Assembly (NCBI RefSeq): GCF_032362555.1
Contig: NC_083506.1
Span: 5,193,501-5,257,500, forward strand
Length of the DNA stretch: 64,000 nt
Direction of reading: 5' to 3'
Origin: Amyelois transitella
Taxonomy: Eukaryota > Arthropoda > Insecta > Lepidoptera > Pyralidae
Positions 1 to 64,000 of this stretch are shown here, piece after piece. Position numbers and translations under genes: made by a program. The notes under the pieces were generated by a model that was not told the DNA's origin, did no database searches, and saw only the letters and a list, made by a program, of their open reading frames with translations. Position 1 is the first letter of the stretch. Every line of letters starts with the position of its first letter.

Positions 1-1034
1 ATTTTAATAATAAATTTTTATACACTTCATGATCCCAGAAACGAAAGCCAAATTCCCTCGCTCAGATTCAGGCCGTTCTCGCTGGGAAAAGTACCTAGTA
101 TACCTATGATATTCAGTATGGTTTTTTTTAAACCACCCCATCTCTTTTCCATGGATGTCGTTAAAGTTGACTAAGGGAAAGATTTTCAGGTTTCTTCTTG
201 TTGAAAATGGGATAGCAACCTGTCACTATTAAAATCTCAATTCTATCATTAAGCCAAAAAGCTGAAAGACTGTTGGCTCTGTCAACCCCGCAAGAGATGA
301 CATGATTATATGTTATGTGAAGACATTCTGGTGAAAGTTCAAGTCGACCAAAGAGCCTGCTTGAAAATATTGATGTATTTTGATGAATCAAAAGAAATAT
401 AAAAAAATAGTGATATGGAAAAATGTAGTCCCTATGTACCCCTCTAGGAAAGAGACGAGATCGTATTTTTGTATTTTATGAACGTTGAGCTGTACGTTTT
501 AAAGGTTTCTTTGCCAAAAGATGATATTTAACAGTATAAGTTATCACTCATTTATCTTTGCGTGTTCCCAGCAAGCAGTTTTTGGCAGAAAATAACCACA
601 AGTAAAGTTCCAGAGGATGTCATTGAAGACGACTAAAGAATGCACAATCATACTTCCAGTCGGCTAAATCTTTGTCAAATAAAAAAGCAAAAAAATATAA
701 AAAAAGTTAATCGTGATCATCGAAATGCAACAGCTTAGAACTCACTCTACACGAAATGATAAAAGCGTAGAAAAAGAATAATAATACCACCAAAATTCAA
801 CTAACTAAGGAAACACGTAATGATAAGTGAACGGGCCGAGGGTCTGTTAGGTCGTATCTGAATAAAACTTTGGCTGTTCGAGGCGTCGTCTTATTGTCAT
901 TTTTGATTGCCTTTTTTTTCATAAGTCTGTCAGCCGGTTTTGGTCATCTAAAATGTCAAGTCAAATATGTCCATGGAGGCTAAACGGCCGCTACAATAAG
1001 AAAAGAAACATCGATTAAAATTCATACTACTTAC
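1..1034. other. Intronic sequence 3' of the last visible GH1 exon
   Basis: A consensus GTAAGT donor follows the exon ending at 1035, so this stretch is expected to be intron. A plus-oriented SINE-like fragment occupies about 132-325. I looked for the expected GH1 C-terminal exon (a short segment with the G-L-Y-x-V-D-F type motif) and did not see it. Confidence 0.6.
132..325 (+). repeat. SINE-like family A copy 1
   Basis: Contains the family-A landmarks in order: an ACC-CCATCTCTTTTCC-ATGGATGTCG block, CAACCTGTCACTATT, ATCATTAAGCCAAA-AGCTGAA, then GGCTCTGTC-ACCCCGCAAG and a short ATGT-like tail. It is diverged relative to the copy at 58219-58484. Confidence 0.75.
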
Positions 1035-4000
1035 ACGTAACCATCATCCCACTCGAAGTTGTCCATAAGACTCCAGGCGAAGTACCCGCTCACATTGCTG
1101 TGGTCTTCGTGGATAGCATGTAGAAGGGCATTCAGGTAATGGCTGTAGTAAGACACTCGAGCTGTGTCGTCCAAGCCGCTGTAGTCTGCGTAACCGTTCT
1201 CCGTGACGATGATGGGGTAACCAGGATACTTCTTGGTTATGTAGTTGAGGAGTCTTCGGAAACCTGACGGTACCACCTGTAAAGGTGTTATAAAAATGCA
1301 GTTATGAATTAAGGGAAAACAGGAATAAACAGAAGTACTCACATACATATTTTCACGTCTTTATCCCCCACGGGATAGACAGAGCCACGGCCTGGCTGTA
1401 TAGCTTAATGATAGAATTGAATTTAAAATAGTGACAGGTTGCTAGACCATAGATACTTGTGTACCTACCTAAACAAATATTATGGTAAGTTCTCAATTCA
1501 AAACTTTGGCTCTTATGCGGTAGACAGAGATACTAGTGAAAATACTCGTAGGCAAATTTTCAACCTTTAGACAGACTACTTAATAAAGAAATGCAAAGCT
1601 TAAAAGAAAAAAATATACCTATCTTATAAGTACACAGTAGCCAAAAATGCGATTTTTATAATTTTCGTCTGATGTTTGTTTTGCATCATGCGAAAACTGT
1701 TTTTTCCGATGTATTTGGCCGGATCCAACTTAAAAACTAGTAGGTATAACAGAAATTTCTGCCCCACCCCTGTACAGGGGGCAATACAGGGAATCAGCTT
1801 TTATGTATGAGAATGTCAGTAAACTTTTACGGCAAACGAAGTTGCTGGTAACACCTACAGCTAGTAAACTTACCTTGAGCCAAGACGAAGAAGACATAGA
1901 CGGCCACGATGGATCCTGCACCCTGACTACACCAACGTCATTCTCATGAGATGGTATAGCACCAACTTCCTTATCAGCCATTGAAAGCAGGTAAGTAGTA
2001 TAGTGGTTGAGGCCGAAGAAATCAGCTGTTCCTCTAATGAAATCCACCTCTTCTTTTGTGAACTCTGGCAATCTGGACCGGGTGTAATTCTGCTTTTTGC
2101 TCTTGGCATTCACTAAGTCTATCAATTGGGGAGGATAGTTGCCTGAGGGGGAGTATACCGGATGCGCGTACCAGCCCATCTGTGCAAGTGACATATGCGT
2201 AAAGAGGTGGTAAAATAAAGTTTAACACTAGATCTAAAGCATAGAGTTTTGTGGACAAACGGTTATGGTATCCCACTAAAAAAGTAAGGTCGTATATCCT
2301 AAATACCGCGGTCATGTATATTGGTCGGCAGAGAAACATGGTTCCGGTTCATTTAAACAAAAACCTTCGGAGATTCAGGTTTTTCTGCATGTCGTCGCTT
2401 CGGGTATTTTCCAATCCAGAATAACCGAGGAAGCAACCAGCAGTACCGCCGCAGAAGAATATTGGCTAGGTATTACTTGTAGAGCATAGAACCTGATATA
2501 ATTAAATATGATGTGAGATTGTCACGGATCACAGGTTAGGAAATACATAGCCTTTTGTTTGTTAAAATAGGTTTACATAAATTAAGATTTAGTTAATAAT
2601 GCCGGATCAAAGTCCATATCAAAAGGTAAAAATACGAGTATAATATGCTTGCAAATATAGACTAAGTGCTGGCAATTAAAGTATTTTCAAATAATAAAGA
2701 TCCATAGCTCATAAAGCTATAGATTAATATCTTTATTATTCGAATATGAATTACTTTGATAAGACATAACAATATTATCAGTACAATCGGGAACATAATA
2801 TACATAACTGCAAAGTAAATATTATGTTATTACACGACCTACATAAACCTGGATTAATCTAATGGCTATGAAAATACATGACTATGTTTATAATTATCAT
2901 ACAGTTTTGAGTTCTAATATTATAAAGATGAGTTACCTATATTTTGTTATTAAGAATAATATTTTTTTCAAGATTTTAAGCCAAATTATGTTGAAGTAAG
3001 AATAGCTGTAATACTTTTCATCGCATCTCGAACAGCTATTTATTTACTTTAAGGGAAATAGTTGTAAAATACTTACATGTGTGCTTAAATAAACCTCTAC
3101 AGCTTCACGATCTCTGGCTGTATTGGATCTGGGTTCAGCCCAATTTGAATCCAATGACATTCCCAGCTTGCCTGTAAATGCAATTATAAATAGGTATCTA
3201 AGTACAAGCAAAAGAAAGCCATAAAAAGTAATCAATTAGTTTGTTGAATACCGAAATTGATACATATCAATACTACTAATAATATCTTATATGTTGTTAG
3301 CATATACCTACATGAAAACAAATTACTCGTAAAGATTATCAATACTAATTTTAAAAGTACCTATACAAAAGTAATAGAAATTAGTAATATAAAAAAGAAT
3401 AGGACCACTCCATCTCTTTTCCGTGGATTTCATAAAAAGCAACTATGGGGCTAATAAACTTAGGATTTTTCTTATAGGCTATGGGTAAGCAACCTGTCAC
3501 TATTTGAATCTCAATTGAATCATTAAGCCTAACAGCTGAACTTGACCTGTTAGACTTTCAAGACTGCTGGCTCTGTCTACCCCACAAGGGATATAGACGT
3601 TATTATAAGAATGATGAATGAATGAATTTTAAAAGTTCATGTTAAATAAGAAATTCACTTTATTTATGTATGTAAGTTCCTCCCTAACGCTAATTAGTCA
3701 AACATATGCAATATGCATAGCCCAGAAGGTAGGTTAGTTGTTTTAAACTAGTTTCTTACTTATTTCAATTTATTGATTCACAAAAAATATGTAAAAAAAA
3801 AACTTGGTCAAGGTAAACCGCAAAACATCATAGCGTGCTAAATCTTGATCCTTGGTAATCAACTTGACTAATACCACAGCTAACGCTATAAAATTATTGA
3901 TCATTAGTTTTAATAATTTAACGTTATGTTGCTATGAGCAAAGAAATGGTAATTAAGTGAATAAATTAAGTGTGGCCAGATGCAGGTCTGATTGATAAGA

Positions 4001-7000
4001 TACTACATAAACTACTTACTGCATTATTCTGAATATTTAAACAAGCATATTTACCACTATCTTACTTCGGTCAAAGACAGATCTAAGGCATGGACATATT
4101 ATTAAGATGATAATCAGATCAATTCGTGTTTTGCAATAGAAACTCAGTCATTAGCTAAACCGACTGATCCATAAATAAATCAAACTATACAAGTAGGAAT
4201 CGTGAGAATTTACCTCCAGTCTCGTTGTAGTGAGTCTTGAACATATGATACACATTAGCATGAGCCTTTAGAAGGTTATGCGTGCAAAGGTATTCCGCGA
4301 TGCCGTGGCGATTCAATGCTGGCGCCCTGTAGGTTCCTCCATAGCCTTCCAGGCAAGTCTGCATGGGTTCGTTGAACGTCACCCAATACTTCACTTTGTG
4401 AGCAAAATGCTTGAATAGAACATTAGCATAGTCTGTATAATAATCGACGATGAGAGAGTTAGTCCAACCTCCTATATCCTGAATTTTCTGGGGCAAATCC
4501 CAATGGTAAATAGTAACCATCGGCGTTATGTTGTATCTTAACAATTCGTTTATGAGGTTATCGTAATACGCTATTCCGAGTGGATTTATATTATTGACAA
4601 ATCCAGTGGGTAGTACTCTTGGCCATGAAATAGAGAATCGGTAGATGTTGACTCCTAACTCGTGTACCATTTCGGCGTCTCTCTTGTACAAATGGTAGGA
4701 GTTTGCGGCGACGTCTGCCGTTGACCCGTCTCGGACGAATGTTTTGTTAGTATGCACTAAATGATCCCATATACTTGGCGATTTACCTGCAAATAATAAA
4801 ACAATTCTTTTGGAATCACACATGTGTGTCACACATCTTGTGTGATAATTATAATTTAATATAATTTTTGGGCATAATAATATTCATTTTTAAACGCTAT
4901 TCTATAAAGCCAGTTTATACCTTATCGATATTCATGGTCAAGTTCAAGGCTTAAAGGAAAATTTGCTGATGCCTAGGCATCAATTAAATACATAATTTAC
5001 CTATTGGTTACATTTAAGATAAAAAATATTTTCGATACTTATGTATCAACCTTGAAAATGTCTTTAAAATAATGAATGTAAAAACAATGGAGAGTTACAA
5101 TCCTAATGATTTTATCTTTATAATTCACACGACTTGCTTATTGTATGTATTTACGACCTGTTATTATCAAAACATATAAACAGGGATATATGTAGTATAT
5201 AGTAAGGTAATGAAGTTATGATCCTATGCTTTCGTGATTGGAATAAAATTCCTATAGATAATTATTAAAATCTGACATAGGGTAAATTACAAGCCGCACT
5301 TTTGCTTGTCCTTGACTTAAGAATTGTGAAATTTTAAACTTAGGAAATCCTATTGTACCTTGGTTTTTGCCTGCTTTCTGCACATTGCACAGAGCATGAT
5401 GAGAAAAGAACTTTCTCTGATTGGTCTGGGTCTTAGATGTCTATCTATCTAAGTATTTATTATATAATATAGTATCGTTGAGTTAGTATCTCCTAACACA
5501 AGTTTCGAACTTATTTCGTGGCTAACTCAATCTGTGTAATTTGTCCCGTATATATTTATTTATTATTTTAAAATTTTTTGCTTGTTTCAATTACTTAAGA
5601 TGTTATTATTTGTCTTCATTTATTTTAATATCAATGATCGTAAACTACGCATATGATAGTGCGTACTGATGAACTCACCATCTTCGTCCCAAGCGCCTTC
5701 AATTTGCACAGCTGCAGTAGACACACCAAACACGAAGTCTTTTGGAAATGTGTAATTACTCTTTTCTCCTCCAGCTAAGGTGTCAAGTTCTGCATTTCTG
5801 AAACAACAAAAGAACATCATTTTCCAAAATCGAATGACAACAATAATGACTTCTCCTTAGGACACACTAATAATAAGTCCAAATAAATGTATGTTCTTAG
5901 ATTTTAGATGGATTGATTTTTTTATTCATTTTTTGCAACTGTTTATTTTAGCAGTACCTAACATTGGTGTAATCAACTGTTTGTGTTAATTCACACAGAT
6001 TTCTGAGTCTCATTTTAACAGCCCAAATGGATATGGCGGGATGTACGGAGTTACACGCAGCCGAAAAGATATTTTTTTATCAATTTGATAAATACTCTTT
6101 ATGTACTACCAATTGAGGCATTAAATGCTTAGAGAAGTCAAATCTTTTATTTTATTTGAAAAGCAATTATTTTCAATTACAATACAAATAAAGCAATCAA
6201 GCATTTACTGCGTCTCATAAAAAAATTTGAATCCGTGGTAATTCCGTGGTGATTATCACGACTTTGTCAGTCTACCAAAGGACAAAATTATCTCTAAGTA
6301 TACAGATTCTATATTCGTATAATACAGAAAATACCTCTAGGTGGAACATACAAAAAATGAGTAACTACCTGGATCTCATAAAAAAGCGCGTACAAAAAAT
6401 ATGCATGGCAAGTATGTTTCTCAAAATGTAATGACGACATACAATTGGCTCGTGCATACACTTTGCTTATAACAATTTCAACACTAAACTTTATGACTTT
6501 GTCCATACATCACAAAATTCATAAGTTTATGTGTAGGTTTATCCTCTCATACTGAATTCAGCACAACATATTTATGCATCATGAAGAAAGATTCATTTTT
6601 GCCTTTATAACATACAGGATTTTAAATGCAATAGGAAAAGTTATCACCAGTTTGCGCCACTTGCCGATGCGGTTAGAATTTCTGCACCGCCTCACAGCCT
6701 CAGAGAGGGTATACTTATTTATACTCATATTATCAACTGTCAACCCATTGCATCAAGCAGAAAAATAAACAAGTTTACTTATCAACCACCAAATTTAGAG
6801 AATACGATTTGACACGGTGTCGAAACTAGAGACCTTATATATAAACGCTCCCTTTGAGTTGGTACCCCCAATATGTTTGTTTATTGGAACTTCTTAGTTT
6901 CACATAAAAAACCAATTACCAAACAGTTAATGGATTTTAAAAAAATATGTACAATTACGGACTTATCCCATTTGTTTCTTCTCGCGAACACCTACACTGG

Positions 7001-10000
7001 ACCATGAATAAAATCTAGCTTTGTAATGTTATTTATATGTATAAATACACCACAAAGGAACACGTGTATGAAGCGAACATCTATACAACGTTACAAGTAC
7101 TAATTTGTGTGGCCTTTGTAGTGAAATGAGCATGAAAGTCAATTTAATCCTTTGTATAGGATTATGTGACGTGACTTCTATTCCTTTATGCCCCAGACTA
7201 GCAAAACGCACATTACTTCAGAATAATCAGAATTATGGGATAAAGCTCATTAAAGGCAGCGGTCATGTGAGTATGAGGGAGTAGGGGACAACTGTAGACC
7301 TCGTAGTGGAAAACCCTAGCCAAAGACTAGATACGGGCAAACGTGGATACAGGTACACCCTAAGATGTACTGGCTTGGCGCCGAATTACGAGGAAGGCCG
7401 ACTCCAAATTGGGAACAAGCACGGAAGAAGAAGAGCAATCCTTGTTGCAAATTTTTATAACGCAAAACTAACGTAGTTATTACATTTTGAATTTAAACTA
7501 GATGACCTTTGTCTGTGATTGTGATGTTGAAGTTAAATACAAATTGAATAAGAGATGGACAGAGATGAAAATACAATCCTGATACCTTTTATCTACATCA
7601 AGTGTTTTGGTGTAACATTATTGTTAACTGGCAATATCTAAACCTTGACACGATTACTTAAGTACCTATCTAGACAGATTTATTGTAGCTAACTGAATAT
7701 TGTAAACCAGTTCAGTATTTCTTAATGTTTGGTGTATCTGCAGACTTTGTACCGATGTAGAGATTATGTTTAAACGTGGTTGTAAAGAGACCGGTCACAA
7801 TGTCCATAAAACTTAATTTTTTTCAGACTATTATCAATGATATCTTCCTATTCCACAAGATTTCTTCCTGGATATATCGTTAGTTCCTAATTACTTACAA
7901 ATTTGTTACATCAAGGCAAAGTCACTCAAGACAGTCGAACGCAGAAACTTTCCAAAGCTTTTCACGACATTTCAAACTGCCCTACAAGGTTTATGGAATT
8001 CCTACATTTCAAACAACTTACTTTAGCTTTAATTTGCAAATAATTAGATGCATTCGATTAAAATTTAGCATTCTAGAGATTATAACCGTTAACTTAAATC
8101 ACATATATCCTATATATTAATAATATATCCGTACCTCATATTTAGTCTTATTACTTATTTATTAACCTACATGATAGCTTCATCAATCTGATTTACTTAA
8201 ACATTGTGTGAAATACTATTACATTACCTAACCTTTACTATGATAGTTAATTATTTTAGACAATCCAATATGTGTCTTTCTAATTGCAATTTTTGAAAAT
8301 CTTAATGTTCTTGTTTTGCAAAAGTGGGATTACGCAATGATTTTTTGCAACCATTACAAATTGTAGACTGTATTGTATAGTTTGGACAAAGCCGGTTTGA
8401 ATATTTGCAAAAAATTCACCGTCTAACAACTCTCTCTCTGATTATTTTGTTCTTTTTCTTCAATGACTGTTTAATTTGCTACCATAATTACTTTTCATTT
8501 TAAAGACGCTTGCGACATCAATGCTTGTAAAGGCAGCTTCGTGAAGTTTGAACATCTGTTACCCAGTCTACCAAAAGACATGATATTTTCTGAACTCAAG
8601 TTTTTTTTTAATATCCTAATCGATAGGATAGTTCTAAGAAGATGTTATAACTTAATACTGAACTATGTCCTTGGCATTTTTTTTCTTCCTTTAGTTTTTA
8701 TTTAATGTCAGTTAGTTTGAGAATTACGTGTAACAAAACTTCTTAAACTGAGTAAATAAATCTTACCCAGTTACATATCCGTTCTGTACCTAAGTATAAT
8801 TCATCAAGTTATTTTTTTGTCGACAAAATGATCTCAGATTAAATCACTGAGACAAAAAAAAACAATTAATTAGATACCCAGTAGTTTAAAGGGCCGTAAA
8901 CCGTAGCGATTTTACCTTTACAAGAAATGTGACCTCAAACTGTATATTTTTCTCAGGTATTTTTACATTTCAAGTCATGGCCCTTGCGTTGACTGTCAAG
9001 GTTGGGTAAGTCAGTATCGGTTATGTCACAAATGGTCACATTATTTCAATTCTTGAATCCAGATAAATTTCAGGAGCTGTCTATGACCATGATCGTGGAG
9101 TAGGTTGGTCCTTTTTTTTACACAAAGGGACTCCTGTCTATGACCTCCGTTATCTTGCAGGGTAACCTAACCCAATTTGGGTCATGGTTACACATCCGGT
9201 TGCCTGAATTAATGCACATTTCCTCGCACTACGTTTTTCCTCTTCACAGAAGCTACTTATTTCTTAGTAAGGGAAATAAGAGCATAATAAAAAAGGAAAA
9301 TCTATAATATAAATATAATTCTCGCAAAATCTATTTTTATGAAACTTTACAATAACATACCATGTACTTGTTAGCAATATGTGTGCGGAAGCTAGTATAA
9401 ATAAACTTTCATGTGTAATATTGATCTGTACCTATACATACTTTTGATGGAGACTTTAGAAAAAAAACATTGTAGAGAAGGTCTTCCAGAAGCAAGTACG
9501 CGTTACCCTTGAATTACTTCTCGCGACGCGACGTCACCAGGAATTACGTGTATAAAGTGCTTAATATGTGCGTACATTACCACGCACGGTCACATTTGCG
9601 ATCAGCTGGCGACTTGCTCACCTTTCAAGGCCGCAGAACATTGAACTAGCTCCATTTCGCAACTTACTATACTCCGACAATGCACGTCCGCCACTCATCA
9701 CTCAAAATGAGACATGAATGGACCATTTGCCATTGTTCCATATTGGCTCTTTGTCCGAGAACAGGCGACTCTTTAAATGAATCATTTATGCTTATTTTCA
9801 GTAAAATTTTAACAATTACCCGCTGAAATGTACTGAAACTACACCACATCGAAACTCCTGAATATTCGCTAACTTTTAATATAACAATAACAGAATTCTT
9901 ACTTCTTAGGTAAGTACTTTTTATTTTTTACTATCTAATCTACTCATCTTATTCATATTGAATTAGATTCTTCTATAACAAGTTTTATACGCACATATTT

Positions 10001-13000
10001 ACAGCAGATGCAATAAGCAATAAGTAGGTACATAGGATTATTGCATTTTTCATAATATAGCAAATATTAATTTGGTTTAGGAAAGTACTCGCGTTGTTCA
10101 CATCGATTAAGTAAAAATATTTTGATACCTAAATCGAATTGGCAAGTCATATTGAAATAATACTCGTATAACCGTAACTGAGTTGATAATGAAAATAAAT
10201 CAAAAAATTAGAATGTAGGTTATTACGTTCGTTATTATATAAATTAAAATAATATTCCTTGTCAACTTTTTTTTTGTGTAACTAATAAATCGAAGCCTTG
10301 AGTCGTTTTCGTCAACTCATTCATAGACAGCTATTTTTACTCACTACTTAAGTATAACTTGTTACATAATAAATTGCCAAACCCCTGAATAACTTTCTCT
10401 GCCCAACTTCAATATTCAATTATGTACTAATAATTAATACAGGTAATTATTTTTCTAATCAGAAATATTTATATAATACAGTTGAACGTGGCCTTTCTAT
10501 CTTTACGAAACTATTGTCCCTATCTACCCCGTAGGAGATAGTAATGTTAAAATAAATGAAATGCTAAAGAAACCTTAATATTACTTTTTTTAATCGTGGA
10601 AAATATGAATGACGATGGCGAAGTCCGAGACAGGTCAATAACGAAACGGGAGATGAAATCAGAACTTGGCTAGAATCTATTGTCTTTCTCTTTATCCTCC
10701 AGAGTAAACAAAATTGGGCAGGCACGTGAGAAGGAACTTCATTTGACGAAATTTATAATTTAACGAGGGCAAAAAAACTTACAAATCCTCCGCTAAATTA
10801 ACCCTTAGAATTATATGCACGAACGTTATAATGACCAACGTCTGTTCTCCTTTTACGTTATGTTAATTTTAATCATTATCAAAGTACAGTCAGATCGGAC
10901 AACACTTCCGTAAGGATAACCTTCCATTCTCATACATTTAATGACAAAGTTTCCTTCAAGCAAAACACTCTCTTTTGCAAGCGCTTGCTTACTTTTAAAG
11001 ATATTTTATTAATAACCAATATTTATTGATATTTCTTTCAGGTCATTCTCGAGGTTAAGAAAGTTTAAGTGTTTTTTATACAGACGTGTAATTATTTATC
11101 TATATTTTAACGTACTAGAAACATTGATAAAGTTTTCTGTGCGGAAACAGCTAAGTACTCACTTACTTAGATTTTTATATTTCGATAATACTATGTAAAT
11201 TATACATTTTGCCATTCAAATTAGTTAAAAAAGGCCTAAAGTTATTTTAGTTTTTTACTACAAGCAGCCCGCCATGGCTTCGCCTTTGGTAAATACGTCG
11301 CCTGAAATACAAACAATCTTTATAAGCTTTACCACTTTATATAATTAGTAAGTATAGATTATATGCCACGCATGGACATTAACATTATTGGTGAAACTTT
11401 TTATTCTCATTAAAAACCATGGTCATTATTCCACGTGGAAAACCCAATGCGTTTAACCGCCAGGGCTGTCCCTCAGCCAATTACTCAGTCTCATATGTCA
11501 ATTTCTTATTGCACACCTCAATTTATTAATGAAATAGATCGTTAGCTACGATTTTCCTTGTAATTTGTTATATTTTAAGCGATTGTATTTACATAACTGG
11601 GAAAATAAATTTTAATTTTTATATGATCACATTACCTACATGGGTAGGTATACTTTAAATAATATATTTCGTACTCTTAGACAAAATGATAAACAATTTT
11701 GAAACAAAAATGTAAATGACAGACATTTACTTATTTTTTTTTTTCAAAGCGTTCAATTGACGGAAGTAGAAGCTATGCCTATGGTTTACTTCGAAGTTAC
11801 CTTATAAGTCATACGTGACCTACAAAATGCTTACAAATGAATTCACTGTATCGCTAATTACACAAATAACAATCATATCTATTCTATTTAAAACAGTTAA
11901 ATTGATTACAAGTAATTTTATAAACAGTTTTTATGTAAATCCCATTATCGCAAATAAAAAATTACTCATATAAAAAAATGGCAAAAACTATATATCTATT
12001 TTATAACGCTAAGTTGTTTAATATCTCCGTCCGTATAAAACCAAAACTCTCAAATTTCCCTTGTCCGTGAATTGAAGTAAAAGTAGCATTAGGTATATCC
12101 ATTTGCAAGGTTTATACATATCCGCACCAAGTTTCAGCAAAATCGGTTCAGTGGTATTAACTGTGAAGAGATAAACTCACTTATTCTTCGCGTTTATTAG
12201 TTGGGATTGACTATATTGATTGCTATTAATATTAATTATGTCACTCAAAGCTAAAAAATCATGAGCTTATGCATCTTCTATAAATATGTAATAATATAAT
12301 TGAACTTAGAAAAATATAGGCAGCACCCAGTCTAACAACATCTTTTTTCTCCGTAACTTGGTTTTTTGAAAAATTACATAGGTACATAATTATGGTCACG
12401 TCTATATCCCTTGTGGGGTTGACAGAGCCAACAGTCTCGAAAAGACTGATCGGCCACGTTCAGCTATTTGGCTTAATGATAGAATTGAGATTCAAATAGT
12501 GACTGGTTGCTAGCCCATCGCCTTAAAAAAAGGAATCCCAAGTTTGTAAGCCTATCCCTTAGTCGCCTTTTACGACATCCATGGGAAAGAGATGGAGTGG
12601 GCCTATTATTTTTTTTATTGGTGCCGAAAACCACACGGCACATTCATATTTTTTTAGGTAAGTATGTGTACTGAAAATTTCATAACTTTCTGTTTACAAC
12701 CAAGTTAATATACCTACATAAATCACGCCTCTTTCCCACAGGGGTAAGCATCACTACATGTTTCCACTTGCCAAGATCCTGGCCCACGTTTTACGCTTCA
12801 TCAAAACAAACAACGAACATTTAGAAGCTAAGTTTCATTAAACAATTTCAATTATTTGTAATTAAGTGTTCCTTTTGGGCTTGAGGCTTAAATTTTCTAA
12901 ATATTCAAAAGCGATTATTTTTTCGATGTCATTTTGTCAAATGGAAAAGCTTTCATTGATCTCTCAACAAAATCTAGGTCTAGTTTTTGCCTTTTGTCAT

Positions 13001-14808
13001 ATTTTTGTCAATGTTTAATACTTATCTATGCACATAAAACTTCTACTTTTATTACCTAACTACTTTCCTTCACTTATCTGAAGTTGCTTTATATAGATGC
13101 GACTAAGTTAGTCTAAGAAGTAAATTAATTCACTTTTCGTAATTTTGATAAGCAGACTTACAACCTCCTTTTATTATCTATACCATTAATTCAAGTAAAT
13201 TTAAAGGTCGTCGCTTACGATTAATGTGGTTCTTTTTAATTTACTTTTGTATTATTTGAAGGCCAATACAGATACTCGAAAACCTTGCTGTTCAGCTCTG
13301 GATAGATATGCAACGTGTTTTTAATTGCTATTTAATTATTCCATAATCTTTGAGTTATTATGTTTTATCTCCGAGAATCGTGTAATTGTATCGGATTTAA
13401 TTGTATGTAGGTAACATACTAGAGATTGTTTTGTTAGCTTTTGTTTACAAGTATATAACACCTGTTCTAACATTATTGTTATAATTCAATCCATATAGGT
13501 ACTTATAAAAGTGTTTTTTTTTTACAAAACAACAAAGTCATTTTTTCAGACTTAAGTCTGCCTGCTTGTAATAGCTAAACTCTGAAACAGCTGAGATTTT
13601 TGTTAACAGCTGAAACAATAAGTTTTTTACCAATCAGAATTTGTCCTCCATGGAAAGGTGCCCGGGGTTTGCTATGATCATGATTCTAGAGTAAGTCAGG
13701 TGATTACACTAAACGATACACATCTTAGCCCAGTCATTATGTTGACAGAGAAATCTAACCAACTAGGATCGTGTTAGTTTCCCTAGGTGAAACTACTTAG
13801 CCAGCTACCCCTAGCCACAGCTTCCTCTAAGGACCACACAAAATGATCTAGTCAGCTTCCTCCTACGACGAAAGAAGCTGTGACTAGGAGTAAGTGAATA
13901 AGTGAAGTTGTAAGTAACGTTAACCAAGTACCTTAATGAGAAAATAACATTCGAAAAACCGCAGGAAACAACTGGTATAAATGTTTTATTACTTAGTTAA
14001 AGACAATAATGTGCTTTGTCTGTTCCGTCCTCCTGTATTATCGGATGAAAATAGTGATAAGTTGATAATAAAAGTAAGATTATTGAAATCTTAAATACAT
14101 ATATGTATGTCTCTCTTTCAAAATGATAGCAAAGTATTTTTTTCTCCCGTGCTACGCAAAAAGAGGCATGTAACTATTTGTGAAACGTTTTGGCAATTCT
14201 TACGGTCGATCATCATTTTCATTGCCTTTAACCGCTCCCTGGTTTTGAGGATTTGAACCTGAGAAATAAGAAAACAACCCAGGTATTCGCCATGCAGGGA
14301 GAGAGCGTTTTAAAAACTCCTGCGAATTCTCCTTAATCAATTCAACTCATGCTGCAGTGCAGTTTGTTGCCGCTTTTTCTACACTGACGATTTGGAGGCG
14401 GCACAAAACTTGGTTTTAAGTAATTTATTCGACGTCAACAAATTGTGAAACCAAAACCATATTATGACAGTTATAAAGTGATATTCGAAATGTCCCTTAA
14501 ATTCTGAATATTTTTTAATTTTACTCATATATTCCTGATACTTATACTTAATTATTTCTCACGAAATATATATGATTCTTGAAGTCCCCACAGGACAAAA
14601 TCAATGCATTTTTCGATAAATCTAATCCCATAGTTTCTGTGAATAATTTACACATCCAGATGTGGAAATACCTAATAGCGAGTTTCGACCGTCTCTTATC
14701 ATTCTTCTAATAAATCTCTTTGTTAACAAAGTTCTATCAAATAAAATAATAATTTACTCACCCATTGCAGAAAAATGCGAAAATTAATACGTATTTTACT
14801 AACTCCAT
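1035..14808 (-). CDS. Secreted GH1 beta-glucosidase / myrosinase-like enzyme, 3' end missing
   Basis: Exons (minus strand, transcription order) are 14808-14762, 5797-5679, 4786-4214, 3171-3077, 2179-1874 and 1276-1035. All junctions are GT-AG and the phases agree, giving about 460 residues. The first exon encodes MELVKYVLIFAFFCNG, a signal peptide, so the enzyme is probably secreted into the gut lumen or another extracellular space. GH1 landmarks appear in order: QIEGAW near residue 47, YHWDLPQ near 150, TFNEP with the acid/base Glu near 195, GLNHYTTY, VTENG with the nucleophile Glu near 406, and FAWSLMDNFEWDDGY. Both catalytic glutamates are present, so it should hydrolyse beta-glycosides by the retaining mechanism. 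The last exon (about 35-40 residues) was not found in bases 1-1034 and probably lies outside the window. Substrate cannot be inferred: beta-glucosidase, myrosinase-like and lactase-phlorizin-like annotations are all used for this insect family. Confidence 0.93.
1343..1446 (-). repeat. SINE-like family A copy 2, truncated
   Basis: Only the 3' half is present, inverted: a degraded CCCCCACGGGATAGACAGAGCC block followed by GCTTAATGATAGAATTGA and AGTGACAGGTTGCTAG. It lies in the intron between the last two visible GH1 exons. Confidence 0.65.
3397..3630 (+). repeat. SINE-like family A copy 3
   Basis: Near full length in plus orientation, ending in an ATGA-rich tail rather than the usual ATGT repeat. 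It lies in the intron upstream of the 95-nt GH1 exon. Confidence 0.75.
5393..5568 (+). repeat. tRNA-derived SINE (family B), 5'-truncated
   Basis: Matches the body of the full copy at 36408-36646, with the shared tract GCATGATGAGAAAAGAACTT, ATATAGTATCGTTGAGTTAG and the TCTGTGTAATTTGTCCCGTA end. The tRNA-like head with the B box is missing. Confidence 0.75.
9066..9245. repeat. Dispersed repeat family C, decayed copy
   Basis: Shares the order ATGATCGTGGAGTAGG, ACACAAAGGGACTCCTGTCT, CTTGCAGGGTAACCTAA and a TTCCTCGCACTACG-like end with the copy at 44436-44720. I could not assign an element class. Confidence 0.5.
10483..10550 (+). repeat. SINE-like family A fragment (3' end)
   Basis: Residual 3' segment with GAACGTGGCC, then the diverged CTATCTACCCCGTAGGAGAT block. 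No ATGT tail remains. Confidence 0.5.
12382..12646 (-). repeat. SINE-like family A copy, near full length
   Basis: Inverted, starting with TGGTCACGTCTATATCCCTT and ending with ACCACACGGCAC. It carries all internal family-A blocks. This is one of the better-preserved copies, inside the long first intron of the GH1 gene. Confidence 0.8.
12716..12815 (-). repeat. Dispersed repeat family D
   Basis: ATCACGCCTCTTTCCCACAG followed by TTTCCACTTGCCAAGATCCT. The same arrangement recurs at 62034-62150, so the two are copies of one repeat family distinct from family A. Confidence 0.6.
13650..13790. repeat. Dispersed repeat family C, possible decayed copy
   Basis: Contains GCTATGATCATGATTCTAGA followed by GTCAGGTGATTACAC, resembling the start of the family-C copy at 9066. 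The similarity is partial. Confidence 0.35.
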
Positions 14809-15395
14809 TTTCTATTACCACTAAAAATATCACTAAATATCACTGTAAAAATTAGGAATGTTAAGTTTAATTGATTTGAATAAGTGCTAGAATTACATCG
14901 CCGTTGTGTAGCGTCGGTAATAATTGTCGTTACTAAGTGATTGTCAAACTGTAAGGTCGAAGTAGAAGGTTTTGTAGGCGAACGTGTGGTATGCGCCGTG
15001 GTCTACCGCGCACTGTCTTGGCGACGCAGGCGCAGCTTAACTCGACGTGCATTTATTAAATAAAATTGGTGTTGATTTGACTGACAGGTAATAATCAAAT
15101 AGGTATTAAGAATTTGCTGATAACAGAAGTGAGAAAAAGACAAGTGGCGAAGATGTGTCGAAAAGTGAAATAAGGACCCCAAAGCATAGCATAATGGAAC
15201 TGCAACCGGGAACGTGGAAAGATGAGAGAGAAATTTTGTTAGTAGAAATGATTCAGTAATTCAATTCATTTTTTTTGATAGATGTTAATTCTCACATTAA
15301 ACAATCAAAAGCAAAAATTTAAGTCGTAAAATATAAATGAGCAAGGTAACATTTGAAATATCGTGGTAGTTTTTCAGCACCAAAGATAATAGAAT

Positions 15396-15430
15396 ACACT
15401 AGCTGTTGCCCGCGACTTCGTCCGCGTAAA
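15396..15430 (-). mobile_element. Helitron 3'-end fragment
   Basis: Carries ACTAGCTGTTGCCCGCGACT, which on the minus strand is a GC-rich hairpin followed by CTAG and T, the same 3' terminus as the Helitron at 18945-20866. No 5' terminus is visible. Confidence 0.45.
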
Positions 15431-15639
15431 GTTCGAGTTGAATCTTAATCATACAGTCAGATACAGACAGACAGACAAAAAATGTAAAAACAAAATTCTC
15501 TATCCGTTTCAGTCAAAATATTTAATGTACAGACAAAATATTTTTACCGTTTTATTATATGTAGTAATTTGATTTTCAATGTTTTTAAATAAAATACTAA
15601 AACAACACAAAAAAAATATTTTTATTAAAAATTAATACA

Positions 15640-15735
15640 TATCTTGTTTTTGTTGGGACTCGAACTTGGACCGCCAACTTCACAGTCTCACGCGCTAACC
15701 ACTGGACCATCGAAGCCGTTGCGATGGTGTCGAAA
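15640..15735 (-). repeat. tRNA-derived SINE head, second type
   Basis: On the minus strand this reads TGGTCCAGTGGTTAGCGCG (A-box-like) and, about 35 nt later, GGTCCAAGTTCGAGTCCC (B-box-like). It is therefore derived from a tRNA gene. It lacks a convincing acceptor-stem pairing, and the adjoining T-rich region suggests a SINE rather than a functional tRNA gene. Confidence 0.6.
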
Positions 15736-15751
15736 TTAAAGTAGACTACAT

Positions 15752-16020
15752 ACATATGGTCACGTCTATATCCCTTGCGGGGCAGACAGAGCCAAAAGTC
15801 TTGCAAAGACTGAATGGCCACAGCTATTTGGCTTAATGATAGAATTGAGATTCAAATAGTGACAGGTTGCTAGCCCATCGCCTAAAAAAGAATCCCAAGA
15901 TTATAAGCCTATCCCTTAGTCGCCTTTTACGACATCCATGGGAAAGGGATGGAGTGGTCCTATTCTTTTTTTGAATTGGTGCTGGGAACCACACGGCACT
16001 GCTGGGAACCACATGGCACA
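15752..16020 (-). repeat. SINE-like family A copy with duplicated end
   Basis: Near full length and inverted. Its 5' terminal block GCTGGGAACCACACGGCA is repeated immediately as GCTGGGAACCACATGGCA, a local 19-20 bp tandem duplication at the element boundary. Confidence 0.8.
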
Positions 16021-16155
16021 CGGTTAAATAAATTATATTCGTTATTAGATTTTTTTAAGATATAGACATATTATTTTATATTTACCCAAGTTTCTTAAGT
16101 CAAAAACATTTTTAGCGGAATCCTGCTTAATACATTTAACTAGTAATTTTAACTA

Positions 16156-16193
16156 TTAAAAGATGTAGAGCCAGATGGCTCTACATCTTTTAA
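16156..16193. repeat. Perfect hairpin, 17-bp arms
   Basis: Arms 16156-16172 and 16177-16193 (TTAAAAGATGTAGAGCC and its exact complement) flank a 4-nt loop, AGAT. It lies in AT-rich intergenic DNA with no gene context. Confidence 0.85.
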
Positions 16194-16493
16194 AGGTATT
16201 TTATAGGATATTATTTTAATTAAGAAAATTAAGTTAAAATTCCAATAAGTAATAAAAATAACAATTAGTAATAAAAATAACAATTTAAACGGGTCCCACA
16301 AATATGATTTGAATGTTTTTCTGTGCTCTTGATGAAGTCAAACATCGTCAGTACATCTATGATGAAAACTGTCGGCTTCGTCAGCGTAGCTTCACTTACA
16401 TCAGACTGCAGTCACTGACTACCTGATTCTTCCACTCACTAAGTAATAGGTCACCGAAACTAACATCCGCCAGTACAATAATACAAACAACCA

Positions 16494-16655
16494 CGTCTTC
16501 ATCCCTCACATCTTTAGTCAGAGCCAACGGTCTCGCAAAGACTGAGAGACCACGTTCAACTGTATGGCTTAATGGTCTTATTGAGATTCAAATAGTGCCA
16601 GGGTGCCATGGTGCTGGCCCATTGCCTTAAAGAAGAATACCAAGTTTATTGTGAT
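16494..16655 (-). repeat. SINE-like family A copy, internally altered
   Basis: Inverted copy with the AGAGCCAACGGTCTCGCAAA, TGTATGGCTTAATGGTC and CAAATAGTG-CAGGGTGCC blocks. A short duplication (GGTGCCATGGTGC) interrupts it. It ends where the double palindrome at 16667 begins. Confidence 0.65.
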
Positions 16656-16666
16656 GGTTGTAAAGT

Positions 16667-16719
16667 ATGGCTGGCGTAGCGAAGAAGAGTATATCACTCT
16701 TCTTCGCTACGCCAGCCAT
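16667..16719. repeat. Perfect hairpin, 24-bp arms
   Basis: Arms 16667-16690 and 16696-16719 are exact reverse complements (start ATGGCTGGCGTAGCGAAG) with the 5-nt spacer ATATC. Confidence 0.9.
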
Positions 16720-16723
16720 GCCA

Positions 16724-16792
16724 ATAAAATTGCTAAGCCTTGAGAAGAAGAATGTATTCTACATTCTTCTTCTCAAGGCTTAGCAATTTTAT
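16724..16792. repeat. Perfect hairpin, 33-bp arms
   Basis: Arms 16724-16756 and 16760-16792 are exact reverse complements with only a 3-nt spacer (TTC). It begins 4 nt after the previous hairpin, so the two form a tandem palindrome pair of 126 bp. Confidence 0.9.
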
Positions 16793-17593
16793 GTCTTTCT
16801 GGACGTTAGTCAGCCATTGGGTACGAGATATTCTTTAATTCTAAATTGTTTGCTAAAATGATATAAGTAACGGGATTGTCTCCGGTAACATAATATAGAT
16901 AATATTGGATAGTATATTTACAAAAATCTGTAAATGATCATGAGTTCATGACCCAATAATTTTCAAAATTACCGTAATTACTGCCTATGTGACGCTTGGC
17001 GTGCCCCACTGTAGTTTTGATGAATTATTGTTAAAACATGATTGACATAAAACAGGCAATCCATCCTAATTAGTTATTCAAGTAGGTAGCAATTGTGTTA
17101 AATTGTGTCAAGAACAAATATGTCAAGTTTGCTATGAATTGTTTCTCATGAAATGAACCCAGATCTATTCGGCAGAATAAAAGCAGATTCTTAAACATTG
17201 TAATTATGCCAAGGTTCACGGCACGTAAGTCGAACCAAAATTCTATTAGGTAGATAGAAAGGCTACTGCGCATCTCGGAAGTGTCAAATTCTAGGACCAA
17301 CTTATATGCCGGGTGGGGCATCTTTATTCACTTATTCCTGGCAGAGCATATTATTCTAAGGATATCAAAAGTGTACCAAGCCACCATAGAGCCATACGCA
17401 GCACAATCTTCGTCATGGCCTCCACCTGAATATTCGCAAACTCCTTTTCTGACCAAGTCATTTACAGATCCCTCTCCCGATGTTGACTTTTTATTAATCG
17501 AAATTACGCTTATTTCTATATTCATCCTCAATTACCACATCTTTTTAGAAAATTTTTATTTTTATTTTCTCTCTATTCTAAATATCCAATGAA

Positions 17594-17661
17594 ATAAAAT
17601 AGAGCAAAAGCCATTTCTTGCAGGCGGTTGCTTGTAAGACATTGCTTTTGCTCTATTTTAT
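17594..17661. repeat. Long imperfect hairpin (pre-miRNA-sized)
   Basis: An 18-bp perfect outer stem (17594-17611 with 17644-17661) continues inward as a further roughly 14 pairs with about four mismatches, closing on a GGTT-like loop. The 68-nt length and shape resemble a small MITE or microRNA precursor; sequence alone cannot decide. Confidence 0.75.
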
Positions 17662-17663
17662 AA

Positions 17664-17842
17664 CGTGTTACGAGATACTAACGACGATACTATATTATAA
17701 AATAAATACTTATATAGATAAATATCCAAGACCCAAACCAAACAGAAAAAGTTCTTTTCTCATCATGCCTTAGCCGGGATTCGAACCCGGGACCTCCGGT
17801 GTCACAGACAAGCGTACTTTCACTGCACCACAGAGGCCGTCA
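17664..17842 (-). repeat. tRNA-derived SINE (family B)
   Basis: On the minus strand a tRNA-like head (TGACGGCCTCTGTGGTGCAG, then the B box GGTTCGAATCCC) is followed by GCATGATGAGAAAAGAACTT and the ATATAGTATCGT block. The B box appears on the plus strand as GGGATTCGAACCC. A Helitron begins exactly at its 5' boundary (17843). Confidence 0.85.
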
Positions 17843-18512
17843 TCTACACTAATATTATAAAGAGGAAAACTTTGTTTGTTTGGTTGTAATGAATAGGCTC
17901 AATAACTACTGGACCGATTATAAAAATTCTTTCACCATTCGAAAGCTACATTATCCACGAGTAACATAGACTATATTTTATTTTGGAAAAAATAGGGTTC
18001 CGTAATATATTTGGATTTTTCGGACACAAACTGAAAAAAATCAACCAAAAAGTTACTTATTTTCCGTACGCTGCCTAAACTACAAAAGATAGAACCATAA
18101 AATGTTTTAATTAATTGTAGATCTTATAAATATCTACAAAAAAGTCCGCGACACACCGTACCTATCTATGTCGAGTGAGGCACAACAACCACATTTTTAT
18201 TTAAAAATCTTGAATTTTTTTTTGGTCTACATTTAAACGCGTTTTTTTTTTACTCATGCTATTAATCCTTATCAAATTAAATAATTTCATCAATAAGCAC
18301 AGTTTATGTAGATAATATTTGGTCTTTGAATGATTAAAATTGGACGTTTGGTTTTGAAGTTTTGGTGAAATTTAAATATTACGATTTCTGCTGCACGGCC
18401 CGTTGCGAAGTGAGCAAGACTTAGTTAGCCGCTTTGCGGGCGGTCCTTTAGTTAGTTCTAAATTATTTATTTATCGGCTGTGCATCCGTGCGAAGCCAGG
18501 GCGGGTCGCTAG
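17843..18512 (+). mobile_element. Non-autonomous Helitron, 670 bp
   Basis: Begins 5'-TC (TCTACACTAATATTATAAAG) directly after an A. It ends with a GC-rich hairpin (GCGAAGCC...GGGTCGC) and CTAG directly before a T. These are the terminal rules of Helitrons: TC start, hairpin plus CTRR end, insertion between A and T, no target duplication. No Rep/helicase coding sequence is present, so it is non-autonomous. Confidence 0.8.
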
Positions 18513-18567
18513 TACTTAATAAAAGTGATAATCGATCTTTGAATATGTATCCTTAGATCATTCTAAG

Positions 18568-18600
18568 TAAAGAAAGAAAGAAAGAAAGAAAAATCTTTAT
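18568..18600 (+). repeat. AAAG/AGAA microsatellite at a LINE-like 3' end
   Basis: Several AAAG repeats precede AAATCTTTATTTGGCGCAAG. This resembles the ends of non-LTR retrotransposon fragments seen at 40240 and 57630. Confidence 0.5.
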
Positions 18601-19333
18601 TTGGCGCAAGATGTAACATAACATTTTCATTCTTAAACATAGAAATAAAAATAAAAAAAAAATACATGATGCGACCAAAAGGGTATGTACCGTATCAAAA
18701 TACCTACACAGCAGAATTAACTATTTTAAATATGTAATTAAAGCCACGTTCTTAATTTTTTCTAGTTCGAAATCCCTAAGAGTGGAAAACGTTTTCGAAA
18801 AAAGCAGCTCGAGTTACCACAGTATGAAAGAATTTTTTAATAATTCGGTACTGTACAACGAAAGGTTGAGATACCCGAAGGTATACACAAAAAAAAATTC
18901 AAGAAACACTGTGCCCTAAGCAAAGTCTGGCCTAATATCGGGTACTAGCTGTGCCCGCGACTTCGTCCGCGTGGAATAGTTATTTTGGGCATCATATTTA
19001 TTTTTGCAAACATCCTCCTCGGCTTTATCAATTATAGGGTCACGCGGTTACGCGTATTAGAAAGAACGCTGGTTCGCCGTATTAAATGTTTCGCTGCAAA
19101 TTGCTTATAACGACTATATCTCAAAACCTATTCGTCTGATTTATATACTGTAAATGGCAATTTTAGTCTACATGAAAAGCCGAAAGTAATAAATATATTT
19201 ATTTGGATAAGGATTAATACTGAATTAAAGAAAATTGGTTTCAAAATAACTTATGTTTATAATGAAAAAATAACCTTAAAAAATGAACATAAAAGTGGTT
19301 ATTGTAAGTAAACCTTAAGAGATAGATGAGGCG

Positions 19334-20541
19334 TCTAGTTTCAAAGTCCGCTAAAAGACTTTTTCATAAAAATTGAGGTAATAGATAATAATGGCGCCAG
19401 GACGTATTCTTTTTATGATGTCATTATCATCTCTCATCAAAACCTGGCAAAACCTTTAGAAATTTGCACTCAAAACTTTACCTTCATTGCAAATCCCGCT
19501 AAAATACGTGTTGTTTACTTCAGAATCCGCTAAAAAGAAATTAGCCAATGACAGCGCGGTATTGTGATCACGTGTCATTCAAAACAGTATGGCAGTTTTT
19601 TTATCTCAGGTGAAAGGTTGCTCCGGTTTTTTATTGTTTTTAATAAGAAAACATGGAGAATTTAGTTCAATTTGTGCAAAAATGTGATCCTAAGGAAGCG
19701 CGGAAGAAACTACGCGACATTCCTTCATGGAAACGCACTAAGGAAACTCGAAAACTGTAGGTAAAAAGTTACTGTAAAACTACTTTCAAAGTGTTTTGAT
19801 GGTGTTATGCAAAATGAGTAATTAGTATAGTTATATATTGTAGGTACATTAATTTTTCAGTCAACACGTACTTACAAAGTACCTTCATTATATTTAGTTT
19901 TAATATTCACATTTAATTTTAATATCAACCTGATATTTAACGTTTAAGGATTGTTAAATTAACTACCGACTTCGTACTTAGTATTGAATACTGTTTAGCA
20001 AAAAAATAAATGATATAATGATGCGTATGACGGTCCACGCTTCTTGAAAATCAATCTGATAATAAACAATGGAATAAAATCGAATAATGCGTGGTATGCA
20101 CTACCTGACATAATCCATTCACATTAATGCTTTTACCTGCTTTTTCCAATGATAGTATTAAAACTGCTAATATTTTATTAATTATTTTGTTTTATTTTTA
20201 AAACCAAAATTTATTCACTTACTGTCTTGTCCGTATTGCATAACGCTTTTTATTTCTAGTCCCTGTTTGCAACAAATCCCTCTAAAATTCTTGACGTTTG
20301 TTTCAAACTCCCTTTAAATTGATTGTTCGTAGCAAAATACGCCATAATGAAAATATTTTACGTTATATTTAAAATTATAACATGCATTTCCAAATAATAA
20401 GGTTAGTTCCGGTATTACCAGAGTAGAATCCACAAAACCTGCTAGTATTTTTGTCTTAGTGGTAAATTTAATATAAAAAAAACGTTTTTTATATATTCCT
20501 TAAATTTTTGAAACAGCATTTTAGCGGACTTTGATACTAGA
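19334..20541. mobile_element. TIR DNA element nested in a Helitron
   Basis: The ends are inverted repeats, TCTAGTTTCAAAGTCCGCTA at 19334 and the complement of TCTAGTATCAAAGTCCGCTA ending at 20541, with one mismatch over 23 bp. CTAG at both ends may be a 4-bp target duplication. Related AATCCGCTAAAA motifs recur just inside. No transposase is recognisable, so it is probably non-autonomous. Confidence 0.7.
19653..19760 (+). other. Short ORF resembling a first exon inside the nested element
   Basis: A 35-codon frame begins MENLVQFVQKCDPKEARK and ends TAG, with GTAAAA immediately after. It could be the first exon of a transposase or captured host gene, with a donor at the end. I do not recognise the family, and nothing downstream in the element continues it clearly. 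Confidence 0.3.
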
Positions 20542-21345
20542 TGACTCAGATATATGCTCTCGCGGACTTTTTTGTGGCAAAAAATGAGTACTTCACATCT
20601 TTAGTACATTGTTTTACTATATCTTTGTTGGTTTGCGCAGCGTTCGCGTGGAAAGCTCGCAGATGGCCGACTCATTCAACTTTCACCTGCATTGTTGACG
20701 TTTCCCGTAGGAAATCCGGGATAAAATGTAGCCTATAGCCTTCCTCGATAAATAGACTATCTAACAGTGAGAGAGAATTATTCAAATCGGTTCAGTAGTT
20801 TCTGAGATTAGCGCGTTTAAACAAACAAACAAAACAAACTCTTCAGCTTTATAATATTAGTATAGATGGTACAGGCTGTATGTAAAATACTATTTTCCAT
20901 TTATCGTGTTCTTGTCAATGTCTGTAAACAATTGAGGTTGACATTGACAGGTCTCTTACATCCGATACATTTTAAGAGTCTCTTACGATTTCTTTCTTTT
21001 TCATTCTAGCACATGAGAATTTCATGAGTGCGAATGATTAATACGATATAAGATGCTGTATTTGTAACTCAACATACTTATCATATTGAATTAAAACGAT
21101 TACAACTTCATCGTTTCATTTCATGATCACGAAAATCACAGATGATGATGAAAGGATACTTTACAGTTTAATAATTACTAATCGTAATTACATTTTACTT
21201 ATGTTCCTGTCTATTTGAATTAATTTCCTATATCAGTGACTGCACCAGTGTCAGATTTAAACCATTGATAGTGCTTTAAGTATTTTGGTATTTGTAATGT
21301 GATATTTGTATTCCTTTTGCGAACTTAATTTCTGACGAAGAGAAA

Positions 21346-24300
21346 ATGAATTTTTATGTTTGTCTTGGATTTATATTTTTCATTCTAGAATTATGTCAGG
21401 GATCTGGCACAGATATAGCCTTAGATGCAAAAGCCAGTTTGTTACACCGCATAGATAGCTTAAATCTTTTAATATATACATGTCTTCTTACTCTTACTGT
21501 GCTAACTATTTGGGTGTTTAAACATAGACGTGTGAGCTGGATCCACGAGACTGGATTGGCCGTAATATATGGTAAGATAACCGATTTTCTACCGTGTTTT
21601 TCTGAACAAGAACGAAGTACCTACATCATTATTTTTATTATTTTATCATGTGATTTTCAAGGCCAATTTGATGATACTCTTTTTGTTACAATCATACTTT
21701 GGTTTTCCTCTACTTTTTTGTTTTTACACTTATATTCAACTTTAACTTGCCGTGTGGTTCACACCACCAATAGAAAAAATAATAGGACCACTCCATCTCT
21801 TTCCCATGGATGTCGTAAAAGGCGACTGAGGGGTAGGCTTATAAACTTGGGATTCTTCTTTTAGGCGATGGGCTAGCAACCTGTCACTATTTGAATCTCA
21901 ATTCTATCTTAAAGCCGAATAGCTGAATGTGGCCTATTAGTCTTTACAAGACTGTTGGCTCTGCCTACCCCGCAAGGGATATCGACGTGATTATATGTAT
22001 GTATGTATGTATTCAACTTTAAAGAGAGAAATTGAATCATAAGAACATCTAATAGGGTAATTGCGCTGGTTTGGCGTCCAGTTCTACTTTTCGTCCATTT
22101 CACTTTTAAACGCATATAAAAAGAATATAAACACACCTATGCACGCATGTTGCAACTTGTCATGATCCTTCATACTTAAGCAACAGTTCTAACAATCACA
22201 AAATCCAATTTGTCAAGTGAAAACTTCGAAAAAATTAAACTCAGTGGCCGGCATGTGTTCGTGTTGCGTAGACGTCATTGCCGATACAAAAAAAATAGCT
22301 GGTGCAGGAACACTCCGTGGTGGGTTTTATGACTATTTCACATAGATTGGGTAATATTTTGGCATGTAAGGATATTTAAGAGTATAACTAACATTATGTT
22401 CAGGTTATTTTACAATGTTTTTGTAGTAATCTTAGTAAAAGTTTGCGGACCAATACTGACATGCCTATTTTACCAATTATTTGGTATCCGTCCACGTGGA
22501 CGGAAACTAAAACAGCAAGCTAAATATTTGGAATGTTCATTTTACTTTTTCAGACCTATAAAAAAATATGTGTTTTCTTTAGATATGAACTTTATTGGCT
22601 ATTTGACAAGATATTTAGTTAACGTCCAATAATTTCTCAGTATTGCTTGTTTAAAAAAATGTTTAAATGGCATGGACGAAAACTAAACAGCAATTTTTTT
22701 TGTATTAGTTTTCGTCCATAATAGTGTGGAATCTACTTCTAACACATTTTCTTGTTAATTCGTACAGGTATTTCTAGTAGGTACTAAACTATGAAATTAA
22801 TTGTTATAGATGGATTCGGGGAAATAAAAAAAGCAGGAAATCTACTGATGAAGAATAAATATTTTTGTTGATTAAATAAAAGATTATAAAGACAGTTTTT
22901 ATTTAACATTGCATTTTTACTCTTTTTTACATATTGGACGGAAACTAGATCACACCAGGGCGAAAACCAAATTTTTTGGACGAAAACTAGTGAAATCTGC
23001 CATTTAACATTTAATTATTTATATAAAAAACAATGTAGTTATAATTAAAAGTTTCTTTATTTTTATCAAAAATAGACTATATGAGGTATTTAAACAAATA
23101 TGAGCTATTTTAATTAGGATACTTTATCATATTATTTTTACGTCTGAAAGCTAGCAACTCCGCTAATTGGACGAAAACCAGCGCAATCACCCTACTTTCA
23201 ATTATAACTCCTTATTTAAACTATTAAAACATGAGTTACTTGTCTGTTAAATAGGTACTCAAATGTGTTAACAGGTCTTATAGTAGGGGCAATAATAAGA
23301 TATGCAGGCACGACAAACCAAGTCACTCACATTGATGTGCACCCAGCACCAGACACCAAGTACAACTTGTCAGTGCCACCTGACATGCTGCGGTTCCATT
23401 TCCCAGACAAGATCCAGATCGCATCTGGCGGTAAGTGAATTTATATTGTCAATTTTACAAGTAAATAAGTATTTTTTTCCCAATAACTATTACACAATAA
23501 CAATCCCGATTGGGATAAGTCCACCATTGTACATATTTTTCTTAGATGATACACTTTACTAGATTGCTGAGGTACCTATCCTAAAATTAACCATTAAGTA
23601 CTCAATTTTACCATGATAACTTATTATGAATAGAAGGTAATTTTTTCCTTTAGCATTAGATTGTATCTATATTGTGCAAAATCAAATGTTATATTTACTA
23701 AATGAAATAAAAGTCTCAAGAAAACAAGAAACATAACCCAAGTGTGTTACCTACATACCTTACTTATTTATGAAAACTGACAAATATAACATAATGTTTC
23801 AAGTACAATCTACCATGGTACCTAACAACTATTTTTAACACTAATAAATAATTAGCTCACATTCATCATCTCAAATAACTTGTTTATTTTTTCAGAGGTT
23901 CCCATACCAAATAAAACCTATGCTTACAGCTTTAGGGGTGAGATAGTGAATGTGGAACAAAATGAAATAGATCTTAAAGCCACATTTGACCCAGAAATTT
24001 TCTTCAATATAATTTTACCTCCAATTATCTTTCATGCGGGGTATTGCTTGAAAAGGGTAAGTTTATTCATACCACTGATCATTGAATAAAACAAACTTTT
24101 AAAAATTTAGTGTACTTTAATTGTTTTCCCTTTTTTTTTCCAGAAATATTTCTTTCGTAACCTTGGTGCAATATTAACATTTGCAATGGTGGGCACAGCT
24201 TTATCGGCGTTAGTTATTGGATCTCTGATGTATGGCTGTGTGCAGTTGATGCCAGCTTCCTTGGCCTCCAGCTTCACATTTCTGGACACTCTGTACTTCG

Positions 24301-27300
24301 GTGCTCTCATCTCGCCAACTGATCCACTCACAGTATTAGCTATATTTTCCCAGTTAAAGGTAAGTTTTTGTTTCTCAGAAAATATCAGCACACAAAGCAA
24401 ATGAATAATCAGTCTAAAAGTAAGTTGTTTCTAAAATTGTAATTGGATTGCTTTTGCATTTATTTATCTTCTTCGGAATAAGGAAAATATTATCTATTTA
24501 CACATTTACACATTCTTATTACATTGATTTTAAATTTGTCAAATAAGTTTCGTTATCTTATCTAAAATCAGGGTAATTAAACTCATAAATTAAAGTAAAA
24601 AATATTAAGTAACCAAGAAAGCATACAACAATAATTATTCGGTATTGTACAAATGTTTAATTAGGTCACATTTACAACAAATAAAATATAACTAGGCATT
24701 AATTTTATTCTATTGGACATGAACTTGAACAGATAGACTTAACCTTCTGTACTATTTTAATGTTGTTTCTCAGACTATTATAATCCTGTCAATAATTAAA
24801 TTACATATTATCAGTACTATGAAACCACACTCATATAATAAAATGTATTGTTTTATCAATTGGTTCGTTTTCAGGTTGATGTTAATTTGTACGCCATGAT
24901 TTTCGGCGAGAGCGTTCTCAATGATGCTGTAGCATTAGTACTTAGCGGGTAAGATTTTTTTTTTTAATACATACAAACAGATAATCGCGTCTTATATTTA
25001 TTTACGGAGTAAATAGAGCCAAAAGTCTAGCATAAGCTGTGTGGCTTTATTATAAAATCGAGATCCAATTCATGTAAAAAAAATATTCTGTCCCACTTCA
25101 TTTCATGTGTTTGTTAACAATGAGGATAAATAGTAATGGTTGTATTAATTTAAAGTATTAATTAAATCAATACGTATTTATAACATTGCGAATGATAATT
25201 TGTATGTCAACGAGGACACCGAAATCCGGACAAATACAAATAGCTGTACCTATCGAACAAATACATTTTTAGATAATATACTCATCTAAAGATTGTTGTC
25301 ATTGGACAGTGATTTGACACTTTTCCAGCAAATTGTTTCATAGTTTTCATATGAATCATGACCGCGCTAAACATTACGCAATGACTACAAAATAACATGG
25401 ACCAGGCATGGCTAAAAAGTCACCTCAAATAATTTATAATGAATACATACATACAATCACGTTTAAATCTTGAAAAGACTGAAAGGCCACATTCAGCTGT
25501 TTGGTTTAAGAATACTAGTGTCAGGTTGCCCGGTCAGCCCATCGCCTACAAGAAGAATTCCAAGTTTATTAGCCTTTCCGTTAATTACTCTTAACATATG
25601 GAGCAGTCCCATTCTTAAATGTCGGGAAACACACGGCAATATTTTTTGACTTTAAATTTTGGAATATAAAAAGGGGTTCCTTTTTGTAGAATTCCGTACG
25701 TTTTCTCTTTTATATTCTTAACCTTAAGAAAGTTGAAACGATTGAATGGATATTCCACAACTCAGATTTAAGAAAGAACTATTGACATATCTAGTGCCTA
25801 ACACAAATATTATTTTTATTCCAGTGCTATACAAAATTACGAAAAACGGTACTCTAACGATGGTGGCTTTGAAATAACTGCTTTCTTGGCAGCCATTGGT
25901 GACTTCATCGGGATTTTCAGTCTCTCGCTACTTATCGGCGCTTTGATGGGCTGTCTGACAGCATTGATATCCTTTTAAGAAGTATAAAAATAGCTCAGTC
26001 ACATAATGCCAGGATTGCAATATCAAATGTGCTTTCATGTTAGGATAGATTAGATTTATTTTCAAAATTGGATACAAGGTAGGTATCACTTATTGACGTC
26101 AACATAACATTATATCCAAAGCGTATTTATTTTTAATATACATCGTGGACAAATGCACATTGTCCACATTAATGTTGTCGTCAGTGCCGGGCCGGCATTT
26201 CAAATTCAATTTCCTATCGAAAATAAGTTGATAAGATAATTGAAAAAACAAACAAGGAAACAAAATAAACGCCAGATATGCGACAACATACTGTCGTTAA
26301 GGAAATATTATCCAAAAATTGCCTGCCAGTAGGTATAGTGTCTCTTATTCGACTGCGGCACATCTAAAGAAAAAGGTCTAACACTAAACATCCCCCTTCT
26401 AGCGTTGTATCTGTTGCAACCTCGCCTTAATAGATACACGGGGTCTGCCTATAAACACAATCCTAGATTGGATAAGTCAAGTTTACACGAAGCGTCTCCC
26501 TTATTTTTTATTGACAGCCACGTCTGTGACACAGGAGGTCCAAGGTTCGAATCCCGGCCATGGCATGATAAGAAACGAACTTTCTCTGATGGGAATAGGT
26601 CTTGGATGTTTATGTTTATAAGTATTTATTATAAAATATAGTATCGTTGAGTTAGAATAGTAACACAAGACCGAACTTACTTGCTTCGAGGCTACCTCAA
26701 TCTGTGTAATCTGTCCCATATATATTTATATTCATGATACCACTGAACAATGCTGTGGCGACATTTCCATATTTTTTATCACTGATTGTTGTTGGTTGGA
26801 AGAGTGCAATATGTCCTTAACTGATATTCACATGACGAAGTTCACTCACGTGCGCGAATGGCCTCTGTTGGAGTCAGCGCTGTTTGTGCTCATGTCGTAC
26901 GCCGCTTTCCTGATAGCTGAAGTATGGGAATTAACAGGTAGATACGTTTTTATATAAGCTCTGAAATGAAATATATAAAATCATTCCTCTATCCCGAAGA
27001 GGTAGGAAGGGATTACATCATTCCACTTACCACGATACCTAGATAGTTCTCTCGTTTTATTCATTTTCATACTCTCTCTAAGCCGCTAGAGTTACGTCAA
27101 CACAAATAATAAGAGTATAAAGGTCATGGGAGCCCATAAGCCAATGCGTAGGGGTCTTGTCTACTGCAGAATCTGTGAAAATAATAGTCCTAATTTCTTG
27201 AAATAATTTATCGAATCCCCCAAATGGCAGTACATGTAGATAATATAAAATGTATCTCAGGTGTGTTGTCAATGCTACATACACCATAGTTTTATTTCAA

Positions 27301-30300
27301 CGGGAGTAAATAATATAATTTTTTAAGCAATGGTTTTGCCAAAAGTAAAGAGCTTATAAGATAGATTTCGTCCATGTAAAATTAAATACAGAATATTTTT
27401 TATGACACGACTATAAACATAAATTATCTCGCAAAATTATCCTTTTGTGACATGATTATAAACATAAATTGTCTTGGAAAAACCGCACTAGATAATAAAA
27501 ACGTGTTTAAAATATATCGATAGATAGCCACCTCCACTCATTCAAAGGTCATATCACTCTTTATCAATGAATCAACATAATTTAATCATATCTAGGTCGA
27601 AACAGAACCAGACGCACCAATGACTCAGTATCATTGATAGAAGTATGTATCAGGTTACGAGTTCCATTAAGTATTTTTACAAGTCTCGTAGTCTGAAGGG
27701 TCTATGTACATTAACCGTCTTTAAGAACTATTAATTGCATACTTACATACTCTATCGTCCGTTGGCGTTATTCCTTATAGCTTGTATTTTTATTCTTTGA
27801 ATCTCTTCAGCACATACATAAAAGTTACAATATAAACATAAGAAGGTACATAAACAAACCCAACTAATATTGTAAATGCGAAAGTTAGTTTATTTGTTTG
27901 TTTGTTACCACTTCACGGGTCTACTGAATTAATCTTCTTAAAAATTTTATAGATGGCGCAAAATTCTCGCGGAAGAAGCTGCGGGTAAAAGCTAGTAATG
28001 AAATAAAAAAGGATCATAAAATAGTTTATGATTTAATATTGTTTTACAGGCGTTGTGGCGGTGCTATTCTGCGGGATATGCCAAGCTCACTACACGTACA
28101 ACAACCTATCGTCGGACTCGCGCAACCGCACCAAGCAACTGTTCGAGTTGCTCAACTTTCTGGCGGAGAACTTCATATTCACATACATCGGCGTTTCAAT
28201 GTTCACCTTCCCAAAGCATCACTTCGATCCCTGGTTCATCATCGCCGGATTTGTATCCTTTTCTGTATTGAGCATTCATTTGCGCTCGAAAAATTATTTA
28301 TAAGTATTTTTTTCTTGCAAATTCATCGCTATACTGTTTTAAATAGGTGCCTGTTTTTAAAACTATTTATGATGTAAACAAATCAGAGTGGCATGAACAC
28401 TATGTCTAAAAAACACGTCTTTTCTCTCGCGGTATCAAATTGTTACCCTATCGCTTAATGAATAAAATCCCTAACGGACCTAAAAGCTTATCCCTTGTTT
28501 GACTTTTGAATTTCGCGTAAGATTATTAAAAAAAAGATTTCCTTAATCCCTGAATCAGGTGACTTCAACTCTCGGTCGGGCTGTGAACATTTATCCCTTA
28601 TCGTTCCTCTTAAATCTCGGACGAAAACCACCGATACCAATGAACTTCCAACACATGTTGTTTTTCTCTGGTAAGTAACACTGACTCGCCGAACTCCGTG
28701 ATAAATGACATTATCAGGAATTTTATTATTGTTGTGAATGGAGATGAAAACAAAATGTCCTCCAGTATAAAAAAGAGCTTATTTTCATATAGCAATAAAA
28801 ACTTTCTGGTACATTTTATCTCGCGGGGGCGACGAGTTTTTATGCCAGCTTTCATACAAAAGGAACAAATCTCTTTGCAATACCACCGCTTTCTGTCTTG
28901 AAAAATTTTTTGCTTTATAATAAAAATTTAAATATAAAAAATACTGTATTCAGGCCTCAGGGGAGCGATGTCGTTCGCCCTAGCTATTCGCAACACGGTA
29001 TCGGATGCCCGCCAAGCCATGTTGACAACCACGTCGCTCATCGTCATCGCCACGGTCGTCCTTCAAGGCGGCGCGGCGACACACGCGCTCGCTTATCTTC
29101 GTATACCCACCGGGTACGTAGCGGGCATCAATCCATAAAGAAAATATTTGTTTTTGTTTGTAACTCAAACACTACTATGCTTATATGAAATAAAAATTTA
29201 TGGTAGACATTGGCGAAACCTTCAAGAGTAACAAAGGCTACTTCTTCTAGTAATTCCCACTGAAGCGAAGCCCCCCGCAAAAGCTAGAATGCGAATACAT
29301 AAAATTACGCCTTTTTCCTGGCTAAGGGAAAGTTATAAATCAGAAGAAATCAGGCAGAATCTGTCAGATACTAAGTGATAACGTACAGCCTAAGCTACTG
29401 GTCGTGGGTAGGAGGAATTGACATTAAATGATTTATTTTTAGACAAGGACAAAACGACGAAAGCGACGCTCTGCCTTACCGCGACGTAAGAAGTGTAAGT
29501 ATTTTGTCATTTGCACATTACTGTTCTTTCTCATTTAATTTGCACTTTTACAGCTGTAGTAATTTTTACAATTAACTAGTAAAAAGTTTTCGAAATTTAA
29601 TCGAAATAATTTAAAAATATTAAATCGTGGTGGTGATAAATCACATTGTCTGTGTTGCTTTGTTTTACCCTATGTTATGTCTAAGCTAATATTATTTATA
29701 CTTTTGCTTAATTTCTCATTTAGATTTGATAAAATGCCGCTTATTTGACAAGCAGGCACTTCATCGTAAATACCAATCTGACCACAAGTAATTGCTCATT
29801 AGAATGTGCAAGTGATATTAGATATCATAACAAAATTTGCCTGCAACCATTAAATTCATACACACTGTTCGAACGAGTGTACCGACACCAAGAAGTGTTT
29901 GATTTGTAAATGAGAAGCTTAAGTTAGATTATTTACTAAATCAAGATGTAAATATAATTAACCCAATGTCATTCGTTCGGGTACAGTTGTTTGCATATAG
30001 AACTGCACAAAGTTAGGGAAAATGCTGCGCATGTAATTAATAACACATTGTTGTGGCAGCTGTACCAGGCCACGGACACTGGGGGATCGGTACGTACTGT
30101 ATAGACACGATAACGCACTATATGCCGCTTTATGTGTTAACTCATCACCCTTGACATCTTCATATATACAATTATTTTTTTGCTTTTGTAACTTTAAAAA
30201 TGGGAACTTTACAATTGAATATTTAAGTCCTTTTCATTTATCCAAAGCAGCTTTAAAATATCCATATGTTTTATGTTGGTGTCTTACCTGATAAAATACA

Positions 30301-32765
30301 ATAGATTTTTGGTCAATAGCCAAAAGGGCAGCGTTTTGCACAAGTGTTATAATCCCTCCTAACCTCACCTCAATGTTCGCGTTTTAGGACGACGCAAACA
30401 AAATTAGAACTTGTATTACTTTTACGTTGCAGAAAGGAATATAAGCATGACAAAAATCAATTTAAGATTAATAGCGCTAGCAAAATGGCAAGCACTAACA
30501 GTGTCTATAATACTAGTTTATGTATGGACCGTCATATGAATAAAGAAAATAATAGGAGACACGATATAACCATGTTTGTATACTAAAACATATTTGTTGT
30601 TCAGCCCGGAGACATAGGATTCGGGCTTCGAAATTTGGATTCCACGCAACCGGCCAGTTGCGACAGGGCGACAGTAAGACTAATAAATATCAATGCACGC
30701 ATTTTAATATAACAATAATTGCACGCGTACCATGTATGTATACTAACCGGTTGGGAATTGAAAAGACTATTTTCTAACAATTTTATTCCAGTGTATATAT
30801 TTTCATAATATTCTTTAATTAATGATTAATAAAGGAATTTAGGCCATGTTGGAATTCTGAAAAACATTTTTTGAATTCTTTAGTAACAGTTTTTTACTTG
30901 ATTGTACTTTCTGATGAAATTGTTAAAAATATTCTTTCCTATAATCATTGTAACACTTTTTAACAAGTATAATACAGTGCACAGAATGTACAAATTTTAA
31001 CAGCACTTTTGGCCACTTAAAACAAAATAGCATGTACTTATTATACTTGTTATAGGTATTTCCTTCCCAATCTTCAATATTTATTTGGTTCTTTTTGCTT
31101 TTCTTTTTTCAATATTTAGAACGGCCGCATGGTAGTTAAGTGGGACAAAGGAGATAGTGCAGTGGTTATGCCTTGGCAACTAAAATACGAAGTATGTATT
31201 ATAATAACATTCATTTAATTTAATACCATCTCACCTCTCATATTACTACATAATAATAAAGCAACGCATGTTACGCACGTGCAGCATGTACTTGTATATG
31301 GTTGTCGTCAAACTCCATATTTAGTTATGAATCAGTTATTTTACACTTAGAATTTAAATATAAAGCAATCATATTGAAATTAAAATTAAATCATAAACTT
31401 AATCTGAATTCACTAGCGACACAACGCGACACCACCCCTCCTCACCTTGTCGCGTAGAATTATTTATCGTTATCAAAATAAGGCAAAAAGAGTTCCTTCA
31501 TACATTTCCATACAAATCAAATCGGTCGCATGCGTCGGGAGTGAGTTCAAAACTTCGCAATTGATCGCTTTATGGTTTCGTAGGAGACGCCACGTGAAGG
31601 AGGGGAGAAAGCCCGCTTGGCCCGATTGTGGGGGGCAGTGGACTCCAAACTGCTGAAGCCGCTGCTGACACACGCGAGGCCCCCGCTCACAGACACCCTG
31701 CCCGGGTTCATGAGACCTATCGCCCGTGTACTCACAACCACACATCAATACACCCAAGGAGTAAGTACTTACTAAGTTAGTTGCATTTTCATTCTTTTAG
31801 GGTTCCGAAGACAAGTGACAAAAATGACAGCTATTTTAATCGGTAATAAATTAAATACTAATGAACCGATTGCACAACAACATTTTACAGTATGATTTAG
31901 AAATATGAAATTACTAAGGATCTCTCTATTCCATACAATATGTAACTGATGAACGAAAAATCTTTTTAATGGCATGGTGGTTGCTAAAACAGTTTTTTGA
32001 TGTTACTAATATTTTAATGCTCTGACTTTATCGAATAATTCAAAGTCAACTTTTCGAACGTACTCGGGCATCCATTCATTTATAAACTATATAATAAGGC
32101 TACTCAACCATACTTTCAATATATGTATTTGAAAAAATTATGAAGCTAAAATCCAATGGATAATTTAGGTTTTCATAGTTAATGAACTAAGTTCTAATAT
32201 AGCCTGTTCGCTTTCAGGACAACAACCTACGCAGAACAGACTCTGACTCGGACCTTTGCATCGACGAGCCTCAACCAGTGCCAACAAGTATTGACCCTCA
32301 GGTAAATATACTTAGGACAAAACTGTACCTGTATTCATATTGAAAACCTTCGTTTTTATAATTTTAATTTTGATTTGCTTTTTGAGTCTGTTTAGTTTTA
32401 AGTAAGGACAATCGCCTCGTTTTTCATAAAGCAGCATTAATTTTATTGAAAACTATATTACCTTTATAGAGTGACAGAAAAACAAAGTCTAATGATAAAC
32501 TGAAAAAGTATTATTGTACTTATCGAATTATGAAGCATTTACTCCCTTATTAAATAGAGTAAGATAAAATCGCAATTAAGAAAGGTATGTGTGTCAAAAT
32601 AATTTGATTGATGCAACATCAATAATACTGTTTTCCGTGCGATTGAAAAAAAGGAAATTTATGTATTATGTATGTAAGTATATTTGATTTCTGTTAAATA
32701 TATATATATTTCTGTTTTGGTTGCAGCTATCAATTAATGTTCGGAACGGATATGGGCATGTCTAA
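21346..32765 (+). CDS. Nhe8: Na+/H+ exchanger 8 (SLC9A8/NHE8-like), complete
   Basis: Seventeen exons: 21346-21571, 23275-23430, 23896-24056, 24144-24359, 24875-24948, 25825-25966, 26832-26937, 28050-28252, 28559-28670, 28954-29113, 29443-29494, 30060-30089, 30605-30673, 31120-31191, 31584-31760, 32218-32301 and 32727-32765. They give 692 residues and a TAA stop. A signal peptide ([19 protein letters not shown]) is followed by about 12 membrane segments. Exchanger motifs include [74 protein letters not shown] and [14 protein letters not shown]. The C-terminal [20 protein letters not shown] block is typical of NHE8. It should exchange Na+ or K+ for H+ in Golgi or endosomal membranes, or at the apical surface. 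Fifteen introns are GT-AG with standard U2-type sites; the introns after residues 325 and 428 are U12-type. Exons 12 and 13 are small, phase 0, and may be alternative. Confidence 0.95.
21748..22015 (+). repeat. SINE-like family A copy, near full length
   Basis: Starts GCCGTGTGGTTCACACCACC and ends GTGATTATATGTATGTATGT. It is in NHE8 intron 1, only about 40 bp upstream of a TIR element. Confidence 0.85.
22055..23192. mobile_element. TIR element with dispersed GGACGAAAACT motifs
   Basis: The ends are inverted repeats, GGGTAATTGCGCTGGTTTGG at 22055 and the complement of GGGTGATTGCGCTGGTTTTC ending at 23192. They are flanked by TA on each side, which fits a TA target duplication (Tc1/mariner-like or another TA-specific superfamily). 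Variants of GGACGAAAACT occur about eight times inside, in both orientations. No transposase is present. It occupies most of NHE8 intron 1. Confidence 0.7.
24968..25075 (-). repeat. SINE-like family A fragment
   Basis: Decayed inverted 3' portion with GCGTCTTATATTTATTTACG, GAGCCAAAAGTCTAG and TAAAATCGAGATCCAATTCA, just after NHE8 exon 5. Confidence 0.5.
25441..25648 (-). repeat. SINE-like family A copy
   Basis: Inverted, beginning with a CATACATACA tail and ending ACACACGGCA. Several internal deletions are present, including loss of most of the CCCCGCAAGG block. Confidence 0.65.
25967..26831 (+). other. U12-type AT-AC intron of NHE8
   Basis: The donor is ATATCCTTTT right after codon 325 (GCATTG|ATATCC). 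The acceptor side reads GTCCTTAACTGATATTCAC|ATG, with a consensus U12 branch site (TCCTTAAC, branch A about 11 nt before the end) and a terminal AC. Joining here restores the conserved reading [19 protein letters not shown]. Reading straight through gives a stop after ISF. A family-B SINE sits inside the intron. Confidence 0.92.
26512..26731 (+). repeat. tRNA-derived SINE (family B) in the AT-AC intron
   Basis: B box GGTTCGAATCCC is followed by GGCCATGGCATGATAAGAAA, ATATAGTATCGTTGAGTTAG and TCTGTGTAATCTGTCCCATA. It ends roughly 80 nt before the U12 branch site. Confidence 0.85.
27864..27996 (+). mobile_element. Short Helitron-like remnant
   Basis: Begins ACTAATATTGTAAATGCGAA and ends GAAGCTGCGGGTAAAAGCTAG before a T, the Helitron 3' rule. 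The 5' TC is not preserved. It lies just upstream of NHE8 exon 8. Confidence 0.5.
28253..28558 (+). other. U12-type GT-AG intron of NHE8
   Basis: The donor is GTATCCTTTT after codon 428. The acceptor region has TTCCTTAATCCCTGAATCAG, a consensus U12 branch site with the branch A about 12 nt before the AG. Joining restores [19 protein letters not shown]. It is only about 2.3 kb from the AT-AC intron of the same gene. Confidence 0.9.
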
Positions 32766-34059
32766 TCATTGTAGCGTTAGTGAATATCGGCTGTGATATA
32801 AATTGAATTAAGGTTTTAGCAAAAATTCATAGATGAAATATTTTGACATTGCACGCAGCAATTGTGGCCTGGACACGTGGACACGAGAATCTCGGTGGAA
32901 GGTATCACAGGAAGTAACATATAAAATGCTTTTAAAGACATCATGTTCTAAGCTATGTGTGCCACAGTTTGTATGTTTGTACGTATAGCTTCTGCACGGT
33001 CAGTGTTATTAAAAGGAAGAATTGTAAATATTTATTGATATATCAACGCCCAAAAAGGATTTTATGTTGGATGTGAATTTTCCTTTTAACTCAGCATAGC
33101 AGTGATGTTTACTAATACAATCGGCAAATGTTTTGCTATTTCATGGAAATGTGATATTTTTTTAAACAAGGACTGGAATCAAACTGTTATTGGGACTATA
33201 AATTTTTCAGTTGTCCTTCGTAAATATAGATATATTTGTTCTTTTTTTCAGTAACTAAACAGTGGACCATAAAAGCTCACTAAAATAGAACTAGTTATCA
33301 TAGAATTAGTTTAAATAATACTACCTACTTAAATAAATTGTAGTAGTATGTAGCGGAATATCATTTCTGATTATTATTATTTTCATCATAGCCTCGAATG
33401 ATCTGATGTTTGCGCTTTGCTGGACCTGCGATATATTTTAAATTTAACATTTTTACTTATTAAAAAAAATTGCGTCCATACAATGGTCAAAAGTATTCCT
33501 AATTTAATTAGATGACGATTTCTTGTTTGTTTTTGTTATAATATTTTATTTTTCGGAGTATAAATATATAGAGGTTTTTAAAACCGTCTGTTTGATGTGT
33601 ATTCCCTAAGAAAATTTTGAAATTCTACTTAATATTAGAAATAAGTAAGGTATAATCTATATGTTTCTGTCTCAATTCTATTTCTGGAGCTTTATAAATA
33701 GCTTTCTTGTATTTATAAACACGATGTTTTATTCTTTGTGGAAACTTCTCACAATGACAAAAAATGTTAAATGAAACTTAAGTTGTTCACATAAGTCTTT
33801 ATTAAAATATTTCCAGCATATTAGGACAGGCATAATTTCACAGGGTTTTTTTTATGTCAACATAATGTTTGTGGTTTGTAGTTTATACAAAAAAAATTGT
33901 ATACAAAATGTGAACATTGCGAGCGACTGTAATTTTGTTTATGCAATTATTAAATAAATTTTGAAATATTTTGCTTTTATTTACAATTGTGGCCTGCAAT
34001 AAAATGCTAATATTTCCTTTGACTAACATATAACAATAGAAAATTTAAAACAACTTATA
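32766..34059. other. Convergent 3' UTR region of NHE8 and MBLAC1
   Basis: No coding sequence is seen. Candidate polyadenylation signals for NHE8 are AATAAA at 33332-33337 and near 33952. A minus-strand signal for MBLAC1 (TTTATT on the plus strand) is near 33977, so the two transcripts may end within tens of bases of each other or overlap. Confidence 0.55.
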
Positions 34060-37000
34060 TCACTTCTTGATCAATGGTGTATCCTTTACTTGATTTTTTA
34101 ATAAGTCCCTTATTCTATTAGTCACCTTAAATTGTGGTCCATGACCTGGTATAATCCAGTCTGCCATCTCTGCAACTTTAGCTCTATGTTTCATTTGTTC
34201 AACTGGATCATCACTGCCTGCTTCCAACCATATATTTGGATTCTCAATATCTTCCAATTTTTCAAAAAGATCTCCTAAGATAAACATAACAATTGTTTAA
34301 GGAAAAATAATAGAACATATTGTATGTATAACATATTAACAAACTTAGCCAATTGCATACTTAGAACTTTTTTATTTATATTTTCTGGATGTTGTAAACG
34401 GCGACTTAGGAATAGGCTTACAAACTTGGAATTCTTCTTTTAGGCGATGGTCTGGCAACCTGTCACTATTTGAATCTCACATCTTTCATTAAGCCAAACA
34501 GCTAAAAGTGTCCTATCAGTCTCATCGACTCTGTCTACCCTGCAAGGTATATAGACGTAATCGTATGTATGTATGTATGCTGAAAGGACTTTAGCTCAGT
34601 AGTGGCATATGATGTAGCTTGGTAAAAAGAAATCTGCTAGAACCTCACACAGGAATAATAAGGTGGAAACTTAAAAGTATTCAATACATGTTTATATATG
34701 TACTTGTATTACCATGTATCATATACTTTTTGGTAAAATATTTATTACGCCTTAATTCCTCATGGTATAGACAGAGCCAAAATCTCAAAAATAATGAAAG
34801 GTCACATTCAACTGGATGACTTAACAATGTAATTTAATGACCCAGTGATAGTGACAGGTTGCTAGCCCATCTAGGTTAATAATCCCAAGATTCATTGATT
34901 TACTTTTACAATCTGCTCTGCATATGTGGAAAAGCAGTTGGCACTCAATGTCTTTTCTTCACCACAGAAGCACTGCACAGCAGCTTGAATGTGCCTACTT
35001 TTAGTCGCCTTTTACAACACACATTGAAAAGAAATTAAGAGGTCATTTTCTAATGTGCCAGGAACCTAATGGCACATATTTAATAATAATAATGTATTGT
35101 TGTAGTAGTATATTAAATAAAAAAGAATATAACAGCAATTGTCACATCAAGTTCCACCCTTCACTACAAGGGACAGGACCCTTCTTGTGTTTATTATTAT
35201 AGACTTACCAGCAATAGCAACTGTTTCACCATCTTTGGAGTGTACAAGAACTGTAACATCTGATAGGGTGTGGCCAGGAGTTGGTATGACTTTTACACTG
35301 TCATTAATGATATATTCTTCACCTGTTAAATAAACAAAAGGTCAATCTTACAGTGAGGGAAAATATCATTAGGCAACCTGCACATTCAGACAACTGGATG
35401 ATGCCCATAATTCAACAGGGGTAAGGTTTTCCTGCAACATTTGTGGAGGTGAGACAGGAGTAGTTTGAAGTCAAGGCCTGACTTACGTAACTGCTTATTA
35501 TGGTTTGAGTAAATGTGCACCTTAGGTTCCTCTTGGAGAAGTGAGAATGTAACTAATATATCACCAGGAGGAAATTGCTTCTTTTTATAACCATAAGTTC
35601 TTTAATTTTTTATAATAGTAAGTTAAATTCTGTAATTTCTAAATACATTTATACACATTTAACTTACCTTTGTCAAATGCATGTAAATAATATTTATCTT
35701 TAAATGAAATACTAAACCCAACAATGTGTTTAGCTTTCATGAAAAGGTTGTTATTTCCTATATGATCTGAATGGCCATGGGTGGATACTACAATATTTAT
35801 GTCATCCGAAGTAATGTTCCATTGATTTAATGCTGTGAAAAACATACACAAAAAATTGTAAATTAGAACTTGAATGTAGATTAAAGTATTTTAAATAATA
35901 AAACAATCAACCAGTTTTACACTGGTTTGATTGTTTCACTAGTATGTAGGTACGCCCGCAGTAGAGCTGTAACAAACTGTATGTATTCGGTACTGAGTAA
36001 CGGGTATGCGCTCTGGTACCGAGTAACGAAACGTTACTCTCGAATGTATTTCGTTAATCGCACGATTTCGTTACTCGCATTTTTTTGTATAATGGGTTCA
36101 TTTCACGCATGCGCACATTGCGCACGCTTCATTCAAAACCGTACGTTACAATAACAAAATACAAAAGAACAATGACTGTTAATGATTGTTGCTAAGGGAA
36201 CGATATTATAATTAGGGATGAAGCTTAACAAATAGTTTTTGATTTGTTTAACATTATGTTTTTATTTAATACGTCTAATTTTAGTTCAAGAACAAAAGAT
36301 TCTGTTGTTTAAAATATGGTTTTATTTAATATGTCTAAATTCAGTTTAAGAACAAATGATTCTGTTGTTTAGAATATGTTTTTGTTTAAATAAATATAAT
36401 AAATAATAAATATATACGGGACAAATTACACTGATTGAGTTAGCCTCGAAGTAAGTTCGAGACTTGTGTTACGAGATACTAACTCAACGATACTATATTT
36501 TATAATAAATACTTATATAGATAAACATCCAAGACCCAGGCCAATCAGAAAAAGTTCTTTTCTCATCATGCCCTGGCCGGGATTCGAACCCGGGACCTCC
36601 GGTGTCACAGACAAGCGTACTACCGCTGAGCCACAGAGGCCGTCATCCGTTTAATATGTCTAATTTCAGTTTAAAAATAAAAGATTTTTGTTCTCGAAAT
36701 GTTTTTGTCATTAAATAAGTTTGACAGTGTTGCTTTTTCATTATAATTTAGAGATTCTGTCAATACTTCATTTGCAGTTCGACACCCGTATCAAACTATA
36801 CAAAATACGAATCGATTCGTTTTGTTGGGTTATACTGAGGTATCAAAAGTAACGAGTAACGTAACGATACGATAGTAACGAGTACTCATTTTAAAAGTAA
36901 CGAATACATACGGGTTTGCTTTTTCTCGTTACTTTTACACCTCTAGCCCGCAGCGCTTTCCGCGTAATACAAAACAACCCGCTAATTGCCGTACCCGCGT

Positions 37001-37270
37001 GCATTTCGGGAAACCCTATTGCACATGCCAAATTTCTAGACCTAGCGATTTTTTAATATATAAATACAGTCAGCCTAATATTTTTAAGCAAAGAATTAAG
37101 AAATTATTGATCATACCTTTTAAAATTTTATCAGCGTCCCAAGAAGTCATAGTATCCACAATTATATTATGAGGACCCTTTACTAAAGTACAACTGCAGT
37201 TTGCAATCACCTCATCTTTGCCACTATTAATTGAATATCCTTCATATAATACTACAATTTCACTCATCAT
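34060..37270 (-). CDS. MBLAC1: Metallo-beta-lactamase domain-containing protein 1 (MBLAC1-like)
   Basis: Four exons on the minus strand: 37270-37117, 35832-35668, 35322-35209 and 34274-34060. All are GT-AG in consistent phase, giving 215 residues ending in TGA. The metallo-beta-lactamase signature THGHSDH gives ligands His70, His72, Asp74 and His75. PTPGHT supplies His124, GDLFE Asp146 and IPGHG His189, a full two-metal site. Length and the GDLFE/IPGHGPQF ending fit the small MBLAC1 group rather than LACTB2 or glyoxalase II. The human relative has been reported as a nuclease acting on histone pre-mRNA; whether that holds here is unknown. A second in-frame ATG follows the first. The first intron carries a hAT element with a SINE inside it. 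Confidence 0.92.
34389..34585 (+). repeat. SINE-like family A copy
   Basis: Starts at GGCGACTTAGGAATAGGCTT and ends with TATGTATGTATG. The 5' quarter is missing. It sits in the MBLAC1 intron between exons 3 and 4. Confidence 0.75.
34738..35077 (-). repeat. SINE-like family A copy split by unrelated sequence
   Basis: The 3' part (34738-34890) and 5' part (about 34995-35077, with AGTCGCCTTTTACAACA and AATGGCAC) are separated by about 100 bp of other sequence containing CTTCACCACAGAAGCAC. That suggests a small insertion or rearrangement inside the element. Confidence 0.55.
35901..35936. repeat. Hairpin with 15-bp arms
   Basis: AAACAATCAA-CCAGT pairs with ACTGG-TTTGATTGTTT with a single bulged T, around a loop of about 5 nt. 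It lies about 20 bp before the hAT element in MBLAC1 intron 1. Confidence 0.7.
35962..36945. mobile_element. Non-autonomous hAT-type element, 984 bp
   Basis: Inverted termini TAGAGCTGTAACAAAC at 35962 and the complement of TAGAGGTGTAAAAGTAAC ending at 36945 are flanked on both sides by the identical octamer GCCCGCAG (35954-35961 and 36946-36953). An 8-bp duplication with TAGAG-type ends is diagnostic of the hAT superfamily. Subterminal GTAACGAGTAACG-like repeats occur at both ends. No transposase remains, and a family-B SINE has inserted inside. Confidence 0.88.
36408..36646 (-). repeat. tRNA-derived SINE (family B), full length
   Basis: On the minus strand: head TGACGGCCTCTGTGGCTCAG, A box TGGCTCAGCGG, B box GGTTCGAATCCC, then the conserved body and an end rich in ATAAAT. 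It is the most complete copy and is nested in the hAT element. Confidence 0.88.
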
Positions 37271-37570
37271 GAAAATAAGACATCACTTCAAATCAAAATA
37301 AAAGGATATTGGATATTGAAATCAAAAACAACAACATAACCTCAACCCATACATTCCTTGACATTGACAGAGATAGTGAATAGGAGTTGCCTCTTAGAAT
37401 ATCGACTTGATTAGAAATAAAGTTGCCTACATTGAATGAGTTGGTATTGGTAAAAAAGGGAAAGTAGCAACTTATTTTAATTTATACAATTAATTTTTGA
37501 GTCAAACATACTTAAACAAATACATTTAAATGACCACTTCTACCTAAAACTCTAGGTCTGTCAATTTTTA

Positions 37571-37806
37571 TGCCGTGTGGGTCTCAGCACATTAAAATAC
37601 GGCCACTCCATCACTTTCGCACGGATGTCATAAGAGGCGACTAAATTACTTCGGATTTTTATGGCGATGTTTTTACCTGTCAATATTTGAACCTCAATTT
37701 TATAATTAAGCCATACAGTACAGCAGAACATGGCCTATCAGTCTCTTCAGGACTGTTGGCTCTGTCTACCCCGCAAGGGATATAGACATGACTACATCAA
37801 TGTATG
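37571..37806 (+). repeat. SINE-like family A copy
   Basis: Starts GCCGTGTGGGTCTCAGCAC and ends GATATAGACATGACTAC with TGTATG. It has internal deletions around the GACTAAGGG block. Confidence 0.75.
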
Positions 37807-37911
37807 TTTCTATCGTTTCTGTTTATGATATAAATCAAGGATACGTGAAATTATCTCTTTTTTGTAAAACACGCCATTTTTGATACTTATAAACTTTAAT
37901 ATAATACTAAT

Positions 37912-38081
37912 AAAGGCTTGTAAACTTGGGATTCTTTGTTTAGGTGACAGACTAGCAACCTGTCACTATTTGAATCTCAATTCTATCATTATGCCAAACA
38001 GCTAAACGTCAGTCTTTTTAAGACTGTTGGCTCTGTATACCTCGCAAGGAAGGAAGTGATTATATGTATGTATGTATAAAC
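37912..38081 (+). repeat. SINE-like family A copy, 5'-truncated
   Basis: Starts at AGGCTTGTAAACTTGGGATT and ends GATTATATGTATGTATGTA. It lies about 100 bp after another copy in the same orientation. Confidence 0.75.
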
Positions 38082-38204
38082 TTTCGCATTGCCTGATTAT
38101 AAATGTGTGTATTCGTATACATTAATAAGCACATGTATGTATATATAATAATAGGCACAACATTTTCTTGACATCCACTTCCTGTATTCGCGAGCGCAGA
38201 CTGA

Positions 38205-38360
38205 ACGGTCTAACTCTTATACACTATTCGATTATCAGACTCGTCAACAGTAAGACTCATCAAGCCCGGTCTTACAGTCGGAAATAAGAGTCTAACTATC
38301 TAACTCTTTACACTATTCGTTTTAAGACTGACAGTCATAATATCGAATAGTCTAATAGCG
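38205..38360. repeat. Local imperfect tandem repeat upstream of ASPH
   Basis: GTCTAACTCTTATACACTATTCG (about 38210) recurs as ATCTAACTCTTTACACTATTCG (about 38300), with shared AGACT/GTAAGACT elements between. It may be a diverged tandem duplication about 95 bp long. Confidence 0.5.
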
Positions 38361-38703
38361 ACATTAGTTTTCAAGTTTCTAAACGAACTTTATTCAATCA
38401 TCGTTCAGCAATCCTTGCTCGCTCGCTCTCCCAATTTCTCAGCTGTCTTCGCCGGTTATTTTTAGGTTAAATTCTAAAATAAATTGTGAAAGCCGTAGTC
38501 GTACTGTCGTACTTTCATGTAGGTTATTTTAAAATTTCAACGTGCGCCAAACTTTATTGTAGAAATATTGCGCATTTGGATCCTTATTTGTCTCGTGTAG
38601 TGTTATTGACAAGTTCATTGCATTGTGATTCCATTGTTTACTCAGGGTTATGAAACAATAAGAGGACCTCCGTTACCTGCGGAGCGCCAAATCAAACAAA
38701 GCC

Positions 38704-41700
38704 ATGTCAGGCGACGTTCAACCAAGAAAGCGCAAAGATAAAAAGAGGAAAAAAGGTATGTGCCTGATGAATGTTTCGATTTTTCAGTTTTTCAGTGTTA
38801 TATAGAAGTAACAGTAAATTACAATTATTTTCTTTTTCCTCTTTCCTTAGATGAGTTAGGTGTAGAGGAGCCACGGGGGACGGCCGCTACTCTAGGAGAA
38901 GGTGATGTGTTCATCCACTCTCACCATGACCATGGCACTGGAGGGCATTGGTGTGCCAAAATCATTTTCTTCTCCCTGCTTGCAGTACTTGTCGCTCTTA
39001 TTGGACTGATAATACTGGAAAACAGAGGATTAACTGAATGTAAGTTAGTACTAGGTGTCATAGATTTTTAATATCACTAGTAGGTACCTACCTACTATTA
39101 AATAATAATAATTAGCAAAGCCATTTGTGCTGTTAGCATTAAAAATAAACAAATTGTTACTTTTATATACATACATATATTCATGTCTTTAACCCTTACG
39201 GGTTAGACAGCCAACAGTCTGACAAAGGCTGAAAGGCCACATTTAGCTGAATAGATTAAAGATGGTATTGAGATTCAAATACAAGACAAGTTGCTAGCCC
39301 ATCACCTTTAATCCTAAGTTTATTATTCTATCCTTTAGTCGCCTTTTATGACATATTGATGCCATAAAAGGAAAAATGATTTTTAACATAATTGTTTATT
39401 GTGTGTGTTGAAAAGAAAACCATATTGCCTAGTTGAATTAAACTATAAAACTAGGGGCCGCCTGCAACTTCATCTGCGTGGAATCATTCCCGTGGGGACT
39501 CCGGGATAAAAAGTAGTTTTTATGTTATTTTGGGTCTTCAGCTACCTACATACCAAATTTCATCATAATCGGTTCAGTAGTTTTTGCGTGAAAGAGTAAC
39601 AAATATCCATACTGACATCCTGACATACTCACAAACTTTCACTTTTATAATAATAGTATTAGTAGGATAGGTATGGTGCCAAGTACAATTTTAAAAATCC
39701 TCCAGATGCCTAGTCTTAGTCAAATGTTTGTGTACCCGTCTATTATAAGGTTCAATGAATCCTCCTCTGTTTGTGACTGAAAAAATTACATCATCCACAT
39801 AGTGTTTGTATGATAAAGGCAAGTAGGTACAAAAAATTTTTTTTAATATAGACTAAGGTTTAGCTGTAGTTGATGAAATTTAGTTTCGTGATTAAATTTG
39901 GGTAAGGGAAACCTACCATTGCAAATTTGTTTAGTGACAGAAAACTGAGATCTATAGGGCCTACATATAAGTGTTTAAGAAAAATATTGAGTAAGTTGAG
40001 TTACATTTAACAAACATTAATAATAATTTTTGTTGCTTTTTTTATTGACAAGTGGAAGCCAATTCAGTTGAGTCACGTTATTCTGGCGTTCTTGAGGGCT
40101 GGTTGGAAGATGCACCGGAGGATGACCATCATGACGAACATACACTGGAACTGAATCACCCTGTGAGTTTACTGTTAAAATCATCAACAAAACAACTTAT
40201 GTAACATTCTCTTATCTCAAACACTTATTTATTTATTGAAAACTTTATTGTACAAAAGGCGGACTTAATGCAGTTTGGTATTCTCTACCAGTCAACCATC
40301 AGACCAAACAGAAAAAACTTTAAGTTGGTGGTGCAATAAAGTGCACATGCTAAAAATACATTAATTACAAAAAAAAATGCATAAATACATACAAGATACA
40401 TAATATACATTATAAATATATACCCATTATTGATCTTCCGAAGGAAGAACCCATTCACACACTTGACTGAATTAATTTGTCTGAAATGATTTACTTCCTA
40501 AACTTTTTCTTTGTTTCATAGTGGTTAAGTTCTCTGGTTTTATACATAGTTAAATCATGGTGGAAATAAGCAAGATTTCCCAATTTACACATCACTTTAC
40601 CTCGTGAAAAGATCCCTATGTGTTTTTACATTGGTGTAACTATTAAGAGGTAACAAACAAACTTACTTCCAAATTAATAAAATTAGTAAAGGATCCTTTC
40701 ATTTTCTTTAGTATGTGGGATACAATGGTAACAATTTGATGAGAAAATAACCTCTTTATAATAGCTGAAAAATAAAGTGATCCAAATAGGCGGTGTTCCG
40801 TGTATATATGTACATCCCGCTCATACATTACCTCTATTTTCTGTCTGTAAATGTGTATTGAGTGGTCATGCTCATATTAAGTTAGTAAATAAAGACACCA
40901 ATAATAAATGGTTTAGGACGATGATGAAGATGATCATGGTGATGAACAAGGCCATGATGATGATGATGAAACAAACAATGACGATGATGACGAAGATGAT
41001 GAACACAATCAGAGTGACAATGAAGACGATGATGAAGAAGAAGATGATGAACATAATTATAGTGATGATGAAGAAAAACAAACAAACAATGAGGATGACG
41101 ACGAAAACTATAAACACGATCAGAATAATGATGATGATGAAGAAATTGATGAACAACTAGACATTGACAGTAACGAAGAAAACGAAGAGGTGGGGCACTG
41201 ATTGAGCGTGTCATTGTGTTTGTTTGAAGTACCTATATTTTATTTCTTTAAAATTTATTTGAACAAATTAATCGTGAAGACAGCTTTTATGCTTTCATTG
41301 TAACATATCAATTATTTAACACTTAGCTATGAGGAGAAATTTTAGTTGGTGAGAAATAAAGCTTTGATACTAACTGAAATTTGGAACTATTGCTACTAGA
41401 TTAAATTCTTTTTTAATGGTTGGATCAGAAAAATCAAGAACGCAGATATGGAAAGTATTACGATGATGAGGACGATGAAGAAACTGCAAACGATGACGAT
41501 GATCTAGATGAAGTAGACGATAGTGAAGACGACGACAACGAAAACATTCAAACTGATAGCAGCATTGAAGAAGATCAAAATATCAGTAATAATGATTTGT
41601 ATGACAAAAGCGAGGAACAAACTAATGATGAAGACGCAGATAATGAGGTTCATGAAAAATAACGCTTTAGAGTGGAAGGCTTAAATAAATAAATGTTTTA

Positions 41701-44700
41701 TTGGCACTAACAAATTTGGATTTCATAAGCTTCTAAATTCTATCTAAATGCACTTGATCGTTAATTAAGCTAAATAATTAAATTAGGTACTGACTCGAAA
41801 TTGATTTTGAAATGATAAAGCATGTGCTGAAGTGTATATAATAATTTGTGAAAATTTATAATTATTAAATGTTTTTGTTTACAGTAATCGGTACACCTAA
41901 ACAGTTTATTTCATTGCGCTATATAATTGTTTCGCTTTATATATTAGGATCTTCACAATGCCAAACATGAGCTTGTTGTGTTCATCTAAAATTATTTCCG
42001 TTTTTTTTTTTACTAATTTATCTTAGTTAACAATAACTCAATTTTATGTATTGAGAATTTTCATAAAAGTAAAATTCATTTTCATAAATCGTTGTGTTCA
42101 AAGTATCATGGGAGTACTTCTTTTTTGACTAAAACATTTAGCTCAGAATGCAAGGACGAATAAAAGTGTTCCAGTGTAGAAGTAATATTATTAATTAATA
42201 TTTATGTATACAGGAAGACGAAGAACACGACGAAGAAGAAGAGGAAGATACTGAAGTAGAAATCGAAAGGATCGAGAAGGAAATCGATTTAGAACCGATT
42301 TCTACTGAACTACCCGCCTTGCCGGAGGAGGAAGACGACGATGATGATAAAAGCGAAGGTAAGTTCGTAACAGGTAGGTTATATTATTTTTTTATTTTAT
42401 ATATTACAAACAAACAAAGTTTCCCTCTTTATAATATTAGTGTAGATAAAGGCGAAAGTAACTAAAAAGAAGTATGCAGGGACTGTGGCTAGTGGAAGGA
42501 TTTTATGTATGTAACTTTGTCTGTTACGCTTTTACGTCTAAACAAATGAAAAGATTTTGATGAAATTTGTAGAGATAGAGTTTCGTCTTCCTCGAAGACG
42601 AAATTCCAGGCAAAAGATTGTAATAATAATAAATATAAATAAAATCCACAGCATATTGTATCCTTTATCACCAGCCCCGCAGCATGGCACGTGCGACGCC
42701 TTTTTATCGCACGAAAGCTGTCCCTGTCCCGTTTCACGTCATAATAAAAAGCGAGTTAGAAGTAAAATTTTAGTTGAAACCAGCGGTAAACGTCAATTTT
42801 GCTTTAGAAAAATTTTCTGTGTGGTCTCCGAAAAGATAGATATAGCACTAATAATACTAAATAGAAGAATTTCGTCACAAAATAAAATTGTGACATTTTT
42901 GTGATCACAGAAGTGTCCACCGAAGTGGAGGCTCAAGAGAAGGAAGACGAAGACGATGGCGTGGCCCCTGAGGATCTGGACGAAGACTTCTTGGAAGACG
43001 ACAGCGACGAACCGCCTATAGAGCACATCACAGCGCCCGTCGGAAAGCCTTTAGTCGAGGTCTGTTTCAGATTTCGTTTATTGCCGCTCTTAGTGCACAA
43101 TAGACCACTTAAAGATCTATTTCCAAATTTGTTGTCGGTTGTTTCGGTTGTGCGGAATCTATATATGTAACTGTTACCATAATAAACCAAAAATAATTCA
43201 AAATGACGGAAGCATTTCGCGAGTCGCGAATTCACTCGATTCATTCAGACGTCCTAAACGATTCTGACAAGTCAATTAAGCACTGACTAAATTTACGAAA
43301 TGCTATTCTTTTGTTTGAATTAAACTAGTCTAAAAACATATTTTCCACGTTTTGAAGGTAAGATGTAGCTAGTAATAAATTTCTGTTGATTTAGGTTGAA
43401 GAAGATTCCTCCGAAAAGCCGCCGGACACGCTTGCTGAGGAAGAAGAATATGAAAAACTGCAACAGGAGAAAAAGAGAGAGGAAGAGCAGTCGTCACACA
43501 GTAAGTATTTGACTGATTTTTATTATGCATGTCTTCTGCTATCTTCAAAATGTTTCTAACTGTTGCCACTATAAATGTATGAAAGAGGACACTGACAGAA
43601 CTAACTAACTAATTTATTTTCATAGGTATTAGGTATTGAGGTGTATGTTGTAGAATAATGAATGTAGAACGTGTTTGACGTCTTTTTCATGCTTTTTTTT
43701 TCTTTAGTAACTATTTATAAATACAAAATACCTACATCTGCTGAAAACTTTTCTTCAAACAAACTTTTTACAGCTTGAACTTTTGTCAGTGTTTATTAGG
43801 TAGCAATGCAGAATAAACGTTTTACAAATTTCGTCTTTTATTTCACACTAATTCTCTTACTTGGAATGGAATAGATTTTGAGAAACCGAAATATAAGGTA
43901 TTTCGGTTTCTCAAAATAAATACGGCTTGGGAAATTAAGCTTTAAGAAAGTGTGAAATGAGTACAGGTTGACTTTTTAAACACTAGCCAAATTCTCTGAT
44001 TAACTAAGGATACAAAAAGCCCCGAAAAACTTCTGATTAAAAATTGGATATTTTTTGATAAGAATAAGTATAAGAACTTAATGCCCAAATGGCATCAACT
44101 GAATCTCTTAATGTGTAGGTACGATATAAAAAAATATTTATTAGTTCAACTTCTGTTTTTACAAAAAGTTTGACTACTATTTAAATATCCACTCGGTGTT
44201 ATAATTATAATAATTTCTTATCAAACATCTAATTTTGGAACATATTTTTAAATATTTTTTTTCTTAAATTACAACAAACAACACGAAAAAAATGTTTAAA
44301 TAAAGATGTTGAATATCTAAGGTTGTTGGCCGAATCAAATTAAAAAATAATGTCCTTAGTGAGAAATAACGTTCCATTAATTCTGCCATCAAACTATTAA
44401 ATAGAACAGATGGGTAAAAAGGTTACACCCTACGACCATGGACCTTGGATTGGGAAAATTTCGATTTTTACACGAAGCGACTCCTATCTGACCTACGCAA
44501 CTTTTGCAGGGGAACCTAAACACGTATTGCTTAATTTTTACTCAACGTGGTGCCTAAATGTGCGGGATTCCTCACGATGGTTTTCCTCATCGTAAGAGCA
44601 TCAGTTAGTATACAAATTAATGTCCATAACTTCAAAGATAGTCATTGGTACATGGCCGAGGTGATATTTGAACCTGTGCCTTTATGCGCATCACGCATTT

Positions 44701-47700
44701 TAACCGGTCACCGGGATTCGACCGCCGACGCTCCGTAGTGTCGTAAGTGCGTTCAGAGTGTAAACGAGCGCGTGTGTTGCAGTGTGGCTGAAGCTGACGG
44801 TGGGTGCCGCGCTGCTGGTCGCAACACACGCGGTTATACGGCGCGCCACTGCTCCGCGGGGTGCGTACCCTTTACACTCGTCTCGATCACATTGCTTATA
44901 ATATGAGAGGCAGTCAGTATAGATTAAAAACTGACAAAGTTTATAAGCAAGCCGAATTGCTTTGAATTTATTTAAAATGTACTTAAATAAATTTATTTGT
45001 TCACTGCAGGAAAACAGAGTGCAGTTAAGCACTTAGTTTTGATGGGGAATGAATAAACATTTGTGGCGCTAACAACGAAATTTTTGTTTTGCAATTTTAA
45101 TTTGAATTGTTGCTTCAACAAAATTATTGTATACTTAGAACAAGCGATCGAGACGTGTGATCAATTATTTATTATACTAAACGATAGATTCTGTTAAGAC
45201 GATTCTGTAAAGAATCTGAATTATGTGAGTGATATTTATTGCTATGGAAGTTTATTTATTATTATTTTGAAACTCGAAAGTATACAAGGAATTAGTAATA
45301 ATTGCTGCAACAAAGAAAACCGCTTAGATATCAGACTAAGTACTACTTGACAGTAGAATTTATTGAAGTGAGGAAATTACCATTTGGAATCAATTATTTA
45401 AATACATACATTATTAAGCAAAGGATAATTAAGTGGTTGTATCAACATCTAAATTTAATTTAAACAGAAGCGCCAACGGAGGATGATCGAACCGAAAGAG
45501 AAGAAACACCTTTGTTAGATCGCCGAATGACACTGATACCCCAAGAACCTGTTACTGGTATGTTATATTCAATTCAGAATATATACAATTAGTGTCATCC
45601 CTTAACTGATCACGTTACAAATTAAATCATTTTGTACTATAGTTACAAGCATCTCGACCCCAGTTTATGCTCCGCCAGGGCCTAAGGAGGAAGTTGTGCA
45701 AAGAGTGCCAACAATACAGCAAACTCCCCCATCTCAAGAAGAGGAAGACGAAGAAGAAGATGAAGAAAAGATTGAAGATGAGGTAAGTATAATGCTAGTC
45801 ATTTGACAATAACAAAATACAATTGAGCAACCATGAAGTTTTTTTAAAATTTTAGGAAATTGAGGTGTTGCCATCTGCGCAAGATATGGAAGATAAAGAG
45901 TTATACAGTGACGAGGAAGTAGAGGAAGAAGAGGAAATCGAAATAAAGAAGGAAGCTCCAAATGTGAGCGTTCCGAAACCAGAGGAGAAAATTGTCGCCA
46001 AGTCCGAACCTGAACCAGACCCGGAAGACGATCCGGATGATGTGGAGATTATTGACGACGAGCAGCTGGAAGAAGAAGTGGAAGAGGATGAAGACGAAGA
46101 AGATATATCGGATGTGGATGATGCAGAACTTCTAAGTCGTTTAGAGGCCAAGTACGGCCGTCTCCCCGAGCCTGAAAGGCCTGGACAAAAGCATAGTAAA
46201 GAGAAATCACTGGTGTTTGGGTGTAACCTATTAGCGGCTGCTGCATGATCCCAACGTTAACAAATTAACATTCTGACTTGGCTTGACTAATTTGATGTGA
46301 GTGAAGTATCTAATTGTTTAAATTTTGTCGTGTTTAGAGAGATTTTGTAATTATGTACAGGTTGTATCACAAACATTGAAAAGTGGGTAAATAAAACAAG
46401 GGTTTTCTCTAATAATTAATATCTATCAGGCCTATAGTATTAGTTAAATAATGATCCACATTATTGTATACATACGACAGTTATAGGCTCCATCGGGTTT
46501 CCACAACTTCGGTGTGGAGGAAAACCATACATACATACATATGGTCACGTTTATATCCCTTGTGGAGTAGACAGAGCCAACAGTCTTGAAAAGACTGATG
46601 ATGTAAGAACTTATTTAATAAAGGAAGATTTAAAAATATAGGTCTGCCATATTTCTATAGGATATAAAATAACCTAAATATTAGGCTCCTTTACATTTAC
46701 ATATTGCTACCCCACCATATAATTATGTATTACAATACAACTCTATAAAATGATTTTTAAACCCAATTTCAATTGTAAGTTAGTTATTCACAAGGATGGG
46801 CTTATATCGGCTGAAAGTATTTATAATACAATTGTTTTTTTTTTTTTTTCGTTTAGAAGACGGCGGTAACAGTGTCCATGACGAATGGCCAGGGGAGCCT
46901 AGTGATGCTTTCTGGCGCCGAGAACTTGACTCTGCGGAGAGAGAACTCCGACAGGTATTTATTCATTTTAAGGTCCTAATCAGCCTACAGAGATTGATAA
47001 GTTTATTTTTTTTTTACTTTTTGTTTTCTACACATCGGATCCAAATTAGTTATTAAAAACAACTAAATAACAAAAAGGTGCTCTGCTCACCTTATAGTAA
47101 AAAGTAATATCATAACCTATGAATGCCATCAGGCCATTCATAAGAATTTCTTTCTACTCGGTTTCAGGACTGGCTGGACTAACATATTTTATGGTTTTTT
47201 TTTTTATTTTTTTTTATTGCATCCATCCTTTGCTCGTTGTGCCATTTCCTAACGTCATCGGCGACGTTTCGGGTTGAGATTTTCGCCCGCACCCCGCGCT
47301 CTTCTCCCCCGGGACCTCCCCGATGCCATATTATACCCCTTCCATTTATGATTTAGTATTATGTATTAGTATAGCATACATAAGTGAGACGTTGTCCGAA
47401 GTACCTTGACAGGATATGTTGATATCCATACAAATTAATCTTGACAAAATGTTCTCACTGTAAGATAAGCGTAATAAATAATCCGAGAATCAAACACAGT
47501 CAAAAATTGTTGAATAGATTTGTCAAAATTTCTCAAGTCACAAGTAATTCGGACAAACGTCGAAACCGCACGAGTGTGTATTGTGTTCCGTGTGTGAGTG
47601 TTTACTAATGTGTGGAGGGTTCCTGGTCTTCCGCGGCGTCGCGGGCGTCTGCGCCGGAGTTGCGCGGCAGCGGCCGGGCGCGGTGGGTAGCGGCGCGCGC

Positions 47701-49321
47701 GGCCGACCTCGAGGCGGAGGCGAGACGCGACAACAAACTGCTCGGACGCGCCATCGCAGCATATCTGGAACTGCTGAAGATGAATGAGAAACTCTCCGAT
47801 AAGAAGTTGAAGGAAATCGCCGCTAGGACGATCGACAGGATCATGTTCAGAGGTATGATTTACTTTTTTTTCTATATTGTTATAAATACTATTCATAAAT
47901 AAATGTACCAATAGTTTCTTAATTTCTATGGTCAATCAATTGAGGTACAAATCAGATTATCATTTGCCTGTTTCATTGATAGATTACTTTTGATGGGAAC
48001 GATGTATTGTATAAATGAACACTTTTTTAATATAAAAAAGCAATATCCATTAAAACTGTCAATTTTTGAATTTGCAATGGGTATAGCCATAAAAATGTAT
48101 AACCATTTGCAACCTTATTTCAGGAAACTATTTAAGCGCTGAACCAGTATACAGAGTTTTGTTACGCCGATTTCCAGAAGAAGTTTCATATCGAAATAAC
48201 CTAACAATATCGCTGCTTATGGCTAACAGGTAGATATTTACATACATAAAATATTTTTAATATTTTTTACATCAAAAGAGCATTGTATTGTATAATAAAA
48301 TAGCTTTTATTTCACAGGGCTGATCTGGCCGAGGAGATACTGAAAGAAACACTAAAAAAGTGGCCTAACGACCGCGTTGCTTTAGCGCACTACGGGTTTG
48401 TTTTAAAAACTTTGAGAAACCGCCTGGAGGAAGCCGTGGAACTGTTTCAGAAGGCACTAGAAGGAGACATAGGACCCGCGAACGAGCCCAGGTTTTATTA
48501 CCATTTGGGCGATGCATTGTTGTTATTGGGAAGGCCAGCTGAAGCTCACGAAGTGCATAAACGAGGAGCAAAATTAGGACACTTTTTATCACCAGCACAA
48601 CGTTCACTGTACAACGTGCCGCGGCTAAAGAGTCGCCCGTGGTGGAACATAGATGAAAGCCCTTACGCGAAACTAGCGCGTGCTTTAGAGAAATCCTGGA
48701 AAGAGATACTAAAAGAAGGGGAAGCGGCTAAATCTCTATATGAGAAAGAAAAAGAGGGCTTGAAGGAGCGAGGCGATTGGTCACAGTTGGATTTGTTTGC
48801 ACGTGGACAAGAAATACCTAACAGGTGTAAGAATGCGCCTGTGACTTGTTCCGTAGTACGGTCCGAGCCGGCGGCGGTGGGCTGTCGTCGCGGGCAGATC
48901 AAGTTCAGTGCCATGAAGCCGGGCACGCATGTAAGGCCGCATGTCGGTCCGACCAACTGCAGGCTTAGAATGCATTTAGCTCTTAGCAATACCAAAGATA
49001 CATTTATAAGAGTGGATCAAACTGTCAGGTATGTTTCAACAATTTTTTTTAATTTAGTTTTTTCTTTAAGGCTGATTAGTAACGTTACTGAAAAATATTA
49101 ATATAACGAAATTATATCTGACATAAAAATATTCAGGATGCGTTATTTATTTTAAAAAATTTGTTTTTAGACAGTGGCAAACCGGCAAAGTATTTATGTT
49201 CGACGACAGCTTCGAGCACGAAGTATGGCACAATGGCACTGGCACGAGGCTAGTGCTTATTGTGGATGTCTGGCATCCGGACCTTACGCCGCAAGAGAGA
49301 CGCTCGCTGCCTGCTATCTGA
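38704..49321 (+). CDS. ASPH: Aspartyl/asparaginyl beta-hydroxylase (ASPH)
   Basis: Exons: 38704-38755, 38851-39039, 40053-40162, 40917-41189, 41429-41647, 42214-42358, 42911-43059, 43395-43500, 44783-44860, 45468-45557, 45643-45782, 45856-46195, 46857-46954, 47618-47852, 48124-48229, 48318-49028 and 49171-49321. All phases agree: 1063 residues with every exon, 899 without exons 4 and 5. A short basic cytoplasmic tail (MSGDVQPRKRKDKKRKK) precedes a membrane anchor at about residues 53-73. Then come a long Asp/Glu-rich lumenal region, a TPR-like helical part, and the oxygenase domain. PHVGPTNCRLRMH and FEHEVW supply the two iron-binding His (985 and 1030 in the longest form), 45 apart as in the family. 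The enzyme hydroxylates Asp/Asn in EGF-like domains in the ER lumen. Donors after exons 4, 5 and 7 are weak, and the exon 14 acceptor is inferred from phase and a TACTAAT branch motif. Confidence 0.93.
39165..39372 (-). repeat. SINE-like family A copy
   Basis: Inverted, with TTCATGTCTTTAACCCTTAC, AGCTGAATAGATTAAAGATG and TTTAGTCGCCTTTTATGACA. It lies in ASPH intron 2. Confidence 0.65.
39445..39668 (-). mobile_element. Decayed Helitron-like remnant
   Basis: Contains CAACTTCATCTGCGTGGAAT, GTGGGGACTCCGGGATAAAA, ATCATAATCGGTTCAGTAGT and a TTATAATAATAGTATTAG end. These match the order of motifs in the Helitron at 18945-20866, in the same orientation. Confidence 0.5.
40240..40400 (-). repeat. Non-LTR retrotransposon 3'-end fragment
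   Basis: AACTTTATTGTACAAAAGGC, GGACTTAATGCAGTTTGGTA and TCTACCAGTCAACCATCAGA resemble the fragment at 57630-57760. The class is uncertain. Confidence 0.45.
40917..41201 (+). CDS. ASPH: ASPH exon 4 as possible alternative terminal exon
   Basis: A 91-codon exon almost entirely of Asp, Glu, Asn and His follows a good acceptor. It is in phase 0 with exon 3. Its possible donor (GAG|GTGGGG) is weak. If it is not spliced there, translation ends VGH-stop at 41199-41201, and an AATAAA occurs near 41355. The product would be a membrane-anchored acidic protein without the catalytic domain, like mammalian junctate. RNA evidence is needed to tell a cassette exon from a terminal one. Confidence 0.5.
   Translation, partial: DDDEDDHGDEQGHDDDDETNNDDDDEDDEHNQSDNEDDDEEEDDEHNYSDDEEKQTNNEDDDENYKHDQNNDDDEEIDEQLDIDSNEENEEVGH
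41429..41662 (+). CDS. ASPH: ASPH exon 5 as possible alternative terminal exon
   Basis: 73 acidic codons, phase 0, followed by GTTCATGAAAAATAA: the potential donor is poor and a stop follows after four more codons (41660-41662). AAATAAATAAATG lies about 20 nt beyond the stop, a plausible polyadenylation signal. That favours use as a 3'-terminal exon encoding a short, non-catalytic, acidic ER-lumenal form. Confidence 0.5.
   Translation, partial: KNQERRYGKYYDDEDDEETANDDDDLDEVDDSEDDDNENIQTDSSIEEDQNISNNDLYDKSEEQTNDEDADNEVHEK
42405..42450. mobile_element. Helitron-like terminal fragment
   Basis: CAAACAAAGTTTCCCTCTTTATAATATTAGTGTAGATA resembles the minus-strand 5' end of the Helitrons described at 17843 and 18945. 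Only the terminus is recognisable, in the intron after ASPH exon 6. Confidence 0.4.
43875..43917. repeat. Perfect hairpin, 19-bp arms
   Basis: Arms 43875-43893 and 43899-43917 (ATTTTGAGAAACCGAAATA and its complement) enclose TAAGG. It lies in ASPH intron 8. Confidence 0.88.
44436..44720. repeat. Dispersed repeat family C copy
   Basis: Includes ACACGAAGCGACTCCTATCT, CTTTTGCAGGGGAACCTAAA, ATGTGCGGGATTCCTCACGA and GGTTTTCCTCATCGTAAGAG, then GTGATATTTGAACCTGTGCC. It ends about 60 bp upstream of ASPH exon 9. The class is unknown. Confidence 0.6.
46196..46248 (+). CDS. ASPH: Read-through end of ASPH exon 12
   Basis: Using the donor CATA|GTAAAG at 46195 joins exon 12 to exon 13 in frame. Without splicing, the frame continues through SKEKSLVFGCNLLAAAA to a TGA at 46246-46248. 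An AATAAA follows near 46388. This would be a third route to a non-catalytic ASPH product. Confidence 0.4.
46526..46600 (-). repeat. SINE-like family A fragment
   Basis: The CATACATACATACATATGGT tail is followed by CACGTTTATATCCCTTGTGG and AGAGCCAACAGTCTTGAAAA. Only the 3' quarter remains. Confidence 0.7.
47170..47340. repeat. Probable repeat fragment in ASPH intron 13
   Basis: A T-rich run is followed by a distinctly GC-rich stretch (CATCGGCGACGTTTCGGGTT, CCCGCACCCCGCGCTC) unlike the flanking intron. It looks like a retrotransposon fragment, but I see no second copy in the window. Confidence 0.35.
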
Positions 49322-51024
49322 TGCATGGTGTGATAGTGTAAATAATGCTTTATCCAGTATTTACTTTGTAAGAATCGTGTTTGTTAGGAATGTTGAGTGT
49401 GCCTGAAAAAATAAGTTAAACAAAATAGTGACGGTGTGCGCAGGTGCTTTAGTCGCCAGCCGTCAGACTGGCGGAAATCCGTCAGTCTGTCAATCCCGTC
49501 TGCAGATGTTATCTGCGCAGATCGCCCCAAATTTCGTTCAACTTATGTGCCTATACGCTTTCTTCACCTTGTTTATGTAGAGTTCGGTTCTCTCATCAAC
49601 AAATTAACTATTTGTGTTTGTTGCAATGTGTTTTTAACATTATACCATTCTTTCACACAAACTTGCTCTTCTATATCTTTGCGTTGCATTTTTGCGTAAA
49701 TAAGCCACATTAAATATTACAGTTAAGGTATTTGTGATATATTTTGAAATTGTTGTTATAGAATATTTGAGTGTATTTTTTAGAATTATTGTTATATAAA
49801 TACAATTTTAATGCTCAGTGTTGTCTTATTTTAGTTTGAAATAGGTTAAAATTAAAGACAATATATAATGTAGGTTGTAGGTGTATATTTGGTTTAAAAT
49901 TTGTCAAAAGGTCGACTCAAATATAACCTCAGAAATGTATAATGTATAATCTACATATAACTTAACCTAATAAAGCTCATGTTGTAATTAAAATAGAAAA
50001 TTATTTTCAAGTACATGAGTCATATATGAAACCATTTGCCTATACTAGCAGATCTTGTTGGACGGATAAAATCTATATAATAACATTGTCTGTAAATCAC
50101 TGACGTCCATTTAAGACATCATTTTCTATAATAATTGACCAATGATTTTGTGCTTAAATTCTAAGCGGGACTCCAACCTTTTGGCTACGAATAATTTCAA
50201 ATAGAAGGTAAAAATAGCGGCGCCTATGTCTCATCTCTTATTAGTCCATATAAGTTCACCAAGATTCACGCAGACTCCCTGCCTCCGAAAAAGCGAAAAT
50301 GGATCTCCTCCCTCTTTAGCCTTTATTTGTTTATGTATCTTGGAATCAGTGCTATGAGAAGAATTGTATGTAAATTTATTATAAAATCTACAGTTATTAA
50401 ATTAATTTACAAAATAGACATTTTAGACACAAAACAAATTCGGAATGATTGTAAGGGAGCACTGAACTTACAAATAGGTTAGTATCAACAACCTGTCATA
50501 ACTTTGCGTTTACATTAAAAGCTCATTAAACATAGTAAAAAATAAATTGATATTTAAAGCTAAAAAATACCCTTACATTAATAAAAAAGGAATGTATTTT
50601 ATACATAAACAAGTAACAGATAACATTTACTTATCTAGATTCTTTAGTAGATTCAACACCAAATTACAATAAACGTAATTAAAATAAATGTATGCAGTCC
50701 ATTACGAACTCTAGGGAATACACATAACAAGCTATTTAAAATGTATGTATGTTATTCTTTACATACAACAAGCAGTTATAAGTTACTATACTACTTACAT
50801 TATAACTTGCTCAAAATATCGTTACTCGAGTAATTAATTAACTAGATAAATTCACTGGAAAAAGGCACATAAAAGTGGACCAGGTGGGTTGGGCATGTAG
50901 TAATAATTATCTGTACAAATACAAAAAACAGAATATAGTTTACCCTGCCATTTCTGTCCCCGAATATTTCGATTACGTATTAAAATATAAAAGGTAACAA
51001 GTTTGAGTTGTTACCTGTGCGCCG
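49322..51024. other. Convergent 3' region of ASPH and the NKAIN gene
   Basis: No coding sequence is seen. AATAAA at 49969-49974 is a candidate ASPH polyadenylation signal. Small inverted motifs occur near 49445-49530. The right half should contain the 3' UTR of the minus-strand NKAIN gene. Confidence 0.5.
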
Positions 51025-53326
51025 TCAAGGCATCACGTGATAGGGGTCGTGCGCGGGCTGGTAGGCGGGCGGGCCGGGCGCCTGCGGCGTGGCGCGCGCC
51101 GAGTAGGGCGGCGCGGGCGGCGGCACCTCCCACGCCGAGCCCGCGCCCGCGCCGTACGCGCTGCCGTACTCCGAGGAACACGGCGAAATGGTCTCCATAC
51201 GCCGCGGGTCATAGTTTGCGGCGGACTCGTAACTACGTCCTATATTATCGTACGATACTACGTTCGTGTCGTAATTTCTCGGTGGGGGGTCGTACGCTCC
51301 GGGGGGCTCGTTATAGGGCCCGGCGACGTCGTAACCTGAACTTTTACTGGCTCGCCTCACGGTATCGAATCTGTTCGTGTTTATAGGGACAGATTCGGAT
51401 GCCGGATACTGCTGCGGTGGCTCGAACGCTTCTTGAGAGCGAGACATCGTTTCTCTCTCTGGCGCGTGGTAAGATGCCGGGCGGGCTCCGTGGAAGTTGG
51501 AATATGAGGAATGTGCAGAAGTAGGGCGTGAGCTCCTGGATTCTCGCGGCAAGGACGAGGCAGAGGCGTGATACCCCGCGTTTCTGTATGAACGACGCGA
51601 CCTGCGGACTGAAGACCCTGTTCCGCGAGATCCAGATCTTCGTTTCACTCTGCGTGGAGTCATAGGTTTTAAGGAACCTTCACTAACTGTTGTTTCTGTA
51701 TGACTCATTTCCATTGTATACACTGTACGTCTTTGTAGGGTACCTTTATCTGAAAATGCAAGATAATTAATTTACTTCAATTCCTTGAAGTTTGAATAGA
51801 ACATAAATAAAATATAAAATATGAAAATATTATTACAGCAAAAATTTTTACCATATTAACACATTAATAAAAAGTTTAAAACAAAAATTTCAATTACCTT
51901 CATTTGATTTACATTTTTTTACAGATTTAATGGCCAGAATTATTGCTAATGGCAAGGATGTTGCTGCTAAAACTGCCCCTAAAACAGATTGCCCTAACTC
52001 CACATGATACCATGGCAGGAGACATCCATCTACTCGGACAGGCCGCCAAGTACCAGGGGTCTCTTCACCCCATATTGGCTGGCATCCCCATCCATTGGTT
52101 TCCCACCAACTTACACTTTCTGTTCCCAAAGACAAGAGTCCACTTTCCTGTAAATGTTATATTATCTTAATTTAGGCTAAAAATCCTGATTCAAAAGGGC
52201 AAAAATAAAAGGAAAGGCATGTGCAGGGTTTCCAAAATTTAAATTTAAAGAGTAATTTAATATATACATGTCACACAAGAAAACAATAAATGAAACCTAC
52301 TCACATAATGCTTACTGATCAGACAAGTTTCCCATTACATATTATAAAACACTAACCAAATTATGCCAAATGCCTTTAAGTCCGCCTTTAGTACATTTTA
52401 TTTAGGGCAATAAAGTTTTAAATATATTATATCCTAAGAGCTCCAAAAGGAGAAATTTTTGCTTAAATGCTTTAAATTACTACTTACCCTGTTCAGTAAT
52501 CCCAAATTGAGGTAATAACATATTAGAAATGCATTCCATGTCAACCACATGAAAGTCCATATTGCATACTGAAAAAATAATAAATTTTAAAATATCTACT
52601 TATTACATACATACATTTATAATGTCTACATCCTTCGCATATTTACAGAGCCAATAGTTTTGAAAAGACCAAAAGGCCATATTCAGCTGGATAGCATAAT
52701 GATGGAATTAAGATTCAAATATTTATTATTAAATATTGGCAAGTTGCTAGCCCATCACCTACAAGAAGAATTCCAAGCTTATCAGTCTTTTCCTTAGTTG
52801 CCTTACAACATCTTTGTGAAAGCTATGAAATGGTCCTATTCTTTAAGTGCAGAGAACCACTTAAATAAGAGACTTACTATTACTCCTACATAAACCATTT
52901 AGATGAAGAACAATAAATCTAAGTAATAATAAGTAAACTTCAGAGTATAGTTACAGTAACATAGTTGGCATGCAATGCACAAGTATGCTAACTTTAATTA
53001 TTAATATCGTTATTTGTAGTTTCTTCATAATTATGTAAATACTTACTGCTATAAGATAATTTGTTATGTATTGTACAATGCCAAATGATCCAAATATGAT
53101 GAGCAACAAGTTCATAAAGTTTGCAATAATGGGAAGCCACATATACCCTAAAAAATCGAAAACCTGACGTTGTATAGTAAGGATCTGAAAGAAAAACAAA
53201 ACACAGTTAATTTTAATTAGGCTTTTCATTTATAATTGCTCCTTGTGGAAGTGAAATCGAAGGTTTTCATACCAAATCGAGAACGCATACTATCAATAAC
53301 GATGTCCTTAATCCGCAAATAGCCAT
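51025..53326 (-). CDS. NKAIN: NKAIN-type Na,K-ATPase-interacting membrane protein
   Basis: Five coding exons on the minus strand: 53326-53273, 53184-53047, 52568-52488, 52147-51898 and 51749-51025. They give 415 residues. Four membrane segments are visible at about residues 3-21, 34-56, 66-84 and 146-166. The family pattern is clear: QRQVFDFLGYMWLPIIANF, YAIWTFMWLTWNAFLICYYL, SWWETNGWGC and a conserved GCLL before the last segment. Vertebrate NKAINs contact the Na,K-ATPase beta subunit and are about 200 residues long. Here the last exon adds roughly 240 residues rich in Arg, Ser, Pro, Tyr and Gly, predicted cytoplasmic, disordered and highly phosphorylatable. Long tails are also known in the insect homologue. 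The start ATG is preceded by an acceptor-like TTCTTAG at 53338, so a 5' UTR exon probably lies upstream. Confidence 0.9.
52601..52862 (-). repeat. SINE-like family A copy
   Basis: Inverted, starting with CATACATACA and ending AGTGCAGAGAACCAC. It has an ATTATTAAAT insertion in the middle and lies in an NKAIN intron. Confidence 0.7.
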
Positions 53327-54483
53327 ACTGTCGACGTCTAAGAATAATACATCAAATCATTGTTAAATTAAACTTTTATACAAAATAAAGGTAACTTGAA
53401 CATAAACATAATTCGTAAACTCGGCATTAAAGTGAGCGTGCAAAGTGGACAAATATAACAAAACCAAGTTCTTCACAATCCGACCCATTGAACATTGAAT
53501 GAATTAGGGATGTAATACATAATCGATTGTATGAAAAGGAAAATCGATTCCTTTTTTTTAAAGTGATTTTATTGCAAAAAAATTATTCTTAATCAATTTT
53601 ATGAATATATTCAAGAATAAAAGAAGTCTACTCGGAATATGAATACTATATCAGGTACATACATACATATTATCATGTCTGTATCCCTTGCAGCCAACAG
53701 TATTTTCAAGACTGAAAGGCCACGTTCAGCTCAGCAGTATGACTTTAAGGTTAAAAAAAGACTTTAGAAAAGAATAGCAGTTGTGGAAACTATGCAATGA
53801 TTAGGTCTATTATAATAAAATAATAATATTAAAATCAATATTGTTATGTTGATTGATTCATTTTCTGTTTGTTCTGATTGTGATAATGTAATTGGTTAGA
53901 TTTTGATGATGATGATTACCTAGAAAATGTAATTGGTTGGTTGGTGCAACATATTTGATAAAATAAAATAACGTACTCACTGACGTCCAATAAATAGGTA
54001 AGTACCCGTGCGCCAAATAAATAAAAATTAAAGGACGAAGGGGAGGTGACATGTAAAAAAGATACGAAATAAGTGGCAAAATTTGTCCAATAAACTCAGA
54101 CAAAAAAAATGTTTTTAAAACTGGAAAAAATCACTCAACCAACCACACTCAACTCAATATTTGTTGTCAATGTCAAAGCGTGATAACACAAAATTCTGTT
54201 CTTTTGTTGGTTCAGCTGTTTTTATTTTCTCTGAGGGTGAGCTGAGATATTCATTCATTCTCTGTCGGTTTTATATTGATTTTCGCTGTGTTCGCTGTGT
54301 TTTATTGATTGATAGCAATTAGCAGTCACCTAGTCATTACAAAAGGTACCTATGTAAAATATTTACTACCTATAACATTACATATTAAGTGGTTCAGAAT
54401 CCTTTTATTTTAATTTATCTATAGCCGGCGAGTTAACCTTAACGCAGGTCGTAACGTTTTATTGTAGGTGACCGAATATAATA
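53327..54483. other. Divergent promoter interval between NKAIN and UCH
   Basis: Contains a family-A SINE fragment, a candidate NKAIN 5' UTR exon ending at about 53983 (donor GTGAGT on the minus strand), and the UCH 5' UTR. A possible UCH 5' UTR intron spans roughly 54342-54467 (AAAAG|GTACCT ... TTATTGTAG|GTGACC). The two transcription starts are probably within a few hundred bases. Confidence 0.45.
53657..53745 (-). repeat. SINE-like family A fragment
   Basis: CATACATACATATTATCATG, then TGTATCCCTTGCAGCCAACA and GACTGAAAGGCCACGTTCAG. Only the 3' third remains, in the NKAIN/UCH promoter interval. Confidence 0.65.
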
Positions 54484-55176
54484 ATGGCGACCGAAACTCT
54501 TGTTCCTTTGGAGTCCAATCCCGATGTAATGAACAAATTTCTCCAGAAGCTGGGTGTGCCAGGTAATTGGGCAATAGTAGATGTCATGGGACTGGATCCA
54601 GAAATGTTGTCTTGGGTACCTCGACCAGTGATTTCTGTCATGCTCTTGTTCCCTATTTCGGATAATTATGAGAATCACAAGAAGAAAGAGGAGAATGATA
54701 TTTTATCGACTGGGCAGGAAGTAACCAGTAACATTTTTTACATGAAACAAAATCTTAGCAATGCTTGTGGCACTATTGCTCTTGTACACAGTGTAGCAAA
54801 TAACTGTGATAAAATCCAGCTCACTGATGGAGCTATGAAAAAGTTTCTGGAAGAAGCCAAAGGATTAGATGCTGTTGCTCGTGGAGCATTATTGGAAAAG
54901 ACTGAAGCAATTATCAATGCCCACAAAGAATTAGCTCAGGAAGGACAAACTAATACCCCAAGTGCAGAAGATCCCGTTAATCATCATTTTATTACTTTTG
55001 TTCATAAAGATGGGGCTTTGTATGAATTGGATGGTCGAAAGGCCTTTCCTATAAACCATGGACCAACCACTCCAGACAGCTTGTTGGAAGATGCTGCTAA
55101 AGTTTGTAAGGAGTTTATGGCTCGGGATCCTAATGAAGTTCGTTTCACTGTGGTAGCTTTGGCAGCATCCGATTAA
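54484..55176 (+). CDS. Uch: Ubiquitin carboxyl-terminal hydrolase, UCHL3 type
   Basis: A single uninterrupted frame of 230 residues, the same length as UCHL3. The peptidase C12 active site is complete: Gln89 (oxyanion hole) and catalytic Cys95 in KQNLSNACGTIAL, His168 in NHHFITFVHKDG, and Asp183 in YELDGRKAFPINHG. The MGLDPEMLSWVPRP block and the C-terminal RDPNEVRFTVVALAA match the family. The enzyme cleaves small adducts and pro-peptides from the C-terminus of ubiquitin, and possibly of NEDD8, in the cytosol. The ATG context (ATAATAATGGCG) is good. Vertebrate UCHL3 has many introns; here the coding part has none. AATAAA near 55545 may be the polyadenylation signal. It is head-to-head with the NKAIN gene. 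Confidence 0.96.
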   Translation: MATETLVPLESNPDVMNKFLQKLGVPGNWAIVDVMGLDPEMLSWVPRPVISVMLLFPISDNYENHKKKEENDILSTGQEVTSNIFYMKQNLSNACGTIALVHSVANNCDKIQLTDGAMKKFLEEAKGLDAVARGALLEKTEAIINAHKELAQEGQTNTPSAEDPVNHHFITFVHKDGALYELDGRKAFPINHGPTTPDSLLEDAAKVCKEFMARDPNEVRFTVVALAASD

Positions 55177-55769
55177 CTACCCCCAATCAAATTAGAATAT
55201 TGGGATTTACATCTAGAATTCTCAGTATCAAAATTGTAACCTTTGAAGTATTTCAGCCTTATGCTTTTACTGTAAAAGCTTAATTTGTATTTAATACAAA
55301 GAAGTGCAATTCAGGGCAAGCTTTTGTGATAAACTTAATATTTATTTAAAAAAGATGTTGTTTTATTTTTTTTCATAGTTTTGCACAAATCAACATCCAT
55401 TCTCATATAGTTTTAAAATTAAATTGTCAACAAAAAGACTTTCTCCTTCAAATTTATTTTTGCAGTGTAGAACCTTACACTGCTACAACTATACTCATGA
55501 TGGGAATGGTTTATATAATATGGTTGTAAAGTTGAAAATAAAAATGCCTTGATAAATCACAATGTCATGTAAATATAAAGTTACAATACTATTAGAATGT
55601 ACAATGTGTGTTTTGTCCTAATATCACTAATACACTCTAATGTGTTATAATAATATCACTGAAGAGTTAGGTTAATATAACAAATATGTAGGTACCCTTT
55701 ACATTAAAATTATCCCTAAATGGCTGATCATTATAAAACATCTGCAGTTGTTGATGTTGGTGCCTCAAA

Positions 55770-58700
55770 TTAGTTGATAGAAGAGTGTTCTGAAAAAAAA
55801 CAGGTAATTATTGAATTTAAAACCTAGGTACTACAGAACCCATACAGGCAAACAATTTTTAAGACTGATTTCATGAAATTTGAGAAGGCTTGTAGGTATT
55901 TTAAACAATTTAAGAAATTGTTAGGTTACTATTGTGTGTATGTGTAAAAGATAAAGTGGTGAAATAAAGTAAAAAACAAAAAGCAGATTTGATGACTTAG
56001 TGAACTTTTACGTAAATTTATGCGTCCATTCCATATCCATTCTAGAGTTCCGTCTATGATTATGATACAGAACTGGGTAAGTACATCAGTCAGTGTCTAA
56101 TGTGTGGTGAAAGTGATTATTCATTTATTTGCCTATTTATGACATCCTAATGTGTCGATCATCATTAAATTACCTATCGCGCCGGCGTTGTCATGGAATT
56201 TAGATAGCAGCAGGGTAAGTGCGAGACCAAACACTGCGCTCCCGCCGCACACCCATGACAGCACGTCGCGATAGTACGTAACACCGGAGCCATCTGCACT
56301 GTAAAGTAATACGCACTCACTCAGTTTTAAATAAAAATAAATTTATTTTTGTATGTATTTTGATTTTCTAAGAATTTTGGCACGAGAGACGACGCTTATG
56401 AAAAACATATTTTTCTTGCTCGAACATTGTACAGCGGCAAACGAACAAGGCTAATAGATGGAATACATGCCAAAAGGTTTAAGCGTTAGACATAATTGCA
56501 TTGTTTTCAACTTATACTCACTACATTTGTATGATAGCGATTGCGACCCCACATGCAAGTTTGTCGGTGAAGCTCATGAGACCATAGACGAAGGCCGAAG
56601 CCTCAGTCCTCGGGCCCACCAGGTCAGCGGTGAGAGAAAGGCTCGTCACCAACATAACAGCTCCACCAAAACCTATAAATGCGAATGCATTTCAAGGGGC
56701 AAACCAACATTAAGGTACATAACGTTTTTCAGACAGAGGCTCTGCTACTCTGACACTTCAATAGAAAAATTTCCCAGTCAAACATATTTCCAAATAAAAT
56801 GTTAACAACATTAAACTAATTTTGAAACACAAAAGAACTGTGTATGACTCAAACGTTGAGTAAGTTGCTACCTACACTTAAGTTTCACAAACATTGAGGT
56901 GAGTAATAGTTTACATTGTATATGATTAGTTATGAAAACAGGGTCACATAATCACATTAAACCGTGTCCACAGGACAGGACTCGAAAGTATGTTACCTTA
57001 TTTAAATTGAAGTAGGTATTAATTACACGAAAAACTATTTTATCATTATTATCCATATGTACAACCAAGTTGCATGCAGATAGTAAAAGATGTTAATGTA
57101 AATAATACAGGAACTTACTTTAGCTTGAATTTATTTGTGTTTTATTAATGCAGTCCAATCTTTATGCATATAATTTACTTATTATTAACTTATTTGTTTC
57201 CATATTAAAGCAAATGTCAATGGGCAATACAAACCTATGAGTACTGCAACTAAATATATGAAATAGGTTTTATAATTATCATCAGAGGGTAAACGAATCC
57301 ACACAAAACCGGCCAGTGCACATGCACATCCCACAAAATAGTTTAGCTTTCGACTGCAAGACCTTGGAGCTATCCGCTGTACTCCAGCTGCTGCTAGGCT
57401 CCCGAGGTAAATTGCCAAAGGCACTAAAGCCAGTGTACGAGCAGCCAGACCCAATGTTCTATGAAGATATAAAGGAATCAGAACCTGAGACACATTCACA
57501 GCAAGTCTTGTACTCATATATATTCCAGCTATCTGAAATACAAAATAAAAGAAATGTTAAAATGTTTGAGAGTAACAGAACTGGTGCAAGAATGTCTAAA
57601 TTTTAGATGTGTTTTTTACTCCTATATATTGATTAGTTTTTAAGCTTTATTGTGCAAAATACAAAGGTTTAGCACAATTGGCAGATTTAATGCTTGCATT
57701 ATCTACAAGTCAACCATTAGGTATGACAGAGAACATTATGTGGGCCATATATAAATAACTATTTAGTAAGTCATTTTATTTTTTCTATTGTTTTATGAAC
57801 ACGTAATTAATATTTCACAAGTTGTCTTGTAATTTACAATCTCAATTTGGTCTTAAGGTTCGACTGGTGGAGAATGCCTAATGGCATCAAAAAAATCTTT
57901 ATTTACCATAATTTAACATTAATTCCTTGAAACTTCACCTGATAAAGAATAGGTTTCCTAAGAAATTCGCAATGTGTTCCAATACCCACAGGCTCATTAT
58001 TATCATAATCAATAAGCTGCTCGGGTCGCCGATTGCTCAGCCTTTCTGTCACTGTCAGGTGGAAAACTATCGTAGCTACAATCCCCACAGTGAGCACTAT
58101 GTACACAATGTGGCGGAATTTCCAAGCATCTGCTGGACCCACTTGCTGCAAGAAATTTCCTTTTGTAAGCAATATTAATTTTTTAAACAAACATTATATG
58201 TACAGTGTAACACATTATATGGTGCTATGCCCAGCACCATTAAAAATAAGAATAAAACCACTTCTTCTCTTTCCCATGGATGTCGTAAAAGGCGACTAAG
58301 GGATAGGCTTATAAATTTGGGATTCTTCTTTAAGGTGATGGGCTAGCAACCTATCACTATTTGAATCTCAATTCTATCATCAAGCCAAAAAGCTGAACAT
58401 GGCCTATCAGTCTTTTCAAGAGTATTGGCCCTGTCTACCCCGCAAGGGTCTAGATATAGACGTGACTATATGTATGTATGTGTAACACATAAAATATTAT
58501 ATATCAAATACCTTGTTACATCCACAAAGGTCAGGTTGTACAAATCTTTTTCTATTATTTATCAGTTTGGCACCAGAGTCTCTCAAAGACTGATAGACCA
58601 CATTTTAGTTGTTTAAAAATCTGAATAATGTATATATCATATTACTTTGATGATCATAGCATGGCATACTGGTTTTGACATACATAAGGAACTCACCTGT

Positions 58701-59640
58701 GTGTCACAATCTCCAGTAATATGTAATACTAGCCAAGTGGTAATATAAACAAACAAATTGGAGAACACTGTAAATCCATACCTAAAAGCAAATAAATTCT
58801 TTTTTCTTACTTCTCATCAAGAAATAACATTTGAACATCTTCAATGAAATCACCAGATACATATCATTGCTATTTAAAGATATGTCATACAAAAAGTTTC
58901 AAATACACAGAGCATAGGGGCCAACCATAATAGATTTTGCCCATTTTTTTCATTGCTTTTAAAGTGCTTTAGCTGAGCATACACTTTGATGAAAAGTGAG
59001 GCTGCGATCTTATAAATATGGTAAATGGTATTGCCTAAAACTATATTATGTCAGACACAATTATTACCTTACAGCTGTAAGATGTGCTCTTGTATGATCA
59101 TCATCTGCTAGTTCTGGAATTAGGCTCAAGTGGGATATCTGAACAGCAGCCCACCCAACTTGAAATATAATTATAAAGGAGGCAAAGTAAAACATTTGAG
59201 CCCATTTATGCGTCATTGAGCACCCAATGCAAGATGAGAAAATAAATGGGAATGAGGCCAATATACATGCTGTACCTGTAAAAAAGATATATATTTTATT
59301 TATTACATATTCAGACTTACATATATTCCAACAGAAAGACTGAAGAATAAGCATACAAACCAAAGAGATGCCAAAGTTTTCTCCGCCCAAACTTCCTACT
59401 TACTGAATTATCAGTATGATCTGAATGATATCCTACAAAGGGGGTAGCAAGGGCATCTACCACTTGTCCTATTAACATTAAATTACCAGCTTGGCTTGCA
59501 CCAAATTCTAAGACTAAATGAAAGAATACTAATAAATAAGAAAACCATAAACTTGCACACACATCGTTTAAAATGTGCCCAACTCCATAACCGAATTGGA
59601 GTTTTAAACTTGTTGATATATCTACGAGTTCGTTGTCCAT
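55770..59640 (-). CDS. MFSD12: MFSD12-like major facilitator transporter
   Basis: Eight exons on the minus strand: 59640-59361, 59275-59068, 58781-58697, 58145-57939, 57532-57235, 56672-56522, 56298-56174 and 55789-55770. Every phase agrees, giving 457 residues, close to the family length. The N-terminus [20 protein letters not shown] and [20 protein letters not shown] are the MFSD12 signature. The loop [14 protein letters not shown] is the MFS motif between helices 2 and 3. About 12 membrane segments are expected. The C-terminal half carries [19 protein letters not shown] and [20 protein letters not shown]. The human protein imports cysteine into lysosomes and melanosomes and affects pigmentation. 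That role is inference here, but lysosome-related organelles (pigment granules) exist in moth eyes and epidermis. The final exon encodes only EHSSIN-stop. Confidence 0.93.
57630..57770 (-). repeat. Non-LTR retrotransposon 3'-end fragment
   Basis: AGCTTTATTGTGCAAAATAC, GCAGATTTAATGCTTGCATT and TCTACAAGTCAACCATTAGG match the order of motifs at 40240-40400. It lies in an MFSD12 intron. Confidence 0.45.
58219..58484 (+). repeat. SINE-like family A copy, well preserved
   Basis: GGTGCTATGCCCAGCACC, TCCCATGGATGTCGTAAAAG, GCGACTAAGGGATAGGCTTA, CACTATTTGAATCTCAATTC and TAGACGTGACTATATGTATG occur in order. It is one of the best copies for deriving the family consensus. Confidence 0.85.
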
Positions 59641-60931
59641 TTTGCAATATTTTTTATCTAGAATACAGTTATCTGAACACGTACTTCCAGTGTTATTTTT
59701 TATAATTAAAATATTTCAATAACAAGAGCCCATCCTGTATGTTATTAAATAAACAATACATAAAATCAGGAAGTTCTGACTGAATCACAAGCATCATAAA
59801 TTTGCTGTTTCACTTCTGAAATTTTCATGGTTTAAACTTTACTGAGTTTAAATTAGGTTTATCTAACTCTCGGCTAAATATAGTATAAACAAGCACAAGT
59901 TCATCATAATTTCACAATCAAAAATTATTTACATTAAAAGCCCACATTAAATAATAAATAAATCACAGATACATCTAAACTCTAAAGAGAGAGAATAAAT
60001 CAGTCACAGACCACAGATATTAATCTAAAATGGTCACACACCTCTAAGAAACTATCCTATGGAACTGTCATATGCATGTACTTTTCCTGCATACATTATA
60101 AACAAACCCGGATACAAACATGGCGGACTAGAAATGTTCACTTGTTCATTTAGTGGATAATATTTTATCGATGAGTGAGTTAAGATTGTTTATTTCCGAT
60201 CACAGTTGTAACTATAAAGCTTAAGCGTAAAATACGTCTGTGATTTGGTTCTACATCGGGAATCCTAACTATCTTGGCTATAATCTAAAGTCCAACAATA
60301 TTTTATCTATCACCTATGGCATTATGATAAAAAGTGTTTAGAAATCAAATATAATTAATACCCTTTCAGATTTCAGATTATAGCTAAACCGCTGGCCCGT
60401 TGGTGATGAAATTTGGTGTGGTGATGTAGTTAAATACCAGAGTATAAATTAAGGTAACTTTTTATATAAATAAATCAATCCCCCAAAGGGCTGCAATTGG
60501 TGATGTACTGTACCCGGTAGTGATGTACATTGCCCGGGACTGGAAATCTTGCTGGAATCGCTGCCGACAACGTTCACAAAATAGAATTTTACAGGGAATA
60601 TTGATTAATTATTCTACCAATCTAAGTCAAATATATTGTATTCACATATGTGCGCCTTAATACTGAAATTATAATTAATTCATTATGTAAAATAAGTCCG
60701 AAAATAATTATAATGTGCACAAAATGTTTGTCGGATGACTCCGACATTCACGTTGAAAGGGTTTAGAGATAAATGATCTCAATAACTTAAAGATAAATAA
60801 TAGCAATTGTTTTTTGAATCTTCGAGATTTCGTTTTGACAAAATTATATAAACTTTATGATCAGCGACTACCAAAAGATGTCGATTGAAGAGGCTTGTAG
60901 CGGGAGCGATAATTCGGGCTCGACCGCCACC

Positions 60932-60978
60932 ATGGCTATAAACGATGGCATATTTTCTATGCAATCGTTTATAGCCAT
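60932..60978. repeat. Near-perfect hairpin, 21-bp arms
   Basis: Arms starting ATGGCTATAAACGAT pair over 20 of 21 positions around TTTTC. The left arm starts within a CCACCATGG context, and one arm falls in short open frames on both strands. Confidence 0.85.
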
Positions 60979-61388
60979 TTCCTTCGCCAAGATTCGTTCC
61001 TTGGTAAACTAAAACGAGGAAAAATACTTTAACATAACTTGGACCCTAATTTATCGATATGATGCTATGACGCACCCCTGTTTATGTGAATGAAATATTG
61101 AGAATATTACAAATTTCTATAGCTCATAACTAAGAAGATTAAAAGTAATAAGTTTTAAAATACATTTTTATAAATACATAATATACATAAATACACTTTA
61201 TGATAGACAATAATTTAACGGAATATTAACCACTTACCTCTTACCGGTAAAAGGTAAGATTCGGCCTATTTTCGCTCTTGCATAGGCACAAAATGCTATA
61301 GAACACTTCATCTTATAGTTTATTTTCGATTAATATTAGCACAGCTTCGTACAAAGTCGAAAAACACGTGAAAACGTATCCTAACAAA

Positions 61389-61480
61389 AACATCACGATG
61401 ACAACTGTAAACAAAGCGATTAAGTTCGATGGCGTCAACGGCAGCAAAAGTACATCGAAGCCAATGAAGAGGGTGCTGAT
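61389..61480 (+). CDS. Possible orphan first coding exon
   Basis: The frame starting at the ATG of 61389 (ATCACGATGACA context) encodes MTTVNKAIKFDGVNGSKST and continues, Lys/Ser-rich and of host-like codon use. GAGT|GTAAAT at about 61481 could be a donor. If read on without splicing it stops at 61634. I do not recognise the protein and saw no matching downstream exon, which could lie beyond the window or not exist. Confidence 0.22.
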
Positions 61481-61711
61481 AAAAGAGTGTAAATGTTTTT
61501 TCTCCCGTAAAACAACTGTTGTGAGAAAGAGACAGATGTATCATTGTTTATTTCTCAGTCAAGTTGAACAATTACGGCATTTCCATATGATAGTTCTTCA
61601 TAGTCACAGACAGACACTGGCCTGGCTGTCATAGTCTTTTAGTTCGCCGTTCTGTTCTTCGGCTTGGTTTCCGACTTCGACGGAAAAGAAGTAAATTTTT
61701 CCGTCGCGAGA

Positions 61712-61822
61712 ATGTCATCAATCAGTAATCCTAAGTTTATAAGCGTTTCCTTTAGTCGCCTTTTACAACATTCATACGAAAATAGCAGACTTTTTTTTAA
61801 GTTTAAGAAATCACACGGCACG
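61712..61822 (-). repeat. SINE-like family A fragment
   Basis: TAATCCTAAGTTTATAAGCG, TTAGTCGCCTTTTACAACAT and CACACGGCAC in order, the inverted 5' half of family A. Confidence 0.65.
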
Positions 61823-62033
61823 TGCGTTTCTGTAACAAACTACGACAAATGTTTCTTGTAATTTAAAAAAAAATAAAAAGTCATTGCCATGAAGGGCTTG
61901 AATTATGTAAAAAAAACGTAATCGTTATTACTGTCAAACAGGGTTACCGCTATAAATTTAATAACGTTATGCTGGTTACTCATATAATATTACCAGTTAG
62001 AAAAGTAAGAAGTATCGCTAAGACTGTTTAACA

Positions 62034-62150
62034 TACATACATACATACATAAAATCACGCCTCTTTCACGGAGGGGTAGGCAGAGACTACCTCTTTCCAC
62101 TTGCCACGATCTCTGCATATTTCCTTTGCTTCATTCACTGTTTAACGTTA
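62034..62150 (-). repeat. Dispersed repeat family D
   Basis: The ACATACATACATACATAAAA tail is followed by TCACGCCTCTTTCACGGAGG, GGCAGAGACTACCTC and CACTTGCCACGATCTC. It matches the order seen at 12716-12815. Confidence 0.65.
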
Positions 62151-62242
62151 ATTATAAAGAACGCAAGGAAAGAGCGCGCGGCGGGGATAGGCAACAACGC
62201 TTTGGTATATATATAACTTAATTTAATATGGTCATATAACCT

Positions 62243-62340
62243 TATAAGTTAACAATATTACCGATATCATGCCTATAACGGTATCAGTCCTATAAGATAA
62301 CAATATTACCGATATCATTCTTATAACGGTATCAGTCCTA
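62243..62340 (+). repeat. Tandem duplication with internal palindromes
   Basis: Two adjacent units of about 48 bp share AACAATATTACCGATATCAT and TATAACGGTATCAGTCCTA, differing at about four positions. Within each unit ATTACCGATAT and ATAACGGTAT form a small inverted repeat. Confidence 0.8.
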
Positions 62341-62623
62341 ACTTTTTAAAATTATCGTTATTTTTCGTTACTTTTGTGTCAATTTGGTACGTTGACAAGC
62401 CCATTCCCAATCAAATAAAATACAACAAACAAATGTCTATTTAATTTAATAGGCTATCTAGCCTGCTTAGAATTAATATAGATAAAACTGCTACCTAACC
62501 TACCTACTGATCTGACATGAATGTTGAAAAATGTTACGGTCTTACAAATACTACAAATTAAATCAGGAAATTACGGGGTTTTAGTTTCATCGCAAATTTT
62601 TACGAGAACCCGCATCATTTAAT

Positions 62624-64000
62624 ATGTATAATTTGGGTCGGTTTTTTGTTTTATTGATTAGTGTTATATTAGCTCACAGTGATGATTTCAAAGAAGAAAT
62701 TCTTATAAAGCCATTGCCACCAACTCATCTGTATACATATTTCCAATTTATAACATCAATTAATAATCAGTCCTCATGTAAGTACCTAATTGGTTTCACG
62801 TTCAATCCTTGCGGTAGATATTCCTCGTGTATATATTGTTAACTTATACAAATTGATGTTTTTTTTTCAGTTCAACATTCCCATTTATCCTCTAGGTCTC
62901 TTGGTGAAGTAATAACACGTTTTCAAGTTGAAGAATTACATCTAACACTGACAGAAGGGCAATGGAGACACCAACAGTGGGGTTATCCAGTGTTAGATGC
63001 GGCACCCGGTGCTGAACTATATGCTTGGTTTGAACCAGATGTTACAGATGTTGATGAGCAATGGAGAAAATTAAGTGCTACTTTATCAGGAATATTTTGT
63101 GCTTCCCTAAATTTTATTGACAATTTCAATACAGTAATGCCCCAAATGGCATTATGGCCTACTGGTGCAGTGAAAACAGCACAAAATGTGACATCACATC
63201 TTAGATATTCATCTCTACCTAGGGAAATAGTTTGCACTGAAAATTTAACACCTTGGAAGAAATTGTTGCCATGTGAATCTAGCAAAGGATTTTCATCTCT
63301 TTTGAACTCTAGATTGATACATAACACCAATTACCATTCAATTGGAGTTCATATTCGAAAAATCTGCAGCAATGAGGATTGTACTGCAACATATCTTGAG
63401 ATCAAGCAGACAGTGGCACTGGTGTATGATTCTAAGATTGTGAATAGTATAGATTGGTCTTTTCGTAAATTATTTGGCCAGGGTCTACCTGGTGCCTGCC
63501 CTCTTTCATCTGCTAGCATGGTTTATGTTGATGTTACTATAAATGACACCCAACCTTTTACACTGACACCACCACCTGATAAAATTGCCATCTCCCAAAG
63601 AGGAGGAAGTGTTTCAAAGTTTGCAATTTATAATATAGAAGCTAATGACCAAATGATCAATATTGGAGCTAAATATCATCCTATCAAGAGGTTGCTGGTC
63701 CTTTTACCACCCCCATTACACTTCAATCGTTATATTTTGGGATATGGTAAAGAGTTTGGAGGGATTGTTACAGAATTAGTCAACAATTATTGGACTGCTA
63801 TTGATGTTGTGTTGTTAGAAAATGCTCCATGGTGGTTGCCAATACAACTAAGTTCATTGAGGGTGAATGGTGAAGCTGAGAGCAAGTTAATCTTGTCACA
63901 ATATTATTCACCTGGACGCAGTCGCCAAAAACCATATCATTTAGAGTTAATGTTGAGGTTGCCTCCGAGATCAACTACAACAATAACTATAGATTTTGAG
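62624..64000 (+). CDS. PIGT: GPI transamidase subunit PIG-T, 5' part
   Basis: Exon 1 is 62624-62777 and exon 2 runs from 62871 past the window end, giving 428 residues so far of the expected 550-600. The N-terminus MYNLGRFFVLLISVILAHS is a signal peptide, as expected for this ER-lumenal, single-anchor protein. Diagnostic PIG-T stretches include DDFKEEILIKPLP, WRHQQWGYP, APGAELYAWF, LSATLSGIFCASLNFID, ENLTPWKKLLPC and YHSIGVHIR, with paired cysteines after it. Then come CPLSSASMVYVD and FNRYILGYGKEFGG. The Cys in KKLLPC fits the region that forms the disulfide with the PIG-K catalytic subunit in the human complex. PIG-T holds together the GPI transamidase that attaches GPI anchors to proteins. 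Its C-terminal transmembrane anchor lies outside the window. Confidence 0.95.

Follow-up and report, generated by a model that had tools for sequence, protein, structure and literature searches.

How is a Na+/H+ exchanger gene spliced when its conserved reading frame continues across an interval that begins with AT and ends with AC? This question is raised by a locus in the 64,000-nt stretch of the Amyelois transitella genome analyzed here (the window), where the first-pass annotation had placed an AT-AC minor-spliceosome intron in a gene that it named NHE8. In our analysis the two parts of this reading fared differently: the assignment to the AT-AC minor class was upheld by the donor, the branch site, their spacing, the protein junction, the genome's snRNA genes and a comparable intron in a KCMF1-like gene, whereas the gene name was not.

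Our gene model spans positions 21346–29113 on the forward strand and comprises ten exons that encode a membrane domain of 518 codons; open frames up to about 32765, outside this model, are consistent with further 3′ exons. The predicted protein matched Pfam PF00999 over residues 52–510 of 518 (E 7e-65), and its best match of solved structure was NHE6 (559 bits), followed by NHE9 (485 bits), with NHE1 and NHE3 at about 160 bits each. The solved-structure comparison returned 28 matched sequences, none of them named NHE8, which was therefore compared separately using a sequence that covers part of NHE8 only; against this partial sequence identity was 35.3% (142 bits), compared with 55.9% (516 bits) for NHE6. 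Within the genome searched (327 Mb in 33 contigs), we also recovered an NHE8-like gene on another contig (C10, L001), in which a 258-residue stretch is 63.6% identical to the partial NHE8 sequence. Because NHE6 and NHE9 match best, NHE8 aligns at only 35% and a separate gene lies closer to NHE8, the window gene is by sequence of the NHE6/7/9 type (the human SLC9A6/7/9 group; Drosophila Nhe3), and the name NHE8 had to be abandoned. As a separate observation, intron 1 of this gene holds a DNA transposon-like segment of about 1.1 kb (22053–23194) between 20-nt inverted repeats that are 95% complementary.

U12-type introns of the AT-AC subtype carry a donor of the form A or G followed by TATCCTTT at the exon end, together with a TTCCTTRAC-like branch site close to the 3′ end. 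Both elements were found in the sixth intron of the gene model, an 865-nt interval at 25967–26831 on the forward strand, which lies between exon 6 (25825–25966, ending in phase 0 with MGCLTAL) and exon 7 (26832–26937, starting with MTKF). The donor ATATCCTTTT occupies 25967–25976, and the branch site TCCTTAAC occupies 26814–26821; within the stretch GTCCTTAAC, the second A lies 11 nt and the first A 12 nt upstream of the last intron base. The 3′ end reads GTCCTTAACTGATATTCAC and closes with TTCAC at 26831, such that AT and AC termini bound an interval whose removal restores the conserved frame. Joining the exons in phase 0 gives TAL/MTKF, and the alignment to NHE6 is ungapped over the join. 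Reading through into the intron instead yields 325 codons followed by ISF and a stop, ending the protein after codon 328. On these points the first-pass annotation was accurate: its coordinates, donor, branch site, 11-nt spacing and terminal AC agree with the sequence, the read-through stop was reproduced by translation, and the continuity of the protein that it had claimed is seen in the gapless phase-0 join. The intron also contains, at 26522–26620, a high-copy repeat that includes a tRNA B-box-like stretch; of 903 first-look candidates, 40 matches were scored, and 39 of these are further copies (87–90%).

Genes for the minor-spliceosome RNAs are present in the same genome, with U12 (99.1 bits), U11 (89.5 bits) and U4atac (78.6 bits) all above their Rfam gathering scores. 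U6atac was represented by two copies above the gathering score (76.3 and 74.9 bits) and by a third candidate below it (21.6 bits); the two copies (L011 and L012) lie on different contigs and are alike at 88 of 90 bases. The same minor snRNA search in 14 control genomes, those with names being prokaryotic by name, gave nothing above the cut-off. Three of these RNAs are complementary to the sites of the AT-AC intron. Nucleotides 2–9 of U11 pair with donor positions +3 to +10 through seven Watson–Crick pairs and one G-U pair, the AAAGGA of U6atac is complementary to the UCCUUU of the donor, and U12 AGUAAGGA forms eight pairs with the branch site, leaving one of its two As bulged. By comparison, only 3 of 9 donor positions agree with the U1 complement, whereas the seven ordinary donors in the model agree at 6–8 of 9. 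A search for CENATAC, which most A-type minor introns require in human cells (PMC8280824), gave no match to Pfam PF14968 in this genome and none in the control genomes either, a negative that is no sign of absence.

Short motifs of this kind recur by chance, and we gauged how often by generating 200 random strands under a first-order Markov model fitted to the window. Under loose rules, 79 of these strands, each 64 kb long, contained at least one donor–branch–terminus pair (mean 0.58 per strand), and the window itself holds four loose donor–branch pairs on the forward strand and none on the reverse. U12 motifs by themselves are therefore not rare; the strength of the case is their coincidence with the protein junction. 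With 91 slides allowed, U12-type motifs would fall at one given junction with a rough probability of about 4e-6.

This coincidence also bears on the possibility that the major (U2) spliceosome joins the exons at nearby GT-AG or GC-AG sites, which we consider highly improbable. Suitable combinations exist, since 18 GT-AG or GC-AG cuts whose two sites lie no more than 75 nt from the respective intron ends are in frame and free of stops; yet each of the 18 alters or deletes residues of the NHE6-aligned stretch, and the GT-donor option nearest in length falls six residues short with many others replaced. Among 91 shifted positions of the junction, three have allowed termini, none of them GT-AG. 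Only the AT-AC cut (k = 0) preserves the residues, and the two remaining cuts, which leave the length unchanged, are both GC-AG and exchange 8–9 residues. An AT-AC intron may in principle also be handled by the major spliceosome, as a member of the rare U2-type AT-AC class, because AT-AC termini alone leave the class undecided (PMC3584512, PMC2831892). For the present intron, such processing is scarcely plausible: donor position +5 is C, in contrast to the G described there for AT-AC introns of the U2 type in sodium channel genes, the resemblance of the donor to the U1 complement is poor, and both the donor and the branch site conform to the U12-type consensus, with complementarity to U11, U6atac and U12 of the same genome.

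A different account would have the intron mostly retained, or the transcript ending inside it, so that a truncated protein of 328 residues would be made in a regulated way. The in-frame stop after ISF and a single AATAAA within the intron, at 26264, are compatible with it. Against this stand the conserved open frame maintained in the downstream exons and the nature of the truncated product, which would be deprived of the later part of a transport domain whose Pfam match extends over nearly the whole modelled protein; we regard this account, too, as very unlikely. The preferred reading remains that of an AT-AC U12-type intron excised at 25967 and 26831.

A second U12-type intron, of the GT-AG subtype and absent from the first-pass annotation, was found two introns downstream of the AT-AC one, at 28253–28558 on the forward strand. 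It begins with GTATCCTTTT, contains TTCCTTAAT and interrupts the frame in phase 0, at AGF/VTS. Its branch site TCCTTAAT (28540–28547), in which the second A lies 12 nt upstream of the intron end, is complementary to U12 through seven Watson–Crick pairs and one G-U pair, and its donor likewise agrees with the U1 complement at 3 of 9 positions, where the seven ordinary donors reach 6–8. The protein alignment to NHE6 is ungapped at this junction too; over 91 shifts only two positions have allowed termini, and the alternative is a GC-AG cut that introduces a stop. A missing pyrimidine tract was dropped as a sign of the U12 type, as the two U12-type introns contain 11 and 12 pyrimidines of 17, and the seven others 7–17.

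The exchanger paralogues and two genes chosen as positive controls provide a genomic context for these introns. The AT-AC intron was present in one of the three exchanger genes compared, and the idea that it is common to the paralogues was rejected, given that the NHE8-like gene (L001) and a third exchanger (L005) are uninterrupted at the corresponding place. At the place of the GT-AG intron L001 is again uninterrupted, and L005 has no match covering it. Two further PF00999 places (L002 and L009) did not match the window protein and stand outside this comparison. The KCMF1-like gene served as a positive control and has an AT-AC-compatible intron after its third matched coding stretch, with a branch-like ACCTTAAC near the end that differs from the scan pattern by one mismatch. 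We also observed in this gene (L029:59-82, L029:658; C19 near 5156758) two candidate U12-type AT donors, ATATCATTTC and ATATCCTTTTT, 12 nt apart; the downstream one is the better match, and its use would lengthen the protein in frame by four residues (ISFL). PHB2, whose AT-AC intron is listed as conserved in fly and human, was negative as a control. Not every conserved AT-AC intron is kept in this genome, because the PHB2-like locus (L019, C14:7868319-7869203) consists of one uninterrupted open frame, 307 codons long.

An AT-AC U12-type intron is already known for this gene group in fly and human. In Drosophila, CG11328/Nhe3 has an AT-AC U12 intron as intron 5 of 12, with a U12 intron in human SLC9A7 (PMC2831892), and Nhe3 is counted elsewhere among the genes with U12-type introns (PMC2952598). 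In mutant studies, 65K-mutant flies are reported to retain minor introns and to have less mRNA for BuGZ, Phb2 and Nhe3 (PMC11304329), and Nhe3 protein to be reduced in miso mutants (PMC12084885). On the human side, patients with Roifman syndrome have lost nearly all correctly spliced transcripts of SLC9A9 (PMC4667643), and SLC9A6 is named among the minor-intron genes (PMC6865273); both belong to the same gene group as the window gene. Drosophila Nhe3 resembles the window gene in belonging to the NHE6/7/9 group and in having a U12-type intron of the AT-AC subtype, which is intron 5 of 12 in the fly and the sixth in our gene model, the positions being compared by number only. From these reports of minor introns in Nhe3, SLC9A7 and SLC9A9, the window gene is therefore a further case of a known kind. 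The unrelated KCMF1 (fly CG11984), with an AT-AC third intron in the fly (PMC2831892), shares an AT-AC-compatible intron with the KCMF1-like gene of this genome.

The GT-AG intron marks a difference from the fly. The list of 19 fly introns includes Nhe3 for its AT-AC intron only (PMC2831892), whereas the window gene adds the downstream U12-type intron at 28253–28558, which is outside that list. For the human genes, the passages that deal with minor introns make no statement on a GT-AG intron of this gene. Titles and opening abstract lines of the Lepidoptera literature on U12-type introns or the minor spliceosome likewise mention nothing on this gene, nor do the passages of PMC10639083 and PMC7367187 that contain the named terms. 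We lean toward a view in which the gene relies on the minor spliceosome twice, and in which the GT-AG intron may be ancestral, lost in flies and kept here.

Taken as a whole, the interval 25967–26831 is almost certainly an AT-AC U12-type intron of an NHE6/7/9-type gene, and its removal most likely falls to the minor spliceosome. In the proposed course of events, U11 and then U6atac would pair with AUAUCCUUUU at the donor, U12 would pair with UCCUUAAC and leave the branch A bulged, and the exons ending in TAL and starting with MTKF would be joined in phase 0; a transcript that kept the intron would be predicted to encode a protein stopping after codon 328. Full maturation would call on the minor spliceosome for the AT-AC intron and again for the GT-AG intron. 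The motifs, their spacing, the junction and the snRNA genes with their complementarity were observed directly; splicing itself and its efficiency are inferred, as is the descent that the intron may share with its fly and human counterparts. In flies, partial splicing of some classical U12-type introns, including Kcmf1-a, persisted after disruption of the minor spliceosome (PMC7644725), and for this reason membership in the sequence class is not proof of exclusive minor-spliceosome use.

The AT-AC intron leaves the established view of splicing unchanged. It offers a clean example of a minor intron that annotation rules based on GT-AG could misread, in a genome that has retained genes for each of the four RNAs of the minor spliceosome that were searched for. 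With two minor introns of different subtypes in one gene, the locus would also provide a natural comparison of AT-AC and GT-AG minor splicing within the same transcript.
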